Part shown: piece by piece, positions 1-64,000 of the stretch
Position numbering within the stretch: position 1 is the stretch's first letter
How the letters are laid out: the number at the start of each line of letters is the position of its first letter
Source: Hallella mizrahii
GTDB taxonomy: Bacteria; Bacteroidota; Bacteroidia; Bacteroidales; Bacteroidaceae
DNA length: 64,000 nucleotides
Assembly: GCF_009695775.1 (NCBI RefSeq)
Contig: NZ_VUNG01000002.1
Span: 1-64,000, forward strand
Direction of reading: 5' to 3'
Notes under the pieces: generated by a model
What the model saw: only the letters and a program-made list of their open reading frames with translations
Databases searched by the model: none
Told to the model about the DNA's origin: nothing
Made by a program: the position numbers and the translations under genes

Positions 1-507
1 ACGTTCGTCGATCATCATAGTTGGGACGCATATAACGAAAGCTCCGACTTGGAACTCCACACTCGTATGTTTGAGCAGCGCTTCGGTTGCCTTCCGGCGA
101 CCATCCTCGCTGACATGATATATATGAGCAGGAATAACAGGGAATACTTGAAAGTCAATGAGATAAAGACTTACAGCAAGCCTCTCGGCAGGCCTCCTAA
201 AGAGCCAAGGCCATCCGAATATTACGACAATATGGCCAAGGCCATTGGGGACAGAAACGAAGTCGAATGCTCCTTCGGCACCGGCAAGAGAATCTACAGA
301 GCCGACAACATACGAGCCAAGCTTCCCAATACAGCAGAATGCTGGACGGGAATGTGCTATTTCGTCAAGAACGTGATGAAGTTCCTTAGGGAACTTTGTC
401 TTTGTCTCTTTGAGAAATTCGATTTCTGGCTTCATTTTCTTCTGTGTGGGTATAAGCGGGGCTTTGAATTTTTTAGACCCGTGTGGAGCGAAATATTAAT
501 TCAGTGA
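1..507 (+). CDS. IS transposase, C-terminal part (5' end outside window)
   Basis: The reading frame is open from base 1, so the gene begins upstream of the window. The visible part resembles the C-terminal half of a DDE transposase of the IS1182/IS5 type. It has a probable catalytic aspartate in LADMIYMSRNNREYL, then KPLGRPPKE, and the family-typical stretch RNEVECSFGTGKR with the probable catalytic glutamate. The tail (AECWTGMCYFVKNVMKFLRE) is also typical of these enzymes. The protein moves its own insertion sequence by cut-and-paste strand transfer. No terminal inverted repeat could be identified downstream because the left end is missing. Family assignment is from motif memory; the IS name is unknown. 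Confidence 0.8.
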   Translation, partial: TFVDHHSWDAYNESSDLELHTRMFEQRFGCLPATILADMIYMSRNNREYLKVNEIKTYSKPLGRPPKEPRPSEYYDNMAKAIGDRNEVECSFGTGKRIYRADNIRAKLPNTAECWTGMCYFVKNVMKFLRELCLCLFEKFDFWLHFLLCGYKRGFEFFRPVWSEILIQ

Positions 508-595
508 ACACTAATTATTATTCGCTCAAAGCAAAACATATCGTTGGGCAGGACGAAACTCCCAACTCCTAATTCCTAACTCCTAACTCCCACAT

Positions 596-832
596 ACGCA
601 ACAACGCAACACGCAACAACGCAACATAAGGTCGTTTCTGACCATCAACGGCAAATGTGGCCGAAAACGAGACTATAGAGTAAAAATATATTGTAATACT
701 ATATATTATATTATTATTTAATATATTAAATATTAGTATTTTATGTTATTTGTTTGTTTATCTTTTAATTTTACAAATTCTCTTATTCCGACATGCGATA
801 GCTATAAATGTTGCGTTGTTGCGTTGTTGCGT
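596..832. repeat. Palindromic intergenic module 1
   Basis: The outer arms are 596-625 (repeats of acgcaacaacgcaac) and 810-832 (gttgcgttgttgcgt and so on), which are reverse complements. Inside lie gagactatagagtaaaaata (from 669) followed by a very AT-rich tract, and ttccgacatgcgatagctat (from 786) just before the right arm. The same internal blocks recur in the module at 934-1180. The transcript or single strand could form a long stem. Function is unknown. Confidence 0.7.
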
Positions 833-933
833 TTGGGGGAGGAAAAGAAAAGGGCGGAGAGTTGGAGAGTTCAGAAAAGGTTGTATATTTGCAGGCTGAA
901 AGAATGAATGCTGATGAAACATTTTTGTGCCAC

Positions 934-1180
934 ACCGTAACACCGTAACACCGTAACACCGTAACAAAAGGCCGATTCCGACATGCGGCTTGGGAAATGG
1001 CTGAAAATGAGACTATAGAGTAAAAATATATTATATTATTACATATTATTATATTAATTATATTATTAATAATCAACATTTTATATAGTTCTTAACTTTT
1101 TCCGTTTCTTTTTACATTATCTTACTTTCCGACATCGGATAGCTATAAACGTTACGGTGTTACGGCGTTACGGTGTTACG
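934..1180. repeat. Palindromic intergenic module 2
   Basis: This is a second copy of the 596-832 module. Its left arm is about four tandem copies of accgtaac (934-965) and its right arm is gttacggtgttacggcgtta and onward (1151-1180). The internal blocks gagactatagagtaaaaata (from 1009) and ttccgacatcggatagctat (from 1128) match module 1. The arms differ from module 1 by a consistent GCAAC-to-GTAAC change that appears on both sides, so pairing is preserved. Confidence 0.7.
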
Positions 1181-1308
1181 TTGAGTGGCAGAAAGCCCCT
1201 ACCCTTCTTTTCCCACCCTAAAGAGAAGATACAGAGAGGAAGAAGAAGATATGTTGTGCACAAATACCTACGAAATGTGCAGGTTGCAGGCTGTTTTTAT
1301 GTATTTCG

Positions 1309-1340
1309 TTTGGTCAAGAAGTAAAAAATTAGTAATTTTG
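1309..1340 (+). promoter_or_regulatory. Bacteroidota promoter for etfB-etfA-ACAD
   Basis: TTTG at 1309-1312, a 20-base spacer and TAATTTTG at 1333-1340 match the Bacteroidota primary-sigma consensus. The ATG of etfB lies 40 bases downstream of the -7 box. Confidence 0.75.
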
Positions 1341-1380
1341 CCCCCGTTGTTTCGGAAACATTACAAATTTAGTTATAAAT

Positions 1381-2265
1381 ATGAAATTGAACATTGTAGT
1401 ACTTGCCAAGCAAGTGCCAGACACAAGAAACGTGGGCAAGGATGCCATGACCGCAGAAGGAACGGTCAACCGCGCCGCCCTGCCCGCCATCTTCAATCCT
1501 GAAGACTTGAACGCCCTGGAGCAGGCTCTCCGCATCAAGGATCTTGACCCGGAGAACGTCAAGGTGGGCATCGTCACTATGGGTCCTCCACGTGCCGGAG
1601 AGATCATCCGCCAGGGACTCTACCGCGGCGCCGACTGCGGGTGGCTGCTCACTGACCGCAAGAGTGCGGGTGCCGATACTCTCGCCACCTCTTATTTCCT
1701 GTCCAAGGCCATTGAGAAGATCGACAAGGAAGTCGGACACGTCGACATCGTGCTCGGCGGTCGGCAGGCCATCGACGGCGACACAGCCCAGGTGGGTCCC
1801 CAGGTGGCCCAGAAGCTCGGCCTCAACCAGGTGACCTACGCCGAGGAAGTGCTCAAGATCGAGGACGGCAAGGCTACAATCCGCCGCCATATCGACGGTG
1901 GCGTTGAGACTGTGGTGGCTCCGCTGCCCGTGGTGATCACCGTCAACGGCTCCGCCGCCCCCGCACGCCCCTGCAACGCCAAGCGCGTGATGAAATACAA
2001 ATACGCTACCTGCCCCATGGAGCGCAAGGGCGACGAGCCCTGGAGCGACCTCTACGAGACACGCCCCTACCTGACACTCGGACAGTGGAGCATCGCCGAC
2101 TGCGGTGCCGACTACGAGCAGTGCGGACTCGCCGGCTCACCCACCAAGGTAAGTGCCGTGAAGAGCATCGTTTTCCAGGCTAAGGAGAGCCAGACCCTCA
2201 CCAGCTCCGACGCAGACATCGAGGGACTCGTGAAAGAATTGTTGGACAAAAACATTATTGGCTAA
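1381..2265 (+). CDS. etfB: Electron transfer flavoprotein beta subunit
   Basis: This 294-residue protein is the beta (FixA-like) subunit of electron transfer flavoprotein. It binds AMP/FAD at the interface with the alpha subunit and accepts electrons from acyl-CoA dehydrogenase in the cytoplasm. The N terminus MKLNIVVLAKQVPDT and the block GGRQAIDGDTAQVGPQ are characteristic of the family, and the length is a little above the usual 250-260. It is the first gene of a tight three-gene operon (etfB-etfA-ACAD) behind a good promoter. The C-terminal end has the expected alpha-subunit-wrapping helix. The assignment is firm; the physiological electron donor and acceptor cannot be read from sequence. 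Confidence 0.93.
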   Translation: MKLNIVVLAKQVPDTRNVGKDAMTAEGTVNRAALPAIFNPEDLNALEQALRIKDLDPENVKVGIVTMGPPRAGEIIRQGLYRGADCGWLLTDRKSAGADTLATSYFLSKAIEKIDKEVGHVDIVLGGRQAIDGDTAQVGPQVAQKLGLNQVTYAEEVLKIEDGKATIRRHIDGGVETVVAPLPVVITVNGSAAPARPCNAKRVMKYKYATCPMERKGDEPWSDLYETRPYLTLGQWSIADCGADYEQCGLAGSPTKVSAVKSIVFQAKESQTLTSSDADIEGLVKELLDKNIIG

Positions 2266-2272
2266 TCAGAAT

Positions 2273-3295
2273 ATGAACAACGTATTTGTATATTGCGAAG
2301 TAGAGGGCACCACCGTACAGGAGGTCTCTCAGGAACTTCTTACCAAAGGTCGTAAATTGGCCAATCAGTTAGGTGTCGACCTTGAGGCCGTCGTGGCCGG
2401 CACCGGCATCAAGGGCAAGGTCGAAGACCAGCTGCTGCCTTATGGCGTGGACAAGCTCTATGTGTTCGATGGTGAGGGACTCTTCCCCTACACCTCGGCT
2501 CCCCATACCGACATCGTGGTGAAGCTCTTCCAGGAGCAGAAGCCACAGATCGCCCTCATGGGTGCTACCGTCATCGGCCGTGACCTCGGTCCCCGTGTGT
2601 CGGCAGCCCTGACCTCCGGACTGACTGCCGACTGCACCCAGCTGGAGATCGGTGACTACGACGACAAGAAGAGCGGCAAGCACTACACCGGTATGCTCCA
2701 CGCCATCCGCCCCGCTTTCGGCGGAAACATCGTGGCCACCATTGTCAACCCCGACCATCGTCCACAGATGGCTACCGTGCGCTCCGGCGTGATGCAGAAG
2801 GCGCTCTATGAGGGCAAAGCCAAGGGCGAGGTGGTCTATCCCGATCCCAAGGACTACGTCTCTCCCACCTCATACGCCGTGCAGGTCATCGACCGCCACG
2901 TAGAGGCTGCCAAGAATAATCTCAAGAGCGCTCCGATCGTCGTGGCCGGCGGCTACGGCATGGGCTCAAAGGAAGGCTTCGACATGCTCTTTGAACTCGC
3001 TAAGGAACTCCACGGAGAGGTAGGTGCCAGTCGCGCCGCCGTCGATGCCGGATGGGTAGACCACGACCGGCAGATCGGTCAGACCGGTGTCACCGTACAT
3101 CCAAAGGTTTACATCGCCTGCGGCATCTCCGGTCAGATCCAGCACATCGCCGGCATGCAGGACGCCGGCATCATCATCTCGGTCAACAGCGATCCCGATG
3201 CCCCCATCAACGCCATCGCTGACTATGTCATCACCGGCACGGTGGAAGAGGTGGTTCCCAAACTCATTAAGTATTACAAGCAGAACACCAAGTAA
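2273..3295 (+). CDS. etfA: Electron transfer flavoprotein alpha subunit
   Basis: This is the alpha (FixB-like) subunit, about 340 residues, which carries the catalytic FAD in its C-terminal half. The FAD-binding region is clear: GGYGMGSKEGF, SRAAVDAGWVDHDRQIGQTG and VYIACGISGQIQH near residues 225-295, then INSDPDAPI-like NSDPDAPINAIADY. I place the start at ATG 2273, seven bases after the etfB stop, rather than at an overlapping TTG at 2258. The next gene, an acyl-CoA dehydrogenase, follows two bases after the stop, which points to one transcript and a shared electron-transfer function. Confidence 0.93.
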   Translation: MNNVFVYCEVEGTTVQEVSQELLTKGRKLANQLGVDLEAVVAGTGIKGKVEDQLLPYGVDKLYVFDGEGLFPYTSAPHTDIVVKLFQEQKPQIALMGATVIGRDLGPRVSAALTSGLTADCTQLEIGDYDDKKSGKHYTGMLHAIRPAFGGNIVATIVNPDHRPQMATVRSGVMQKALYEGKAKGEVVYPDPKDYVSPTSYAVQVIDRHVEAAKNNLKSAPIVVAGGYGMGSKEGFDMLFELAKELHGEVGASRAAVDAGWVDHDRQIGQTGVTVHPKVYIACGISGQIQHIAGMQDAGIIISVNSDPDAPINAIADYVITGTVEEVVPKLIKYYKQNTK

Positions 3296-3297
3296 TC

Positions 3298-4992
3298 ATG
3301 GTAGACGTAAAGAAATTAGAATATTACCTCAACAATCCTCTCATGAAGAGAATCGTTGAGCTGAAAGAAAGAAACTTCGCCGACAAAGACCAGTTCGAGG
3401 ACGCTCCCGTCAACTACGACGACGCCATCGAGAACTATAAGCGCATCCTGGCCATCACCGACGACGTGGCAAAGACCATCATCGAGCCCAACTCGGAAAG
3501 CGTGGACCAGGAAGGACCACACCTCGAAAACAACCGCATGGTCTATGCCAGCAAGACTTACGAAAACCTTGACGCTACCCGCAAGGCTGGCCTGTGGGGC
3601 ATCTCCATGCCGCGCCGCTTCGGTGGTCTGAACCTGCCCATCACGGTCTTCTCCATGCTCTCTGAGATGGTGTCTGCCGCAGACTCCGGCTTCCAAAACG
3701 TGTGGAGCCTGCAGAGCTGCATCGACACGCTCTATGAGTTTGGTACTCCTGAGCAGCAGGCTAAGTACATCCCACGTATCTGCCAAGGCGAGACCATGTC
3801 CATGGACCTCACCGAGCCCGACGCCGGTTCTGACCTGCAGCGTGTCATGCTCAAGGCTACACAAGATGCCGACGGCACATGGCGCCTCAACGGTGTGAAG
3901 CGCTTCATCACTAACGGCGACTCCGACATCCACTTGGTGCTGGCCCGCTCCGAAGAAGGCACACGCGACGGACGCGGCCTGTCGATGTTTATCTACGACA
4001 AACGCGACGGCGGCGTGGACGTGCGCCACATCGAGAATAAGCTCGGCATCCACGGTTCTCCTACCTGCGAGCTCGTCTACAAGAATGCCAAGGCTGAGCT
4101 CTGCGGCGACCGCAAGCTGGGTCTGATCAAATATGTGATGAGCCTGATGAACGGTGCCCGACTGGGTATTGCCGCACAGAGCGTCGGACTCGAGCAGGAA
4201 GCCTACGACCAGGCACTGGCATACGCCAAGGAGCGCGCACAGTTCGGCAAGAAGATCATCACCTTCCCCGCCGTCTACGACATGCTCTCGCGCATGAAAG
4301 CCAAAATCGACGCTTCACGCGCCGTGCTCTATCAGACAGCACGCTACGTCGACATCTACAAGACCCTTGAGGATATCTCGCGCGAGCGTAAGCTCACTCC
4401 CGAAGAGCGCAAGGAGATGAAGAAATACAGCCGCCTGGCCGATGCCTTCACACCGCTGGGCAAGGGTATGACATCGGAATATGCCAACCAAAACGCCTAC
4501 GACTGCGTCAGCGTCCACGGTGGTTCCGGATTCATCATGGAGTACAAGGCTCAGCGCCTGCTGCGTGACGCCCGCATCTTCTCCATCTATGAGGGTACTA
4601 CTCAGCTGCAGGTGGTCGCCGCCGTGCGCTACATCACCAACGGCACCTATCTCGGCATCATGCGCGAGATGCTCGCCGAGGATGTCTGCAACTGCATGAA
4701 ACCGCTCCGTGACCGTGTGGCCAAGCTCGTGGACCTCTACGAAGAGGCTGTCGAGAAGGTCAAGGCCGACGAGAACCAGGATGAGCACGACTTCCTCGCA
4801 CGCCGCATGTACAACATGACCGGCGACATCATCCTCTCGCTGCTGCTCCTGCGCGACGCCACCAACGTGCCCGAGGAGTTTGCCAAGAGTGCCAACGTCT
4901 ACGTACGCATGGCCGAAGAGGAGTGCGTGGGCAGCCATGCCTACATCATGAACTTCAAAGCTGATGACCTGAGCAACTTCGTGGCTGAGTAA
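3298..4992 (+). CDS. Acyl-CoA dehydrogenase family protein
   Basis: A 564-residue flavoenzyme that oxidises an acyl-CoA to an enoyl-CoA and passes electrons to the EtfAB encoded just upstream. The middle domain has the FAD-binding signature MSMDLTEPDAGSDLQ and RFITNGDS. The C-terminal helical domain has ARLGIAAQSVG, RAQFGKKI and the catalytic-base region IYEGTTQLQ near residue 431. A C-terminal extension of roughly 100 residues makes it longer than the short-chain enzymes (about 380) and like the longer bacterial class. The substrate chain length is unknown. A strong terminator follows at 5094-5145. Confidence 0.9.
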   Translation: MVDVKKLEYYLNNPLMKRIVELKERNFADKDQFEDAPVNYDDAIENYKRILAITDDVAKTIIEPNSESVDQEGPHLENNRMVYASKTYENLDATRKAGLWGISMPRRFGGLNLPITVFSMLSEMVSAADSGFQNVWSLQSCIDTLYEFGTPEQQAKYIPRICQGETMSMDLTEPDAGSDLQRVMLKATQDADGTWRLNGVKRFITNGDSDIHLVLARSEEGTRDGRGLSMFIYDKRDGGVDVRHIENKLGIHGSPTCELVYKNAKAELCGDRKLGLIKYVMSLMNGARLGIAAQSVGLEQEAYDQALAYAKERAQFGKKIITFPAVYDMLSRMKAKIDASRAVLYQTARYVDIYKTLEDISRERKLTPEERKEMKKYSRLADAFTPLGKGMTSEYANQNAYDCVSVHGGSGFIMEYKAQRLLRDARIFSIYEGTTQLQVVAAVRYITNGTYLGIMREMLAEDVCNCMKPLRDRVAKLVDLYEEAVEKVKADENQDEHDFLARRMYNMTGDIILSLLLLRDATNVPEEFAKSANVYVRMAEEECVGSHAYIMNFKADDLSNFVAE

Positions 4993-5093
4993 TCAGCATG
5001 AACCAAGCAGTTTTGTGGTTGAGTCTTTTTCGTATGGCTTGAGCAACTATAAGGTTGAGCCATTGGCCCGACCACAAATCTATATAATCATGT

Positions 5094-5145
5094 CCGCCGC
5101 ATGGCCGCTGCATCCAGTGCACAGCCATGCGGCGGTTTTGTTTTT
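5094..5145 (+). terminator. Rho-independent terminator after ACAD
   Basis: A 12-base perfect stem, CCGCCGCATGGC (5094-5105) with GCCATGCGGCGG (5124-5135), is followed by a T-rich tract. It ends the etf-ACAD operon. Confidence 0.9.
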
Positions 5146-5242
5146 GTGGATTCACAGATAACTTTGCCCGCCTTTACCCAAACATGATACTACTTTTATC
5201 TGATAAAACATCGAAAAGTCGCTCTCTTTCAAATATTATGTG

Positions 5243-5250
5243 TAACTTTG
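5243..5250 (+). promoter_or_regulatory. -7 box for L-serine dehydratase
   Basis: TAACTTTG matches TAnnTTTG 18 bases before the chosen ATG at 5269. A convincing -33 element is not visible. The box overlaps an upstream in-frame TTG at 5248, which argues against that codon as start. Confidence 0.55.
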
Positions 5251-5268
5251 CGGCATATTTATGAGCTT

Positions 5269-6521
<1,253 letters not shown>

Positions 6522-6525
<4 letters not shown>

Positions 6526-6938
6526 GAAAGACCGTTTACTTGATCATCCCCCTCTTCGCACTGCCGCTGATGACCGTCTCCTGCCGCATGGCTCCCAAGG
6601 AAGAACTCGGCGACACCGTGGCTGCTAAGGTCTTCGAGCCCATCGACACCGCCGCGCTACACCGCAAACAAGCCGCAGAAATGAAAAACATAAAAGACAG
6701 TGCCGACATCTTCTATGTCGGACCTGCCACAGATCGGGGAAAACTGCAGCTCATCAGCTATCCCAGCCGACGAGACACCATCTCGATAGGACGCACACGA
6801 CACATCAAGAGATCCGGGACAACAGATCAGGGACACGTTGTACGTATCGCGCTGTGGACAAAGGGAAAAGATACGCTCGTGTCGAAAATTGAAGAATATT
6901 ACCCCACAGTGAAAAACAAAAATAGCAACAAAAAATAA
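6522..6938 (+). CDS. Small hypothetical lipoprotein
   Basis: A 138-residue protein I do not recognise. It starts with a signal peptide ending in MTVSCRM, which fits a lipobox with Cys at about residue 21, so it is probably a lipoprotein. The mature part is hydrophilic and Lys-rich at the C terminus, with no identifiable domain. Its ATG overlaps the stop of the serine dehydratase gene (ATGA), which suggests translational coupling. The function is unknown. Confidence 0.75.
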
Positions 6939-7036
6939 CAACAAAAAAAACTAAGCGGACCACGCCCTGACGACCACCGCAAATGCTCAGATTTCGAAAA
7001 ATCAGGCCTCAAAAACAAAAAAATTGACCTTTTTCT

Positions 7037-7066
7037 TTTGAGTCTCACAATTATTGCTTATATTTG
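7037..7066 (+). promoter_or_regulatory. Bacteroidota promoter
   Basis: TTTG at 7037-7040, an 18-base spacer and TATATTTG at 7059-7066 lie 20 bases before the ATG at 7087. Confidence 0.65.
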
Positions 7067-7086
7067 TAGACTAAAAAAGTAAATGG

Positions 7087-8829
7087 ATGACGTGGCTTGT
7101 ATTTTTCTTTGAGCTTCTGACCGTATGCCTGTTCTCAGCGGGAGGCCTCCTGCTCGTTCACTTCTTGGAACACAGAAGTGAAAGGGGCAGGCTGAAACCC
7201 GACCATGCGCAGGAGCAAAACAAGAAACGCCTCGACAAAGCACTCAAAGCACTCAACACACAAGCCGTGTGGGAGAAAGACCACGACGACATCGTTGCCC
7301 ACTTCGACTACCAGAGCGGACACTTCCGAGTGAGATTGGAAAAAAACTCGTTCTACACCCGCCTCTTCTACTTCTACTTCTTTGACGCGCCGATCAGCTA
7401 TCTCGAAACCGTGCGCAGCCTGTGCAATCAATGCAACCTCAACGCTGAAAGTTGCCGCATCGTCTATACCATCAACGAAAAAACGGGGAAAACAGACCTG
7501 CATATCGTCGATACGCTCACCCTACACGATGACGACGCCACCTACAACCTGCGCAAAGAACTTAGCAGCATGTTCTATTGGCAGGCACTATTTATACAGC
7601 ATTTCAGTGAACTCAAACCCTCCGCCAAACATACCAACAACCACGACGTGGAAAAGCAGGCCACAGAATGGCATCATGAGCTCTTTCTCATACGAGAGCA
7701 GGAGATGATGCACCAAAGCGAAGGACCTAACTGGCACGAGCATAAAAACGACCTCTTCAGCCTCAGACACCTGCTCTCCACACTGCTCGGACTCTACGAC
7801 CTGAAACCCCTCAGACTGGAAATCTGCCGCGGCGACAACGTAGAGCACCACGACAATGCCGACGAGATCCTCGACTACCCCATCCAGCAGACTATCATCA
7901 AAGAGGATAAAGTCGTATGCCACACCGCTATGATGCGCCTCAACTTCATCAACCCCACAGAACCCGACATACCCCAGCAGATGATCATCGACGTGGAGGA
8001 TGAAGGAATGTCGGCCGACACCATCTACTATCGCGCCACACTATGCCGCATCCCCAACGCATTGAGACCCGAGCTCACCATGAGCAGCAACGATCACACA
8101 AAAAACGTGACAAGCCTTCTCTTGGGCTATGATCTCCATGAGAAAAGCAATGTACAGGAAAAATTCAACTATATCTGGAAAGAGGCAATGGCCAAACAGC
8201 AGAAAGGCAGCACCGACAAACTCAGCAACGACGAGAAACTGCTCCTTTCCCTGCAAACCCCACAACTCCGACAGCTCTACTTCGAAAGCAAAGACCTCAT
8301 CAATGAGAAACGATACTACGAAGCCATCCGGAAAATACAGCCCGTCTACAATGCCATGGCAGAAGATTATGTAAATATGGCCAATGAGCAAATTGAAAAC
8401 TTCTACGAAGTCTGCTATACCCTCGGATGTTGCTATACGTGTCTGGGACGATACAAAGAGGCGATGTACTATCTGCAGCCACTGCTCAAAACACGCCGCA
8501 TCACCTACACCGAGATGTATGTCAACTGCTTGGTCAACGCTCATGACTACCGTGCTCTGGGCTATATCGACGAGCTGCTGCAGGCACTTGTCTCTCCTTT
8601 GAACTATCAGGACGAAGATGACGAGCAAGAGCAAGAGGAAAGTCAAGTGGAACTGCAACCCGAAAAAAGCTTCATCAACTTCCTCAATCGACGGAAAGCT
8701 TACATTCTTGTGGAGATGAAAGACTATGCCAACGCCGAAAGACTCCTCAAAAAGATGCTCGACGAACCCGACAGCAGCGACTTCGCTCTGCAAGAACTCG
8801 CATACATTCAGAAAAACAAAAGTAAATAA
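7087..8829 (+). CDS. Membrane-anchored protein with TPR-like C terminus, unknown function
   Basis: A 580-residue protein without a family I can name. Residues 5-25 form one hydrophobic segment (signal anchor), leaving the rest on one side of the membrane. The middle part (about 40-400) is a globular region that may be related to Bacteroidota-only conserved proteins. The C-terminal third has tetratricopeptide-like helices, for example YYEAIRKIQPVYNAM, CYTLGCCYTCLGRYKEAM and DYANAERLLKKML, interrupted by an acidic linker (about 510-525). It is followed by queD after 64 bases and may share a transcript with the queD-queE pair. TPR proteins usually scaffold protein interactions. Confidence 0.7.
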   Translation: MTWLVFFFELLTVCLFSAGGLLLVHFLEHRSERGRLKPDHAQEQNKKRLDKALKALNTQAVWEKDHDDIVAHFDYQSGHFRVRLEKNSFYTRLFYFYFFDAPISYLETVRSLCNQCNLNAESCRIVYTINEKTGKTDLHIVDTLTLHDDDATYNLRKELSSMFYWQALFIQHFSELKPSAKHTNNHDVEKQATEWHHELFLIREQEMMHQSEGPNWHEHKNDLFSLRHLLSTLLGLYDLKPLRLEICRGDNVEHHDNADEILDYPIQQTIIKEDKVVCHTAMMRLNFINPTEPDIPQQMIIDVEDEGMSADTIYYRATLCRIPNALRPELTMSSNDHTKNVTSLLLGYDLHEKSNVQEKFNYIWKEAMAKQQKGSTDKLSNDEKLLLSLQTPQLRQLYFESKDLINEKRYYEAIRKIQPVYNAMAEDYVNMANEQIENFYEVCYTLGCCYTCLGRYKEAMYYLQPLLKTRRITYTEMYVNCLVNAHDYRALGYIDELLQALVSPLNYQDEDDEQEQEESQVELQPEKSFINFLNRRKAYILVEMKDYANAERLLKKMLDEPDSSDFALQELAYIQKNKSK

Positions 8830-8893
8830 ACAAAACATACAACAACACACAGCAAGAACTGTCCTGCTGACTCACAACTTCATCAAGAGAAAA

Positions 8894-9241
8894 ATGTACT
8901 ACATACAGAAAAGCTTCGAAATTTCAGCCAGCCATCACCTCAAACTCAACTACAGCAGTAAATGCACACAGGTGCATGGTCACAACTGGCACGTCACCGT
9001 CTACTGCAAAGCAAGAAAACTCAACGAAAACGGCATGGTGGCTGACTTTGGACACATCAAACAACTCATCCACGGACGGCTCGACCACCAGGACATCAAC
9101 CAAGTGCTGCCCTTTAATCCCACAGCCGAGAACATCGCACGGTGGATCGTCGACGAAGTTCCCAACTGCTATAAAGCTGTCGTACAGGAAAGCGACAACA
9201 ACATCGCATGGTATGAAAAAGACGATGACGAAAGCAAATAA
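8894..9241 (+). CDS. queD: 6-carboxy-5,6,7,8-tetrahydropterin synthase
   Basis: A 115-residue QueD/PTPS-family enzyme that converts 7,8-dihydroneopterin triphosphate to 6-carboxytetrahydropterin, the second step of 7-deazaguanine (queuosine precursor) synthesis. The zinc-binding histidines are in ASHHLKL and VHGHNWHV, and the catalytic cysteine is in SSKCTQVHGH. The aspartate/glutamate relay is in DFGHIK and QESDNN. The start is ATG 8894. It is followed by queE, the next pathway step, after 35 bases. No queC or queF is visible nearby. Confidence 0.92.
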   Translation: MYYIQKSFEISASHHLKLNYSSKCTQVHGHNWHVTVYCKARKLNENGMVADFGHIKQLIHGRLDHQDINQVLPFNPTAENIARWIVDEVPNCYKAVVQESDNNIAWYEKDDDESK

Positions 9242-9276
9242 AATATAAGAAGAAAAAAAATAACGATTATCATCAC

Positions 9277-9864
9277 ATGAAGGAGTATCGAATCAACGAG
9301 ATCTTCTACAGCCTGCAAGGCGAAGGACGCAACACGGGACAGGCAGCTGTCTTCATCCGGTTCAGTGGATGCAATCTCCACTGCACGTTCTGCGACACCG
9401 ACTTCACCGAATATACCCTCATGACCCTCGACGACATCATGCGCCAATTAGAAGACTTCCCCACACCACAGTCCACGGGAGTGGCGATCTGGTGTATCCT
9501 CACAGGAGGAGAACCCTCACTGCAAGCCGACGACCAACTTGTCGAACTCCTCCACCAGCGAGGATATCGGGTAGCAATGGAGAGCAATGGTACACACCGC
9601 CCACCCAACGGACTGGATTGGCTCACGGTATCACCCAAAATTCAGCCCACGGTAAACCAATGCGATGAACTGAAGGTAATCTTCGACGGGAAACAGTTGC
9701 CCAACGACTTCGGCATCAAGGCACATTATTATTATCTGCAGCCCTGCGATACCGGCAACAGCAAACTCAACCAGCGTATCATGCATCAGTGCATTGAATA
9801 TATCAAGCAGCACCCTAAATGGCAGCTCTCTCTGCAAACACATAAAATGGTGGGAATCGCCTAA
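9277..9864 (+). CDS. queE: 7-carboxy-7-deazaguanine synthase (radical SAM)
   Basis: A 195-residue radical S-adenosylmethionine enzyme that rearranges 6-carboxytetrahydropterin to 7-carboxy-7-deazaguanine. The N-terminal substrate motif SLQGEGRNTGQAAVFIR precedes the cluster motif CNLHCTFC, and ILTGGEPSLQ is the conserved GGEP motif. Length is typical of the short QueE forms. It is directly downstream of queD, so the two steps are coupled genetically. Confidence 0.93.
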   Translation: MKEYRINEIFYSLQGEGRNTGQAAVFIRFSGCNLHCTFCDTDFTEYTLMTLDDIMRQLEDFPTPQSTGVAIWCILTGGEPSLQADDQLVELLHQRGYRVAMESNGTHRPPNGLDWLTVSPKIQPTVNQCDELKVIFDGKQLPNDFGIKAHYYYLQPCDTGNSKLNQRIMHQCIEYIKQHPKWQLSLQTHKMVGIA

Positions 9865-9942
9865 TTGCATCCCCAAACTGACTCTATTCAATATACTACA
9901 CTACCGCATTCGACATAATCATTCAACATTCAACATTCGGAT

Positions 9943-11367
9943 ATGCTTATTCTTCACTGGTTAGGAGTAGGTGTTTACACCTTGATCGTGTTGATCGTCA
10001 TGCTCAAGGTGTTGATGGACAACCGGCAGCCGTCCAAGACCATGGCATGGCTGTTGGTGCTTTGGTTCATCCCTCTGCTGGGCATCATCCTCTATTTCTT
10101 CTTCGGACAAAACACACGCAAAGAAAAGATGATCAGCCAGCGGTCGCTCGACCAGTTAACCAAAAGAGCCATGCTCGAGTTTGCCGAGCAACGAGGACTG
10201 CGCATCCCCGAAAACTATCGCCCACTGATGGCACTCTTTAAAAACCAGAGCATGGCTCTGCCTTTTAAAGACAATGAGGTGGAGATCTATACCAGCGGTT
10301 ATGAGTTCTTCCCTTCCCTGCTCCACGAGATCAGCAAGGCCCGCGACCACATACATATCGACATTTTTATCTTTGCCGACGATGCACTGGGCAACCTCAT
10401 CGCTGATGCTCTCATCGACAAAGCTAAGGAAGGCGTGGAAGTGAGGGTCATCTACGACGACGTGGCATGCTGGAAGGTGAAAGGACGCTTTTATGAGCGC
10501 ATGCGCGATGCCGGCATCGACGTCCATGCTTTCATGCCCGTGAAGTTCCCCGCTTTCACCTCTAAAGTCAACTACCGCAACCACCGGAAACTGGTGATCA
10601 TCGATGGTAAGGTAGGATTCATCGGTGGCATGAACTTCGCCACACGCTATGTCAAAGGCACCGGCAAACTCGCTTGGCGAGACACACACCTCAAGGTGAC
10701 CGGCGGTGCCGTCTATGCCATTCAGCGCGCTTTCCTCGTCGACTGGTATTTTGTCGACAGAACGCTGGTCACGGACCGTAAATACTATCCCGAACTCGAC
10801 ATGCGTATCTCCAACGATTGCCTCGCACAAGTGGTCACCAGCAGTCCCATCTCTCCCTGGCCCGACATCATGCAGGGCTACGTGCGCGTGCTGCTTGAAG
10901 CCAAGCACTACGTCTATATGGAGAGCCCTTACTTCCTCCCCACAGAGCCCATTCTCTTTGCCATGCGCACCGCGGCACTCGCCGGCGTCGACGTCAGACT
11001 GATGATCCCCTTGAAAAGCGACTCACGCATCGTCGACCGATCATCCATCTCCTATGTCATGGAGACGCTGGAAGCCGGTGTGAAAGTCTATCTCTACAAA
11101 GCCGGATTCAACCACTCCAAACTCATGGTCTGCGACGACAACCTCTGCACATGCGGCAGCACCAACGTGGACTTCCGAAGCTTTGAGCATGACTTCGAGT
11201 CGAACATCTTCTTCTATGACCGCGGGATGGCACTGCGCATGAAAGAGGTCTTCCTCAACGACCAGGCCAACAGCCTACTGATCGATGAGGTACGGGAAGT
11301 GGAGCATCAGAGCTTTCTCAGCCGTCTCTGGGAAAGCATTCTCCGTGTCGTCAGTCCACTGATGTAG
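9943..11367 (+). CDS. cls: Cardiolipin synthase
   Basis: A 474-residue membrane enzyme of the phospholipase D superfamily that joins phosphatidylglycerol molecules to make cardiolipin. Two N-terminal transmembrane segments (about residues 3-22 and 33-53) precede two catalytic HKD motifs, NHRKLVIIDGKVGFIGG near residue 212 and NHSKLMVCDDNLCTCGS near residue 389. The length matches bacterial ClsA-type enzymes. It is separated from queE by 78 bases and from the convergent epimerase gene by 31 bases. Confidence 0.93.
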   Translation: MLILHWLGVGVYTLIVLIVMLKVLMDNRQPSKTMAWLLVLWFIPLLGIILYFFFGQNTRKEKMISQRSLDQLTKRAMLEFAEQRGLRIPENYRPLMALFKNQSMALPFKDNEVEIYTSGYEFFPSLLHEISKARDHIHIDIFIFADDALGNLIADALIDKAKEGVEVRVIYDDVACWKVKGRFYERMRDAGIDVHAFMPVKFPAFTSKVNYRNHRKLVIIDGKVGFIGGMNFATRYVKGTGKLAWRDTHLKVTGGAVYAIQRAFLVDWYFVDRTLVTDRKYYPELDMRISNDCLAQVVTSSPISPWPDIMQGYVRVLLEAKHYVYMESPYFLPTEPILFAMRTAALAGVDVRLMIPLKSDSRIVDRSSISYVMETLEAGVKVYLYKAGFNHSKLMVCDDNLCTCGSTNVDFRSFEHDFESNIFFYDRGMALRMKEVFLNDQANSLLIDEVREVEHQSFLSRLWESILRVVSPLM

Positions 11368-11398
11368 CCCACCCAATTAGTTCTGACTGCTGTGGTGA

Positions 11399-12268
11399 TT
11401 ATCCGATTGTGATTACATACTCGCTCATGAAACTTGATCCCGGCAACAACTGGTTGACGAGATATTTGTCGCGTAATTCTCCATCAAAACCGTCGACATC
11501 GGTCACGCCATACCACGGCTCAATACAGATAAAGGGCGCATCTTTACCGCTCGGACTCCAAATGCCAAGTGCCGGAGCCTTGGTCTGAACCGTCACCACA
11601 GCTTTTCCCTTAGCATCCAACAACTCAATCCGTCGGATCTGACTATGATCAAACACCAGAGCGTCATTGTCGAAGCTGTGCGTGTCAAAGCTCCACACAC
11701 CCTTGTCGGTTCTCACCTCTTCATGACGAGACCGATCCAGACAGCCCTGCTCTGCCAGGAAGCGACGAATCGGCTCCGAATTGTCGAAGCGCAGACGGCC
11801 GTGAAGAGGCTCTCCCTGCTTCATGTCAGGAACTCTGAAGGCCGGATGTCCTCCTACCTGAAACCAAATGGTCTTGTCGTCGGGATTCTCCACATGCCAC
11901 ACCACATGCAACTCATTGTCCTTCAGCCGGTAGCTCACAGCAAGATTGAAATGAAAAGGATACTTCTTCAGCGTCTCTGCCGAGTCGTGCAGGGCAAAGA
12001 CCACTTGCTCGTCACCTTTGGCAATCAAATGGAAATCCATGTCACGCGCAAAGCCATGGCGAGATAAAGGATAGTCCTTGCCGCACACATGATAGACACC
12101 ATTCCACAAGCTGCCCACAATGGGGAAGAGTATCGGCGAATGACGACCCCAGTATTTGGGATCGGCCTGCCACAGATATTCCTTACCTTGCGCATCCTTC
12201 ACGCTGACCAGTTCTGCGCCGTGATCAGCAATTTCCACAGTGAGTTGTGAATTCTTAATCTGCTCCAT
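11399..12268 (-). CDS. Aldose 1-epimerase family protein
   Basis: A 289-residue protein of the galactose mutarotase superfamily, which interconverts alpha and beta anomers of sugars or sugar phosphates. Conserved features include SRHGFARDMDF and GGHPAFRVP with the active-site histidines, and CIEPWYGVTD with the catalytic glutamate. The size fits the cytoplasmic YeaD/LacX-like group. I take ATG 12268 (MEQIKNSQLT) as start instead of an upstream TTG. A complete promoter lies on the minus strand at 12297-12327. The sugar substrate is not determinable. Confidence 0.85.
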   Translation of the reverse strand: MEQIKNSQLTVEIADHGAELVSVKDAQGKEYLWQADPKYWGRHSPILFPIVGSLWNGVYHVCGKDYPLSRHGFARDMDFHLIAKGDEQVVFALHDSAETLKKYPFHFNLAVSYRLKDNELHVVWHVENPDDKTIWFQVGGHPAFRVPDMKQGEPLHGRLRFDNSEPIRRFLAEQGCLDRSRHEEVRTDKGVWSFDTHSFDNDALVFDHSQIRRIELLDAKGKAVVTVQTKAPALGIWSPSGKDAPFICIEPWYGVTDVDGFDGELRDKYLVNQLLPGSSFMSEYVITIG

Positions 12269-12296
12269 TATTCTCAATGATTGGTTTACTTTATAG

Positions 12297-12327
12297 CAAA
12301 GTTATGAAAAAGTACGTTGACGAACAA
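12297..12327 (-). promoter_or_regulatory. Bacteroidota promoter for aldose epimerase gene
   Basis: On the minus strand, TTG (plus 12325-12327), a 20-base spacer and TAACTTTG (plus 12297-12304) precede the ATG at 12268. Confidence 0.7.
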
Positions 12328-12358
12328 GAGAAAATGATAATATCTCATAAAAAATGAG

Positions 12359-12366
12359 TAACTTTG
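12359..12366 (+). promoter_or_regulatory. -7 box for ThrE-family exporter
   Basis: TAACTTTG on the plus strand lies 61 bases before the ATG at 12428. No clear -33 element was found. Confidence 0.45.
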
Positions 12367-12427
12367 CACTCGATATTACATTTTTGTTTAGTCAATAGGT
12401 TACCAATCATTTATTAAGACAGTATTC

Positions 12428-13852
12428 ATGGAAGGGAACACTACAGAAAACAGTACGTCGACAAAGGAGTTAACCCGCAAGCTCGACTTGCTGTTGCGTA
12501 CCGGTGAGATTTTGATGGACAGCAGTGCCGACACCAGCCGTGTCAAGCGCAACATGGAGCGCACGGCGGCTTTTCTCGGATTGCCAAAGGAGAACCTGCA
12601 TGTCGAGATGGACTACTACATGCTGCAGGTGAACCTCAGCGACGAGACACACTCTTACTCCAAGATGCGCCGATGCGACAAGCATGCCATCAACTTCTAT
12701 GCCATCCAAGAGATCAGCAAACTCTCGTGGCGCGCGATCAAAGAGGACTACTCGCTCGACAAATATAGTGAGGAACTGGAAAAAATTGCACACGGTCCAC
12801 ACTACTACAGTGAATGGATGATCGCTATCTGCGCTGGTTTTGCCTGCGGCGGCTTCTGTGTGCAGTTCGGATGTGACTGGACCGCTTTCTTCTACGCTTC
12901 CATTGCTGCCATCCTCGGCAACCGACTGCGTATGTGGCTCAACAAAAAAGGCTCCAACAGCTATTTCAACATCGGCGTAGCCGCCTTCGTCTCCACGCTC
13001 ATCGCCTGGCTCACCACATTCCTCTCAACACCGGCCTTTGCCGCGCATCTGCCTGAGTGGCTCGCCACGGTGCTACACTCCGATACACCCTACCATCCCT
13101 TTATGGCCTGTGCACTGTATATCGTGCCGGGAGTGCCACTGATCAACTTTGTCAACGACATGCTCGACAACCATATCGAGAACGGCCTTATCCGAGCCAC
13201 CAACACCATGCTCATGGTCATGGCGATGAGCTTCGGTATTGCGTTGGCTATTAAAGTCTGCGGTCAGGACAACTTTGTCAAGGATCTGAGTATGATTCCG
13301 CACAACAGCTTCCTCTCCTACGCTATCGCCGCCGCTATATCCGGTATGGGCTTCGCTACCATCTACAACACCCCTAAACGTCTCATGCCCTGGATAGCCT
13401 GCGGAGCTATCATCGCTGTCTGCTCGCGCAACTTCGTCAACCTCGGTCCTGCCAACAACAACATAGGTTTGGGACAAGGTCTGATGATTGGTTCGCTTGT
13501 GGGCTCTGCACTCATCTCGATCATCAACATCAAGATGGTACACAAGCTCCACACGCCTCACCAGATCATCACTATCCCTGCTGTCATTCCTATGATCCCC
13601 GGTGTGCTGATGTATCGCGGACTCTACGGGCTCATTGATATGCAGGGTATCGTGGGTGAGGTGACCTTTGCCACACACAACGCCATCAACGGGTCGCTCG
13701 TCATCATCGTCATCGCCATGGGCGTGGCCTTTCCCAACATCTTCGCCCGCAAGTGGATTGCACCCAACCGCAAGCGCAAGCTCCATCAACTCATCGAGGA
13801 GCGCAAGGCAAAGGGCAAGTTCGTCGATCTCTGCGAATGCGAGACGAAATAA
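12428..13852 (+). CDS. Threonine/serine exporter family protein (ThrE-like)
   Basis: A 474-residue inner-membrane protein of the ThrE family (DUF1212 plus DUF3815). The cytoplasmic N-terminal part contains LLLRTGEILMDSSADTSRVKRN, typical of the DUF1212 domain. From about residue 130 there are roughly ten hydrophobic segments. The repeated signature YIVPGVPLINFVNDMLDNH and IPAVIPMIPGVLMYRGLYG marks the two halves. Characterised members export threonine and serine; whether this one does is inferred. MnmA follows after 14 bases. Confidence 0.85.
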   Translation: MEGNTTENSTSTKELTRKLDLLLRTGEILMDSSADTSRVKRNMERTAAFLGLPKENLHVEMDYYMLQVNLSDETHSYSKMRRCDKHAINFYAIQEISKLSWRAIKEDYSLDKYSEELEKIAHGPHYYSEWMIAICAGFACGGFCVQFGCDWTAFFYASIAAILGNRLRMWLNKKGSNSYFNIGVAAFVSTLIAWLTTFLSTPAFAAHLPEWLATVLHSDTPYHPFMACALYIVPGVPLINFVNDMLDNHIENGLIRATNTMLMVMAMSFGIALAIKVCGQDNFVKDLSMIPHNSFLSYAIAAAISGMGFATIYNTPKRLMPWIACGAIIAVCSRNFVNLGPANNNIGLGQGLMIGSLVGSALISIINIKMVHKLHTPHQIITIPAVIPMIPGVLMYRGLYGLIDMQGIVGEVTFATHNAINGSLVIIVIAMGVAFPNIFARKWIAPNRKRKLHQLIEERKAKGKFVDLCECETK

Positions 13853-13866
13853 CCATCAACACCATC

Positions 13867-14949
13867 ATGCTGAAAATAGAAGATATTCGTGATAAGCGCA
13901 TCGCCGTGCTGCTCTCCGGGGGAGTAGACAGTTCTGTCGTCGTCTACGAACTCGCCCGGATGGGCCTGCACCCCGATTGCTTCTACATCAAAATCGGACC
14001 CGAGGAAAAGGAAGAGTGGGACTGCAACTCCGAGGAGGACTTGGAGATGGCTACTGCCGTGGCCACCCGCTTTCACTGCCGTCTGCAAGTAGTGGACTGT
14101 CATAAGGAATACTGGAGCCAGGTGACACGCTACACAATGGAAAAGGTTAAGGCTGGTTTCACCCCTAACCCCGACGTGATGTGCAACCGACTCATCAAGT
14201 TCGGTGCCTTCGACGAGAAGATGGGACACGACTATGACCTCATCGCCACAGGCCACTATGCGCAAACCGAGTGGATCGACGGACGGAAATGGCTCACCAC
14301 CAGTCCCGACCCCGTAAAAGATCAGACCGACTTCCTGGCACAGATCTACAACTGGCAACTGCAAAAAGCTATTTTCCCCATCGGGCACTTCGTTAAGGAC
14401 GAGGTGCGCAAAATTGCTGAGCGGGAGCATCTCATCAATGCCAAGCGCAAGGACTCGCAGGGCATCTGCTTCTTAGGAAATATCGACTACAACGAATATG
14501 TCAGACGATACCTCGGTGAGCAGCCCGGAGACATCATAGAATGGGAAACCGGTAAGCGCATCGGAGAGCACCGAGGTCTCTGGTTCCACACCATCGGACA
14601 GCGCAAAGGACTCGGACTCGGCGGAGGGCCGTGGTTTGTCGTCAAGAAAGACGTGGAAAAAAATATTCTCTATGTCAGCCACGGTTATGACCCACAGACA
14701 GCCTATAAACAGGACTTTACGATCCACGATTTCCATTTCCTCACTACCGAAGTGGACCAACCACGCGTGACATTCAAAATCCGTCACACACCGGAATATC
14801 TCACCGGATCTGTAGAGCACGCCGGAGAAGGCCGTTACATCATTCATGCCGACAAAAAAATCCATGGCGTGGCTCCCGGACAATTCTGTGTGGTCTACGA
14901 CGAACAACATCACCGGTGCTTCGGATCGGGAGAGATTGAAATGGAATAA
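13867..14949 (+). CDS. mnmA: tRNA-uridine 2-thiolase MnmA
   Basis: A 360-residue enzyme that 2-thiolates U34 in tRNA for Lys, Glu and Gln. The ATP-binding PP-loop LLSGGVDSSVVVYELARMG is at the N terminus. The two catalytic cysteines lie in TPNPDVMCNRLIKFG (about 105) and DSQGICFLG (about 199). GQRKGLGLGGGPWFVVKKD marks the central domain and a beta-barrel domain closes the protein. The frame extends upstream into thrE, but ATG 13867 (MLKIEDIRDKRIAVLLSGG) gives the normal start. It is probably co-transcribed with the exporter gene. Confidence 0.93.
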   Translation: MLKIEDIRDKRIAVLLSGGVDSSVVVYELARMGLHPDCFYIKIGPEEKEEWDCNSEEDLEMATAVATRFHCRLQVVDCHKEYWSQVTRYTMEKVKAGFTPNPDVMCNRLIKFGAFDEKMGHDYDLIATGHYAQTEWIDGRKWLTTSPDPVKDQTDFLAQIYNWQLQKAIFPIGHFVKDEVRKIAEREHLINAKRKDSQGICFLGNIDYNEYVRRYLGEQPGDIIEWETGKRIGEHRGLWFHTIGQRKGLGLGGGPWFVVKKDVEKNILYVSHGYDPQTAYKQDFTIHDFHFLTTEVDQPRVTFKIRHTPEYLTGSVEHAGEGRYIIHADKKIHGVAPGQFCVVYDEQHHRCFGSGEIEME

Positions 14950-15033
14950 TGATAAAAGAATAGAGATAAAAAGAGAATAGAGATAAAAAGCAATGGCTTA
15001 GAATTGCTACTGCCACCATAAATACTTACATCG

Positions 15034-16104
15034 ATGAAAAGGCAACGATCCTTAAATCTGCTTTTTTGCTTGTTACTTAGTATTTCCTCCATGTATGCTG
15101 AAACGATTGCCGGACGATGGTCGATAGAAAAAGCCAACAAGTGGTATGCCCAATACCCTTGGATGGCAGGTTGCGATTATATCCCCGCCAACGCCGATAA
15201 TCAGATTGAAATGTGGAGCAAGGCCACCTATGACCATGCCACCATTGACAAGGAATTGGGATGGGCTGAACAGTTGGGCTTCAAGACCCTGCGCGTGTTT
15301 CTAAGTAGTCTGGTCTATGCCCACGATACGAATGGTCTGAAAACGCGGATGGATGACTTTCTCTCCATTTGTGCCTCTCATGACATCAAGCCAATGTTTG
15401 TCTTCTTTGACGACTGTTGGAATGCGATCTCTGCCTATGGTCCACAGCCTCAGCCTCTCACAGGCGTTCACAACAGCCAGTGGGTACAGGATCCCTCATG
15501 CGATCTACGGTTAGACACAGCAATACTCTATCCACAGCTGAAACGCTATGTTCAGGATATTCTCACTACATTTGGTAAGGATCGCCGTATACTGATGTGG
15601 GATCTCTACAACGAGCCGGGCAACAGCAGTCATGGCACTACGTCGCTACCCCTGCTGCGCAATGTGTTCATCTGGGCCCGCCACTGCCACCCCCAGCAAC
15701 CGCTGACAGCCGGCATTTGGCGTGATACTAATGATTTCAAGCCGCTCAACGACTTTCAGTTGAGTAACTCCGACATCATCTCGTATCATGATTACCACGA
15801 TTCCATCCGCCATGAGCAGGAGATCAAGAAACTTCAAGCCCTTGGTCGTCCTTTGGCTTGCACCGAATATATGGCACGCACCCGGGGCAGTTTCTTCCGC
15901 ACCATCATGCCACTGCTCAAACGTCACCGTGTGATAGCTATCAACTGGGGACTGGTCACCGGCAAAACTAACACACGCTATGCCTGGGATGACCCACACC
16001 CCGACGGCAGCGAACCTAATGTTTGGTTCCACGATATTCTGCGTCCCGATGGCTCGCCTTATATCCCCCAAGAAGTGGAATTCATAAAGAAACTGACACA
16101 CTAA
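15034..16104 (+). CDS. Secreted (beta/alpha)8 glycoside hydrolase (cellulase-family fold)
   Basis: A 356-residue protein with an N-terminal signal peptide (cleavage probably after SSMYA) and a clan GH-A type barrel. The putative acid/base glutamate is in WDLYNEPGNSS (about 193) and the nucleophile in LACTEYMARTRGS (about 276). YHDYHD lies between them, as in related GH5-like enzymes. Proteins of this kind are often annotated as cellulase-family or beta-xylanase-like. The substrate cannot be deduced. It stands alone between mnmA and the convergent relA/spoT gene. Confidence 0.8.
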   Translation: MKRQRSLNLLFCLLLSISSMYAETIAGRWSIEKANKWYAQYPWMAGCDYIPANADNQIEMWSKATYDHATIDKELGWAEQLGFKTLRVFLSSLVYAHDTNGLKTRMDDFLSICASHDIKPMFVFFDDCWNAISAYGPQPQPLTGVHNSQWVQDPSCDLRLDTAILYPQLKRYVQDILTTFGKDRRILMWDLYNEPGNSSHGTTSLPLLRNVFIWARHCHPQQPLTAGIWRDTNDFKPLNDFQLSNSDIISYHDYHDSIRHEQEIKKLQALGRPLACTEYMARTRGSFFRTIMPLLKRHRVIAINWGLVTGKTNTRYAWDDPHPDGSEPNVWFHDILRPDGSPYIPQEVEFIKKLTH

Positions 16105-16143
16105 ATGGGGAGAGGAAAAATAACTATATCTTTTATATCATAT

Positions 16144-18408
16144 TTATAATATTTGTTTAACCTCCTGAAGGTCTGGAATCTTCTTCAGCCGCCCCATGAC
16201 CACCTTCACCTCTTCACGATCATGGACCCGAATCTCGATAGTACCTTTGAAGATGCCCTCGTCAGCGGTAAAGGCAACCTTATGGATATTGACATTCATC
16301 TTGTTGGAGATCACCTCCGAAACATCGCGCAGCATACCCTTGCGGTCGATGCCGTTGACCTCGATGGTAGCATCGAAGAAGAGCTGCTTGTGCATGTCCC
16401 ACTTGGCATCGAGGATGCGGGGTCCGAAACTCGTTTTGAGTTTACTAGCCACAGGACATGAACGCTTGTGGATCTCGATACGGTTCTTGCCATCGATGAA
16501 CCCTAAGATATCATCACCAGGTATCGGGTGACAACAGTCGGGGAAGATATACATGCCGATGGTCTCTTCGGTGATGATGCAAGGCTTCTTCTTGTTAAAG
16601 TCCTTACCAACAACCAACAGTTGTGGCGTATCATCCTCCTTTTTCTTCTTTCCTTTGTTTAGGAAAGGCACGAACTTGCGCCATCCGGCAGAACCATTCT
16701 CTTTTTTCTTTCCGTGGAGCACGTCAAGGTCTTTGTCACCGAGGATGATGGTTCGTTCACCCAAAGCCTCAAAAAAGTCTTCGTGCTTAGCGATGTCATG
16801 AAAGTCTGAGAGTTTGTCTACAACAGCTGTAGAAAGTTCCATATCATTTTTTGCGAGCCAGTCATTAAGCGTCTTCTCACCCTTTTTCTGTATCTCTCTG
16901 CTTTCTCGCCTAAGCACAGCCTGAATCTTGCTTTTCGCCTTTGCCGTGGACACGAAATTGATCCATGAAGGTTGCACATGCTGGGAGTTGGAAGTAAGAA
17001 TCTCTACCTGGTCACCACTTTGGAGCTTATGACTCAGCGGCACAAGCTTATGGTTGACCTTAGCACCTATACAATGGCTGCCCAAGAAAGTATGGATTTG
17101 AAAAGCAAAGTCAAGCACCGTACACCCTGCAGGCAACGTCTTTACTTCTCCCTTAGGAGTAAAGACAAAGATCTCGGAAGAAAACAGGTTGAGCTTCACC
17201 GAGTCGAGGAAATCCATGGCATCGGGCTGTGGATCGTCAAGGATTTCCTTGATGGTGCTCAACCAGTTGTTGAGTTCATCATCATCATGAGAATATTCTC
17301 CCTCCTTGTATTTCCAATGAGCGGCAAAGCCCTGCTCTGCAATCTCATCCATACGCTGGGAACGTATCTGCACCTCTATCCACTGTCCCTGACGCGACAT
17401 CATCGTAGCGTGGAGAGCCTGATAGCCGTTGGCCTTGGGATGGTTGACCCAGTCGCGAAGACGGTCGGGATGACTCTTATAGATCTGATTGAGGGCAACA
17501 TAGATGCGGAAGCATTCGTTGATTTCGTCCTTAGGATCAGATGGTTTGAAGATGATGCGCACGGCAAGGATGTCGTAGATCTCGTCGAAGGTGACATGCT
17601 TGTTCTGCATCTTCGACCAAATAGAATAAGGACTCTTGACCCTGGCCTTGATAGTATATTCAATGCCCATGTCGTCGAGAGCTTTACGGATGGGTGCCGT
17701 GAAGTCGTCAAAGACCCTGTTGCGCTGTTCCTCTGTGAATGACAGCTTATTGACAATGGAGGCATATTCCTCGGGATGCTCGTAGCGGAAACTCAGGTCC
17801 TCGAGTTCTGTTTTGATCTTGTTCAGTCCCAATCGATTGGCAATAGGCGCATAGATATAGAGCGTCTCACCCGCTATCTTATATTGCTTATTGGCAGGTT
17901 GGGAGGCAAGTGTACGCATGTTGTGGAGGCGGTCACAGATCTTAATGAGAATCACGCGGATGTCATCACTCATCGTGAGCAACAGTTTCTTGAAGTTCTC
18001 GGCCTGTGCCGAGGCATGATCCCCGAAGATACCACCACTGATCTTAGTGAGTCCATCTACGATCTTGGCAATCTTCTCTCCAAAGATATTCTCAATGTCC
18101 TCAGTGGTATAGTCTGTATCTTCCACGACATCATGGAGCAAAGCTGCGCAGATGCTCGTAGAACCCAGTCCCATCTCCTCGCAGGCAATCTGTGCCACGG
18201 CGATAGGATGCATGATATAGGGCTCACCAGACAACCGTCGCACGCCTTTATGAGCCTGGCGGGCGAAGTTAAACGCTTTGGTGATGATGTCCACCTTTTT
18301 CCGATGGGGCGAAGCGAGATAAGTGTCCAACAGATGCTGAAAAGCATCATTGATCATTTTGTTGTCAGCGGCTTCGCGCTCCTTGTTTTTCTGCTCTAAT
18401 TCGTCCAT
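16144..18408 (-). CDS. RelA/SpoT-family (p)ppGpp synthetase/hydrolase
   Basis: A 754-residue stringent-response enzyme. The N-terminal HD hydrolase domain has CAALLHDVVEDTDYTTEDI, and the synthetase domain has RVKSPYSIWSKMQNK and DILAVRIIF. A TGS domain (VFTPKGEVKTLPAGCTVLDF) and a C-terminal ACT domain (IEVNGIDRKGMLRDVSEVI) follow. Both catalytic centres look intact, so it is probably bifunctional, as expected for the long RSH of Bacteroidota. The chosen start is ATG 18408. It sits at the end of the parA-parB-DUF5683-transglycosylase-RSH gene string, a common order in this phylum. Confidence 0.93.
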   Translation of the reverse strand: MDELEQKNKEREAADNKMINDAFQHLLDTYLASPHRKKVDIITKAFNFARQAHKGVRRLSGEPYIMHPIAVAQIACEEMGLGSTSICAALLHDVVEDTDYTTEDIENIFGEKIAKIVDGLTKISGGIFGDHASAQAENFKKLLLTMSDDIRVILIKICDRLHNMRTLASQPANKQYKIAGETLYIYAPIANRLGLNKIKTELEDLSFRYEHPEEYASIVNKLSFTEEQRNRVFDDFTAPIRKALDDMGIEYTIKARVKSPYSIWSKMQNKHVTFDEIYDILAVRIIFKPSDPKDEINECFRIYVALNQIYKSHPDRLRDWVNHPKANGYQALHATMMSRQGQWIEVQIRSQRMDEIAEQGFAAHWKYKEGEYSHDDDELNNWLSTIKEILDDPQPDAMDFLDSVKLNLFSSEIFVFTPKGEVKTLPAGCTVLDFAFQIHTFLGSHCIGAKVNHKLVPLSHKLQSGDQVEILTSNSQHVQPSWINFVSTAKAKSKIQAVLRRESREIQKKGEKTLNDWLAKNDMELSTAVVDKLSDFHDIAKHEDFFEALGERTIILGDKDLDVLHGKKKENGSAGWRKFVPFLNKGKKKKEDDTPQLLVVGKDFNKKKPCIITEETIGMYIFPDCCHPIPGDDILGFIDGKNRIEIHKRSCPVASKLKTSFGPRILDAKWDMHKQLFFDATIEVNGIDRKGMLRDVSEVISNKMNVNIHKVAFTADEGIFKGTIEIRVHDREEVKVVMGRLKKIPDLQEVKQIL

Positions 18409-18419
18409 ACGCCACAAGG

Positions 18420-19982
18420 TTATTTGACTTTTATCTTCTTTCCTTTCTGAATTGTGCTTCCCGAGATACCATTCAGCTTACGGAGTTTCTTCACCGTGGT
18501 ATGGTTTCGTTCTGCAATCTCACTGAGGGTATCCCCGCTCTTGACGGTTACGCTCTTGGACTGCTGTCCCTCGTTTTTCTTCGATTTACTCTTCTTGCTG
18601 TTCCGGCTTCTTGAGCTACTTGAGTTTTTAGAACTACGGCTTTGGCTCTTCCGTGAGCGATAGCTGCGCTTACTCGAAGAGCGCTCTGTTTGCTCGCTGT
18701 CATTGTCATCATCGCTGTCATTTGCGCTGACCGTCTTTTGCTCATTGCCAGCCGGTGTCTTGTCGTCCTTCTGCGTTACCGGCGTCGTCCCAGTATTGTC
18801 AGCCTTGTCGTCATCGGCTTTTTTCTTACTTGAAGATCTCGACACGAGTGTTACTTGATTCTTGTTGACCACATAGTGCCCGCCTTCAGCCTCCACTTCT
18901 GTGCGCTTAGGCTGATAGTCTGCCGGTGTATAGGCATAGACAGAGTCCTCATTGTCGATAAACTTATTGATCATCGCTTCCGGCAGTCTGAGCGAAGCCT
19001 GTCCACTGTTGCCGTTGACAATGTCGCGGCGGTACTGAGGGTTGAGATCACGTATCTCGTCGATGTCCATCCCGAGTACATGGGCGATCTGCTCGAAATG
19101 CACGTCACGGTCAACCATCACGGTGTCTGTCTTATCCGGGAGTGTTGTCTTCAACGGGCAGATATTGTGATCGCAATAATAATTCATAATATAGTTGGCG
19201 GCAATAAATGCCGGCACATAGCCACGCGTTTCCTTAGGCAGACGCGGGTAAATTTTCCAGTAGTCACGCTCACCATGAGAGCGGCGGATGGCCTTATTGA
19301 TCTTGTCAGCACCACAATTATAAGCGGCGATGACAAGATTCCAGTCTCCAAACTTCTTATAAAGGTCACTCAAATATCGAGCTGCGGCATAGGAAGCCTT
19401 ATACAAGTCGCGACGCTCATCGACGAGCGAGTTGACAGTAAGGTCGTAGCGCTTTGCCGTTGAAATCATAAACTGCCAAAGCCCCACAGCACCTACACGG
19501 GAGACCGCCTGTGGATTGAGTGCCGACTCGATGACAGGAAGATACTTCAACTCAAGCGGCAGATCGTAAGCCTCCAAAGCTTCTTCAAAAACGGGAATAT
19601 AGAAGTTTTGCGCTCCCAGCATATAGCCCACGGAATGACGCAACTCACCTGTGTAGCGGTCAATGAATTTCTGCACGATATCGTTGTAAGGCATCTCAAT
19701 GATAGTCGGCAACTTGCTCAACCGTTGTTTGTAGACATCGGCCGAATAAGTACGGTTGACATCCGGCATATTACAGTTGGGATCGCGGGTCAGGTAATTC
19801 TTGGCCTTATAGATTTGAGTAGTACTGTCGAGTTCTTCCGTCATGGACGTAGGTAGGTCTATTTGCTCTTCCTTGCCATTGGCGTTGGTGACAGTCACAG
19901 TCTTCTCCTGGTTGACCTGCGCCCAAGCAGAGGGGACGAAAGCCAACAGCAGCAGCATGACAATGATATATGTTTTTCTCAT
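18420..19982 (-). CDS. Lytic murein transglycosylase with LysM domain (MltD-like)
   Basis: A 520-residue secreted enzyme that cleaves peptidoglycan glycan strands. After a signal peptide (ending about VPSAWAQ), the GH23-type domain has the catalytic glutamate in PVIESALNPQAVS, followed by GAVGLWQFM and VIAAYNCGADKINKAI. Residues of about 390-470 are a Ser/Lys/Arg-rich low-complexity linker. The C terminus is one LysM module (VKSGDTLSEIAERNHTT and onward) for peptidoglycan binding. Most MltD proteins have two or more LysM modules, so this one is short in that respect. Confidence 0.9.
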   Translation of the reverse strand: MRKTYIIVMLLLLAFVPSAWAQVNQEKTVTVTNANGKEEQIDLPTSMTEELDSTTQIYKAKNYLTRDPNCNMPDVNRTYSADVYKQRLSKLPTIIEMPYNDIVQKFIDRYTGELRHSVGYMLGAQNFYIPVFEEALEAYDLPLELKYLPVIESALNPQAVSRVGAVGLWQFMISTAKRYDLTVNSLVDERRDLYKASYAAARYLSDLYKKFGDWNLVIAAYNCGADKINKAIRRSHGERDYWKIYPRLPKETRGYVPAFIAANYIMNYYCDHNICPLKTTLPDKTDTVMVDRDVHFEQIAHVLGMDIDEIRDLNPQYRRDIVNGNSGQASLRLPEAMINKFIDNEDSVYAYTPADYQPKRTEVEAEGGHYVVNKNQVTLVSRSSSKKKADDDKADNTGTTPVTQKDDKTPAGNEQKTVSANDSDDDNDSEQTERSSSKRSYRSRKSQSRSSKNSSSSRSRNSKKSKSKKNEGQQSKSVTVKSGDTLSEIAERNHTTVKKLRKLNGISGSTIQKGKKIKVK

Positions 19983-19991
19983 AATGATATA

Positions 19992-20711
19992 CTAAAAGTT
20001 TATGCTACACTGCAAGCCTATACCACTTTGGCGCAAGGCAAGCAGCGAATGGTCTGTGTCATTGGTGATGACGGTCGGCGAAACACGCAGGCTCAGGTTG
20101 GGTGAGATGTCGAACTGCGAGAGAGATGCATCGACATAAGCGTCAACCACAGAAAGTCCATAGATGCCGATCATCACAAACACGCTCATGTCGCGCCAAC
20201 GGCGATAGCGGTCCTTGCGCTTACGGAACACCTCTTTCCATTTATCGGCATTCTCACTTGTAATCGTCGATCCCAAATGCAGGAACTTATTGTAACTCTC
20301 GGTTGTCGGGTCGTTGTCCATAATGTCGAGATAAGCTTGGCTGTAGTCGCGATACATCATGTTGTTCCACCTCAATGCGTATGCGCAACCGACAAATCCT
20401 CCATAGAAGATCGGCAGCTTCCAGTATTTGCGATTATAGATCTGTCCCGCTCCCGGCAGCACGAGTGCCAACCACAGAGCACGTTTCGGATCAGGCTTCC
20501 ATGTAGCCCAGTCGCGGTGCCTGCGTTGATGAGCACTGTCACTTTGCACCGTGAAAGGCTGCCCGTCCTTTGTCAAGCCCATGACACGTGCGCTGTCGAT
20601 GAGCATCGTGTCGGGCACAGCTTCCCGTTTTTGCTTCGCCTTCGCTTGATGCTGGGCTGTTGCCGGCAGCATCACCATCAGCAGTAAGGCTGAAAGCCCT
20701 GCCTTCATCAT
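19992..20711 (-). CDS. DUF5683 domain protein
   Basis: About 239 residues, with a signal peptide (MMKAGLSALLLMVMLPATAQ) if translation starts at ATG 20711; a GTG at 20732 is an alternative. The family block DPKRALWLALVLPGAGQIYN-RKYWKLPIFYGG is clear (about residues 75-105) and contains hydrophobic stretches. A second hydrophobic segment lies near DMSVFVMIGIYGLSVVDAYV. This domain of unknown function is widespread in Bacteroidota next to parAB. The protein is probably in the envelope. The role is unknown. Confidence 0.85.
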   Translation of the reverse strand: MMKAGLSALLLMVMLPATAQHQAKAKQKREAVPDTMLIDSARVMGLTKDGQPFTVQSDSAHQRRHRDWATWKPDPKRALWLALVLPGAGQIYNRKYWKLPIFYGGFVGCAYALRWNNMMYRDYSQAYLDIMDNDPTTESYNKFLHLGSTITSENADKWKEVFRKRKDRYRRWRDMSVFVMIGIYGLSVVDAYVDASLSQFDISPNLSLRVSPTVITNDTDHSLLALRQSGIGLQCSINF

Positions 20712-20740
20712 TATATGTCTCAGTGTATTCACACGTCTAT

Positions 20741-21637
20741 TTATTGTTCTTGCTTGAGTTGATCTAATATTTCCATCAGCTTTTCAAAATCCTGCTCATT
20801 ATTAAATGGGATACTGATCTTGCCTTTGCCTTTGCTGGTGCATGTCACAGCCACTTTGGTATGTAGCACACCTGCGAGGCGGTCGCGTGCCTGGGAGTAG
20901 GTCTCAGGCAATTGGGCCTTGGCAGCGATCTTCTTCTTTCCGCTTTCAATGTCCTCTCCGTTTTTTAGGTGCTGCACCATTTCCTCCACCTTTCTGACCG
21001 ACCATCCGTTTTTTAGTATCTCTTTAAATACTTTCAACTGCAAAGAAGGACTGTCGAGAGCCAGCAGTGCACGGGCGTGCCCCATGTCGATCTCTTTCTT
21101 TTGCAGAGACATCTGTACTTGTGCCGGCAGTTTCAACAGTCTCAGATAGTTGGTGATGGCGGTACGACTCTTCCCGACTCTCTCCGACACCTTCTCCTGC
21201 GTCATACCGGTGTTCTCCAGCAGATGTTCATAGGCCAGGGCAATTTCAATGGCATTGAGATCCTCACGCTGGATGTTCTCCACAAGAGCCATCTCCATGA
21301 CATTCTCGTCCTTGATGGTACGGATATATGCCGGGATTGTCGTCTTTCCCGCCAACTGCGATGCACGCCAACGACGCTCGCCGGCAATGATCTGAAAGCG
21401 GTTCTCGGCAATCTGCCGGAGTGTGATGGGCTGTATGATGCCAATCTCACGGATGCTGTTTGCCAACTCCTGCAAAGCCTCACTGTCGAAAAGGCTTCGC
21501 GGCTGATCGGCATTGGGCTCTATCTGATCGAGAGGTATTTCGCTGATGGTCGACGAGCCTTGCGTGCGCACCGACTCGGTAGAGATCAGCGCGTCAAGGC
21601 CACGGCCCAAAGCATTATATTTTTTGTGTACTGCCAT
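20741..21637 (-). CDS. parB: Chromosome partitioning protein ParB
   Basis: A 298-residue CTP-dependent DNA clamp that binds parS sites and works with ParA in chromosome segregation. The CTPase region has NADQPRSLFD and AGERRWRASQLAG, followed by ENIQREDLN. The helix-turn-helix is in TQEKVSERVGKSRTAITNYL. The C-terminal dimer domain contains a short basic linker. It is transcribed after parA across a 157-base gap that is filled with heptamer repeats. I did not find a parS site in the window. Confidence 0.93.
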   Translation of the reverse strand: MAVHKKYNALGRGLDALISTESVRTQGSSTISEIPLDQIEPNADQPRSLFDSEALQELANSIREIGIIQPITLRQIAENRFQIIAGERRWRASQLAGKTTIPAYIRTIKDENVMEMALVENIQREDLNAIEIALAYEHLLENTGMTQEKVSERVGKSRTAITNYLRLLKLPAQVQMSLQKKEIDMGHARALLALDSPSLQLKVFKEILKNGWSVRKVEEMVQHLKNGEDIESGKKKIAAKAQLPETYSQARDRLAGVLHTKVAVTCTSKGKGKISIPFNNEQDFEKLMEILDQLKQEQ

Positions 21638-21645
21638 ATTGCAAT

Positions 21646-21796
21646 GTTGAAAGTTGAGAGTTGAAAGTTGAAAGTTGAAAGTTGAAAGTTGAAAGTTGAA
21701 AGTTGAAAGTTGAAAGTTGAAAGTTGAGAGTTGAGAGTTGAAAGTTGAATGATGCGAGTGTAGAATTCAACTCTCAACTTTCAACTCTCAACTCTC
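21646..21796. repeat. Heptamer tandem repeat and inverted arm between parA and parB
   Basis: About twelve copies of the heptamer gttgaaa or gttgaga run from 21646 to about 21748. A complementary block (ttcaactctcaactttcaac and onward) lies at about 21768-21796, separated by a unique linker. The two can fold into a long stem. The arm reaches the parA stop codon, so the structure fills the whole parA-parB intergenic region on the transcript. Confidence 0.85.
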
Positions 21797-22559
21797 ATTC
21801 GTTTTTCTCAATGATTTCCTTAGCGAGGGAAAGATGGTTCTTCGCTCCCGTGGAGTCAGCATCATAAAGGATGACAGGCAGACCATGGCTTGGGCTTTCC
21901 GAAAGCTTCACGTTGCGCTGAATCACTGTTTTGAAAACCAGTTCCTGGAAATGACGCTTCACCTCATCATAGATTTGGTTGGCAAGTCTCAATCGGCTGT
22001 CATACATAGTCAGCAGGAAGCCCTCGATCTCGAGTTTCGGATTGAGCTTGCTCTTGACGATTTTAATGGTATTGAGCAGTTTGCTGATACCCTCCAGGGC
22101 AAAATACTCGCATTGCACCGGAATGATCACCGAGTTGGCTGCCGTCAGAGCATTGACAGTGATCAGGCCCAATGAAGGTGAGCAGTCGATGAGGATATAG
22201 TCATACTCGTCACGCAGAGGATCCAGTATGCCTTTGATTACCTTCTCGCGGTTCTTAAGGTTGATCATCTCTATCTCCGCTCCTACCAAGTCGATATGGC
22301 TGGGAATGATGTCGAGCTTCTCAATGTCTGTCGTATAAATGGCATCCCTCACATCAGCATGATCGATGATGCATTCATAGAGCGAACAGTCCACTTCACT
22401 AAGGTCTACACCGAGACCGCTGGATGCATTTGCCTGCGGGTCCGCATCCACTACGAGCACCGATTTCTCCAATGTAGCAAGAGAGGCCGCCAAATTGATA
22501 GTTGTCGTGGTTTTGCCCACGCCGCCCTTTTGATTGGCCAAAGCTATTATTTTTGCCAT
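21795..22559 (-). CDS. parA: Chromosome partitioning ATPase ParA
   Basis: A 254-residue ParA/Soj Walker ATPase that drives chromosome origin segregation with ParB. The deviant Walker A motif QKGGVGKTTTTINLA is near the N terminus, VVDADPQANASSG is the A' region and YDYILIDCSPSLG is Walker B. The length is that of the chromosomal, N-terminally short class. A complete promoter lies upstream on the minus strand. It is divergent from surE. Confidence 0.95.
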   Translation of the reverse strand: MAKIIALANQKGGVGKTTTTINLAASLATLEKSVLVVDADPQANASSGLGVDLSEVDCSLYECIIDHADVRDAIYTTDIEKLDIIPSHIDLVGAEIEMINLKNREKVIKGILDPLRDEYDYILIDCSPSLGLITVNALTAANSVIIPVQCEYFALEGISKLLNTIKIVKSKLNPKLEIEGFLLTMYDSRLRLANQIYDEVKRHFQELVFKTVIQRNVKLSESPSHGLPVILYDADSTGAKNHLSLAKEIIEKNE

Positions 22560-22637
22560 TTCTATTCGTCTTTAATGTCTGCCCTGATGGATGTCGTTAC
22601 CCTTTCCTCCTCACGGGCAGACATGGAATTATGATTG

Positions 22638-22668
22638 CAAAGATACATATTTTAGACGAAAATGCCAA
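22638..22668 (-). promoter_or_regulatory. Bacteroidota promoter for parA
   Basis: On the minus strand, TTG (plus 22666-22668), 20 bases and TATCTTTG (plus 22638-22645) precede the parA ATG at 22559. Confidence 0.7.
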
Positions 22669-22686
22669 TTATTATAGGTTTTTTCG

Positions 22687-22694
22687 TATTTTTG
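22687..22694 (+). promoter_or_regulatory. -7 box for surE
   Basis: TATTTTTG matches TAnnTTTG 23 bases before the surE ATG. The -33 element is not evident. It is back to back with the parA promoter. Confidence 0.5.
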
Positions 22695-22716
22695 CAAGAC
22701 AATTAATAGTAAACAG

Positions 22717-23490
22717 ATGAAAAGCAACCGACCTCTGATATTGATTTCCAATGATGACGGCTATCATGCACCCGGCATCAAGAAGCTTGTAGACATCGTC
22801 AGACCTCTGGCCGATGTCCTCGTCGTGGCACCCGAAAGTGCACGTTCCGGATATTCCTGTGCCTTCTCCGCGACTGATTATCTACGACTCAAGCCGCGCC
22901 ACAACATGGGCGACACCACAGTGTGGTCATGTACCGGCACGCCTGTCGACTGCGTGAAGATCGCCATCGACCAGTTTTGTAAGGAGCGTAAGCCCGACCT
23001 AATCCTCGGCGGCATCAATCACGGTGATAATTCTTCTGTGAATAATCATTACAGTGGCACAATGGGTGTCGCCAAGGAAGGGTGCCTCAAGGGCATTCCT
23101 TCTATCGCCTTCTCCAGTTGTTTCTACAACGAGGACGCCAACCTTGAGCCGCTGCGACCCTATGTGGAGCAGATTGTCAGCAAAGTACTGAAAGAAGGGC
23201 TGCCTAAAGGCATTTGTCTCAATGTCAACTTCCCCGCTACAGAAAGCTTTCAAGGTGTGAAGGTCTGCCGGATGACACGAGGCAGCTGGATCAGCGAGAT
23301 CGTCAAAGAGCACCATCCGAGAGGCTATGACTATTTCTGGGTAGTTGGGAAATATCGCAACGATGAGCCACAAGCTGAAGACAGCGACCAATGGGCTCTC
23401 AACCACGGCTACGTAGCTATCACGCCGACCACCATCGATGTCACCGCCTATAACTTTATGGACACCGTTCGCGGCTGGGACATCAAGTAA
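22717..23490 (+). CDS. surE: 5'/3'-nucleotidase SurE
   Basis: A 257-residue metal-dependent phosphatase acting on nucleoside monophosphates. The metal-binding motif ILISNDDGYHAPGI at the N terminus, APESARSGYSC and ILGGINHGDNSSVNNHYSGT are all family signatures. The length is usual. LpxB begins 55 bases after its stop and the two are probably co-transcribed. Confidence 0.95.
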   Translation: MKSNRPLILISNDDGYHAPGIKKLVDIVRPLADVLVVAPESARSGYSCAFSATDYLRLKPRHNMGDTTVWSCTGTPVDCVKIAIDQFCKERKPDLILGGINHGDNSSVNNHYSGTMGVAKEGCLKGIPSIAFSSCFYNEDANLEPLRPYVEQIVSKVLKEGLPKGICLNVNFPATESFQGVKVCRMTRGSWISEIVKEHHPRGYDYFWVVGKYRNDEPQAEDSDQWALNHGYVAITPTTIDVTAYNFMDTVRGWDIK

Positions 23491-23545
23491 AAAGCAGACG
23501 CGATTCAAGAAGTTAAAAGATTATGAACCTGGACAGACAAAACAC

Positions 23546-24706
23546 ATGAAATACTATCTCATAGCAGGCGAGGCTTCCGGCGACCTGCATGCCAGCCGGC
23601 TGATGCACAGCCTCAAAGAGCAGGACACGGCGGCCACCTTCCGCTTTATCGGTGGAGACATGATGGCGGCCGAAGGCGGTAAGCCTTTCCGGCACTACAA
23701 AGACTTGGCCTACATGGGCTTCATCCCCGTACTGCTCCATGCCCACACCATACTGCGCAACATGGCGCAATGTAAGGAGGACATCACCAGATGGGCGCCC
23801 GACGTGGTGATACTCGTCGACTATCCGGGATTCAACCTGAATATCGCCAAGTTTGTGCGTGCCAAGATGGGCATACCAGTGTTCTACTATATCTCGCCGA
23901 AAATATGGGCTTGGAAAGAGTGGCGCATCAAGGCAATCCGCCGCGATATCAGTGAACTGTTCTCCATCCTTCCTTTTGAAGTGGACTTTTTCGAGCACAA
24001 GCACCACTACCCAATCCACTACGTCGGCAACCCTACCGCGGAAGAAATAAAGACATTCCGCGACAGCTACCATGAATCAAAAGAAGCCTTCTGCCAACGT
24101 CATGGATTGGATCCCCACCGCCCAATTCTGGCATTGCTCGCCGGCAGCCGCAGACAAGAGATCAAAGACAACCTGCCCACGATGATCTCTTCCGCCCTGC
24201 CCTATTGTCAAGGCGAGAATGGCTACCAAATGGTATTGGCAGGAGCACCGTCCATCGACGATGACTATTATACCCGCATTCTCAAAGATCAGCCCGTCGC
24301 CAAGGTGAGCGAGGAAACTTACCAGTTGCTCTCCCATGCTACAGCTGCACTGGTCACCAGTGGCACGGCAACCCTTGAGACGGCCTTGCTCGGTGTCCCG
24401 CAAGTGGTTTGCTACAAGACACCCTTAGGTACATTGATCCGTTGGGCTTTCAACCACATCATCCACTGCCGCTTTATCAGTCTCGTCAATCTTATCGCCG
24501 ACAAAGAGATCGTCAAAGAGCTCTTTGCCGACCGCTTCAGCGTGAAGAATATCCGCCACGAACTAAACCGCATTCTGCCCGGACAGCCAGACAGAGCCAC
24601 CATGCTTAAAGGCTATCAGCTCGTAGCTGAGCGATTGGGCAAGCAAAGCGCGCCCGACACTGCCGCCAAGGAGATGATAGAGATTCTCAAACAGAGAGAC
24701 CGATAA
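23546..24706 (+). CDS. lpxB: Lipid-A-disaccharide synthase
   Basis: A 386-residue GT19 glycosyltransferase that condenses UDP-diacylglucosamine and lipid X into the lipid A disaccharide at the inner membrane. The N terminus YLIAGEASGDLHASRLM is diagnostic, with YISPKIWAWKEWRIKAI in the middle and LVTSGTATLETALLGVPQVV in the nucleotide-binding half. I use ATG 23546; the frame is open upstream to 23438 but that segment overlaps surE. It confirms a Gram-negative envelope. Confidence 0.95.
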   Translation: MKYYLIAGEASGDLHASRLMHSLKEQDTAATFRFIGGDMMAAEGGKPFRHYKDLAYMGFIPVLLHAHTILRNMAQCKEDITRWAPDVVILVDYPGFNLNIAKFVRAKMGIPVFYYISPKIWAWKEWRIKAIRRDISELFSILPFEVDFFEHKHHYPIHYVGNPTAEEIKTFRDSYHESKEAFCQRHGLDPHRPILALLAGSRRQEIKDNLPTMISSALPYCQGENGYQMVLAGAPSIDDDYYTRILKDQPVAKVSEETYQLLSHATAALVTSGTATLETALLGVPQVVCYKTPLGTLIRWAFNHIIHCRFISLVNLIADKEIVKELFADRFSVKNIRHELNRILPGQPDRATMLKGYQLVAERLGKQSAPDTAAKEMIEILKQRDR

Positions 24707-24777
24707 CAAGCATAACCACTCTTACTCTTTTACGAGACAGATACTCACACCTTCGCGAAAAGACTGCTCTGGAAACC

Positions 24778-25128
24778 TTACACCAGGGTATCGAGACTGC
24801 TCTTGAGTCGCTGCAATTCATCACGCACAGTGATGAGCGTTGCCAACAGCTCTTGCGAGCGGTCGGCACCGTCTTTGTTCTCACGAAGATATTTCCGCGC
24901 ATTGGCAATCTTGAAGCCACGCACTTTGATGAGGTTATAGATGACCTTTACTTCTTTAATGTCATCCTCGCTGTACTGTCGCACTTTGGTTCCAGGCACC
25001 GTCTTAGGATGAAGATTGGGAAACTCCTTTTCCCAATAGCGTAGCGTACTTTCCGCTACACCGACCATCTCCGCCACCTCCTTGATCGAGTAATAAAGCC
25101 GCTTGGGCTTGTCTGTTTTCAGCACCAT
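24778..25128 (-). CDS. MerR-family transcriptional regulator
   Basis: A 116-residue DNA-binding protein. The N-terminal winged helix-turn-helix YYSIKEVAEMVGVAESTLRYWEKEFP is typical of MerR proteins, followed by YSEDDIKEVKVIYNLI. The short C-terminal helix could form a dimer coiled coil but has no cysteine cluster for metal sensing. The effector and targets are unknown. It is divergent from alaS, with back-to-back promoters. Confidence 0.88.
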   Translation of the reverse strand: MVLKTDKPKRLYYSIKEVAEMVGVAESTLRYWEKEFPNLHPKTVPGTKVRQYSEDDIKEVKVIYNLIKVRGFKIANARKYLRENKDGADRSQELLATLITVRDELQRLKSSLDTLV

Positions 25129-25154
25129 AGCCTGATATTTTTACTATTTTGGGG

Positions 25155-25185
25155 CAAAGATAACAAAAAAGAATCATTTCTGCAA
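25155..25185 (-). promoter_or_regulatory. Bacteroidota promoter for merR-type gene
   Basis: On the minus strand, TTG (plus 25183-25185), 20 bases and TATCTTTG (plus 25155-25162) precede the start at 25128. Confidence 0.7.
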
Positions 25186-25194
25186 TCTTTTTAG

Positions 25195-25202
25195 TACCTT
25201 TG
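25195..25202 (+). promoter_or_regulatory. -7 box for alaS
   Basis: TACCTTTG is a full TAnnTTTG match 49 bases before the alaS ATG; the -33 region reads only weakly. It shows that upstream in-frame codons around 25200 are not the start. Confidence 0.6.
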
Positions 25203-25250
25203 CACCTGTATGTCAAAAGAATAAAGGAAACAAATAAAACATATATCATC

Positions 25251-27911
25251 ATGATGACAGCAAATGAAATCCGCGACTCATTTAAAAAGTTCTTTGAGTC
25301 GAAAGGACACGTCATCGTTCCGTCTGCCCCAATGGTTATTAAGGACGACCCGACGTTGATGTTTACGAATGCAGGTATGAACCAGTGGAAAGACATCATC
25401 CTTGGCACCAAGGATCCTAATCCACGCCGTCGCTGCGACTCGCAGAAGTGTCTGCGCGTCAGCGGTAAGCACAACGACCTCGAAGAGGTGGGACACGATA
25501 CTTACCACCACACGATGTTCGAGATGCTCGGCAACTGGAGTTTCGGCGACTACTTCAAAGAGGGAGCCATCGACTATGCATGGGAATATCTTGTCGACGT
25601 GCTGCACCTCAACCCCGCTGACCTCTATGTCACCGTTTTCGAAGGCGACCCTTCGGAAGGTCTGGAGCGCGACGACGAGGCTGCCAAGTATTGGAGCAAG
25701 CACGTGCCTGCCGACCACATCATCAACGGCAACAAGCACGACAACTTCTGGGAGATGGGTGAGACCGGTCCTTGTGGTCCCTGCTCTGAGATTCATGTAG
25801 ACTCACGCCCTGAGAGCGAGAAAGCGAAGGTGCCCGGACGCGAACTCGTCAACAAAGACGACCCGCAGGTCATCGAGATTTGGAATATCGTCTTCATGCA
25901 GTTCAACCGCAAGGCCGACGGCAGTCTGGAACCACTGCCTATGCACGTCATCGATACCGGTATGGGCTTTGAGCGCCTCGTGCGTATGCTGCAAGACAAG
26001 AACTCCAACTACGACACGGATATCTTCCAGCCCATCATCAAGGAGATTGAGAACCTCTCAGGAAAGAAATATGGCTTCACCACGCCGACTGGAGAGAATG
26101 GTGAGGGTGCCAACGAGCAGGAAAAGATCGACATCGCCATGCGTGTGGTTGCCGACCACCTGCGTGCCGTGGCCTTCTCCATCGCCGACGGCCAGTTGCC
26201 CAGCAACGCCAAGGCTGGATATGTCATCCGCCGTATCCTGCGCCGTGCCGTCCGCTACGCATATACCTTCCTCGACCAGAAGAGTGCTTTCCTCTATAAG
26301 CTCATACCCGTACTCGTACAGGAGATGGGCGAGGCTTATCCCGAGCTGCCCGCCCAGCAGGAACTCATCAGCCGCGTGATGAAAGAAGAGGAGGACAGCT
26401 TCCTGCGTACCCTCGACAAGGGTATCCAGCTGCTCAGCGGCGACATGGACGAGCTGCGTGCTCACGGAAAGACCGAACTCGACGGTGAGAGTGCCTTCCG
26501 TCTCTTCGACACCTATGGCTTCCCACTCGACCTCACGGAACTCATCTGCCGCGAGAACGGCTACACTGTCGACGAAAAAGGCTTCGACGTGGAGATGGAG
26601 AAGCAGAAGGCTCGCGCCCGCAACGCTGCCGTCGTGGAGAACGGTGACTGGGTGGAGCTGCGCCAAGGCGAGCAGGAATTTGTCGGCTACGACTACTCTG
26701 AATACGAGTGCCACATCCTCCGCTACCGCAAGGTTACTCAGAAAAAGAACACTTTCTACGAGGTCGTTCTCGACCACACGCCGTTCTACGGCGAGATGGG
26801 CGGTCAGGTCGGCGATCAGGGCGTGCTCGTCTCTGAGGATGAGACCGTCAACGTCATCGACACCAAGCGCGAGAACAACCAAAGCATACATATCGTGAAG
26901 CAGATGCCAAAAAATCCGGAGGCTGACTTCATGGCTTGCGTAGATATTGACAAGCGCAACGGCTCTGCTGCCAACCACTCTGCCACTCACCTGCTCGACT
27001 ATGCCCTCAAGCAGGTGCTCGGTGATCATGTGGAGCAAAAGGGATCTTATGTCGACGCCGACACACTGCGTTTCGACTTCTCCCACTTCCAGAAGGTCTC
27101 TCCCGAGGAACTGCGCAAGGTGGAGCGTATCGTCAACGAAATGATTCGTCAGGACATCCCGTTGGAGGAGCACCGCAACATGCCATTGGCTGAGGCTAAG
27201 GAACTGGGTGCTGTAGCCCTCTTCGGTGAGAAGTACGGCGACAAAGTGCGTGTAGTTCGTTTCGGGCCGAGTTGCGAGTTCTGCGGTGGCATCCACGTAA
27301 AGAGCACCGGCCACATCGGCTTCTTCAAGATCATCTCTGAGAGCAGCGTGGCTGCTGGCGTTCGCCGTATTGAGGCCCTCACAGGTAAGGCTTGCGAGGA
27401 CGCTATCTATGAGGTAGAAGATATGATGAAAGACATCCAGGCTTTGTTCAACAATGCCAAGGATCTCAAGGCCACCATCGAGAAGAGCATCTCTGAGAAC
27501 GCAGCACTGAAGAAGCAGGTGGAAGGCTTCCGCCAGCAGACCGTAGACCGCACGGCAAAGACTCTCGCCGAGCATGCTCAGGAGGTGAACGGGGTGAAGG
27601 TTGTCAAGGCTGTATTGCCCGTTGACCCAGCCTCTGCCAAGGACATTGTCTTCAAAGTACGCGAGCAGATTCCCGAGAATCTCGTCTGTGTGCTGGGATC
27701 GCACCACGACAACCGTCCATTGCTCTCTGTGATGTTCTCCGATGATATCGTCAAGGATCATAATCTCAATGCCGGCAAGATCATCCGCGAGGCTGCCAAG
27801 CTCATCCAGGGCGGTGGTGGTGGTCAACCCCACTATGCTCAAGCTGGTGGCAAGAACGCTGACGGTCTCTCTGCTGCCGTGGACAAGATCATCGAGCTCA
27901 TCGAACTGTAA
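25251..27911 (+). CDS. alaS: Alanine--tRNA ligase
   Basis: An 886-residue class II synthetase that charges tRNA-Ala and edits mischarged tRNA. The aminoacylation core has [21 protein letters not shown] and [14 protein letters not shown]. The editing domain has the zinc motif [13 protein letters not shown] and [16 protein letters not shown]. The C-Ala domain ends in [15 protein letters not shown]. All parts are present and the length is usual. Two adjacent ATG codons (25251, 25254) are possible starts. A strong terminator follows. Confidence 0.96.
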
Positions 27912-27999
27912 GAATCATAAGGGATAAGTCTTATTTCATAAAGCACGGTCATCTTCCATGCTATATATATAATAAGGTGTAACCCACATCGCAGATATC

Positions 28000-28038
28000 C
28001 GCTGCCTTCCAAATTTATTTTGGAAGGCAGCGTTTTTT
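28000..28038 (+). terminator. Rho-independent terminator after alaS
   Basis: A 12-base perfect stem (CGCTGCCTTCCA at 28000-28011, TGGAAGGCAGCG at 28021-28032) is followed by six T residues. Confidence 0.92.
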
Positions 28039-28162
28039 GTTTCCCCCATAAGTCCACAGCCGTGATGCCTGCGAAGGTGTACATTCGTTCTGAAATAGGG
28101 GAAGAAAAGTTATCAGAAAAAAGAAGCGGAATCTAAAAACCTTCACTCTCAACTATTTCTTT

Positions 28163-28170
28163 TATTTTTG
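28163..28170 (+). promoter_or_regulatory. -7 box for the pectinase gene
   Basis: TATTTTTG matches TAnnTTTG 57 bases before the ATG at 28227; no clear -33 element. Confidence 0.5.
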
Positions 28171-28226
28171 CAGCAGCGATAAAAAGAGAATCATTTAACC
28201 ATTTTATACTAAACCAACTATTACGT

Positions 28227-31200
28227 ATGAACAGTAAACCATTACTAACCATCGCTGCCTTAGGTCTTTGTGCCACCACATGGGCACAGGCTCCGGCATT
28301 TCCCGGCGCAGAGGGCAACGGTCGCTATGTCACCGGCGGACGTGGAGGCAAGGTCGTGCATGTAACCAATCTCAACGACTCCGGAACCGGATCACTGCGG
28401 GCCGCCGTAAAAGGTACCGACAAGAAAATCGTCGTCTTCGATGTGGGCGGTGTCATCCCATTGTCATCTGAACTGAAGATTGGTGCCAACACCACCATTC
28501 TCGGACAGACAGCCCCCTACCCCGGCATCACGCTCCGGTACTATACCGTCAGACCCGGCGACAACAACATCATCCGGTTCATACGTGTCAGACGCGGACA
28601 GGAAAAGGAATGCGACGACGGTGCTGACGCCTGCTGGGGCAAGAACCTCAACGGGCTCATCCTCGACCACTGCTCACTGTCGTGGAGCATCGACGAGGTG
28701 GGATCTTTCTACGACAACAACAACTTCACCATGCAGTGGTGTACACTCGGCGAAAGCCTCAACAATGCCGGACACGACAAAGGGGCTCACGGCTATGGCG
28801 GCATCTGGGGCGGCAAACTCGCCAGCTTCCACCACAACATGATCGCCCACGTGGCCAACCGCGCCCCACGCTTCAATGGCGCACGCTACAACTGGACGGG
28901 ATACACCGCCAACAGCCTCTTCTCCACCTACAAATGGCCCAATGCCGTGCAAGCCGAGAATGTCGACTTCCGCAACTGCCTCATCTTCGACTGGGGCACG
29001 GGAGGATGCTATGGCGGCCCCGGGGGCGGCTACATCAATATGGTGAACAACTACTATAAGGCTACGCCCGAGGTGAAAAACAAAAACCGTATCACCACTG
29101 TGTCCATCGCCAACAGCACGACATCTGCCGACGAGAAAACCTATCTCGACATGACCAGCCGATACTATATCAGCGGCAACTATGTCGACGCTAAGGACAG
29201 CAAGGGCAAAGTATATGGAGCCGACTACGACTGGAAGGGCGTGAAGTATGACGAGGGTGTGCAGACCATCAATGGTGAGGAATACACCAAAGACTCACTC
29301 TACGCCTATGGTAAGGATGTGGAGCACGTCAACAATGCCCAAGGCATCCCCTGCGTGCGCATCAAACTCGACAAGGCCGTGGCTCCTACCGGCGAGGTGA
29401 CAACCCACTCCGCCGAGAATGCCTACAGCAAGATCATGGCCTATGGCGGTGCCTCGCTCTTCCGCGACGATGTGGACAACCGCTATATGACAGAGGCCAA
29501 GAATGGTGCATCGACCTATACAGGCTCTGTGACAGGCATCAAGGGTCTCATTGACAAGGTCAGCGATGTAGATGGTTATACTGAGGCCAACTTCCCCACC
29601 GGCAAACGGGCTGCTGACTTCGACAGCGACGGCGACGGCATGCCAAACGTCTGGGAGAAAGCCAACGGCCTCAATCCCGACGATGCCAGCGATGCCAACA
29701 CATACACATTGGACGCGAAAGGCTATTATACCAATCTGGAAGTCTATGCCAACTCACTCGTAGAGTATATCATGAAGGCTGAAAACAAGGATGCCATCAC
29801 CAATGTCGATGAATATTATCCCACTTGCACGAAGGCCGACGGATTAGACTATTACTCCGGGAAAATCGTGGAGCGGGTATCACCATCAGATACCAATACG
29901 TCTTCCGACACCAAAACCGAGAAAGCCCTCTACTCTACGACTTTCACCGACTGGACAGATGCCAAGGCCAGCACGACAGAAACGACGGTGACGCAATCAA
30001 CGAAGTATAGCCATGAGACGCTCACCTTTTCCATCTTCGACACACAGATCTGTTCCACCAACCAAAACACAAATAAGTTCCCCAACTGGACGGGCGGCTA
30101 TCTGATGTGTAGCAAAAGCGCTGATCCATATGTCATCACCTCTCCACTGGCCAGCATCACCCGTGTGCACTTTCGCCATGGAGCCACGGGCAGCAATCGT
30201 GGTTGGAAATTGGAGGCTAAAGGCGACGGCGACACAGACTGGACAGTGCTGAGCAATGCCGTAGCTGCTACGCAACAAGGCACAGATGTCGAAGTGGATG
30301 TCAACCGCACCAACTGTCAACTGCGCTTCACCAATCTCAACGCTTCACAAAATGCTTATCTCTTCCAACTCGACATCTACGGCAATGTGAGCACGGGCAA
30401 TCAGCCTTCTCTCGCCTCCTTTTCCGCCTACGGCAAGGAGTACACCGCAGAGGACTTTTTTACCGAAAATGCCAATGGCAACTATGAGGGCACTGTAGAG
30501 GTGAGCAAAAGGTCTGATATGGTCAGTGCCTCTAATGCCATCACCACTACTGTGGGTAATGGTACTATTGGCACCATCACTTATAAAGAGGTATCCAGCG
30601 ATGTCAACAGCAGCAAGCCAGCCTGCGATGTCACCATTCCCGTGACACTCGCCACGACTGGAACTGTCAAGACCTATATCGTTCACTTCGTTTGGAAACC
30701 TGACTATACTGTCCTCTACCACGACACCGATGACAAGGTGATCGCCAAGCAGGCTGTCGAGAAAGGCGACCCAATCAACAAACTCAACGACGGCGCAGCT
30801 GTCACCGTGCCTTCGGGCAGCAAATTCCGTGGCTGGCTCTTCAAAGCCGATGGTGAGGAAAAGGCCAACGCCGCCACCACAGTAGACGAGAAAGCGCTCA
30901 ACCTCTATGCCCTGGTCACGGACATCGAGAACGATGAGCCCAACGAGCGGCATGCTTATAACTTGAAAGATAAGTATTTCTATGCCGAGGATCACGAGGG
31001 CTTTCTGCCTCTGTCAGCCTACAGCTACAATGGCGCTCAGCATGGTCTTTATTTCAAGCCGGGCTCCATCACATTGCCCGTCATGGGCAACGCCATCGTC
31101 ATCGTGGAAGCCTGCAAATATAGCAAGACGGCCTTGACACTCTCCGACTCCAAAGGCAACACTCTCGGAACCATAGCCATCCCCACTACCGACGGCACCC

Positions 31201-32642
31201 GCACTGCCATCCGCTATACCGGTAAGGCTGATCATCTGTCGCTGTCTTTTCCCGACGGTGAGGTGTATCTCCATGCCCTTACCGTCATCAACATGGGCAG
31301 CGGCGATATTGCCAAGAACCATGAGGATTACTATGTGGCAGATGCAGGCAGTGCCAGCAGTCTGCTCAACATCTTCGACATGATCGCTGCCTACGGTGAC
31401 GCCTCCTCACGCACAAAAGTATTCCTGCCCAACGGTGTCTACAACTTAGGCAAGGCCACCGAGCAAGAGTTGCCCATCGACAAACTCTCACTCATCGGAC
31501 AGAGCACTGACAGCACGATCATCGTCACCGCTCCGGATGCTTCCGTCGAAGGGCTCGGCAAAGCTGACCTGTTCCTCAACACCAAAAAGGATCTCTACCT
31601 GCAGGATCTCACACTGAAAAACGCGCTCGACTACTATGGTGCAGGTGCTGCCGGACGTGCCGCCGTATGGCAGGACCGTGGCGACCGCACCATCTTCCGC
31701 AATGTCAAGATGCTCTCTTATCAGGATACCTACTACAGTCAGAACAATGCTATGCAGAGCTACTTCGAGGATTGCGACATCCACGGCACCGTAGACTTCA
31801 TCTGCGGTGGCGGTGACGTACGCTTCCAGCACACCACGCTTTCACTCGAACCGCGTAATGCCAAAGGTGAAGGCGGACGCACCATCACAGCCCCCACAAC
31901 CACAACCAACTACGGATATGTCTTTGACGACTGCTCCATCGTGGATTTGGCCAAGGGCAAGGGTGACTGGAACTATGGCCGCACATGGCAAGGCAAACCC
32001 ATTTGCGTGTTCCTCAACACCACCCTTGACGACAATGCCGCTGCCACCATCGTCTCTTCACGGTGGACACAGAAAGGTATGAACAACACCGACCCGAAGG
32101 TCTTTGGCGAATACGGCACAAAGAATGCTGCCGGGCAGGACATCACTCCCGCCAGCAACGTCATCGCATCTTATGGTGGCAACATAGAGACCATCCTCTC
32201 TGCCACGCAAGCCGCTGCCTATGACTACGACAAGATGTTCACCAACTGGGACCCCAAGGCTCTCGCCACACAGTTGACCGTTACAGGTGTCAACCTCTCC
32301 GCTGGCATTCTCTCATGGGACGCAAGCCAAGGTGCCACCGCCTACGCTGTTTTTGCCGACGGCAAGTTGCTGGACTTCACTACTGCCACCAGTCTCTCTG
32401 TCGATGGCAAAGCCAAGACCTACTCTGTCCGAGCTGCCAATGCTATGGGCGGACTGGGACCTCAAGCAACAGTAAACATCACGAATAGCATCGCGGACAA
32501 CCTCATCGAAAAGCCTTCCCAAACATATTACTATGCTCTCCAAGGCACTCGTCTGTCATCTCCCCGCCAAGGTCTCAACATCCGCGTCCGCAACTACCAA
32601 GGAGCCGGACACAAGGCACAGAAGATCATCGTGAAAAGGTGA
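28227..32642 (+). CDS. Secreted pectate-lyase-like / pectinesterase fusion protein
   Basis: A 1471-residue multidomain protein for pectin breakdown. After a signal peptide (to about TTWAQA), residues of about 25-420 resemble a PL1-type pectate lyase: FPGAEGNGRYVTGGRGG, NLNDSGTGSLRAAV, LDHCSLSWSIDE and NRAPRFNG. A central part contains beta-sandwich-like and repeat-like segments. Residues of about 1035-1365 are a pectinesterase (CE8) domain with SYQDTYYSQN, GTVDFICGGGD and YGRTWQGKP, corresponding to the catalytic Gln, Asp and Arg regions. A fibronectin-like segment and a tail (YYALQGTRLSSPRQGLNIRV) resemble Bacteroidales export tails. The combination removes methyl esters and cleaves the backbone in one polypeptide. 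A partial copy of its 3' end lies at 33632-33930. Confidence 0.85.
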   Translation: MNSKPLLTIAALGLCATTWAQAPAFPGAEGNGRYVTGGRGGKVVHVTNLNDSGTGSLRAAVKGTDKKIVVFDVGGVIPLSSELKIGANTTILGQTAPYPGITLRYYTVRPGDNNIIRFIRVRRGQEKECDDGADACWGKNLNGLILDHCSLSWSIDEVGSFYDNNNFTMQWCTLGESLNNAGHDKGAHGYGGIWGGKLASFHHNMIAHVANRAPRFNGARYNWTGYTANSLFSTYKWPNAVQAENVDFRNCLIFDWGTGGCYGGPGGGYINMVNNYYKATPEVKNKNRITTVSIANSTTSADEKTYLDMTSRYYISGNYVDAKDSKGKVYGADYDWKGVKYDEGVQTINGEEYTKDSLYAYGKDVEHVNNAQGIPCVRIKLDKAVAPTGEVTTHSAENAYSKIMAYGGASLFRDDVDNRYMTEAKNGASTYTGSVTGIKGLIDKVSDVDGYTEANFPTGKRAADFDSDGDGMPNVWEKANGLNPDDASDANTYTLDAKGYYTNLEVYANSLVEYIMKAENKDAITNVDEYYPTCTKADGLDYYSGKIVERVSPSDTNTSSDTKTEKALYSTTFTDWTDAKASTTETTVTQSTKYSHETLTFSIFDTQICSTNQNTNKFPNWTGGYLMCSKSADPYVITSPLASITRVHFRHGATGSNRGWKLEAKGDGDTDWTVLSNAVAATQQGTDVEVDVNRTNCQLRFTNLNASQNAYLFQLDIYGNVSTGNQPSLASFSAYGKEYTAEDFFTENANGNYEGTVEVSKRSDMVSASNAITTTVGNGTIGTITYKEVSSDVNSSKPACDVTIPVTLATTGTVKTYIVHFVWKPDYTVLYHDTDDKVIAKQAVEKGDPINKLNDGAAVTVPSGSKFRGWLFKADGEEKANAATTVDEKALNLYALVTDIENDEPNERHAYNLKDKYFYAEDHEGFLPLSAYSYNGAQHGLYFKPGSITLPVMGNAIVIVEACKYSKTALTLSDSKGNTLGTIAIPTTDGTRTAIRYTGKADHLSLSFPDGEVYLHALTVINMGSGDIAKNHEDYYVADAGSASSLLNIFDMIAAYGDASSRTKVFLPNGVYNLGKATEQELPIDKLSLIGQSTDSTIIVTAPDASVEGLGKADLFLNTKKDLYLQDLTLKNALDYYGAGAAGRAAVWQDRGDRTIFRNVKMLSYQDTYYSQNNAMQSYFEDCDIHGTVDFICGGGDVRFQHTTLSLEPRNAKGEGGRTITAPTTTTNYGYVFDDCSIVDLAKGKGDWNYGRTWQGKPICVFLNTTLDDNAAATIVSSRWTQKGMNNTDPKVFGEYGTKNAAGQDITPASNVIASYGGNIETILSATQAAAYDYDKMFTNWDPKALATQLTVTGVNLSAGILSWDASQGATAYAVFADGKLLDFTTATSLSVDGKAKTYSVRAANAMGGLGPQATVNITNSIADNLIEKPSQTYYYALQGTRLSSPRQGLNIRVRNYQGAGHKAQKIIVKR

Positions 32643-32946
32643 AAAAGCAAAAGGATAAAAAACAATAGATAAGCAAAGGGCATAAGATGAGAATCCGATA
32701 TTGAGTCGAATCATGATTTGGATATATATAGGTTGGTCAGGATAATAAGGAGGTGACCACATACCTCCCTTCACAATTAGGCGAGCCCTGGGGCTCGCCT
32801 ATGCTATTTTAGGTTAAGATGCAAAGAACAGATTGGCAGCCTACAACGACTTACCCAAAGACTATGCATTGAAAGAATTCTCAATACCATCTTCAACAAC
32901 ACAACTAATTATCAATAGAAGATTTGCATAATACAATGATTTTTCC
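32643..32946. other. Gene-free region with two hairpins
   Basis: The stretch contains a small hairpin (GGAGGT at 32749-32754 with ACCTCC at 32763-32768) and a terminator-like hairpin (32779-32800). No coding frame is convincing. The promoter of the antitoxin-like gene is at its right end. Confidence 0.6.
32779..32800 (+). terminator. Probable terminator after pectinase gene
   Basis: A ten-base inverted repeat (AGGCGAGCCC, 32779-32788; GGGCTCGCCT, 32791-32800) is followed by a moderately T-rich stretch. It lies 137 bases after the stop, so it may serve as a late terminator. Confidence 0.55.
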
Positions 32947-32954
32947 TATTTTTG
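32923..32954 (+). promoter_or_regulatory. Bacteroidota promoter for antitoxin-like gene
   Basis: TTTG at 32923-32926, 20 bases and TATTTTTG at 32947-32954 lie 18 bases before the ATG at 32973. Confidence 0.75.
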
Positions 32955-32972
32955 CATAAAACAATTATTGAT

Positions 32973-33251
32973 ATGGGAAATACTACAACTATAAGGCGTC
33001 CGACTTCTTTCCGTTTTGACAATGAGCTGATAGAGACTCTAAAGAAACGAGCCAAAGAGGCTCACAGCAGTCTTAACAATTATGTTGAGAGTTTGCTCAA
33101 GGAAGCTGTGGAAGCACCTAATGAAGAAACAAAAGCAGCAATGGATGAAGCCCGCCATCATGCGGACGTGATTGAAAAGGGCATCTCTGATGACAATGAC
33201 TACGTGGACCTTACCAGTGTAGAAGCTATGCTAAAGTCAGCAGGGATATAA
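32973..33251 (+). CDS. Ribbon-helix-helix antitoxin-like protein
   Basis: A 92-residue protein. The N-terminal half, RRPTSFRFDNELIETLKKRAKEA-HSSLNNYVESLLKEAV, fits a ribbon-helix-helix (Arc/CopG-like) DNA-binding fold as seen in type II antitoxins of Bacteroidales. The C-terminal half is acidic and would be the toxin-wrapping part. ATG 32973 is chosen because an upstream TTG lies inside the promoter -7 box. The expected toxin gene is absent; only a ten-codon frame with a toxin-like start follows (33284-33316). It sits between the pectinase gene and the CRISPR locus. Confidence 0.7.
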   Translation: MGNTTTIRRPTSFRFDNELIETLKKRAKEAHSSLNNYVESLLKEAVEAPNEETKAAMDEARHHADVIEKGISDDNDYVDLTSVEAMLKSAGI

Positions 33252-33283
33252 AGAAGCTACATCAGACAATTGTTGGGAATGCC

Positions 33284-33316
33284 ATGTACAAAGTGATATT
33301 TTACTCATATGGATAG
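33284..33316 (+). pseudogene. Possible remnant of a RelE/YoeB-type toxin start
   Basis: The frame reads MYKVIFYSYG then stop. Many RelE/YoeB-like toxins in Bacteroidales start with a similar MYKVxF strand, and the position behind an antitoxin-like gene is right. Nothing after the stop reads as the rest of a toxin. The evidence is only ten codons and the neighbourhood, so this is tentative. Confidence 0.3.
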
Positions 33317-33583
33317 AAGGGGATATAATAGGACTTCTCCGACTGGGTTCCCATTCTGATTTGTTTGGTAGCGGACGGAAACGTTAGAAACCACCGCCAC
33401 AGCATCTCCGGACTCCTATCATTTTCGAAGAATAATCATCAGCACGGAAGAATTCATCGAACTGACCATCATAAAATACAAAGATACTGATTTCCCGAGA
33501 CCAACAGAAGCCTTTCGATATTTTTATGTACTTATATGTCTCTAATTATTCACTTGAGAAAGTTAAGTATAAACAACCGTAAG

Positions 33584-33630
33584 GCTGTTGCTGTCTCTGC
33601 AAAGGTAATCAATTTTTTTCTAATCACAAC
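33584..33630 (-). repeat. Solitary CRISPR repeat upstream of cas9
   Basis: This 47-base sequence matches the array repeat at 45 of 47 positions (differences at repeat positions 8 and 36) and has the same orientation as the array repeats. The minus-strand promoter elements of the repeat (TTG, 19 bases, TACCTTTG) are intact. It directly abuts the broken pectinase-like fragment starting at about 33632. It lies about 6.4 kb from the main array. Confidence 0.9.
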
Positions 33631-33631
33631 T

Positions 33632-33930
33632 CGTCGCCGGCATCCTTTCATGGGATCCAAGCCAAGGTGCCACCGCCTATGCGGTCTTTGCCGACGGCAA
33701 GTTGCTGGACTTCACCACCGCCACCAGTCTCTCTGTCGACGGCAAAGCCAAGACCTACTCTGTCCGAGCTGCCAACGCCATGGGAGAATTAGGTCCGGAA
33801 GCTACTGTGGTCATCCCCAACAGCATCGCTGGCGACCTCATCGAAAAGCCTTCTAAGACTTCTTATTATGTTCTCCAAGGCACTCGCCTGTCATCTTCCC
33901 GTCAAGGCCTCAATATCCGTGTCCGCAAAA
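33632..33930 (+). pseudogene. 3' fragment of a pectinase-like gene
   Basis: The frame VAGILSWDPSQGATAYAV, FADGKLLDFTTATSLSVDG and onward is a close copy of the C-terminal end of the 28227-32642 protein (its DNA 32303-32585). Similarity starts right after the solitary CRISPR repeat and stops near NIRVR, after which the sequence becomes the predicted tracrRNA region. There is no start codon, signal peptide or catalytic domain. It is a relic of a paralogous gene or of a duplication that involved the CRISPR locus. Confidence 0.88.
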
Positions 33931-33967
33931 ATAGAAGGTCAGAGAAAAAGACGAAATGGAAGAGAGT

Positions 33968-34044
33968 AAAAAAATGGGCGACTTGCGCCGCCCTCAAATG
34001 TTTTCACAACGGAATCATCCTTATTGTGATTAGCAAAAAATTAT
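33968..34044 (-). ncRNA. Predicted tracrRNA
   Basis: On the minus strand, a 19-base segment (plus 34024-34042) is exactly complementary to the 5' part of the crRNA repeat (TTGTGATTAGCAAAAAATT). It is followed by a short nexus-like hairpin (GGATGATTCC), then an unpaired GUUGUGAAAACAUUUGA-like linker, and a terminator stem GGGCGGC-GCAA-GTCGCCC (plus 33976-33993) with seven T residues (33968-33974). A promoter lies just upstream on the same strand (plus 34049-34079). Size is about 75 nt. This layout of anti-repeat, nexus and terminator hairpin is that of a type II-C tracrRNA. It would pair with crRNA and load into the Cas9 encoded divergently next to it. Confidence 0.85.
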
Positions 34045-34048
34045 GTGG

Positions 34049-34079
34049 CAAAGATAATAAAAAAAAAGATTCAATGCAA
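34049..34079 (-). promoter_or_regulatory. Promoter of the predicted tracrRNA
   Basis: On the minus strand, TTG (plus 34077-34079), a 20-base spacer and TATCTTTG (plus 34049-34056). The anti-repeat begins a few bases downstream of the -7 box, where transcription should start. Confidence 0.8.
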
Positions 34080-34099
34080 GTCCTTTAATATATTTTTTG

Positions 34100-34107
34100 T
34101 ATTTTTG
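34100..34107 (+). promoter_or_regulatory. -7 box for the cas operon
   Basis: TATTTTTG matches TAnnTTTG 27 bases before the cas9 ATG. The -33 element is weak. It is divergent from, and overlaps the upstream part of, the tracrRNA promoter. Confidence 0.5.
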
Positions 34108-34133
34108 CCTCCGAAACACAATCATATTCTAAC

Positions 34134-37100
34134 ATGAACAAGAAGATTATTGGACTTGACCTTGGAACAAATAGCATCGGCTGGGCTTTAGTCGAAAAGG
34201 ATACAGAGCAAAACGATGGTAAAATCATTGATGTCGGTAGCCGTATCATACCAATGCCCCAAGATGCCATCAGCAAGTATGAAACCGGCAACTTACAGTC
34301 GGCAGCTTCTGTGCGCACCGATTATCGTGGCATGCGCCGTCTTTATGAGCGAGCCGAGCTGCGCCGCTCACGTTTGTTACGCGTATTGAACATCTTAGGC
34401 TTTCTTCCAGAACATTATAGGGAAGCCATTGACTTTACCAACCACTTAGGTCAATTTAAAGACCACGGAGAGCCCTTGCTACCCTACAAGAGAAACGAGG
34501 AAGGAAAAAATGAATTTATCTTCAAAGACGCATTTCATGAGATGCTGGAAGATATGCGCACCCATCACCCAGAACTTGTTGCCAACGGCAAAAAGATACC
34601 TTACGACTGGACTATCTATTATCTGCGTAAGAAAGCTCTATCGCAATCCATCAGCAAAGAAGAATTGGCTTGGATCATTCTCAACTTCAATACGAAACGC
34701 GGTTATTACCAACTACGTGGGAAAGAAGAAGAGACCGCTACCAACGACAATCAAGTCTACGACGTGTTGGAAGTGTCTAATGTAGAAGAAACAGGGCCAA
34801 ATAATAAGAAGAAAGGCTATAACTGGTATTTAATACATTTTACTAATGGGAAAGTACAAAACCGTACTTGGAAAGAAGCACCCTGTCACATCGGCGATAA
34901 AGTAGAGTGCATCATCACCTATCAGGTAAAGAAAGACGGTTCACCCAAACTTGACGAGAATGGTGAGCAACTCTACAAAATTACAGCTCCCGACCCCAAT
35001 GACTGGACACTGAGGAAAAAGCGCACAGAATCCATCATCAACAATGAACATGTCACAGTAGGAGCATACATCTATGATCATTTGATGGAACATCCCGAAG
35101 ACAAGATACGGGGAAAGTATGTGCATACCATTGAACGCAAATATTATAAAGAGGAGCTGCGGATCATTCTTGACAAACAGAAAGAGTATATACCCGAGTT
35201 GCGTGACAAGGATCTACTGTCACAATGTATTTCTGAACTCTACCAAAATAACGAAGCGCACCGCAAGGCCTTGAATGACCAGGACTTCACACGCCTCTTC
35301 GTCGATGATATTATTTTCTATCAGCGCCCTCTGAAGAGCAAGAAGAGTCTCATTGCCGACTGTCCTTTAGAGTTCTACCCTTATAGAGACAAAGATGGAG
35401 TTTGGAAGCATCGCCCCATCAAATGTACGCCACGCTCCAATCCTCTCTTTCAAGAATTTCGACTCTGGCAGTTTATACAAAATCTGAGAATCTTTCTTCG
35501 TGAGCAAAAGGAGGAGGATGGGAAGTTGAAGTTAGATGTTGATGTCACCAACCAGTTCCTTTCAACCCCCGAGGACTATTGCGACCTCTTCGACTGGATG
35601 AAACAGAAGAGCGACATCACACAGAAACAGTTACTGGCATATCCTGCCTTCCATCTTGGGAAGAAGACAAAGGACTATCGATGGAATTATGTCGATGACG
35701 ACAAGCACACCTATCCCCTTTGCAGTACTCATCACGATATTTGTCAGGCACTGAAGAATGTTGATGGAGCGCCATCGCTCTCAACTGGGCAAGAGGAGAA
35801 CCTCTGGCACATTCTCTACTCTGTCGACGACCGATATGAATTGGAAAAAGCTCTTTGTCACTTTGCAGAAAAGTACAGTCTGGATAGCGAAAGCTTTGTC
35901 AACGCCTTCATGACGTTCAAACCATTTGATAACTCCTACGCCAGTTACTCCGAGAAAGCTATTAAAAAGATGTTACCCTTGATGCGTACCGGACGCTACT
36001 GGAACGTAGAAGGAATTGATTCACGCACTTTACAGAGGATCGAACATCTGATCACAGGTGAAGCCGATGACAACATCAGCAATAGTGTACGTGAGAAATG
36101 TCAGGGATTAGACCAGATAGAAAAATATCAGTTCCTGCCTGTATGGAAAGTCTGTTATGTGGTTTACAATCGCCACTCTGAAGCCATAGACACAGGACGT
36201 TGGTCATCACCCGAAGACATTGACAACTATCTGAAGAGTGAACTACGTCAAGGTTCTCTCCGCAACCCAGTTGTGGAAAGTGTCTTGACAGAGTCTCTGC
36301 GTGTCGTACGAGATGTTTGGAAACAATATGGTAAGCCTGAAGAGGTACATATAGAGATGGGGCGTGACCTGAAACAGAATAAAGCCCAACGCCAAAAGGC
36401 CAACAGTGCCATGCTTACCAACCAGCAAACCAACCTGCGTATCCGGTGCATGCTCCAGGAGTTTGCTGATCCAGAATTTCATATCGACAACGTCAGACCA
36501 CAATCACCCAGTCAGCAGGAGTTGCTAAAGATCTACGAGCAAGGAGTGCTTGACAGCACCGACAACATTCCCGACGACATCCAGACCATCATTGACCACA
36601 TTGGAGACAAGAACAAAGGCGCAAGCAGAAGCGACATGCTGCGTTATAAACTTTGGCTGGAACAAAAGTATCAATCCCCCTACACAGGCCAGCCCATCTC
36701 TCTATCCCGGCTCTTTACATCGGAATACGAGATTGAGCATGTCATCCCCCAAGCACGATATTTCGATGATTCACTAAACAATAAAGTCATCTGCGAAACG
36801 GAGGTAAATCGCGAAAAAGGCAGTATGCTCGCTTACGAATTCATCAAGTCCAAAGGCGGAATGATTGTAAAAGGTACTGGTGGGCGTCAATACAAGATCC
36901 TCGATACTGTACAGTATGAGGAATTTGTCAAAAGCCACTATTCCTCCAACAAGCGCAAGATGCGCAACCTGCTGCTTGATGACATTCCTGACAGTTTCAT
37001 CAGCAAGCAGCTTAACGACACTCGTTATATGGCTCGTAAGGCTTTGGATATATTCTCACATCTTGTGAGAGAGGAGCACAAAGACGATAGTGCCGTATCT

Positions 37101-38645
37101 AAGAATGTCATTGCATGCAATGGGGCTATCACAGACCGGTTAAAGAAAGACTGGGGCTTAAATGATGTTTGGAACGACATCGTAGCTCCACGCTTTGAGC
37201 GCATGAATGCCATTACTCACTCCACAGACTATGGCCAGTGGGTATGCAAAGAGGGTAAGCGCTATTTCCAAATCAACATCCCATTGGCTCTCTCCAAGGG
37301 ATTCAGCAAGAAACGCATAGACCATCGCCATCATGCCATGGATGCTATCGTCATTGCATGCACCACTCGCAACATCGTCAACTATCTCAACAATGCTTCA
37401 GGTGCAGACACAGAGGCACGCCATGATTTAAGAAACGCTGTATGCTTCAAGAATAAGAACGCTGATGGCAGTGGCAACTACCAATGGACAATAAAAAAGC
37501 CCTGGTGTACATTCACACAGGATGCACACACTACTCTCGACCATACTGTCGTGAGTTTCAAGCAGAATAACAGAATCATCACACAGACCTCCAACCGCTA
37601 TTGGCACTATAGCAACGGCAAAAAGGTTCTAGACCGACAAACGAAAGGCGACCATTGGGCTATAAGGAAGTCACTACACAAGGCAACCGTTTCTGGTGCT
37701 CTTTACATGCCAGAGAAGAAAAAAGTAAAACTTAAACTAGCACTGGAAGACATCAATGCCATTTGCAATGCAAAAGCCAGAAAAGTAATCCGACACATCA
37801 TCAACGAAACGTATCATGGTCATGTGGACAACGCCACGCTTCTGAAATACTTCAAAGCGAGAGACTATCTGATCAATGGCATCAACTTCAACACGCTAGA
37901 AATGAGAATCGTTCCTGCTCAGCCCAACTATACCGCATCAAGAGTGGCCCTTGACAGTACTTTCACCGAAAAAGATATTGAGAAGGTAACTGATACGGGC
38001 ATACAGTCTATTCTCAAACGCCATCTGGAACACTATATCGATGACAAGGGTAGATACGATTGTGCTGCCGCTTTCTCTCCGGAAGGAATTGACGAGATGA
38101 ACGAACATCTGACAGAGCTCAATGGCGGGAAGTCCCATAAGCCCATCTATAAGGTAAGGGAAAAAGAGACCATCGGATTAAAATTCAACATAGGGACAGC
38201 CGGCTTTAAGAATAAAAAGTTCGTGGAAGCAGACAAGGGTACGAACCTCTTCTATGCCGTTTATGCCGACAATGAAGGCAAGCGCTCTTTTGAGAGTATT
38301 CCACTCAACATGGCAATTGAGAGAAAGAAAAACAAGATGGATGTTGCCCCAGCTATGAATGCCAAGGGCGACAAGTTGCTGTTTGTTCTCTCACCGGGCG
38401 ATCTCGTCTACTTGCCCCAAGAAGGCGAACATGTTGCCCTGCCTTTGGATGAGAACCGTATCTATAAGATGGTGTCATGCTCAGTGGCACGCAGCTATTT
38501 TGTTCCATATTGTTCTGCATGTATGATTAGTGACAAAATAGAATATGGTCCACTCAACAAGATGGAACGTTCCTTGGATGGCATCATGATAAAGACCACA
38601 TGTATCAAGCTGAAAGTTGATCGTCTCGGACACATCAGTATCTGA
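34134..38645 (+). CDS. cas9: CRISPR-associated endonuclease Cas9 (type II-C)
   Basis: A 1503-residue RNA-guided DNA endonuclease. RuvC-I is at the N terminus (KKIIGLDLGTNSIGWALVE, Asp at 9). The arginine-rich bridge helix follows (RRLYERAELRRSRLLRVL). RuvC-II is near residue 740 (EEVHIEMGRDLK). The HNH domain is near 865-900 (YEIEHVIPQARYFDDSLNNK, then NREKG). RuvC-III is near 1063-1072 (DHRHHAMDAIVIA). The remaining roughly 430 residues should hold the PAM-interacting domain. All catalytic residues appear intact. It is large for II-C but like other Bacteroidota Cas9 proteins. With cas1 and cas2 next and no csn2 or cas4, subtype II-C is supported. Confidence 0.97.
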   Translation: MNKKIIGLDLGTNSIGWALVEKDTEQNDGKIIDVGSRIIPMPQDAISKYETGNLQSAASVRTDYRGMRRLYERAELRRSRLLRVLNILGFLPEHYREAIDFTNHLGQFKDHGEPLLPYKRNEEGKNEFIFKDAFHEMLEDMRTHHPELVANGKKIPYDWTIYYLRKKALSQSISKEELAWIILNFNTKRGYYQLRGKEEETATNDNQVYDVLEVSNVEETGPNNKKKGYNWYLIHFTNGKVQNRTWKEAPCHIGDKVECIITYQVKKDGSPKLDENGEQLYKITAPDPNDWTLRKKRTESIINNEHVTVGAYIYDHLMEHPEDKIRGKYVHTIERKYYKEELRIILDKQKEYIPELRDKDLLSQCISELYQNNEAHRKALNDQDFTRLFVDDIIFYQRPLKSKKSLIADCPLEFYPYRDKDGVWKHRPIKCTPRSNPLFQEFRLWQFIQNLRIFLREQKEEDGKLKLDVDVTNQFLSTPEDYCDLFDWMKQKSDITQKQLLAYPAFHLGKKTKDYRWNYVDDDKHTYPLCSTHHDICQALKNVDGAPSLSTGQEENLWHILYSVDDRYELEKALCHFAEKYSLDSESFVNAFMTFKPFDNSYASYSEKAIKKMLPLMRTGRYWNVEGIDSRTLQRIEHLITGEADDNISNSVREKCQGLDQIEKYQFLPVWKVCYVVYNRHSEAIDTGRWSSPEDIDNYLKSELRQGSLRNPVVESVLTESLRVVRDVWKQYGKPEEVHIEMGRDLKQNKAQRQKANSAMLTNQQTNLRIRCMLQEFADPEFHIDNVRPQSPSQQELLKIYEQGVLDSTDNIPDDIQTIIDHIGDKNKGASRSDMLRYKLWLEQKYQSPYTGQPISLSRLFTSEYEIEHVIPQARYFDDSLNNKVICETEVNREKGSMLAYEFIKSKGGMIVKGTGGRQYKILDTVQYEEFVKSHYSSNKRKMRNLLLDDIPDSFISKQLNDTRYMARKALDIFSHLVREEHKDDSAVSKNVIACNGAITDRLKKDWGLNDVWNDIVAPRFERMNAITHSTDYGQWVCKEGKRYFQINIPLALSKGFSKKRIDHRHHAMDAIVIACTTRNIVNYLNNASGADTEARHDLRNAVCFKNKNADGSGNYQWTIKKPWCTFTQDAHTTLDHTVVSFKQNNRIITQTSNRYWHYSNGKKVLDRQTKGDHWAIRKSLHKATVSGALYMPEKKKVKLKLALEDINAICNAKARKVIRHIINETYHGHVDNATLLKYFKARDYLINGINFNTLEMRIVPAQPNYTASRVALDSTFTEKDIEKVTDTGIQSILKRHLEHYIDDKGRYDCAAAFSPEGIDEMNEHLTELNGGKSHKPIYKVREKETIGLKFNIGTAGFKNKKFVEADKGTNLFYAVYADNEGKRSFESIPLNMAIERKKNKMDVAPAMNAKGDKLLFVLSPGDLVYLPQEGEHVALPLDENRIYKMVSCSVARSYFVPYCSACMISDKIEYGPLNKMERSLDGIMIKTTCIKLKVDRLGHISI

Positions 38646-38663
38646 GAAAAAAAATAACAGCCT

Positions 38664-39931
<1,268 letters not shown>

Positions 39932-39939
39932 AAATACAA

Positions 39940-39971
39940 AAGGGATTCCCACCCACAAGCGAGAATCCCTT
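39940..39971. terminator. Bidirectional hairpin between cas2 and array
   Basis: AAGGGATTC (39940-39948) and GAATCCCTT (39963-39971) form a nine-base stem. It could stop the cas transcript on the plus strand and array transcripts arriving on the minus strand. T-tracts on either side are short. Confidence 0.65.
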
Positions 39972-40045
39972 CCTTCATCAACTCCGCTTTTTCTTTTCTA
40001 CTCTTTGTATTAACTCTTTATTGTTCAACGCATTAAAACATTTGA

Positions 40046-42936
40046 GCTGTTGATGTCTCTGCAAAGGTAATCAATTTTTTGCTAATCACAACAAAAAGCA
40101 CCTCCCAAGCTTAGAAGTGCACGCTGTTGATGTCTCTGCAAAGGTAATCAATTTTTTGCTAATCACAACAGGATGCCGTGCGCAACTTCTCGATGCGCTG
40201 CTGTTGATGTCTCTGCAAAGGTAATCAATTTTTTGCTAATCACAACAGCTCGCCTTGATCACTTCCACCCACGATAGCTGTTGATGTCTCTGCAAAGGTA
40301 ATCAATTTTTTGCTAATCACAACGAAGGAAAGCCTTACATGCTGGTAGGCGGAGCTGTTGATGTCTCTGCAAAGGTAATCAATTTTTTGCTAATCACAAC
40401 CCCTTTTTCCCTTGGAATTGCTGTATCACAGCTGTTGATGTCTCTGCAAAGGTAATCAATTTTTTGCTAATCACAACTAACTCGCCGTGTCCTGTAAATT
40501 TCATAGCTGTTGATGTCTCTGCAAAGGTAATCAATTTTTTGCTAATCACAACCGGGAGCGGTCTTTGTTGCCGCCCCCGCTTGCTGTTGATGTCTCTGCA
40601 AAGGTAATCAATTTTTTGCTAATCACAACAATGACCGGCGCGGTGATCAGTTCCTTTGGCTGTTGATGTCTCTGCAAAGGTAATCAATTTTTTGCTAATC
40701 ACAACGCTCTCAATGAGTCTGAAGGTCGTAAATTGGCTGTTGATGTCTCTGCAAAGGTAATCAATTTTTTGCTAATCACAACGGTGTTGACCTTGCGTCC
40801 CTGGTCGGTGCTGCTGTTGATGTCTCTGCAAAGGTAATCAATTTTTTGCTAATCACAACATGGTGGGGGCGGTTGTTGGATTCCGTTTGCTGTTGATGTC
40901 TCTGCAAAGGTAATCAATTTTTTGCTAATCACAACCTACCTACCACGCAGCGCAAACGGAATCCAGCTGTTGATGTCTCTGCAAAGGTAATCAATTTTTT
41001 GCTAATCACAACCAGGGATGATGACCAGCTTCTCAATTTTCCGCTGTTGATGTCTCTGCAAAGGTAATCAATTTTTTGCTAATCACAACGCCTCTATATG
41101 TTGGATGCGTGCGCAAATAGCTGTTGATGTCTCTGCAAAGGTAATCAATTTTTTGCTAATCACAACGAATTGCTTGCTGCTCTTAAGGCCTCTGGGGCTG
41201 TTGATGTCTCTGCAAAGGTAATCAATTTTTTGCTAATCACAACATATTCTTGCACTACACAATTTAAGAGAGTGCTGTTGATGTCTCTGCAAAGGTAATC
41301 AATTTTTTGCTAATCACAACGTGTTCTCGCAACACATCCAGACGACCGCCAGCTGTTGATGTCTCTGCAAAGGTAATCAATTTTTTGCTAATCACAACGG
41401 AATCATGCGTTTGGTTAATCCTGCCGCAGCTGTTGATGTCTCTGCAAAGGTAATCAATTTTTTGCTAATCACAACGTGCCAGGCGGGTCAATGGTGGTGT
41501 TCTTAGCTGTTGATGTCTCTGCAAAGGTAATCAATTTTTTGCTAATCACAACAAGCCCGACTTGTGAAAGCCGGGCTTTTTTGCTGTTGATGTCTCTGCA
41601 AAGGTAATCAATTTTTTGCTAATCACAACGTCTTGGACTCCAAGAAATTGCTTCAGAAAGCTGTTGATGTCTCTGCAAAGGTAATCAATTTTTTGCTAAT
41701 CACAACTAAGTAGTTGATTTTTCATAACAGTATTTAGCTGTTGATGTCTCTGCAAAGGTAATCAATTTTTTGCTAATCACAACTGGAGAGAGTGGAGAAA
41801 AATTAGAATGGAGGCTGTTGATGTCTCTGCAAAGGTAATCAATTTTTTGCTAATCACAACTGAATTAAAGGTTATGTGAAAGTATGGTTGGCTGTTGATG
41901 TCTCTGCAAAGGTAATCAATTTTTTGCTAATCACAACACAGAAAATAAAATAGTAAAAAAATGAAATGCTGTTGATGTCTCTGCAAAGGTAATCAATTTT
42001 TTGCTAATCACAACGCTTTGTTATCTGCTCTGCCGTGTCTTCATGCTGTTGATGTCTCTGCAAAGGTAATCAATTTTTTGCTAATCACAACCAATATCCT
42101 TTGGCAATGTCGGCAGAGGTCGCTGTTGATGTCTCTGCAAAGGTAATCAATTTTTTGCTAATCACAACCTGCCGCAAGAATGTCCTCTGCGCTACGACGC
42201 TGTTGATGTCTCTGCAAAGGTAATCAATTTTTTGCTAATCACAACGCCTGAGAAAGACGGTGAGCAAGGACAAGTGTTGTTGATGTCTCTGCAAAGGTAA
42301 TCAATTTTTTGCTAATCACAACGCAATCTTTATTGCCATATTATTTGATGTGTTGTTGATGTCTCTGCAAAGGTAATCAATTTTTTGCTAATCAAAACGC
42401 AAGCTGCACTTGAATACTGGTCAAGTGCGTTGTTGATGTCTCTGCAAAGGTAATCAATTTTTTGCTAATCACAACGTGTCTACTGGTACTCCTCAATCTC
42501 CTAGGTTGTTGATGTCTCTGCAAAGGTAATCAATTTTTTGCTAATCACAACAGGCAAGTGAGGAAACCATAATGATCATTTGTTGTTGATGTCTCTGCAA
42601 AGGTAATCAATTTTTTGCTAATCACAACAGTTTTCTGTAGCGGTTCATGCAGTGATGCGTTGTTGATGTCTCTGCAAAGGTAATCAATTTTTTGCTAATC
42701 ACAACGTATAGCGTTTATACTCCGTGCTGCGCGTCGTTGTTGATGTCTCTGCAAAGGTAATCAATTTTTTGCTAATCACAACGACGTTGAAACAGGACCG
42801 AGAGACGGCAAGTTGTTGATGTCTCTGCAAAGGTAATCAATTTTTTGCTAATCACAACAAAACAACGTAACTATCACTAAGATTGTAAGCTGTTGATGTC
42901 TCTGCAAGAGGTAATCAATTCTTTCCTAATCACAAC
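40046..42936 (-). CRISPR. CRISPR array, 38 repeats, 37 spacers, type II-C
   Basis: The repeat is 47 bases, on the plus strand beginning GYTGTTGATGTCTCTGC and ending GCTAATCACAAC. Spacers are 28-31 bases, mostly 30. I counted 38 repeats by position, from 40046 to 42889. Repeats 1-29 have C at position 2, repeats 30-37 have T, and repeat 31 also has one change near its end. The last repeat (42889-42936) is degenerate with an extra base and several changes. On the minus strand the repeat begins GTTGTGATTAGC, the usual 5' end of type II repeats, and pairs with the predicted tracrRNA. Each repeat also carries a minus-strand promoter: TTG, 19 bases, TACCTTTG. crRNAs are therefore expected on the minus strand, toward the cas genes. 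Confidence 0.98.
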
Positions 42937-42982
42937 CGGAGGGGATGCAGGGAGTTATGTTATAAGTAAAAGTAAAAGCATA

Positions 42983-43016
42983 AAAAGCCCTGGCACGGCT
43001 CAGTGTCGGGGCTTTT
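42983..43016. terminator. Terminator of the GH5 gene
   Basis: AAAAGCCC (42983-42990) and GGGCTTTT (43009-43016) form a stem with extra GG/CC-type pairing inside. On the minus strand it follows the stop of the GH5 gene by about 35 bases. It also separates that gene from the array. Confidence 0.75.
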
Positions 43017-43051
43017 CTTTCTTATGCGACTAAAAGTCTGTATGTCCTTTA

Positions 43052-45532
43052 TCAGCGGCAGATGACTTTCTTTCCGTTGTGGATGTATATACCACGTGAA
43101 GGCTTAGCCACCCGCTGTCCTTGCAGGTTGAACCAGACATCCTGCTTCTCGCCACTCTCAACAGCGTTATTGATAGCTGTCGTCGTGCCGTCGTTGATGC
43201 CGATGGCCATGCTCTTGGCACTGGCAGATCCCTGCTGTATCTTGATATGTCCAAAGACAACCTCCAGCCAAGTACCACTGTTACCATAAGCATCTGCCAC
43301 GGGGGTCCAGCGGAAATGGTAATAACCGGTGTGGTTAGCATAGAAGTTGACGACTCCATAGCTGGCACCATAGGTGTTCGTGTTCAGGCTCTTGCCGACA
43401 TTGTTGTTGCATCGTATGATTTGCGAACCCAGGCAATTATTGTTCTCGTCAAACACCTCGCACTTCACATAGGGATTTCCTGCCCATCCGATGGCGTAAT
43501 AGCTGAGGTTGTAGCTTCCCTTTTTGAGTGAAAGTCCGTAGCCGTTGACTGTGCCCACCTCGGCATAAGCGGTCTTCGAAGCGTCGCTCTGACGGATGTA
43601 GAGGCCGGTGGGCAGATAACCACCTTGGCTGAACTGGAAGATGCGCGGCCCTGACGCAGCAGAACCTGCAGCAACCTTTTGCCCGGCATCAAGAATATTC
43701 CAGCCCTCTGGTACAGTGTTGGCATTTTGGAAGGCCAGTGGATTTCCCTTAAAATAGAGTCCGACATTGCCGACGAGCGCTTCTTCCCAATTACCGCCAT
43801 TGCCCTTAGCGTCGGCAACCGGCGTGAAGCGCAGTTTGTAGTTGCCTTTGATCATGGAATAGAACGAAAGGTTGATTCGGGTGCTGCCCTTGATGGCTGT
43901 ACTCTTGGTGCCATTGACGCAGCCGTTGGCTTTGACGATAGTTGAGGCCACCACAGTGTTGGTGGGATCAAACACCTCCACCTTCACGTAAGGATTTCCC
44001 TTCCATGCAGTTACGTTGCAATTGAGTTGATACTCACCATAGACGAGTGGCAGCGTATATCCGCTCTGTCCGCCATATTCGATATATCCCGCTTTGTCGG
44101 GGCTGATCTCGCGCACATAGAAGGCGGTGACCATGTCTCCACCCTGATAGAACTGCATCACTCTCGGGCCACGGCTCTGACTGCCCACTTGCCGTTGGCT
44201 TCCGTTGTCTACGGCTGTCCATCCGGCGGGGATGACATCATTGACGTTGCCCCAGCCCTTGACAAGATTGTCACCGGTAGTAGTAGAGGAAGAACTTGAG
44301 GTGTTGCCTGCCGATGACGAGGAAGAGGAAGACTCGCTCTTATGGGCATAGTTCTTCTTGGAATACTCATAATACCAATAGAAGCATGCCTTGGCACAGC
44401 ACTCTACGTTTTCGTTGAAGTTAGCCTTGATGGTACCATCCTTCAAGAAAGCGTCGATGTCGACATAGTCCTCATTGGAACTCAGCGTCATGCTGATATT
44501 GCCAAAGTGATCCATCACAGCCTTCCAAGCATTTCCCCATTTGCTGGTCGACGCGGTGCCCCAGGTGCCATAGTTGCTGGCCACCCACTGTCCGAACTCA
44601 TTGTATTTTCCTGCTCCTGCTTTCTCCGGACTCCAGTCTATCTCTGAGACGAGGATAGGCTTGGAAGTGACTACCGGCACCTGCTTTTGGAAGTTGCGGA
44701 TGAAGGTATTGTGATCATAGCTCTTGTCGCTTGCCCCATACCATCCCGGATAGACATGGACAGCATAGCCAAAGTTGCCGTCGGTGATGGGATGCGAGGC
44801 ATAGTCTTGATATTGGCTTTGATAGCCGGTACCAGGGATCCATATCACGCCCTTAAATCCGTTTTGTCGGATGATATTGACAATCGGCTGGAAATAGTCG
44901 TGCAGGGCAGATGATGAAGCTTGACCATATTGATTATAGACATGCACAGGCTCGTTGGCGAGTTCCAAAGATACGACTCCTGAATTGTTCTTGAAGTTGG
45001 CATTGCTTGACACAATCCCCCATACCGTTTTGAGGTATTGCTGATAAGCATCGCCTACCTTCAGATCTTTCGGGCATACCCCCGGTGGGCGCACGACGAC
45101 GTAAAGTCCATGGTTCAACGCCTTCTGAGCAATAGGCCAATAGAGCGTCTGCAGGTACTTACGCAGGCGGTCGGCACTGAACTTCGAGATGTCAGCTTCT
45201 CCGCTTGCGTGCCCATTGTTGGTCCAGCAAGGGTCGAGATGCAGTCGGAAGATGTTGCAGTACGTACCCTTGGCAGGGTTTTGAATGGCCCCGAAGACCT
45301 TGTCGAAATAGTTGATACAAGCGGCTACCGTGCCGTCGTTGCAGGCTGATCCCCACCGGTAACGGTTGAAATAGGGATTAGGGGTGTCCATCACGCCATG
45401 AAGCACAACGGTGTGTCCTCCTTGGTCGACCAATTGCTTGCCACTGACGTGGAGTGGCGCTACCACACCAAACTGGGCAAACGCTCCCATCGGCATCACT
45501 GCCATGGTCAGGGATAATAGAAAGTGTTTCAT
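43052..45532 (-). CDS. Secreted GH5-type glycanase with two tandem accessory modules
   Basis: An 826-residue enzyme with signal peptide MKHFLLSLTMAVMPMGAFAQ. The N-terminal barrel (about 20-390) has VSLELANEPVHVYN with the acid/base Glu near 194 and ILVSEIDWSPEKAG with the nucleophile near 296, as in GH5 cellulase-family enzymes. A serine-rich linker (about 398-416) leads to two similar modules of about 170 residues each. Both contain a GWxxxDxG start, GPRxxQFxQGG, a WxGNPYVKxEVFD core and FRWTPVADAxGNxGxW-type ends, like carbohydrate-binding modules. The C-terminal tail (VWFNLQGQRVAKPSRGIYI) matches export tails of Bacteroidales. The polysaccharide target is probably a beta-glucan or mannan, by inference. 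Confidence 0.85.
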   Translation of the reverse strand: MKHFLLSLTMAVMPMGAFAQFGVVAPLHVSGKQLVDQGGHTVVLHGVMDTPNPYFNRYRWGSACNDGTVAACINYFDKVFGAIQNPAKGTYCNIFRLHLDPCWTNNGHASGEADISKFSADRLRKYLQTLYWPIAQKALNHGLYVVVRPPGVCPKDLKVGDAYQQYLKTVWGIVSSNANFKNNSGVVSLELANEPVHVYNQYGQASSSALHDYFQPIVNIIRQNGFKGVIWIPGTGYQSQYQDYASHPITDGNFGYAVHVYPGWYGASDKSYDHNTFIRNFQKQVPVVTSKPILVSEIDWSPEKAGAGKYNEFGQWVASNYGTWGTASTSKWGNAWKAVMDHFGNISMTLSSNEDYVDIDAFLKDGTIKANFNENVECCAKACFYWYYEYSKKNYAHKSESSSSSSSAGNTSSSSSTTTGDNLVKGWGNVNDVIPAGWTAVDNGSQRQVGSQSRGPRVMQFYQGGDMVTAFYVREISPDKAGYIEYGGQSGYTLPLVYGEYQLNCNVTAWKGNPYVKVEVFDPTNTVVASTIVKANGCVNGTKSTAIKGSTRINLSFYSMIKGNYKLRFTPVADAKGNGGNWEEALVGNVGLYFKGNPLAFQNANTVPEGWNILDAGQKVAAGSAASGPRIFQFSQGGYLPTGLYIRQSDASKTAYAEVGTVNGYGLSLKKGSYNLSYYAIGWAGNPYVKCEVFDENNNCLGSQIIRCNNNVGKSLNTNTYGASYGVVNFYANHTGYYHFRWTPVADAYGNSGTWLEVVFGHIKIQQGSASAKSMAIGINDGTTTAINNAVESGEKQDVWFNLQGQRVAKPSRGIYIHNGKKVICR

Positions 45533-45815
45533 AAAAACAGTTGAATAAAAAATGGTATTAAGATTTTGATTTGCATCGCTTGCAAAATTATGTTTTTTGC
45601 TTATTGCTTGCTTTTCAACACGTACCAAAAACTTTATCACCAGTATTTTACCCTAAAATTCTGATTTTAAACATTGTAAACGTCTCACAACCCATAAAAA
45701 TATGAGAAGAATCACTGTTATTGAAAAAATAGAATGCGCAGTTCTTTACTCATACAATGCGTTATGATATGTCTCGTTCATCTTGATTCTTGGTAAAGTC
45801 ATTTCTTTCTAACAA

Positions 45816-45868
45816 AAGATCTTTCGCTACGTAGATTTTAATCATTTTCTACTCAGCGAAAGACCTTT
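45816..45868. repeat. Large stem-loop
   Basis: An arm around 45817-45836 (agatctttcgctacgtaga) pairs with about 45848-45866 (tctactcagcgaaagacct), with few mismatches. A short T-run follows on the plus strand. It may be a terminator or attenuator remnant. Confidence 0.7.
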
Positions 45869-45890
45869 TTCTATAGCATTACAACATTAA

Positions 45891-46034
45891 GAACATAGCT
45901 TTGAGTCCACAAGAACACTGCTTCGAGTCCACAAGAACACTGCTTCGAGTCCACAAGAACACTGCTTCGAGTCCACAAGAACACTGCTTCGAGTCCACGA
46001 GAACATAGCTTCGAGTCCACGAGAACATAGCTTC
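45891..46034. repeat. 22-base tandem repeat, 6.5 copies
   Basis: The unit is gaacactgcttcgagtccac plus two bases. Six full copies (45891-46022) and a partial one (46023-46034) follow each other without gaps. Outer copies have catag instead of cactg, and the right ones have cga instead of caa. The unit length is not a multiple of three, so it is unlikely to be coding. Confidence 0.9.
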
Positions 46035-46159
46035 CCAAATTCTTGGCAACAGTTCACTAGTGCCGAGAGAAATATCAAAGCTACTATCTCTTGTTTTCGT
46101 CATTGTAACACCCAAATTCCAAGACTGATGACTATATCGACCCAATCATATAGTGCGTG

Positions 46160-46247
46160 GTTAGGGCAGGGATAAGCCCTGCCCCTATGGTGATACCATC
46201 GTCGTCTCCCGATGGGTTCGTAGGGGCGGGTTCATCCCCGCCCTAAC
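46160..46247. repeat. Nested double-hairpin element
   Basis: Two GC-rich hairpins stand in series: GGGCAGGG/CCCTGCCC (46164-46185) and GGGGCGGG/CCCCGCCC (46223-46243). The outer ends, GTTAGGGC and GCCCTAAC, are also inverted, so the whole could fold as one cruciform. It looks like a REP-type intergenic element. Confidence 0.7.
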
Positions 46248-46453
46248 TACGACCTCACCGCATGCGGCACCGCTAACAGCGGTAATACTGCCAAAACGAA
46301 GTGGATGCCAACTGCCGAAATGAATTTGCTTCTATATAACTAACCCTGTTATATCAACAACTTGTTATCGCCAAAGGGCGATATGGCAGCTGAATAGTTA
46401 CCCCCGAAAAAATAACGAAAATAGGATAATGTCACGTCAGCACTATAAGACAA

Positions 46454-46492
46454 AAGATGCCACAAACTCTTCACAAGAATTTGCGGCATCTT
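46454..46492 (-). terminator. Terminator of tmRNA
   Basis: AAGATGCC and GGCATCTT (plus 46454-46461 and 46485-46492) pair, with further pairing inside, and on the minus strand TTTTGTCTT follows. It lies just after the tmRNA 3' end. Confidence 0.8.
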
Positions 46493-46501
46493 CTTCAAAT
46501 G

Positions 46502-46898
46502 TGGAGCTGGTGGGATTCGAACCCACGTCCAAACAGGGAAACCATACGCTTTCTACACGTTTATTCCAGCCTTTGGTTTTCGTGCGACGGCAAGACCTGG
46601 ACCACCAACCGGCGCCTTAGCCTCTAAATTTTCATCCTGCCGTCGAGGCCCGACAAGACTATTTCCGATTTATCTGCACCGCTTGATCCTCAGATTCGGA
46701 ACAACATCCTTGGAGCGATGTCTCGTCCCATCATCTGATGACGGGATTGAGCCAGTAATCTACTGTACTTCGATTAGGCAGCGAGAGCGTAATTGTTTTC
46801 GCCAATTAAATTTTTGTTCACTCAGATTAAAGAGCTAGCCAACGAGGCTCTGCGTGCTTACGTACCATCTCAGCCTGCTGTCAAATCCAGTCAACCCC
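46502..46898 (-). ncRNA. ssrA: Transfer-messenger RNA
   Basis: This RNA rescues stalled ribosomes and tags incomplete proteins. On the minus strand it begins GGGGTTGACTGGATTTGACA and ends in a T-arm with GGTTCGAATCCCACC and acceptor CAGCTCCA. The 5' and 3' ends pair as an acceptor stem. The tag frame (plus 46774-46803) reads GENNYALAA and stop, like tags known from Bacteroidales. The length of about 397 nt is normal. A full promoter precedes it and a terminator follows. Confidence 0.96.
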
Positions 46899-46913
46899 AA
46901 ATGATATTCTTTG

Positions 46914-46944
46914 CAAAGTTAAGAATTTATTTCCATACCACAAA
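46914..46944 (-). promoter_or_regulatory. Bacteroidota promoter for ssrA
   Basis: On the minus strand, TTTG (plus 46941-46944), 19 bases and TAACTTTG (plus 46914-46921) lie 16 bases before the tmRNA 5' end. Confidence 0.8.
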
Positions 46945-47058
46945 ATATTATTAACTATAATTATTGATTTCGCTGGCATCAGTAACAGTTTAGCAAAGAG
47001 CACTCACACAGCGTCTCCATGTGAACTAGGCCATATATTACGTTTCTCCCCCGAATAA

Positions 47059-47089
47059 TTGTCGCTATAGACTTTTTGTTGTACCTTTG
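47059..47089 (+). promoter_or_regulatory. Promoter of the exopolysaccharide locus
   Basis: TTG at 47059-47061, 20 bases and TACCTTTG at 47082-47089. The export gene ATG is at 47189, leaving a leader of about 95 bases. Confidence 0.7.
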
Positions 47090-47188
47090 CATTCGAAAAG
47101 AAACCAAGTTTAGTAAAACTTTCTTTTAAACATGCAATATTCTTGCCGAAAGCGAGTTTATAAACATAAAAAGTCAGAATACAAAACA

Positions 47189-49783
47189 ATGAAGAAAATA
47201 CTCTTGGGACTTGCCCTGTTGCTGATGATTCCATTGTCGATGACAGCTCAGTCGTCTATGACAGACTCACAGGTGGCAGATTATGTGCAGCGCGAGTCTG
47301 CCCGAGGCACTTCTCAGGCGCAAATCGTCACTCATCTGATGCAGAGCGGTGTCGACATCTCACAGATCAGAAGGGTAAGACGCGCTTATGAGCAACAAGC
47401 TAAAGGCAAAGGACTTGGAAACGTCTCTGAAACCGCGACAACGGGAAACCGGCTGAGAAAGAGCAACGGAAAAACCAAACTGACAAAGGCGCAAACCGAG
47501 CAGTACGACAAGCAACGCAACACTGCCACCTCAGGACGCATTCAAGGCAACACACAATGGCAGGATTCCTACGACGAGAACGATCAGGACTTCCTCCAGA
47601 TGCAACAAGAGGTCAGCGACATCATGCCCACCGACACAGCTACCCTGCTCAAGCAATTACTCTACCAACAGCGCAAGGACAAGCATAAGGTATTCGGACG
47701 AGACATTTTCTCGAACAAAAACCTGAGCTTTGAGCCCATCATGAACATCGCCACACCACAAAACTATCGGCTCGGACCGGGCGACGCGGTGAACATCGAT
47801 GTCTACGGCGCTTCCCAGCGAAGTATCACGGCTACGGTAAGCCCCGACGGCGACATCGTCATCGAGAACTTCGGACCCATCCATGTCGGCGGTCTCTCTG
47901 TAGCACAGGCCACCGCACGCATCCGCTCGCAGCTCGGTGCCCGCTACCAAAGCAGTCGCATCAAGCTCTCTTTGGGACAGACACGCACCGTGACCGTCAA
48001 CGTCATGGGCGAAGTCGTCACACCAGGCACCTACACCCTCTCGGCCTTTGCCAGTGTGTTCAACGCACTGTATATGGCAGGCGGCACCAACGACCTTGGT
48101 ACACTGCGCAACATCAAGATCTACCGCCACAACCGCCTCATCAGCGTCTGCGACATCTACGACTATATCCTCAACGGCAAGATGACGGGCAACGTACGCC
48201 TCAACGACGGCGATGTCATCATCGTGGGTCCCTACGACTGCCTCGTCAACATCACCGGCAAGGTCAAGAGACCGATGTACTACGAGATGAAGCGCAACGA
48301 GAGCATCGAGACCTTACTACGCTATGCCGGTGGCTTCACGGGCGATGCCTATAAGAAGGCGGTGCGCGTCAACCGCAAGACAGGACGCGAGTATGCCGTA
48401 TATAATGTCGAAGAGTTTGACATGAGCTCGTTCCGCGTGGCCGATGGTGACAGCGTCAGCGTGGACTCTATCCTACCCCGTTACCAAAACACGGTAGAGG
48501 TCAAAGGAGCCGTCTTCCGTCCGGGCTTGTATCAGCTTGGAGCCGGCATCAACAGCGTGCGCACACTCATCCAGCATGCCGAGGGCCTCACCGAGCAGGC
48601 TTTCACCACCCGTGCCGTCATGCACCGCATGAATGCCGACCGCACGCTGCGTGTCATCGCCGTAGATGTGGACGGCATCATGAATGGACGCGTGGCCGAC
48701 ATCCCGCTGAAAGAAAACGACGTGCTCTTCATCCCCTCCAAGGAAGAAGCCATGACCGAGCGTACCATCACCATCAACGGCGAGGTGCACTATCCCGGAA
48801 TCTATAAATATGCCGACAACGAGACCCTCGAGGACTTTGTGCTTCAGGCCGGAGGACTCAAGGAGACAGCCTCCACAGTAAAGGTGGACGTAGCCCGTCG
48901 CATCTCTGATCCCAAGGCACTGACCACAGACAGCGTCATCGCCCGCACCTACAGTTTTGCACTGAAAGACGGCTTCGTCATCGACGGGCAACAGGGCTTT
49001 GTGCTCCAGCCCTTCGACGAAGTCTATGTACGCCGTAGCCCCGCCTACAGCATACAGCAGAATGTCACTGTCGACGGCAAGGTGATGTTCCCGGGATCCT
49101 ATACCATGGCCTACCGCGACATGCGGTTGACCGATCTGGTGAAGATGGCAGGCGGCGTAGCACCCGACGCATATATCAAAGGTGCCCGCATCATGCGTGT
49201 ACCCACCGAGGCAGAACGCACACGCATGGAGGCCGCCTTCAAGATGCAACAGGAGCAGTTGCGCCAGCAACTCATGCAGTTGGCCGTCAACAGCAATAAC
49301 AACAGCATCATGCAAAACTCTAACGAGACGCTGCAAAAGCAACTTGAGAAGTTCCAGGTGCCCAATACCTACCCCGTTGGCATAGAACTGGACAAAGCTC
49401 TGAAAGATCCCAAGAGCGATGCCAACATCATCCTGCGTGCCGGTGACCGTCTCTTGATTCCGTCATACACAGCGACGGTGAAGATCAATGGTGCCGTGAT
49501 GTATCCCAACACGGTCAGCTATCAGCGTGGAGAGAGCGTCCGCCACTATCTCGATGCCGCAGGCGGCTTCGCGCAGAACGCACGTAAGAGTGGCGTATAC
49601 ATTATATATATGAATGGCATGGTCGGCAAGGTCAGCCGTGGTGCCAAGGTAGAGCCAGGCTGTGAGATCGTCGTGCCCTCGAAGCTCACCCGAAAGATGA
49701 GCGTGGCAGAGACGATGAGTCTCGGCTCCAGCTTGTCGAGCATCGCAGCTATGATCGCTACCATCGCCAACCTGTCGAAATAA
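47189..49783 (+). CDS. Outer-membrane polysaccharide export protein (Wza/OPX type, SLBB domains)
   Basis: An 864-residue protein that should form the outer-membrane channel for exopolysaccharide. It has a signal peptide (MKKILLGLALLLMIPLSMTAQ) and a Gln/Lys-rich N-terminal part. The polysaccharide-export domain follows (YRLGPGDAVNIDVYGASQ and VSPDGDIVIENFGPIHVGGL). After it come several SLBB modules with repeated VxVxGxVxxPGxY patterns, for example VNVMGEVVTPGTYTLS and VEVKGAVFRPGLYQLG. ATG 47189 is preferred to an upstream ATG at 47132, which lies before the signal peptide. It is the first gene of the locus. Confidence 0.9.
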   Translation: MKKILLGLALLLMIPLSMTAQSSMTDSQVADYVQRESARGTSQAQIVTHLMQSGVDISQIRRVRRAYEQQAKGKGLGNVSETATTGNRLRKSNGKTKLTKAQTEQYDKQRNTATSGRIQGNTQWQDSYDENDQDFLQMQQEVSDIMPTDTATLLKQLLYQQRKDKHKVFGRDIFSNKNLSFEPIMNIATPQNYRLGPGDAVNIDVYGASQRSITATVSPDGDIVIENFGPIHVGGLSVAQATARIRSQLGARYQSSRIKLSLGQTRTVTVNVMGEVVTPGTYTLSAFASVFNALYMAGGTNDLGTLRNIKIYRHNRLISVCDIYDYILNGKMTGNVRLNDGDVIIVGPYDCLVNITGKVKRPMYYEMKRNESIETLLRYAGGFTGDAYKKAVRVNRKTGREYAVYNVEEFDMSSFRVADGDSVSVDSILPRYQNTVEVKGAVFRPGLYQLGAGINSVRTLIQHAEGLTEQAFTTRAVMHRMNADRTLRVIAVDVDGIMNGRVADIPLKENDVLFIPSKEEAMTERTITINGEVHYPGIYKYADNETLEDFVLQAGGLKETASTVKVDVARRISDPKALTTDSVIARTYSFALKDGFVIDGQQGFVLQPFDEVYVRRSPAYSIQQNVTVDGKVMFPGSYTMAYRDMRLTDLVKMAGGVAPDAYIKGARIMRVPTEAERTRMEAAFKMQQEQLRQQLMQLAVNSNNNSIMQNSNETLQKQLEKFQVPNTYPVGIELDKALKDPKSDANIILRAGDRLLIPSYTATVKINGAVMYPNTVSYQRGESVRHYLDAAGGFAQNARKSGVYIIYMNGMVGKVSRGAKVEPGCEIVVPSKLTRKMSVAETMSLGSSLSSIAAMIATIANLSK

Positions 49784-50206
49784 ATATTAGATTCAGACAT
49801 ACCGGGCACGTGCCCAGCCAAGCAGACGACTCTGCGACCTCACCCCCTCTGAAGTCAGATGTGGACTCTTCTCCTTCGCTCCGCCTCCGGCGGCAGTCAC
49901 CCTCACCACAATGATGAGGGGAGGAGAAGAAGTATCCCGTCATCAAACCGCACAGGCACCTGCAAGCTCATACATGCCCCGACAACTCTTCGCCACACGA
50001 TGAGCGACACCTACATTCTGAATGTACGCATCATCCATTCAAAAGATGATGAAAAAAATTACACTTCCTAAGATTGACCATAATTTCAAATATCAGAGAA
50101 AGTAATAAAAGTAGTTATTGGGGCCTTGCCAAAAGATGTGGACTTTGATAAGGAGACTGAGAATATGTGGGAGGACTTAGCCAAATGAATATCTTACTTG
50201 AGTAAA
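49784..50206. other. Gene-poor region with short decayed frames
   Basis: A perfect palindrome GGGCACGTGCCC lies at 49802-49813. Two short frames (about 50048-50107, MMKKITLPKIDHNFKY and onward, and 50106-50188 in another frame, ending DVDFDKETENMWEDLAK) could be one small gene broken by a frameshift. No domain is recognisable. Confidence 0.45.
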
Positions 50207-51367
50207 ATGGTCAACAACACAAGTCGGGAGCATTGGATAGACCTGCTCCGCGGATGCTGTATGCTGGCCATCCTGCTTTTTCATACGGAGAGCTATATGG
50301 CAGGAGAGGCACTCATCCCTTACTATATCTATGTTGGCGATGCGCTGGTGATTTTCTTCTATCTTTCAGGCTACCTGATATACCGTCCGGAAGGATTCTC
50401 GCTGCGCCACAAAATGCGATCCATTTTGCAGCGGCTTGTCATTCCTTACCTGGCATTCACTACGCTGATGGCGGTACCCAAAGCACTCGCTCATGGAATG
50501 ACTCTATCCGGAAGAACGGTGGGACTTCTCTTAGAGAGCATCGTCCTCGGCCAAGTCTCATGGTTTGTTGCTGCACTCATCGTAGCAGAACTTGTCTTCT
50601 CACTCATCCTTCATGTAAGCAGAGAGAACATTTGGGCGGTAGTTCTGATAGCTGTTCTCGGACTCCCAACCAGTCTTTTCGCCTCACATCATGTAGGTGA
50701 ATGCTGTGTGTGGCAACTGAATCAGGCGCTATTGGCCCTCAGTTACCTCGCCTTGGGCTACGGCATCCACAGGATGAAGAATAATCTTTCTATCCAGAGA
50801 GAATGGAATTGTACAAATCAGGGGAGAGATTTTCTCTTCCCATTTCGCTTCTACTCTCTACCAAACGGAGTGAGGAAACAGCTCTGTTCATCCCTCAAGG
50901 CAACGATGCTTATAGCGGCACTGGCAGCGTTGATGATAATAAAAGGACTGGAGAGAAAATCCGGAGGCAACTTCATACTATGCCCGCTTCAGATCAGTCA
51001 TGGAGTGCTATTTGCTGCAGACAGTCTCCTCGCCGTCTTTTTGACCACTGAAGTATGCCAGAGTTTGGAGCAACTCTGTCTTCACACGTCCAAAGCCATG
51101 AACTCTTTGGAAGCCACGACAAGAAGACTTCTGTGGCTTCTCGAACACACTGGACGGCAATCGCTCGTATACTATTTCTTCTGTGGCGGCATTCCCCTCC
51201 TTGTGAGTCGCGTACTGCCACATATCGGGCTAACATATCATGACAACTATGGCATCATCCTGTTAGCATTTGCTTTGGTATATCTCGTCACAGGCATTCT
51301 GGCCGACCTATGCTATCGCTTTTGCCCTCAGCTCGCGGGCAGCAGGAGCCAGAAAGACAAAACATAA
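50207..51367 (+). CDS. Membrane acyltransferase (acyltransferase 3 family)
   Basis: A 386-residue protein with about ten transmembrane segments. The N terminus REHWIDLLRGCCMLAILLFHTES has the Arg and His typical of acyltransferase 3 enzymes, followed by YLSGYLIYRPEG. Such enzymes add acetyl or other acyl groups to extracellular polysaccharides. The start is ATG 50207. Its place after the export gene suggests that it modifies the locus product. Confidence 0.82.
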   Translation: MVNNTSREHWIDLLRGCCMLAILLFHTESYMAGEALIPYYIYVGDALVIFFYLSGYLIYRPEGFSLRHKMRSILQRLVIPYLAFTTLMAVPKALAHGMTLSGRTVGLLLESIVLGQVSWFVAALIVAELVFSLILHVSRENIWAVVLIAVLGLPTSLFASHHVGECCVWQLNQALLALSYLALGYGIHRMKNNLSIQREWNCTNQGRDFLFPFRFYSLPNGVRKQLCSSLKATMLIAALAALMIIKGLERKSGGNFILCPLQISHGVLFAADSLLAVFLTTEVCQSLEQLCLHTSKAMNSLEATTRRLLWLLEHTGRQSLVYYFFCGGIPLLVSRVLPHIGLTYHDNYGIILLAFALVYLVTGILADLCYRFCPQLAGSRSQKDKT

Positions 51368-51371
51368 AAAA

Positions 51372-51488
51372 ATGAAATCTCAAGATAAATCCAACTTCTA
51401 TGCCCTAAAGGACACAATAGAGATGACCCGGATTGGGGAAACTGATAAATGGGGGGATGAGGACAACATAGCCATAATAAAACAATAG
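51372..51488 (+). CDS. Small hypothetical protein (38 residues)
   Basis: The frame MKSQDKSNFYALKDTIEMTR and onward starts four bases after the acyltransferase stop and ends 12 bases before the Wzz start. Spacing fits an operon gene, but the sequence is not recognised and may be a fragment. Confidence 0.35.
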   Translation: MKSQDKSNFYALKDTIEMTRIGETDKWGDEDNIAIIKQ

Positions 51489-51500
51489 TTATTTGCTCTA

Positions 51501-52688
51501 ATGAATATATACGACATACACCAGAAATGGACAGAATGGAGGAGAAAAAAGAAGAAGTCAATGACTGAACAAAACATAAACAGACAGAACGACCCTACTA
51601 TGCAGAACTCTGTAGAAGAACAGCAGAACACTTCACAAGACCCCTCTCTCAACTCAGATGTTATCGACCTGAGAGTTATCTTCAAAAGAATATGGGCAAA
51701 AAAAATATGGTACGCCATCGCTATTCCGATCGTGGCAGTCGTCTCTGCCATTATCATTTGTGATGTTCCACGCTACTATACTTCAGAAACGACTATGGCT
51801 CCAGAGATAGAAATACCATCCAACTCCGGAAGTACCCTAAGTAATTTAGCCTCATCCATGGGATTTGACATTAATCAGGTTCAAACCACAGATGCTATAC
51901 AGCCAACGCTCTATCCAGATTTGATGAACGATAATGGCTTCGTCACATCGTTATTCAACATTAAAATTAAAACTGTTGATGATAGTCTGAAAACAACATT
52001 TTATAACTACCTTCGCTATCACCAAAAGCATTCATGGTTAAGTAAGCAGGGCAATAAACTCAAAAAAATATTTGCGTCAAAGAAAGACTCAGAGACAAAA
52101 GCCGCAAAAAATACATTTGATCCTTATCACCTTTCAAAGACAGACAATAATGTAGTTGAAGCTATCCGAAGCAGCGTAACCATTGATTTAGACAAAAAGA
52201 CCGGGGTTATCTCTATCTCTACGCAAGCACAGGATCCCGTTGTATGCCAGATTATTGCTGATTCGGTTAGAAACCGTCTGCAAGCTTTCATTACTAACTA
52301 CAGAACCAGCAAGTGCCGGCGCGATGTCGAATACTATCAGAAGCTTGCCAACGATGCTCGAGTCACCTATGAGAAGACACGCCACCAGTATGCCACCATC
52401 TCCGATGAGAATATGGATCTGTTATTGGAAACAGAAAAGTCGAAGGTGGAAGATCTTGAAAACACCATGCAGTTGCAATACAATAACTACACCACAACCA
52501 TGACCCAGCTCGACGCTGCACGCGCCAAGCTCCGCCAATACACCCCCGTATTCACTACCATTGAGGGTGCCGCCGTGCCCCTGAAACCAGCCGGACCGAA
52601 AAGGATGATTTTTGTGGCTGCCATGATGATAATAACTTTTATGATCATTTCTCTCATTTGCCTGAAAGACCTCATCCTTTCAGAGTAA
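51501..52688 (+). CDS. Polysaccharide chain-length determinant (Wzz type)
   Basis: About 395 residues, or 375 if ATG 51561 (MTEQNINRQ) is the real start. One transmembrane segment follows an N-terminal cytoplasmic part (IWYAIAIPIVAVVSAIIIC, about 90-108) and another is near the C terminus (MIFVAAMMIITFMIISLIC), with the periplasmic coiled-coil part between. The proline-rich PVFTTIEGAAVPLKPAGPKR before the second segment is a Wzz hallmark. It regulates polymer length together with the polymerase. No tyrosine-kinase domain is attached. Confidence 0.88.
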   Translation: MNIYDIHQKWTEWRRKKKKSMTEQNINRQNDPTMQNSVEEQQNTSQDPSLNSDVIDLRVIFKRIWAKKIWYAIAIPIVAVVSAIIICDVPRYYTSETTMAPEIEIPSNSGSTLSNLASSMGFDINQVQTTDAIQPTLYPDLMNDNGFVTSLFNIKIKTVDDSLKTTFYNYLRYHQKHSWLSKQGNKLKKIFASKKDSETKAAKNTFDPYHLSKTDNNVVEAIRSSVTIDLDKKTGVISISTQAQDPVVCQIIADSVRNRLQAFITNYRTSKCRRDVEYYQKLANDARVTYEKTRHQYATISDENMDLLLETEKSKVEDLENTMQLQYNNYTTTMTQLDAARAKLRQYTPVFTTIEGAAVPLKPAGPKRMIFVAAMMIITFMIISLICLKDLILSE

Positions 52689-52698
52689 CGCTCCCCAG

Positions 52699-54249
52699 AT
52701 GCAAGAAGAAAGAAAGACCAAAAAGATAGCCTCCAACACCATCATTCTGTTTATAAGAATGATGGCGATAATGGTTATCAACCTTTACGCCGTCAGAGTG
52801 GTGCTGAATGGACTGGGACAAGAAGACTACGGCATCTTCAACGCCATCGCTGGCGTTGTGCTCACCAGCACATTCATCAGCAGCAGTCTTGCCATCGCCA
52901 TTCAGCGATTCTACTCCTTTGCTCTCGGCCAGCACCAAAGCGACAGACTCCAGAGTATATTTTCGGCAAGCATCAATATAGTTGTCGTCTTGGCTGTCAT
53001 CATCATCGTCGTCTTTGAAACCGCAGGCATATGGTTTATAGAACACAGGATGACCATTCCCCTATACCGTATGGACGCTGTCCACTGGCTATTTCAAATG
53101 GCACTCTTTACCTTTACCCTCTCTTTCCTGCAAATACCATTTACGGCTTCCATCTTTGCCAATGAAGACATGGGCTACTACGCCGGCATCTCGTTTCTGG
53201 AATGTATCGGAAGGCTCTTAGTTGCTCTACTCATTGCCTCTGCACCTTTGGATAGACTGATGTTCTATAGCAGTGGACTGTTATTGGTGGCCTTGCTCAC
53301 CTTCTCTTCCTATGGAGCACTAGCTATCTACAAATATGGCTACTGCCGTTACAATAAAATAAAAGACAAAGGCATATACAAGCAACTACTGTCTTTCTCC
53401 GGCTGGACCATCTATGGCACCTTTACCGGAGTAGGCCTCATACAGGGACATGCCATTCTTCTCAACATGTTTTTCGGTCCCTTGGCCAATGCTGCCTTCA
53501 GTATTGCCAACCAAGCGTACAATGCTTTCAACACACTGTCAAACAGCATTGTACTGGCATTCAGACCCGCCATGATAAAAGCATATTCGGGAGAAGACAA
53601 AAGCTATCTTGACACACTCTTTCAAATAAGCAACAAATTTATTCTGTATCTGCTCATTGCGGTGAGTATCCCCTTCATCTGTGAAACTCGTGAAATTCTC
53701 TATCTATGGCTTGGAAGGCACAACACCACGGAGCTCACAGTACTGATGACTCGGTTGTTCGCTGTTTACTGTGTTTGTCAGACCATCCATAACCCCATCA
53801 CCATCATCATTCAGGCTACGGGAAAAATAAAATATTACTATTCCTGCGTAGAGAGTGTCACGGTGTTGGCCATCCCCGTCTCATGGCTGTTGTTTCACCT
53901 GAGATTTCCCGTCTTTTTCGGTTTTGTCAGCATCATAGCGTTCTGCATCTTCGCTCACGGACTCAGACTGGCTTTTTTAAAACACTACTATTCCTCTTTC
54001 AACTTGTGCCATTATATAATGCAATTCATTTTGCCTGCCACTATCGTTGCTGCTGCCGTCCTGTTCATCACCCGATATGCCAGAGAGCTCTTCCACGCCG
54101 AATCCGCAGGTTATCTGCTGCAAATCTTCCTTGTCTTTGCTACGTCTGTGCCCAGTACCCTTGTCCTGACCTATCTCCTGGGGTTAACCCACACCGAGAA
54201 ACAGGAATTGCGCAATTACGTCAAAGGCATTGCAAGAAAATATTTGTAA
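52699..54249 (+). CDS. Oligosaccharide flippase (Wzx/MATE-like)
   Basis: A 516-residue integral membrane protein with about 12-14 hydrophobic segments. The N terminus RVVLNGLGQEDYGIFNAIAG is typical of the polysaccharide-synthesis flippase family. It should move lipid-linked repeat units across the inner membrane. It is 10 bases after wzz and one base before the polymerase gene, in a compact operon. Confidence 0.88.
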   Translation: MQEERKTKKIASNTIILFIRMMAIMVINLYAVRVVLNGLGQEDYGIFNAIAGVVLTSTFISSSLAIAIQRFYSFALGQHQSDRLQSIFSASINIVVVLAVIIIVVFETAGIWFIEHRMTIPLYRMDAVHWLFQMALFTFTLSFLQIPFTASIFANEDMGYYAGISFLECIGRLLVALLIASAPLDRLMFYSSGLLLVALLTFSSYGALAIYKYGYCRYNKIKDKGIYKQLLSFSGWTIYGTFTGVGLIQGHAILLNMFFGPLANAAFSIANQAYNAFNTLSNSIVLAFRPAMIKAYSGEDKSYLDTLFQISNKFILYLLIAVSIPFICETREILYLWLGRHNTTELTVLMTRLFAVYCVCQTIHNPITIIIQATGKIKYYYSCVESVTVLAIPVSWLLFHLRFPVFFGFVSIIAFCIFAHGLRLAFLKHYYSSFNLCHYIMQFILPATIVAAAVLFITRYARELFHAESAGYLLQIFLVFATSVPSTLVLTYLLGLTHTEKQELRNYVKGIARKYL

Positions 54250-54250
54250 C

Positions 54251-55315
54251 ATGGGAATAACTATCCTCATCACTTTCGGCTTTGTTACCCTACTGGCTCT
54301 GTTAGAGGAATACCTCCATGAATATAGGAGGGTCATATATCTTGTCCTTACTATATTTCTCATACTGTTGGCAGGGGGGCGGAAGGTTGGTATAGACCCT
54401 GACTCCATCAACTATGAGCAAAGCTATCTCCACTACGACGACATCAACGCTCTGAAAATGGTGGAGTACTCTTTCGTACTGCTCTCGGAGATCTTCAACC
54501 ATTTCACACATGACGTTCACATCCTATTTCTCTTCTATGCGATTATTGGCGTAGGAATAAAGATGTATGCTTTCACGAAGCTGTCGAAGAGATGGTTCCT
54601 GCCCGTCATGGTGTATCTCAGCTATTACTACACCATGCACGACTGTATGCAGATGAGAACCGGCATCCTATCGGCAATGTTGTTGATGGCCTTATACGAA
54701 ATAGGGCAAAAAAGAAAATGGAGAGCCCTCGCCTTCATCGTCATAGGATCTGTTTTCCATATGTCGGGATTGATTGCATTGCCACTTCTATTCCTCTCTA
54801 ACCATCAAATTACCAAAAGACAAACATATGCTTGGATTGCATTGGTAGTCACTGGGTATCTCATCTTCCTAAGTGGTTTCTCCTTCAATGTAGGAGGTGT
54901 GAATGTACCATATATCAGCTCAAAAATAGGATCTTATCAGGCCGCCACAGAAAGCGGAAGAGGCGACGCTTTTGCGTCGGTCAACGTCTTCAGCCCACTA
55001 CGGCTCTTCATCCTCCTTCTGTTTTTGTATCTTAGCTTTTTTCGACAGACAATCATACTGCACTACCCATGCTTTCCTATCCTCTTCAAAGTGTTCGCTT
55101 TGGGCATCTTCAGTTACACAGCCTTTGCATTCTTCCCCGTAATTGCACAGCGCTTTGCAATGCTTTTCGAGATTGTCACCACCATTCTCTATGCCGGCAT
55201 ATTCTACACCATCAAACCAAGATGGGCATCTCTGAGCATTCTGTCGTTGGTCTGTCTGCTCCTCATGAATTATAGCCTATGTAACTTGGGCTTAATCTTA
55301 TTCTGGAAAGTATAA
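54251..55315 (+). CDS. EpsG-family polysaccharide polymerase (Wzy role)
   Basis: A 354-residue membrane protein with about ten hydrophobic segments. AGGRKVGIDPDSINYEQSY is close to the RxxxGxDxxxY motif of EpsG proteins. It probably polymerises flipped repeat units in the periplasm. The start is ATG 54251, just after the flippase stop. The call rests on topology, motif and context. Confidence 0.8.
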   Translation: MGITILITFGFVTLLALLEEYLHEYRRVIYLVLTIFLILLAGGRKVGIDPDSINYEQSYLHYDDINALKMVEYSFVLLSEIFNHFTHDVHILFLFYAIIGVGIKMYAFTKLSKRWFLPVMVYLSYYYTMHDCMQMRTGILSAMLLMALYEIGQKRKWRALAFIVIGSVFHMSGLIALPLLFLSNHQITKRQTYAWIALVVTGYLIFLSGFSFNVGGVNVPYISSKIGSYQAATESGRGDAFASVNVFSPLRLFILLLFLYLSFFRQTIILHYPCFPILFKVFALGIFSYTAFAFFPVIAQRFAMLFEIVTTILYAGIFYTIKPRWASLSILSLVCLLLMNYSLCNLGLILFWKV

Positions 55316-55539
55316 GAAAATTACTGATGATCACCGGGCACTTGCTTGCGACGTCCACCTAGGCTCCCTCAACGGAACTGGGGGAAGTCAAAAGATATGT
55401 CTATAAGGATTCCTCTGCAAGAGATTCCGGGGGTTAGATGCTTTTCCACCATCACCTATCCGGCAGATCAACTCTCTGGTGAAAAGTTTGTCTCCATTGG
55501 CAGCATACAATCCTGAAAAAGCACATCAGGCTCATGGCG

Positions 55540-55651
55540 ATATCGGATATTAAATCGCTCCAATGCCGTTCTCACCCATGACGTGCCACCCTATTGCGTG
55601 GCTGCAGGGATCCCATCTAAAATTGTTAAAGTAATCATGTATGAATCATGA
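55540..55651 (+). pseudogene. Decayed hexapeptide acetyltransferase, C-terminal remnant
   Basis: From 55562 the frame reads NAVLTHDVPPYCVAAGIPSK and continues KIVKVIMYES to a stop that overlaps the next ATG. This is the typical end of serine-acetyltransferase-like left-handed beta-helix enzymes. Just upstream GDIGY and IAP are readable in another frame, so at least one frameshift is present. The rest, between 55316 and 55540, is not recognisable. The locus thus once had a sugar O- or N-acetyltransferase here. Confidence 0.7.
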
Positions 55652-56793
55652 AAGCAAGAGTTATAGCTTACTACCTTCCACAATACCACCCTATCCCAGA
55701 AAATGACAAGGCTTGGGGACCCGGATTCACGGAATGGACAAATGTAGCCCAGGCAAAGCCTCTGTTCCGAGGACATCACCAGCCTAAGATTCCAGCAGAC
55801 CTTGGATTTTACGACTTGCGCCTTCCCGAAACGCGAGAGCAACAGGCTCTCATGGCAAAGGAGTGTGGTATAGAAGGCTTCTGCTACTATCATTATTGGA
55901 TGGGGAATGGCAAACTACTGCTACAGCGTCCTTTCGAAGAGGTACTGGCATCTGGCAAGCCCGACTTTCCCTTCTGTCTTTGCTGGGCCAACCACGAATG
56001 GACCACTCGCACTTGGAAAAAAGACGGAAAGCCCATGGTTATAGCTCCCATGCTCTATCCCGGAACAGAGGACTACATAGCCCACTTCAAATATGTGTTA
56101 CCAGCATTCAAAGACCATAGATATATTACCGTGGAGAGCAAACCGCTATTCTGCATCTACGATCCCTATCATTTCAAGGATGTCTCATTCTTTATTAGCA
56201 CATGGCGAGAGCTAGCTATTAACAACGGACTGCCGGGAATCTATTTCACCGCTTTAATCAATAACACATCCACCATAAAACGCCGCGACGACGGAACACT
56301 GGAACGGGTGGTACCCGACTTGAGAGAAAGTAAAGACGTCTTCGACAACATTCTCAAACTTGGATTCGACGGAATTAATTCCTTTGGTAAGTCACGGGGA
56401 GAAATGCTCTATCAGGGGATGATGGGAAGAACCTTCAGAAAAGTGCTCCACAAAAAACTGCCTTTTTTACCCGCAATGACACTTAACTACCCTCATGTAG
56501 TGAAAAACTTCTTTGCGCCCGAGGATTCCTGGGAGAATGTGTTCCCCACCATCATGCCAAACTGGGATCGCACACCACGAGCTGGAAAAGCTGAGGGCGT
56601 TTACATCAATGCAACTCCAGAGCACTTCAAATCTCACCTGCTGAATGCGCTGAAGGTTATTGCCAACAAAGACGACGAGCACAGAATTCTTTTCCTCAAA
56701 TCGTGGAACGAATGGGGTGAGGGAAACTACGTGGAACCAGACACTAAGTATGGGCACGGATATCTCAATGCTTTGAAAGAATGCCTCCTATGA
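55648..56793 (+). CDS. WbsX-type glycosyltransferase / GH99-like protein
   Basis: A 381-residue protein. The N terminus RVIAYYLPQYHPIPENDKAW, then GPGFTEWTNVAQAKPLF and CWANHEWTTRTW, is typical of the WbsX family found in O-antigen and capsule loci. The LKSWNEWGEGNYVEPD end is also conserved. The fold is GH99-like, and the exact reaction of WbsX proteins is not settled. The gene overlaps both the relic before it and the glycosyltransferase after it (ATGA). Confidence 0.85.
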   Translation: MKARVIAYYLPQYHPIPENDKAWGPGFTEWTNVAQAKPLFRGHHQPKIPADLGFYDLRLPETREQQALMAKECGIEGFCYYHYWMGNGKLLLQRPFEEVLASGKPDFPFCLCWANHEWTTRTWKKDGKPMVIAPMLYPGTEDYIAHFKYVLPAFKDHRYITVESKPLFCIYDPYHFKDVSFFISTWRELAINNGLPGIYFTALINNTSTIKRRDDGTLERVVPDLRESKDVFDNILKLGFDGINSFGKSRGEMLYQGMMGRTFRKVLHKKLPFLPAMTLNYPHVVKNFFAPEDSWENVFPTIMPNWDRTPRAGKAEGVYINATPEHFKSHLLNALKVIANKDDEHRILFLKSWNEWGEGNYVEPDTKYGHGYLNALKECLL

Positions 56794-57941
56794 AACTCTG
56801 CATCATGAAACAAGACATTCTCTACATTGATCCACAGTCTTATGGCAACCTAGCGGCATACGACTACAATCTCCTGACTAACACGCAAAAGGATATCCTT
56901 TATATCCACAGTCAGAAATATGATTACAAAGCAATGAACTTACCCGGGAAACCGTGGTTTAAATACAACAAGCTGCATTCTTCCCTTGCCAAAGTTCTCA
57001 GCTATGCTCTGACTTATGCCAAGATATTCTGTCTGATTATGTGCTGGAGACCACGTATCATCCATGTACAATGGTTTAAAATGCCAACCTTCGACTACTA
57101 TTTCTATAAATGGACAAAAAGGCTCTTTCGCTTCAGACTCGTCTTCACTGCACATAACGTTCTCCCCCACAATTCCGGTAAACGCTATCAGAGTATCTAC
57201 GGAAAGCTATATGCCATTTGCGATGCCATCGTCGTGCACACATCTTGCACCAAAAAGGAAATACATCAAATGTTCCATATCGGCAAAGAAAAAATACATG
57301 TCATAGAACACGGAATACTGAAGATACCCGTTGATATACAACGATATGAACAGAGCCTTCAACTGTATCGACAGAAATATCATCTCCAGGGAAAGATCGT
57401 TTTTGTTTCCTTGGGAGAACAAAGTCCTTATAAAGGCATTGACCTACTAGCAAAAATATGGACACAAAACAAAGAACTCTATGACAACGATGACATCTGC
57501 CTCCTCCTTGTAGGAAAACAGAAAGAAATCAACCTTCGCCAAGTGGCAAACTGCAAAAATGTAATCGTGGAAAACCGGCACATACCCAACGACGAGTTTC
57601 TGTATCTGCTAAGGGCAGCAGACGTGTACCTCCTCCCGTATCGGCAAATCTCTCAAAGCGGAGCCTTACTGACCGCCATATCTGAAAGAATTCCGGTACT
57701 GGTCAGCAGGGTGGGCGGACTGACAGACCCTTTAAAAATAGCCCCAATCGGTTGGGAAATAGATAAACTCGATGAAAAAGGACTTAAAGAGGCTCTGATG
57801 TCAATCATAAAGGCACCCAAAAAAATAAAAGATATCAAGGAAAACTTTCAAGCCTGGGAAAAAGTTGCTGAGCACTATTCTTGGAAAAGAATAGGTAATG
57901 AAACGACAAAGCTCTACAACACAATGATAGGACAATCGTAA
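56790..57941 (+). CDS. Glycosyltransferase, family 4-like
   Basis: A 383-residue GT-B enzyme for polysaccharide assembly. The N-terminal half ends in LVFTAHNVLPHN, and the C-terminal nucleotide-sugar half has VSLGEQSPYKGIDLLAKIW and QSGALLTAISERIPVLVSRVGGL, with a Glu-containing loop in the expected place. ATG 56790 overlaps the WbsX stop; an in-frame ATG at 56781 is an alternative. Donor and acceptor are unknown. Confidence 0.85.
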   Translation: MKLCIMKQDILYIDPQSYGNLAAYDYNLLTNTQKDILYIHSQKYDYKAMNLPGKPWFKYNKLHSSLAKVLSYALTYAKIFCLIMCWRPRIIHVQWFKMPTFDYYFYKWTKRLFRFRLVFTAHNVLPHNSGKRYQSIYGKLYAICDAIVVHTSCTKKEIHQMFHIGKEKIHVIEHGILKIPVDIQRYEQSLQLYRQKYHLQGKIVFVSLGEQSPYKGIDLLAKIWTQNKELYDNDDICLLLVGKQKEINLRQVANCKNVIVENRHIPNDEFLYLLRAADVYLLPYRQISQSGALLTAISERIPVLVSRVGGLTDPLKIAPIGWEIDKLDEKGLKEALMSIIKAPKKIKDIKENFQAWEKVAEHYSWKRIGNETTKLYNTMIGQS

Positions 57942-57943
57942 GT

Positions 57944-58759
57944 ATGGAAAACATAGAGCTCATCCCCACCGGTGGCTTGTGCAACAGAATGAGAGCCATA
58001 GCAACCAGCATATCAATTGCGCAACGCTACCACGCAAATCTGAAAATTTATTGGAACAATACAATAGGGCTAAAAGCCGACTTCTCTGAACTTTTCGAGC
58101 CTTTTCAGATTCCTCACATAGAAGTACACGAAAATAAAAAATGGCTTTACCGTATCAACGGCAGAAAAGATTATCTGTTGAAGTCTGCATACTTTCATTT
58201 TCGCGGGAAGGTATTTTTCAATTACAGCCTTTACAGGGAAGGCAATAATATCTTCCCCCTCACTGATAAGGTCCGACAAAAGAGACTCATCCTTATCACT
58301 TGTTATCCAATGTGTGAGCAAAATAACATGAAAAATTTGTTCGTGCCCGTACCAAAGATTAGAAAGGAGATAGAACTCGTTACCAGTAAGTTCAACGAAG
58401 ACACCATTGGCATACATATCAGACGCACCGATAATAAGACATCCATAATCAACTCTCCCGTCAGTAAGTTCATTGAACTGATGAAAAAGGAAGTGGCTGC
58501 CAACCCAAATACAACTTTCTATCTGGCCACAGATGACCATAGCGTCAAACAAGAAATAACTGCACTGTTTGGCAACCGTATCTTTACCCAAAACGAAGAA
58601 GCCGACAGAAACAGTATCCGGGGGATGGTCTTCAGTGTCGTAGAGCTGTTCTGCCTCAGCAAGACAAGAAAGATATATGGCAGCTACGCCTCTTCCTATT
58701 CCCAAACGGCAGCCATATTGGGAGGATCAGAATATATTCAAGTGACAAAAGACCTTTAA
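57944..58759 (+). CDS. Fucosyltransferase-like glycosyltransferase
   Basis: A 271-residue protein. The N terminus ELIPTGGLCNRMRAIATSI is a nucleotide-binding GGLxNR motif, and IGIHIRRTDNKTS resembles the HxRRTD motif of alpha-1,2/1,6- and O-fucosyltransferases. The YGSYASSYSQTAAILGG end is also found in that group. A GDP-sugar donor is inferred, not shown. It starts two bases after the previous gene. Its stop codon region overlaps that of the convergent GH16 gene. Confidence 0.72.
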   Translation: MENIELIPTGGLCNRMRAIATSISIAQRYHANLKIYWNNTIGLKADFSELFEPFQIPHIEVHENKKWLYRINGRKDYLLKSAYFHFRGKVFFNYSLYREGNNIFPLTDKVRQKRLILITCYPMCEQNNMKNLFVPVPKIRKEIELVTSKFNEDTIGIHIRRTDNKTSIINSPVSKFIELMKKEVAANPNTTFYLATDDHSVKQEITALFGNRIFTQNEEADRNSIRGMVFSVVELFCLSKTRKIYGSYASSYSQTAAILGGSEYIQVTKDL

Positions 58760-59589
58760 CGGATACGCTTATAAACCCGAACCCAATCAAATTGTGTCTC
58801 ATACACGGCATGGGTGTCTGGCTCGTGCCACCCTTCCTTACCCACACTCTGGTCGAGAATGATAAAGAAATCCCTGTCAAAACTCCATTGACCCTCGTTT
58901 TCTCCATCCTGGTACGGCAATCGTGTATATTTTCCCGTGACAACACCGTCTAAAGAAAACACAACTTGATTCTGATCCCACTCAACGGCATAGATATGCC
59001 ATTTGCTTAAGTCGACCTTCGTAGAAAAAGAATGTTTGGGACAATTTTTCTTCAGTATCTCCGACCGATGGCTATGAACGGTCTGACGCGCTAATCCGTC
59101 CTTGCCAAAGGCCTCGAAGATGTCGAATTCCGCATAGGTGTAGGGATGACCATCGTCTACAGGTCTCATCCATACAGCCGGGAAATTTCCCTCCTTAACA
59201 CAGGTTCTTAATCTCACCTCTATCTTCCCATATCGGATACTAAACCGCCCTTTGGTGTCTATCGATCCCGTCAGCATCTTTGCTGTGTCACTCATCTCTG
59301 AATCATTAGGGATAGCCCGGCAACATAACTTACCTTTCTTAATAAATGCCACTTTGCCAGAATTACTGTTCCACCGAGCACAGATGTTGTTGGCACGCTC
59401 CCGAAACCTCCACTTCGTGCTGTCGGGCAAGCTGCCATCACATTGGTTAAACTCATCACAAAATACAAGTCTGTACTTTCTCGAAGCATACTCACGCTGT
59501 TCTTCCGCCTTCACCAACACGCGGAATGAGAAAAACAGGAAATAGGCTATCAACAAGCCTTGACTTAGAATAGTAATGCCCTTCTTCAT
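58756..59589 (-). CDS. Glycoside hydrolase family 16 protein
   Basis: A 277-residue hydrolase with an N-terminal hydrophobic signal or anchor (ILSQGLLIAYFLFFSFRVLV). The catalytic motif ExDxxE is present in TYAEFDIFEAFG, and WHIYAVEWDQNQVVFSLDG is typical of GH16. Members cleave beta-1,3 or beta-1,4 glucans and galactans. It is the only minus-strand gene inside the exopolysaccharide locus and may trim or release the polymer. ATG 59589 is the start. Confidence 0.87.
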   Translation of the reverse strand: MKKGITILSQGLLIAYFLFFSFRVLVKAEEQREYASRKYRLVFCDEFNQCDGSLPDSTKWRFRERANNICARWNSNSGKVAFIKKGKLCCRAIPNDSEMSDTAKMLTGSIDTKGRFSIRYGKIEVRLRTCVKEGNFPAVWMRPVDDGHPYTYAEFDIFEAFGKDGLARQTVHSHRSEILKKNCPKHSFSTKVDLSKWHIYAVEWDQNQVVFSLDGVVTGKYTRLPYQDGENEGQWSFDRDFFIILDQSVGKEGWHEPDTHAVYETQFDWVRVYKRIR

Positions 59590-59675
59590 TGCCGTATCTT
59601 TATTTTTAAATACAAAGGTAACAATATAATATTGGCCGACAAAACCGATAACGCATTTTCTTGAAAACAACAACA

Positions 59676-60524
59676 ATGAATGAATTAGTTTCAGTCATCA
59701 TGCCAACATACAACACGGTGGCCTTCTTGGAGAAAAGCATCAATAGTGTACTTTCCCAAACTTATCCCCATATTGAGTTGTTGATTACCGACGATCATTC
59801 CTCCAATCCGCAAACCCACAAGATTCTCCAAAAATACGCAGAATCTCCCAAGGTAGACATCATTTTCCTAAACGAAAACCATGGTGCTGCCTTTGCCAGA
59901 AACGAGTCAATCCGCCGAGCCCGCGGACGCTATATTGCTTTCTGCGACAGCGACGACGTTTGGTTCCCTGACAAAATAGAGAAACAACTCATTTACATGC
60001 AAAGAACAGAATGCGCTCTATGCTGCTCCTCCTATTTGCTAATCGACGAGCACGACAACCATTGCAGTATCAGAATACCGCCACGACGCATCTCATTCAG
60101 AATGGAAGAAAAAGATAACAAAATTGGATGTTCCACAGCCATTTATGACACCCAAGCCTTTGGCGGCAAAGTGATGATGCCACAACTGAGGAAGCGGCAA
60201 GATTGGGGTTTTTTTCTCACTCTACTAAGAGATTGCAAATGTGCTTTTGGAATCCAGCGTCCATTAGCTTATTACCGCATAAGGAGCGACTCTGTATCAA
60301 GCAACAAACTTAAGCTGATCGGATACAATCTAAAAGTATATACCGATGTGCTCAACTACTCTTTAGGCAAGGCTTTGGTCTATTTACTATTTTTATTCCT
60401 GCCTACCTACTTGATTAAAAGGATAAAAAGAAAAAAAATCAAAAAGAAATTCTTGAAAAGTTCTGTATACTCTAGTCATTTATCCCAATCACCATGCAAT
60501 ATTAATACATCTACAACGTTATAA
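59676..60524 (+). CDS. Glycosyltransferase family 2
   Basis: A 282-residue GT-A enzyme. ELVSVIMPTYNTVAFLEKSI at the N terminus and the metal-binding FCDSDDVWFPDK (DxD-like) are typical. The C-terminal part contains a hydrophobic segment (LVYLLFLFLPTYLI) followed by a Lys-rich stretch, suggesting membrane attachment. The start is ATG 59676; an upstream TTG at 59661 is less likely. The sugar is unknown. Confidence 0.87.
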   Translation: MNELVSVIMPTYNTVAFLEKSINSVLSQTYPHIELLITDDHSSNPQTHKILQKYAESPKVDIIFLNENHGAAFARNESIRRARGRYIAFCDSDDVWFPDKIEKQLIYMQRTECALCCSSYLLIDEHDNHCSIRIPPRRISFRMEEKDNKIGCSTAIYDTQAFGGKVMMPQLRKRQDWGFFLTLLRDCKCAFGIQRPLAYYRIRSDSVSSNKLKLIGYNLKVYTDVLNYSLGKALVYLLFLFLPTYLIKRIKRKKIKKKFLKSSVYSSHLSQSPCNINTSTTL

Positions 60525-60550
60525 AAAGAAATTAACGATAGAAAGACTAA

Positions 60551-61276
60551 ATGGAAACAGCAACCTGCAAAAAAGATAACGCTAAAGATTCCGCAGAAGA
60601 AAAGGGGTCTAACACTAGAACGATTCCACCATACATCAAATGGAATGATGACAAGGACAACCCACGGTTCATCCCTGATGGTATGAACACATTTGAGCGT
60701 AACACCAAAAGGGTTGGAGATTGTCTTATAGCTGCTGTTTCTCTTATTATCTTCTCACCGCTCTTCCTCATATGCTATTTTTTGGTCAAGAATGAGGATG
60801 GCGGGCCGGCTATCTTCAAGCAGGAACGCATCGGACGCTTTGGCAGGCCTTTCACCATTTATAAGTTTCGCAGCATGAGAGTGGACGCAGAGAAGGACGG
60901 GCCTCAACTCTTCGCCCATAAGAAAGATAAACGCATGACGCACATCGGGCGTTTCCTGCGCGATCATCACCTCGACGAGCTGCCTCAGCTTTGGAATGTC
61001 TTCAAGGGTGACATGGCGTTTATCGGGCCACGGCCGGAACGGAAGTACTACATCGACCAGATCATGCAGCACGACCCACGATATGTCTACCTCTATCAGA
61101 TCAGACCGGGAGTGACTTCCTATGCCACCTTATATAATGGATATACCGACACAATGGAGAAGATGCTCAAGCGACTGGATCTCGACCTCTACTATCTGGA
61201 GCACCGCTCGTGGTGGTTCGACGCAAAGATACTCGTCAAGACCTTTATCAACATCGCCTTCGGAAAAGTGTTTTGA
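60551..61276 (+). CDS. Initiating sugar-phosphate transferase (undecaprenyl-phosphate type)
   Basis: A 241-residue enzyme of the bacterial sugar transferase family that loads the first sugar phosphate on undecaprenyl phosphate. One membrane segment (IAAVSLIIFSPLFLICYFLV) precedes the catalytic domain with GPAIFKQERIGRFGRPF, KFRSMRVDAEKDGP and LDELPQLWNVFKGDMAFIGP. It lacks the extra N-terminal membrane segments of the long WbaP/WcaJ class, so it is of the short (PglC-like) class. It ends the locus. Confidence 0.9.
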   Translation: METATCKKDNAKDSAEEKGSNTRTIPPYIKWNDDKDNPRFIPDGMNTFERNTKRVGDCLIAAVSLIIFSPLFLICYFLVKNEDGGPAIFKQERIGRFGRPFTIYKFRSMRVDAEKDGPQLFAHKKDKRMTHIGRFLRDHHLDELPQLWNVFKGDMAFIGPRPERKYYIDQIMQHDPRYVYLYQIRPGVTSYATLYNGYTDTMEKMLKRLDLDLYYLEHRSWWFDAKILVKTFINIAFGKVF

Positions 61277-61411
61277 GGACAGAGAGAACAGAAAGAGGAA
61301 AAAAGACAAAAGGAACAGATATTGAGTCATTCTAAGACAGAAAGGCAAAAAATACAGATGCTGTGCCTCTTTCTAAGACAAAAAGACATAAAAGACAGAT
61401 ATTGTGATGCT

Positions 61412-61510
61412 TTATATTGCAATTCCCTTCTCCATTCCTTCACGCTTAGCAGCGTCCATGCCGTTCTCGATGTCGCGGTAAGCATAGGCACTCAGCTCGC
61501 GGAGAAGGCG
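61412..61510 (-). pseudogene. Duplicated tail fragment of the Rpn nuclease gene
   Basis: The minus-strand frame ELSAYAYRDIENGMDAAKRE and GMEKGIAI then stop is nearly identical to a segment of the neighbouring nuclease (coding DNA about 61780-61860). It lacks the rest of the protein. It looks like the product of a local duplication or of recombination between the internal repeats. Confidence 0.8.
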
Positions 61511-61547
61511 GCTCTCAGCATGCGGATTGATATTCATATTATTACGT

Positions 61548-62522
61548 TTACAATTTCTTTATTTCTTCCGCTGGCAAACCCGTCATTTCCGAAATCATCC
61601 CATCCTCCAGTCCTCTTGCCTTCATCTTTCGTGCCACTTCCAATGCTTTTGCCTGTGCACCCTTCTCGGTTCCAATTGCGATTCCCTTCTCGGTTCCAAT
61701 TGCGATTCCCTTCTCGGTTCCAATTGCGATTCCCTTCTCGGTTCCAATTGCGATTCCCTTCTCGGTTCCGATTGCGATTCCCTTCTCCATTCCTTCACGC
61801 TTAGCAGCGTCCATGCCGTTCTTGATGTCGCGGTAGGCATTGGCACTCAGCTCGTAGGCGCGGCGGTCTTCGGTGGTCATCTTAGCAATCTCGGCAGTCT
61901 TGAAAAGCTTTTCGAAGACACGACCTTGCAAGGCCATCGGACGGCTCATCAGATTTTGAAGATTCCTTAAGCAATAAATCCATTTCTCCAAAATGCTGTC
62001 GCACTCCTCCAAGGTTTTATGGAAATTGGCGAGCTCCACATAGATATAGGTGAGCTTGTCGTAGAAAATTTCGTGTGACTCTGTGTCCATGAGCTTCACT
62101 TCGCGGAAGATACTGCTGTCGCTATGCTTGTCCTCGGGAAACGTGAAGTTCAGTATGCCGATGGTGTATACGTCGTGGAGTTCATAGTTCCAGCTACCCC
62201 GCTGCGCCTGCTCAGCGATGGGGAATGTGGAATAGTAGATGGAGCGGTCTTTATAGAAATCTTGGTATACATTCTGCATCTCCACTATGATGCGCGCGCC
62301 AGTATCCGTTGTGCAGTATACGTCAAAGACAGCGCGGCGGGCTTCCTCGTTCGTACCGAACTTCTCGCTGTTTTTATAGGTGATGTCAGAGACGACAGGA
62401 TCACCATTGAACAGCGCATTGAGGAAGCTCATCAACAAGTCCTTGTTGAAAGGGGTGCCGAAGATGCGCTTGAAACCAAAGTCGGTCAACGGGTTGATGT
62501 ATCTTTCTCCTGTGTGTATCAT
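61548..62522 (-). CDS. Rpn-family PD-(D/E)XK nuclease (putative transposase-like)
   Basis: A 324-residue protein. The N terminus YINPLTDFGFKRIFG, then VFDVYCTTDTGARIIVEMQN, contains the PD-(D/E)XK nuclease core (Asp and the E-x-Q motif) of Rpn/transposase_31-like proteins, which promote recombination or act against phages in studied cases. Five copies of an EKGIAIGT octapeptide follow, encoded by a 24-base tandem repeat. The end, KMKARGLEDGMISEMTGLPA, is family-typical. The start is ATG 62522, close to the promoter. Confidence 0.85.
   Translation of the reverse strand: MIHTGERYINPLTDFGFKRIFGTPFNKDLLMSFLNALFNGDPVVSDITYKNSEKFGTNEEARRAVFDVYCTTDTGARIIVEMQNVYQDFYKDRSIYYSTFPIAEQAQRGSWNYELHDVYTIGILNFTFPEDKHSDSSIFREVKLMDTESHEIFYDKLTYIYVELANFHKTLEECDSILEKWIYCLRNLQNLMSRPMALQGRVFEKLFKTAEIAKMTTEDRRAYELSANAYRDIKNGMDAAKREGMEKGIAIGTEKGIAIGTEKGIAIGTEKGIAIGTEKGIAIGTEKGAQAKALEVARKMKARGLEDGMISEMTGLPAEEIKKL
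61660..61779. repeat. 24-base in-frame tandem repeat, five copies
   Basis: The unit cccttctcggttccaattgc plus four bases is repeated five times with one substitution in the last copy. On the minus strand each unit encodes EKGIAIGT. The unit is a multiple of three, so copy-number change keeps the frame. Confidence 0.95.
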
Positions 62523-62542
62523 GGCAGCGATTGTTTTTGTTA

Positions 62543-62574
62543 CAAAGATAGGGGTTTCTGTCGACAATCGCAAA
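62543..62574 (-). promoter_or_regulatory. Bacteroidota promoter for the Rpn gene
   Basis: On the minus strand, TTTG (plus 62571-62574), 20 bases and TATCTTTG (plus 62543-62550) lie about 20 bases before the ATG at 62522. This rules out the longer frame that begins at 62603. Confidence 0.75.
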
Positions 62575-62817
62575 CTTTCGACCTGACTTTTTGCCATCAG
62601 CATAGTAATTTCTACCTTCCCTCATATTGATTTGTTGGAATAATATGCTATTTATGCAAATGTAAACAGCGGTTTATATAAGCGGCGGTTTACTTTTAAG
62701 AGGAAGTGAGAAGGCTGAAATCTTGCCTAAAAAGCCGTTCGCGCACTATCTGTACGACCTTAAAGGCCTTTCATTGCAGGATATGTAAGATAACTGAAAA
62801 CAAAATCAACGAGAAAT
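62575..62817. other. Intergenic, with a short protein-like relic
   Basis: Most of the stretch looks non-coding. At about 62724-62788 the plus-strand frame AEILPKKPFAHYLYDLKGLS and LQDM then stop is protein-like but has no start; it may be a gene relic. Confidence 0.35.
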
Positions 62818-62848
62818 TTGGTGGAGCGCAAGAAAAGTAGTAACTTTG
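62818..62848 (+). promoter_or_regulatory. Bacteroidota promoter for rpmE2
   Basis: TTTG at 62818-62821, 19 bases and TAACTTTG at 62841-62848. The ATG is at 62928, leaving a leader of about 75 bases, which is long enough for translational control. Confidence 0.78.
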
Positions 62849-62927
62849 CAGGCAATTACGCTCCAAGGGTCGTGAAAGACCCGCAACGTGATCATAGAAT
62901 TCTATAACAAAACGAATAATTAAAGAA

Positions 62928-63179
62928 ATGAAAAAAGGTATTCATCCAGAAAACTATCGCCCCGTCGTGTTCAAGGACATGTCCAACGGCGATATGTTCC
63001 TCACACAGTCTACATGCAAGACCAACGACACTGTAGAGTTTGAGGGCGAGACTTACCCAGTGGTAAAGGTAGAAATCTCCAGCTCTTCGCATCCGTTCTA
63101 CACGGGCAAGAGCAAGCTCGTCGACTCGGCTGGTCGTGTGGACCGCTTCATGAGCCGCTACGGCAAACTGAAGAAGTAA
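62928..63179 (+). CDS. rpmE2: Ribosomal protein L31, type B
   Basis: An 83-residue large-subunit protein. [20 protein letters not shown], then [20 protein letters not shown], is typical of the zinc-free, type B form, and no CxxC motif is present. Length is usual. It has its own promoter and terminator. Confidence 0.96.
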
Positions 63180-63202
63180 ATACCAAAGCTAAGAGAATAG
63201 AA

Positions 63203-63246
63203 GCGCGATCGAACGTAGTTGCATATACGTTTGATCGCGCTTTTTT
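63203..63246 (+). terminator. Rho-independent terminator after rpmE2
   Basis: GCGCGATCGAACGTA (63203-63217) and TACGTTTGATCGCGC (63226-63240) form a long stem followed by six T residues. Confidence 0.92.
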
Positions 63247-63271
63247 GTAGAAGAAATTGGAAGACATAATT

Positions 63272-64000
63272 ATGAAGAACAGAAACTGCAATAAGCTTTA
63301 CGCCATTTGGACGCGAATTGCGACCTTTGTCTTTATCCTTTCTCTCCCAGTCATCGCCTCATGCTCCGGAGACGATAATGGCGAACAGGGGGAGACGGTC
63401 AACACCAATGCCAATGCCAACAACAACACTCAGGTCTTCCCGGAATATGCTCGTATGGAGATGCCACGCATAAAAGACGGCAGCCGTATCATCATACACC
63501 GGACCAACGCATTCGGCGTGAACTATATCGTAGAATGGGATGACGGACTACGTGCGCAGCGCTGGACATGCTACCGCCTTGATGCAGAAAACAGCATCGT
63601 GACAGGCAGTCGCAGTGGTTGGTGGAACGGAAGAGATCCCTTTGCTGAAGACGACCTGATACCCGCCGCGTACCGCACGACACTGAATGACTACAGCCAG
63701 ATGACCCCTCACTACGACCGTGGGCATATCTGTCCGTCAGCTGACCGTCTCAACTCCAAGGAAGCCAATCAACAGACTTATCTGCTCGGCAACATACAAC
63801 CGCAGCTCAATGGTTTCAACACCGGCGTATGGCTCTACATGGAGAACAAAATCCACGGCAACACTTACGAGAAGATCATAGGATGGAACCGAAGTGCTTT
63901 CCGTGACACCTTATATATATGTAAGGGTGGTACGATTGACAACAACAACTACACGCGTTCCAACACAGGTTTGGTCATCCCGAAATATTTCTTCGCCGCC
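63272..64000 (+). CDS. DNA/RNA non-specific endonuclease, lipoprotein (3' end outside window)
   Basis: The frame starts at ATG 63272 and is open to the window end (243 codons seen). The N terminus has a signal with lipobox-like VIASCS, followed by an Asn-rich linker. The nuclease motif HYDRGHICPSADR with the DRGH catalytic histidine and GNIQPQLNGFNTGVW with the metal-binding Asn identify the ββα-metal NUC1 family. It is probably an exported, membrane-attached nuclease that degrades DNA or RNA outside the cell membrane. Confidence 0.9.
   Translation, partial: MKNRNCNKLYAIWTRIATFVFILSLPVIASCSGDDNGEQGETVNTNANANNNTQVFPEYARMEMPRIKDGSRIIIHRTNAFGVNYIVEWDDGLRAQRWTCYRLDAENSIVTGSRSGWWNGRDPFAEDDLIPAAYRTTLNDYSQMTPHYDRGHICPSADRLNSKEANQQTYLLGNIQPQLNGFNTGVWLYMENKIHGNTYEKIIGWNRSAFRDTLYICKGGTIDNNNYTRSNTGLVIPKYFFAA

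What the first reader, a model, noticed from the sequence alone, without database searches (positions are those of the whole stretch)
40046..42936. Every CRISPR repeat carries its own Bacteroidota-type promoter on the minus strand
Seen directly: the minus strand of the repeat holds TTG at repeat bases 2-4, a 19-base gap and TACCTTTG at bases 24-31, a full match to the Bacteroidota promoter (TTG/TTTG, 19-20 bases, TAnnTTTG) that also occurs before many genes in this window. Transcription would start about ten bases before each spacer and give single crRNA units, as described for Neisseria and Campylobacter II-C arrays but built with a different sigma-factor consensus. All 37 regular repeats keep these bases. 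The array would run against the cas operon and would need no leader promoter. Whether this is already described for Bacteroidota II-C loci is not known to me.
Basis: partly seen in the sequence, partly recalled or inferred. Interest (0 to 1): 0.72.

Follow-up and report, generated by a model that had tools for sequence, protein, structure and literature searches.

The report
CRISPR repeats carrying their own promoters
Nearly every repeat of this CRISPR-Cas9 array contains a complete match to the promoter sequence used by its phylum (Bacteroidota), so each spacer is predicted to be transcribed from its own start site, and the same repeat design recurs in many related bacteria.

Summary
In detail: 36 of 37 regular repeats carry TTG-N19-TACCTTTG on the minus strand, and all 37 keep TACCTTTG. 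The minus strand is the crRNA strand: a tracrRNA gene found here (34044-33968, minus) pairs with repeat bases 1-24 at most, so the promoter's -7 box (24-31) lies almost wholly outside that duplex. This genome uses such promoters, with TTG 19-20 bases before TAnnTTTG. Among 120 Cas9 sequences, 34 of 59 loci with 46-48-nt repeats have the strict promoter, against 0 of 42 with 36-nt repeats; in the window's family it is 32 of 38, 0.06 expected. All 46 relaxed-box arrays run against cas9, old end 5'. Family arrays with 36-nt repeats run with cas9 and have a box in the flank behind cas2 instead (12 of 14). Three of 8 box-broken arrays have an external promoter, against 2 of 70. Prior art: II-C repeat promoters in Campylobacter and Neisseria; a TTG-only proposal in Flavobacterium; a Riemerella paper reported none. 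No RNA was measured. Interpretation supported; new variant of a known kind.

The parts
40046..42936 (-). CRISPR array, 37 repeats of 47 nt plus a degenerate terminal repeat; spacers 28-31 nt
40062..40091 (-). promoter match TTG-N19-TACCTTTG in the repeat nearest cas2 (one of 36 such)
42352..42398 (-). the one regular repeat with TTT instead of TTG; box intact
42889..42936 (-). degenerate terminal repeat (5' end of the crRNA strand, likely the oldest), box interrupted by one inserted base
33968..34044 (-). predicted tracrRNA: anti-repeat AATTTTTTGCTAATCACAATAAGG, hairpin, terminator GGGCGGCGCAAGTCGCCC-A-T7
   Evidence: relatives
34049..34079 (-). predicted tracrRNA promoter TTG-N20-TATCTTTG
34134..38645 (+). 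cas9 (TIGR01865, 426.5 bits)
38664..39599 (+). cas1 (TIGR03639, type II)
39596..39931 (+). cas2 (TIGR01573)
39938..39973 (-). terminator-like hairpin 72 nt beyond the last repeat, 16 pairs, -22.4 kcal/mol; would end array transcripts before cas2
42983..43016 (.). hairpin between the upstream minus-strand gene and the array; the scan scored 14 pairs as terminator-like on the plus strand and a 5-pair version on the minus strand
33584..33630 (-). orphan repeat copy with the full promoter match

Best explanation
Almost every 47-nt repeat of this type II-C array contains a complete match to the Bacteroidota housekeeping promoter (TTG, 19 bases, TACCTTTG) on the crRNA strand, and this likely starts a separate pre-crRNA about ten bases before each spacer. 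Shown: motif, strand, genome-wide promoter use, conservation in relatives, array polarity. Inferred: RNA polymerase with the primary sigma factor would bind each repeat and start near repeat bases 35-38. Transcripts would run through spacer and following repeat(s) towards the cas2 side and stop at the terminator at 39973-39938. tracrRNA, from its own promoter of the same type, would pair with repeat bases 1-24 at most for 3'-end trimming (RNase III, by analogy). Because new spacers appear to enter at the 3' end of the transcribed strand, a promoter in each repeat would give a new spacer its own start at once, where a single promoter at the old end would reach it last.
For: Motif in 36 of 37 repeats and genome-wide enrichment at gaps 19-20. 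crRNA strand fixed by tracrRNA. No TTG-N19/20-TAnnTTTG in the 250 nt of 5' flank (the window is not among the five arrays with one), and hairpins on both sides. Strict motif ([T/C]TG, gap 19-20, TAnnTTTG) in 34 of 59 loci with 46-48-nt repeats against 0 of 42 with 36-nt repeats; exact TTG-N19-TAnnTTTG in 32 of 38 47-nt loci of the window's family, 0.06 expected from shuffles. In 36 loci on the Cas9 tree, changes per column are 2.5 in the box, 5.8 in bases 13-23 and 11.0 in bases 32-42 (one-sided p 0.0011). Named set: 29 of 42 loci with TAnnTTTG at gap 17-22. Polarity: 46 of 46 arrays with a relaxed box opposite to cas9; of 38 complete ones the 5' end is the degenerate end in 24, the 3' end in 0, tie in 14. 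In the window's family the box is in the flank, not the repeat, in 12 of 14 co-directional 36-nt arrays. Box-broken repeats: 3 of 8 have an external promoter against 2 of 70 (one-sided Fisher p 0.0066; same pattern on the other strand of the flanks: 2 of 78).
Against: No transcript data. Six of 38 family loci depart from the exact motif and three have a broken box (L139, L154, L158); in the named set so does L211, with 58% Cas9 identity to the window. Five of 8 box-broken arrays show no external promoter in 250 nt. The tree-corrected test of that link is underpowered (2 pairs for, 0 against, 4 undecided; p 0.5). Running against cas9 is not special to box-bearing arrays: 17 of 17 other 44-48-nt arrays and 21 arrays with 36-nt repeats do so too. 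Several repeats from outside the window's family have weakened boxes (TATTTTTA, TTTCTTTG), and in the phylum-wide gapped alignment the box columns are not quieter than bases 13-21. In 7 of 52 loci a loose pairing count with tracrRNA runs past base 24, and the window cofold also pairs repeat bases 31-36 with letters of the tracrRNA's own -7 box, upstream of its predicted start. A Riemerella study reported no promoter in its 47-nt repeats (PMC5006608).
Confidence: 0.8

Rival explanations
1. The box is an inner repeat signal for spacer integration by Cas1-Cas2 (a ruler or anchor motif), and its likeness to a promoter is incidental.
For: Inner repeat motifs guide integration in other types (recalled). 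Terminal bases 1-7 and 43-45 are the most conserved, as expected for integration ends.
Against: Arrays with a broken box still hold many repeats with diverse spacers (L139 21, L154 7; L211 16). The box slides (gaps 18-22) and matches the host promoter, including the preferred C before TTTG (33 of 55 genome sites; 34 of 42 repeats). Box loss goes with an external promoter more often than box keeping does.
Confidence: 0.08
2. Bases 24-31 are conserved because they pair with tracrRNA or bind Cas9.
For: The repeat 5' half pairs with tracrRNA and is the most conserved part. A loose pairing count passes base 24 in 7 of 52 loci.
Against: The pairing ends at base 20 in 17 of 52 loci and at base 24 or before in 45 of 52. 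In the window the main helix ends at base 21 (cofold) or 24. A TAnnTTTG promoter just upstream of the anti-repeat (full promoter in 30 of 52) would cap the tracrRNA there.
Confidence: 0.05
3. The array is transcribed from outside (read-through or an unrecognised promoter) and the repeat motif is a weak or silent relic kept by shared descent.
For: Five box-broken arrays without a visible external promoter must be transcribed somehow, if they are. RNA evidence for F. columnare is thin (8 reads; PMC8092290).
Against: Hairpins flank the window array, with 46 bp free upstream and no promoter match in the 250 nt there. Box columns change less than neighbouring columns on the Cas9 tree of the family, which descent alone does not explain.
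Confidence: 0.07

Closest known systems
Type II-C arrays of Campylobacter jejuni (PMC3656092, passages read) and Neisseria meningitidis (recalled, and as cited in PMC5006608 and PMC8092290)
   Same: a promoter in every repeat, crRNA units started singly; II-C newest spacers at the last repeat (PMC12080349, passages)
   Different: in C. jejuni an extended -10 box closes the repeat and RNA starts at position five of the spacer; here the box is the Bacteroidota -7 element at bases 24-31 of a 47-nt repeat, with the start predicted about ten bases before the spacer
Flavobacterium columnare and F. psychrophilum II-C arrays (PMC8092290, PMC10309648; passages read)
   Same: repeat-encoded promoter proposed, transcription towards the variable (leader) end
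   Different: the proposal rests on TTG alone; in the passages read the -7 box is not named in the repeat. The F. columnare repeat is 36 bp, and 0 of 42 loci with 36-nt repeats here have the strict promoter, though 34 of 42 have TTG
Riemerella anatipestifer CRISPR1 (PMC5006608; passages read)
   Same: 47-nt repeats, 16-nt anti-repeat TGAAAGCAATTCACAA, leader next to cas2, newest spacers there
   Different: authors found no promoter in the repeats and predicted leader promoters; the promoter tool named in the methods passage (for leaders) was BDGP
II-C extraneous-crRNA study (PMC12080349; passages and outline read)
   Same: upstream terminators and mutated first repeats insulating II-C arrays, as seen at 42983-43016 and 42889-42936
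   Different: the searched terms Bacteroid and Flavobacteri do not occur in its main text

Membership tests
type II-C CRISPR-Cas | Cas9, type II Cas1 and Cas2 only | tested here: met
   NCBIfam matches; no listed ORF of 80 aa or more between cas2 (ends 39931) and the array
type II-C CRISPR-Cas | tracrRNA with an anti-repeat | tested here: met
   34044-33968 minus; cofold with the repeat -29.7 kcal/mol, which includes six pairs with letters upstream of the predicted start
repeat-encoded-promoter II-C arrays (Campylobacter/Neisseria kind) | host promoter consensus inside each repeat on the crRNA strand | tested here: met
   36 of 37 repeats, genome consensus
repeat-encoded-promoter II-C arrays (Campylobacter/Neisseria kind) | old end at the 5' side, new spacers at the 3' side of the transcribed strand | tested here: met
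   degenerate repeat at 42889-42936; of 38 complete relaxed-box arrays 24 likewise, 0 opposite, 14 ties
repeat-encoded-promoter II-C arrays (Campylobacter/Neisseria kind) | primary RNA 5' ends at each repeat/spacer | not testable with these tools
   no RNA data
repeat-encoded-promoter II-C arrays (Campylobacter/Neisseria kind) | crRNA 5' ends made without RNase III | not testable with these tools
   no RNA data
Bacteroidota sigma-ABfr promoter | TTG near -33 and TAnnTTTG near -7, gap 19-20 | tested here: met
   elements as given in PMC7366714 (TTTG and TAnnTTTG); the gap is
Bacteroidota sigma-ABfr promoter | start site a few bases after the -7 box | not testable with these tools
   predicted only

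The most novel reading that the evidence does not exclude
In the window's family the promoter's place and the array's direction evolve as one unit. Type II-C loci come in two builds: reversed arrays with 47-nt repeats, each a complete sigma-ABfr promoter, and forward arrays with 36-nt repeats driven by one box behind cas2. Lineages that lose the repeat box have repeatedly gained a single upstream promoter instead. On this view the long Bacteroidota repeat is built around its promoter. (Outside the family, 29 arrays with 36-nt repeats fit neither build.)
Probability: 0.55. Interest if true: 0.66.

Novelty: new variant of a known kind. Interest (0 to 1): 0.56.

Why it matters
It would give a sequence rule for crRNA expression in a phylum that dominates the gut, and would bear on a published negative (Riemerella, PMC5006608). 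It replaces an uninformative TTG argument with a testable two-part promoter. It predicts which Bacteroidota arrays transcribe every spacer independently and which depend on one promoter. It also warns that such repeats may be promoters wherever they land (orphan repeats, engineered arrays).

Tried and rejected
Orientation by the orphan repeat at 33584-33630: at first it looked like the tracrRNA anti-repeat, but it lies in the array's own orientation; the tracrRNA was found at 34044-33968. Protospacers to fix the strand by PAM: none in phages or plasmids (one 81-82% piece each), and none for two spacers in viral contigs. The phylum-wide gapped alignment did not separate box from bases 13-21. 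Shared spacers with the nearest relative (97% Cas9): none between 36 window spacers and 12 intervals of the 4.5 kb read, which has masked stretches. Literature: 10 searches of 10 used. Within what I saw of them, no paper names a TAnnTTTG box in a CRISPR repeat: one search listed 4 papers with TAnnTTTG, CRISPR and repeat, and I read passages of two (PMC10309648, PMC7366714); the other two I saw in the listing only.

Rows dropped before counts: L056 (fetched fragment, not examined); arrays with a consensus outside the stated lengths; L149's second hit (not a CRISPR repeat). L157 was turned by hand because its consensus was cut at the 5' end; it counted as the one array of 51 not opposite to cas9. 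L119's consensus is cut and counts among the 36-nt loci. One search skipped L226, L267, L221's second array, L157 and L149's second hit by its orientation score. In one search, 32 of 80 named loci gave no array, L226 and L260 had a hit skipped, and L267 (one of the three not opposite, and the one with a degenerate 3' end) is most likely turned the wrong way by my score. One search used 76 of the 78 repeats and the last 520 well-filled alignment columns.

Full report
OBSERVATION. The array at 40046-42936 has 37 regular 47-nt repeats and a degenerate terminal one. On the minus strand 29 read GTTGTGATTAGCAAAAAATTGATTACCTTTGCAGAGACATCAACAGC, seven have A for G at base 46, and one has that change and TTT for TTG. 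TTG (2-4), 19 bases, TACCTTTG (24-31) is intact in 36 of 37, and TACCTTTG in 37 of 37. The terminal repeat has one base inserted in the box.

IS IT A PROMOTER OF THIS GENOME? TTG-N19/20-TAnnTTTG occurs 652 times in 3.92 Mb (array included), against 58 for the reversed pattern. In 400 kb of the genome, TAnnTTTG is sevenfold denser between genes (152 in 52 kb) than in genes (147 in 348 kb; crude ORF call). TTG before intergenic boxes peaks at gaps 19 (17) and 20 (38), other gaps from 12 to 27 giving 0-6. TACCTTTG is the box in 5 of the 55 sites with gap 19 or 20. Gap 19, used by the array, is the second choice. The published elements (TTTG near -33, TAnnTTTG near -7) are given in PMC7366714 (passages and one section read).

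STRAND. It is complementary to the minus-strand repeat, so the minus strand is the crRNA strand. Its main helix covers repeat bases 1-21 (cofold), or up to 24 by a loose count. The cofold also pairs repeat bases 31-36 with letters of the tracrRNA's own -7 box, which lie upstream of its predicted start. Over 52 loci with this tracrRNA family the loose pairing ends at base 24 or before in 45, most often at base 20 (17), and beyond 24 in 7; the tracrRNA's own TTG-N17-22-TAnnTTTG is present in 30 of 52. So pairing explains little of the box.

RELATIVES. Cas9 loci were sought in 301 family and 395 phylum genomes (106 and 65 over the cut-off). I chose 120 loci by hand; 119 plus the window were examined. 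One array per locus: with 46-48-nt repeats the strict motif ([T/C]TG, gap 19-20, TAnnTTTG) is in 34 of 59 and a TAnnTT core at gaps 18-21 in 45 of 59; with 36-nt repeats 0 of 42 and 2 of 42. TAnnTTTG at other gaps occurs in four 36-nt repeats (L080 gap 21; L082, L085, L086 gap 16). In the 38 family loci with 47-nt repeats 32 have exactly TTG-N19-TAnnTTTG (0.06 expected from shuffles of bases 5-47). The six others: broken box (L139, L154, L158), gap 21 (L165 with TATCTTAG, L188), CTG for TTG (L176). Fewest changes per column on a Cas9 tree (36 loci): box 2.5, inner nn 4.5, bases 13-23 5.8, bases 32-42 11.0; box against 13-23 and 32-42, one-sided p 0.0011. With 42 phylum-wide ungapped 47-nt loci p is 0.024. 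In a gapped alignment of 56 phylum-wide repeats the box is quieter than bases 32-42 but not than bases 13-21. A second, named set (80 loci) gave 42 loci with 44-48-nt arrays: TAnnTTTG at gap 17-22 in 29, gap 19-20 in 21, relaxed box in 35. Strict boxes occur there in Bacteroides, Phocaeicola, Parabacteroides, Prevotella, Alloprevotella, Butyricimonas, Capnocytophaga, Thermophagus and Lentimicrobium. The two sets overlap in part.

POLARITY. In the first set 46 of 46 arrays with a relaxed box run opposite to cas9, as do 17 of 17 other 44-48-nt arrays. Of the 38 complete relaxed-box ones the degenerate end is 5' in 24, 3' in 0, tie in 14. In the named set 39 of 42 are opposite, and of 33 complete ones 22 are 5', 1 is 3', 10 tie. 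New spacers thus appear to enter at the 3' end, next to cas2. By contrast the 14 family arrays with 36-nt repeats run with cas9. Their 3' end is the degenerate one in 9 of 14 (0 opposite, 5 ties), and 12 of 14 have TAnnTTTG in the 160 nt before the array (control strand 1 of 14), ten of them directly behind a TAG or TAA that I read by eye as the cas2 stop. These leader boxes lack a TTG at gap 17-22, so that promoter is predicted with less support. Complete 47-nt family arrays have a flank box in 10 of 30, four of them (L130, L153, L161, L167) at 53-54 nt, the place of a degenerate repeat. Against a general rule: outside the family 21 arrays with 36-nt repeats run opposite to cas9 with no flank box (0 of 15 complete), and 8 run with cas9 with neither box nor degenerate 3' end.

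NATURAL EXPERIMENT. Over both sets, 78 distinct 44-50-nt repeats had 250 nt of 5' flank. A full external promoter (degenerate repeats excluded) precedes 3 of 8 arrays whose box has three or more of six key bases wrong (L139 at 38 nt, L154 at 111, L211 at 122) and 2 of 70 others (L189, L257); one-sided Fisher p 0.0066; the same pattern on the other strand occurs in 2 of 78. Five of the 8 have none; in L093, L254 and L286 a near-box lies beyond the searched gap (64 sequences, read by eye). Box loss is independent each time on the tree (7 changes for 7 rows), but the tree-corrected sign test cannot reach significance. L285, box-broken and without an external promoter, runs with cas9 close behind it and could be read through.

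INSULATION. In the window a hairpin (42983-43016) lies between the upstream minus-strand gene and the array; the scan scores it with 14 pairs on the plus strand and as a 5-pair version on the minus strand. It leaves 46 bp before the array. Another (39973-39938 minus, 16 pairs, -22.4 kcal/mol) lies 72 nt beyond the last repeat. In 77 arrays a terminator-like hairpin is in the 3' flank of 55 (crRNA sense) or 43 (other strand), against 14 and 18 in the 5' flank. It may serve the cas operon as well.

PRIOR ART. Repeat promoters in C. jejuni II-C were mapped in 2013 (PMC3656092, passages). For F. columnare a repeat promoter was proposed from TTG 33 bp before the spacer, with eight reads, running towards the leader (PMC8092290, passages). 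For F. psychrophilum the same motif was used; the array halves were transcribed and TAnnTTTG was named for cas9 only in what I read (PMC10309648, passages). TTG is part of the GTTG end of 34 of 42 loci with 36-nt repeats, so it proves little. The Riemerella paper states that no potential promoter was found in its 47-nt repeats (PMC5006608, passages); its repeat letters were not in the text I read, so I could not test it, but its anti-repeat matches this repeat class. A B. fragilis survey gives 47-bp II-C repeats and no obvious promoter in the type I-B leader (PMC5704556, passages).

VERDICT. The sequence evidence supports a promoter in each repeat. Transcription start sites, sigma-factor use and processing are inferred.

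Noticed in passing
window 33584-33630: Solitary repeat copy with an intact promoter match, reading away from cas9 on the minus strand, with no second repeat behind it.
   Followed up: partly
window 42889-42936: The terminal repeat has one base inserted in its box, so the spacer next to it would lack its own promoter; the nearest relative (L290) shares the variant terminal repeat but has the box intact.
   Followed up: yes
L290 against window 40046-42936: A genome with 97% identical Cas9 and near-identical array flanks shares none of 36 window spacers in the stretch read (12 intervals, some masked): fast spacer turnover.
   Followed up: partly
repeat bases 32-42 in 47-nt repeats: An 11-base stretch after the box is the most variable part of the repeat; it would hold the start of the RNA. 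Why it exists is unexplained; L098 and L104 have the same tracrRNA family and a near-box in 36-nt repeats without it.
   Followed up: no
3' flanks of 46-48-nt arrays, for example L135, L178, L217: A hairpin often sits 95-99 nt from the last repeat; the fixed distance suggests a role in spacer integration or a shared terminator.
   Followed up: partly
L284: Parabacteroides locus with the array on the other side of tracrRNA and cas9, running with cas9 but with the box kept (gap 21).
   Followed up: partly
L071-L076, L113, L114, L121: 36-nt repeats opposite to cas9 without a Bacteroidota box end in TACATT, TAGATT or GATATT, reminiscent of the -10 at the repeat end in Campylobacter (GGTAAAAT, PMC3656092).
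   Followed up: no
window 46499-46898: tmRNA on the minus strand (Rfam RF00023, 138.9 bits).
   Followed up: no
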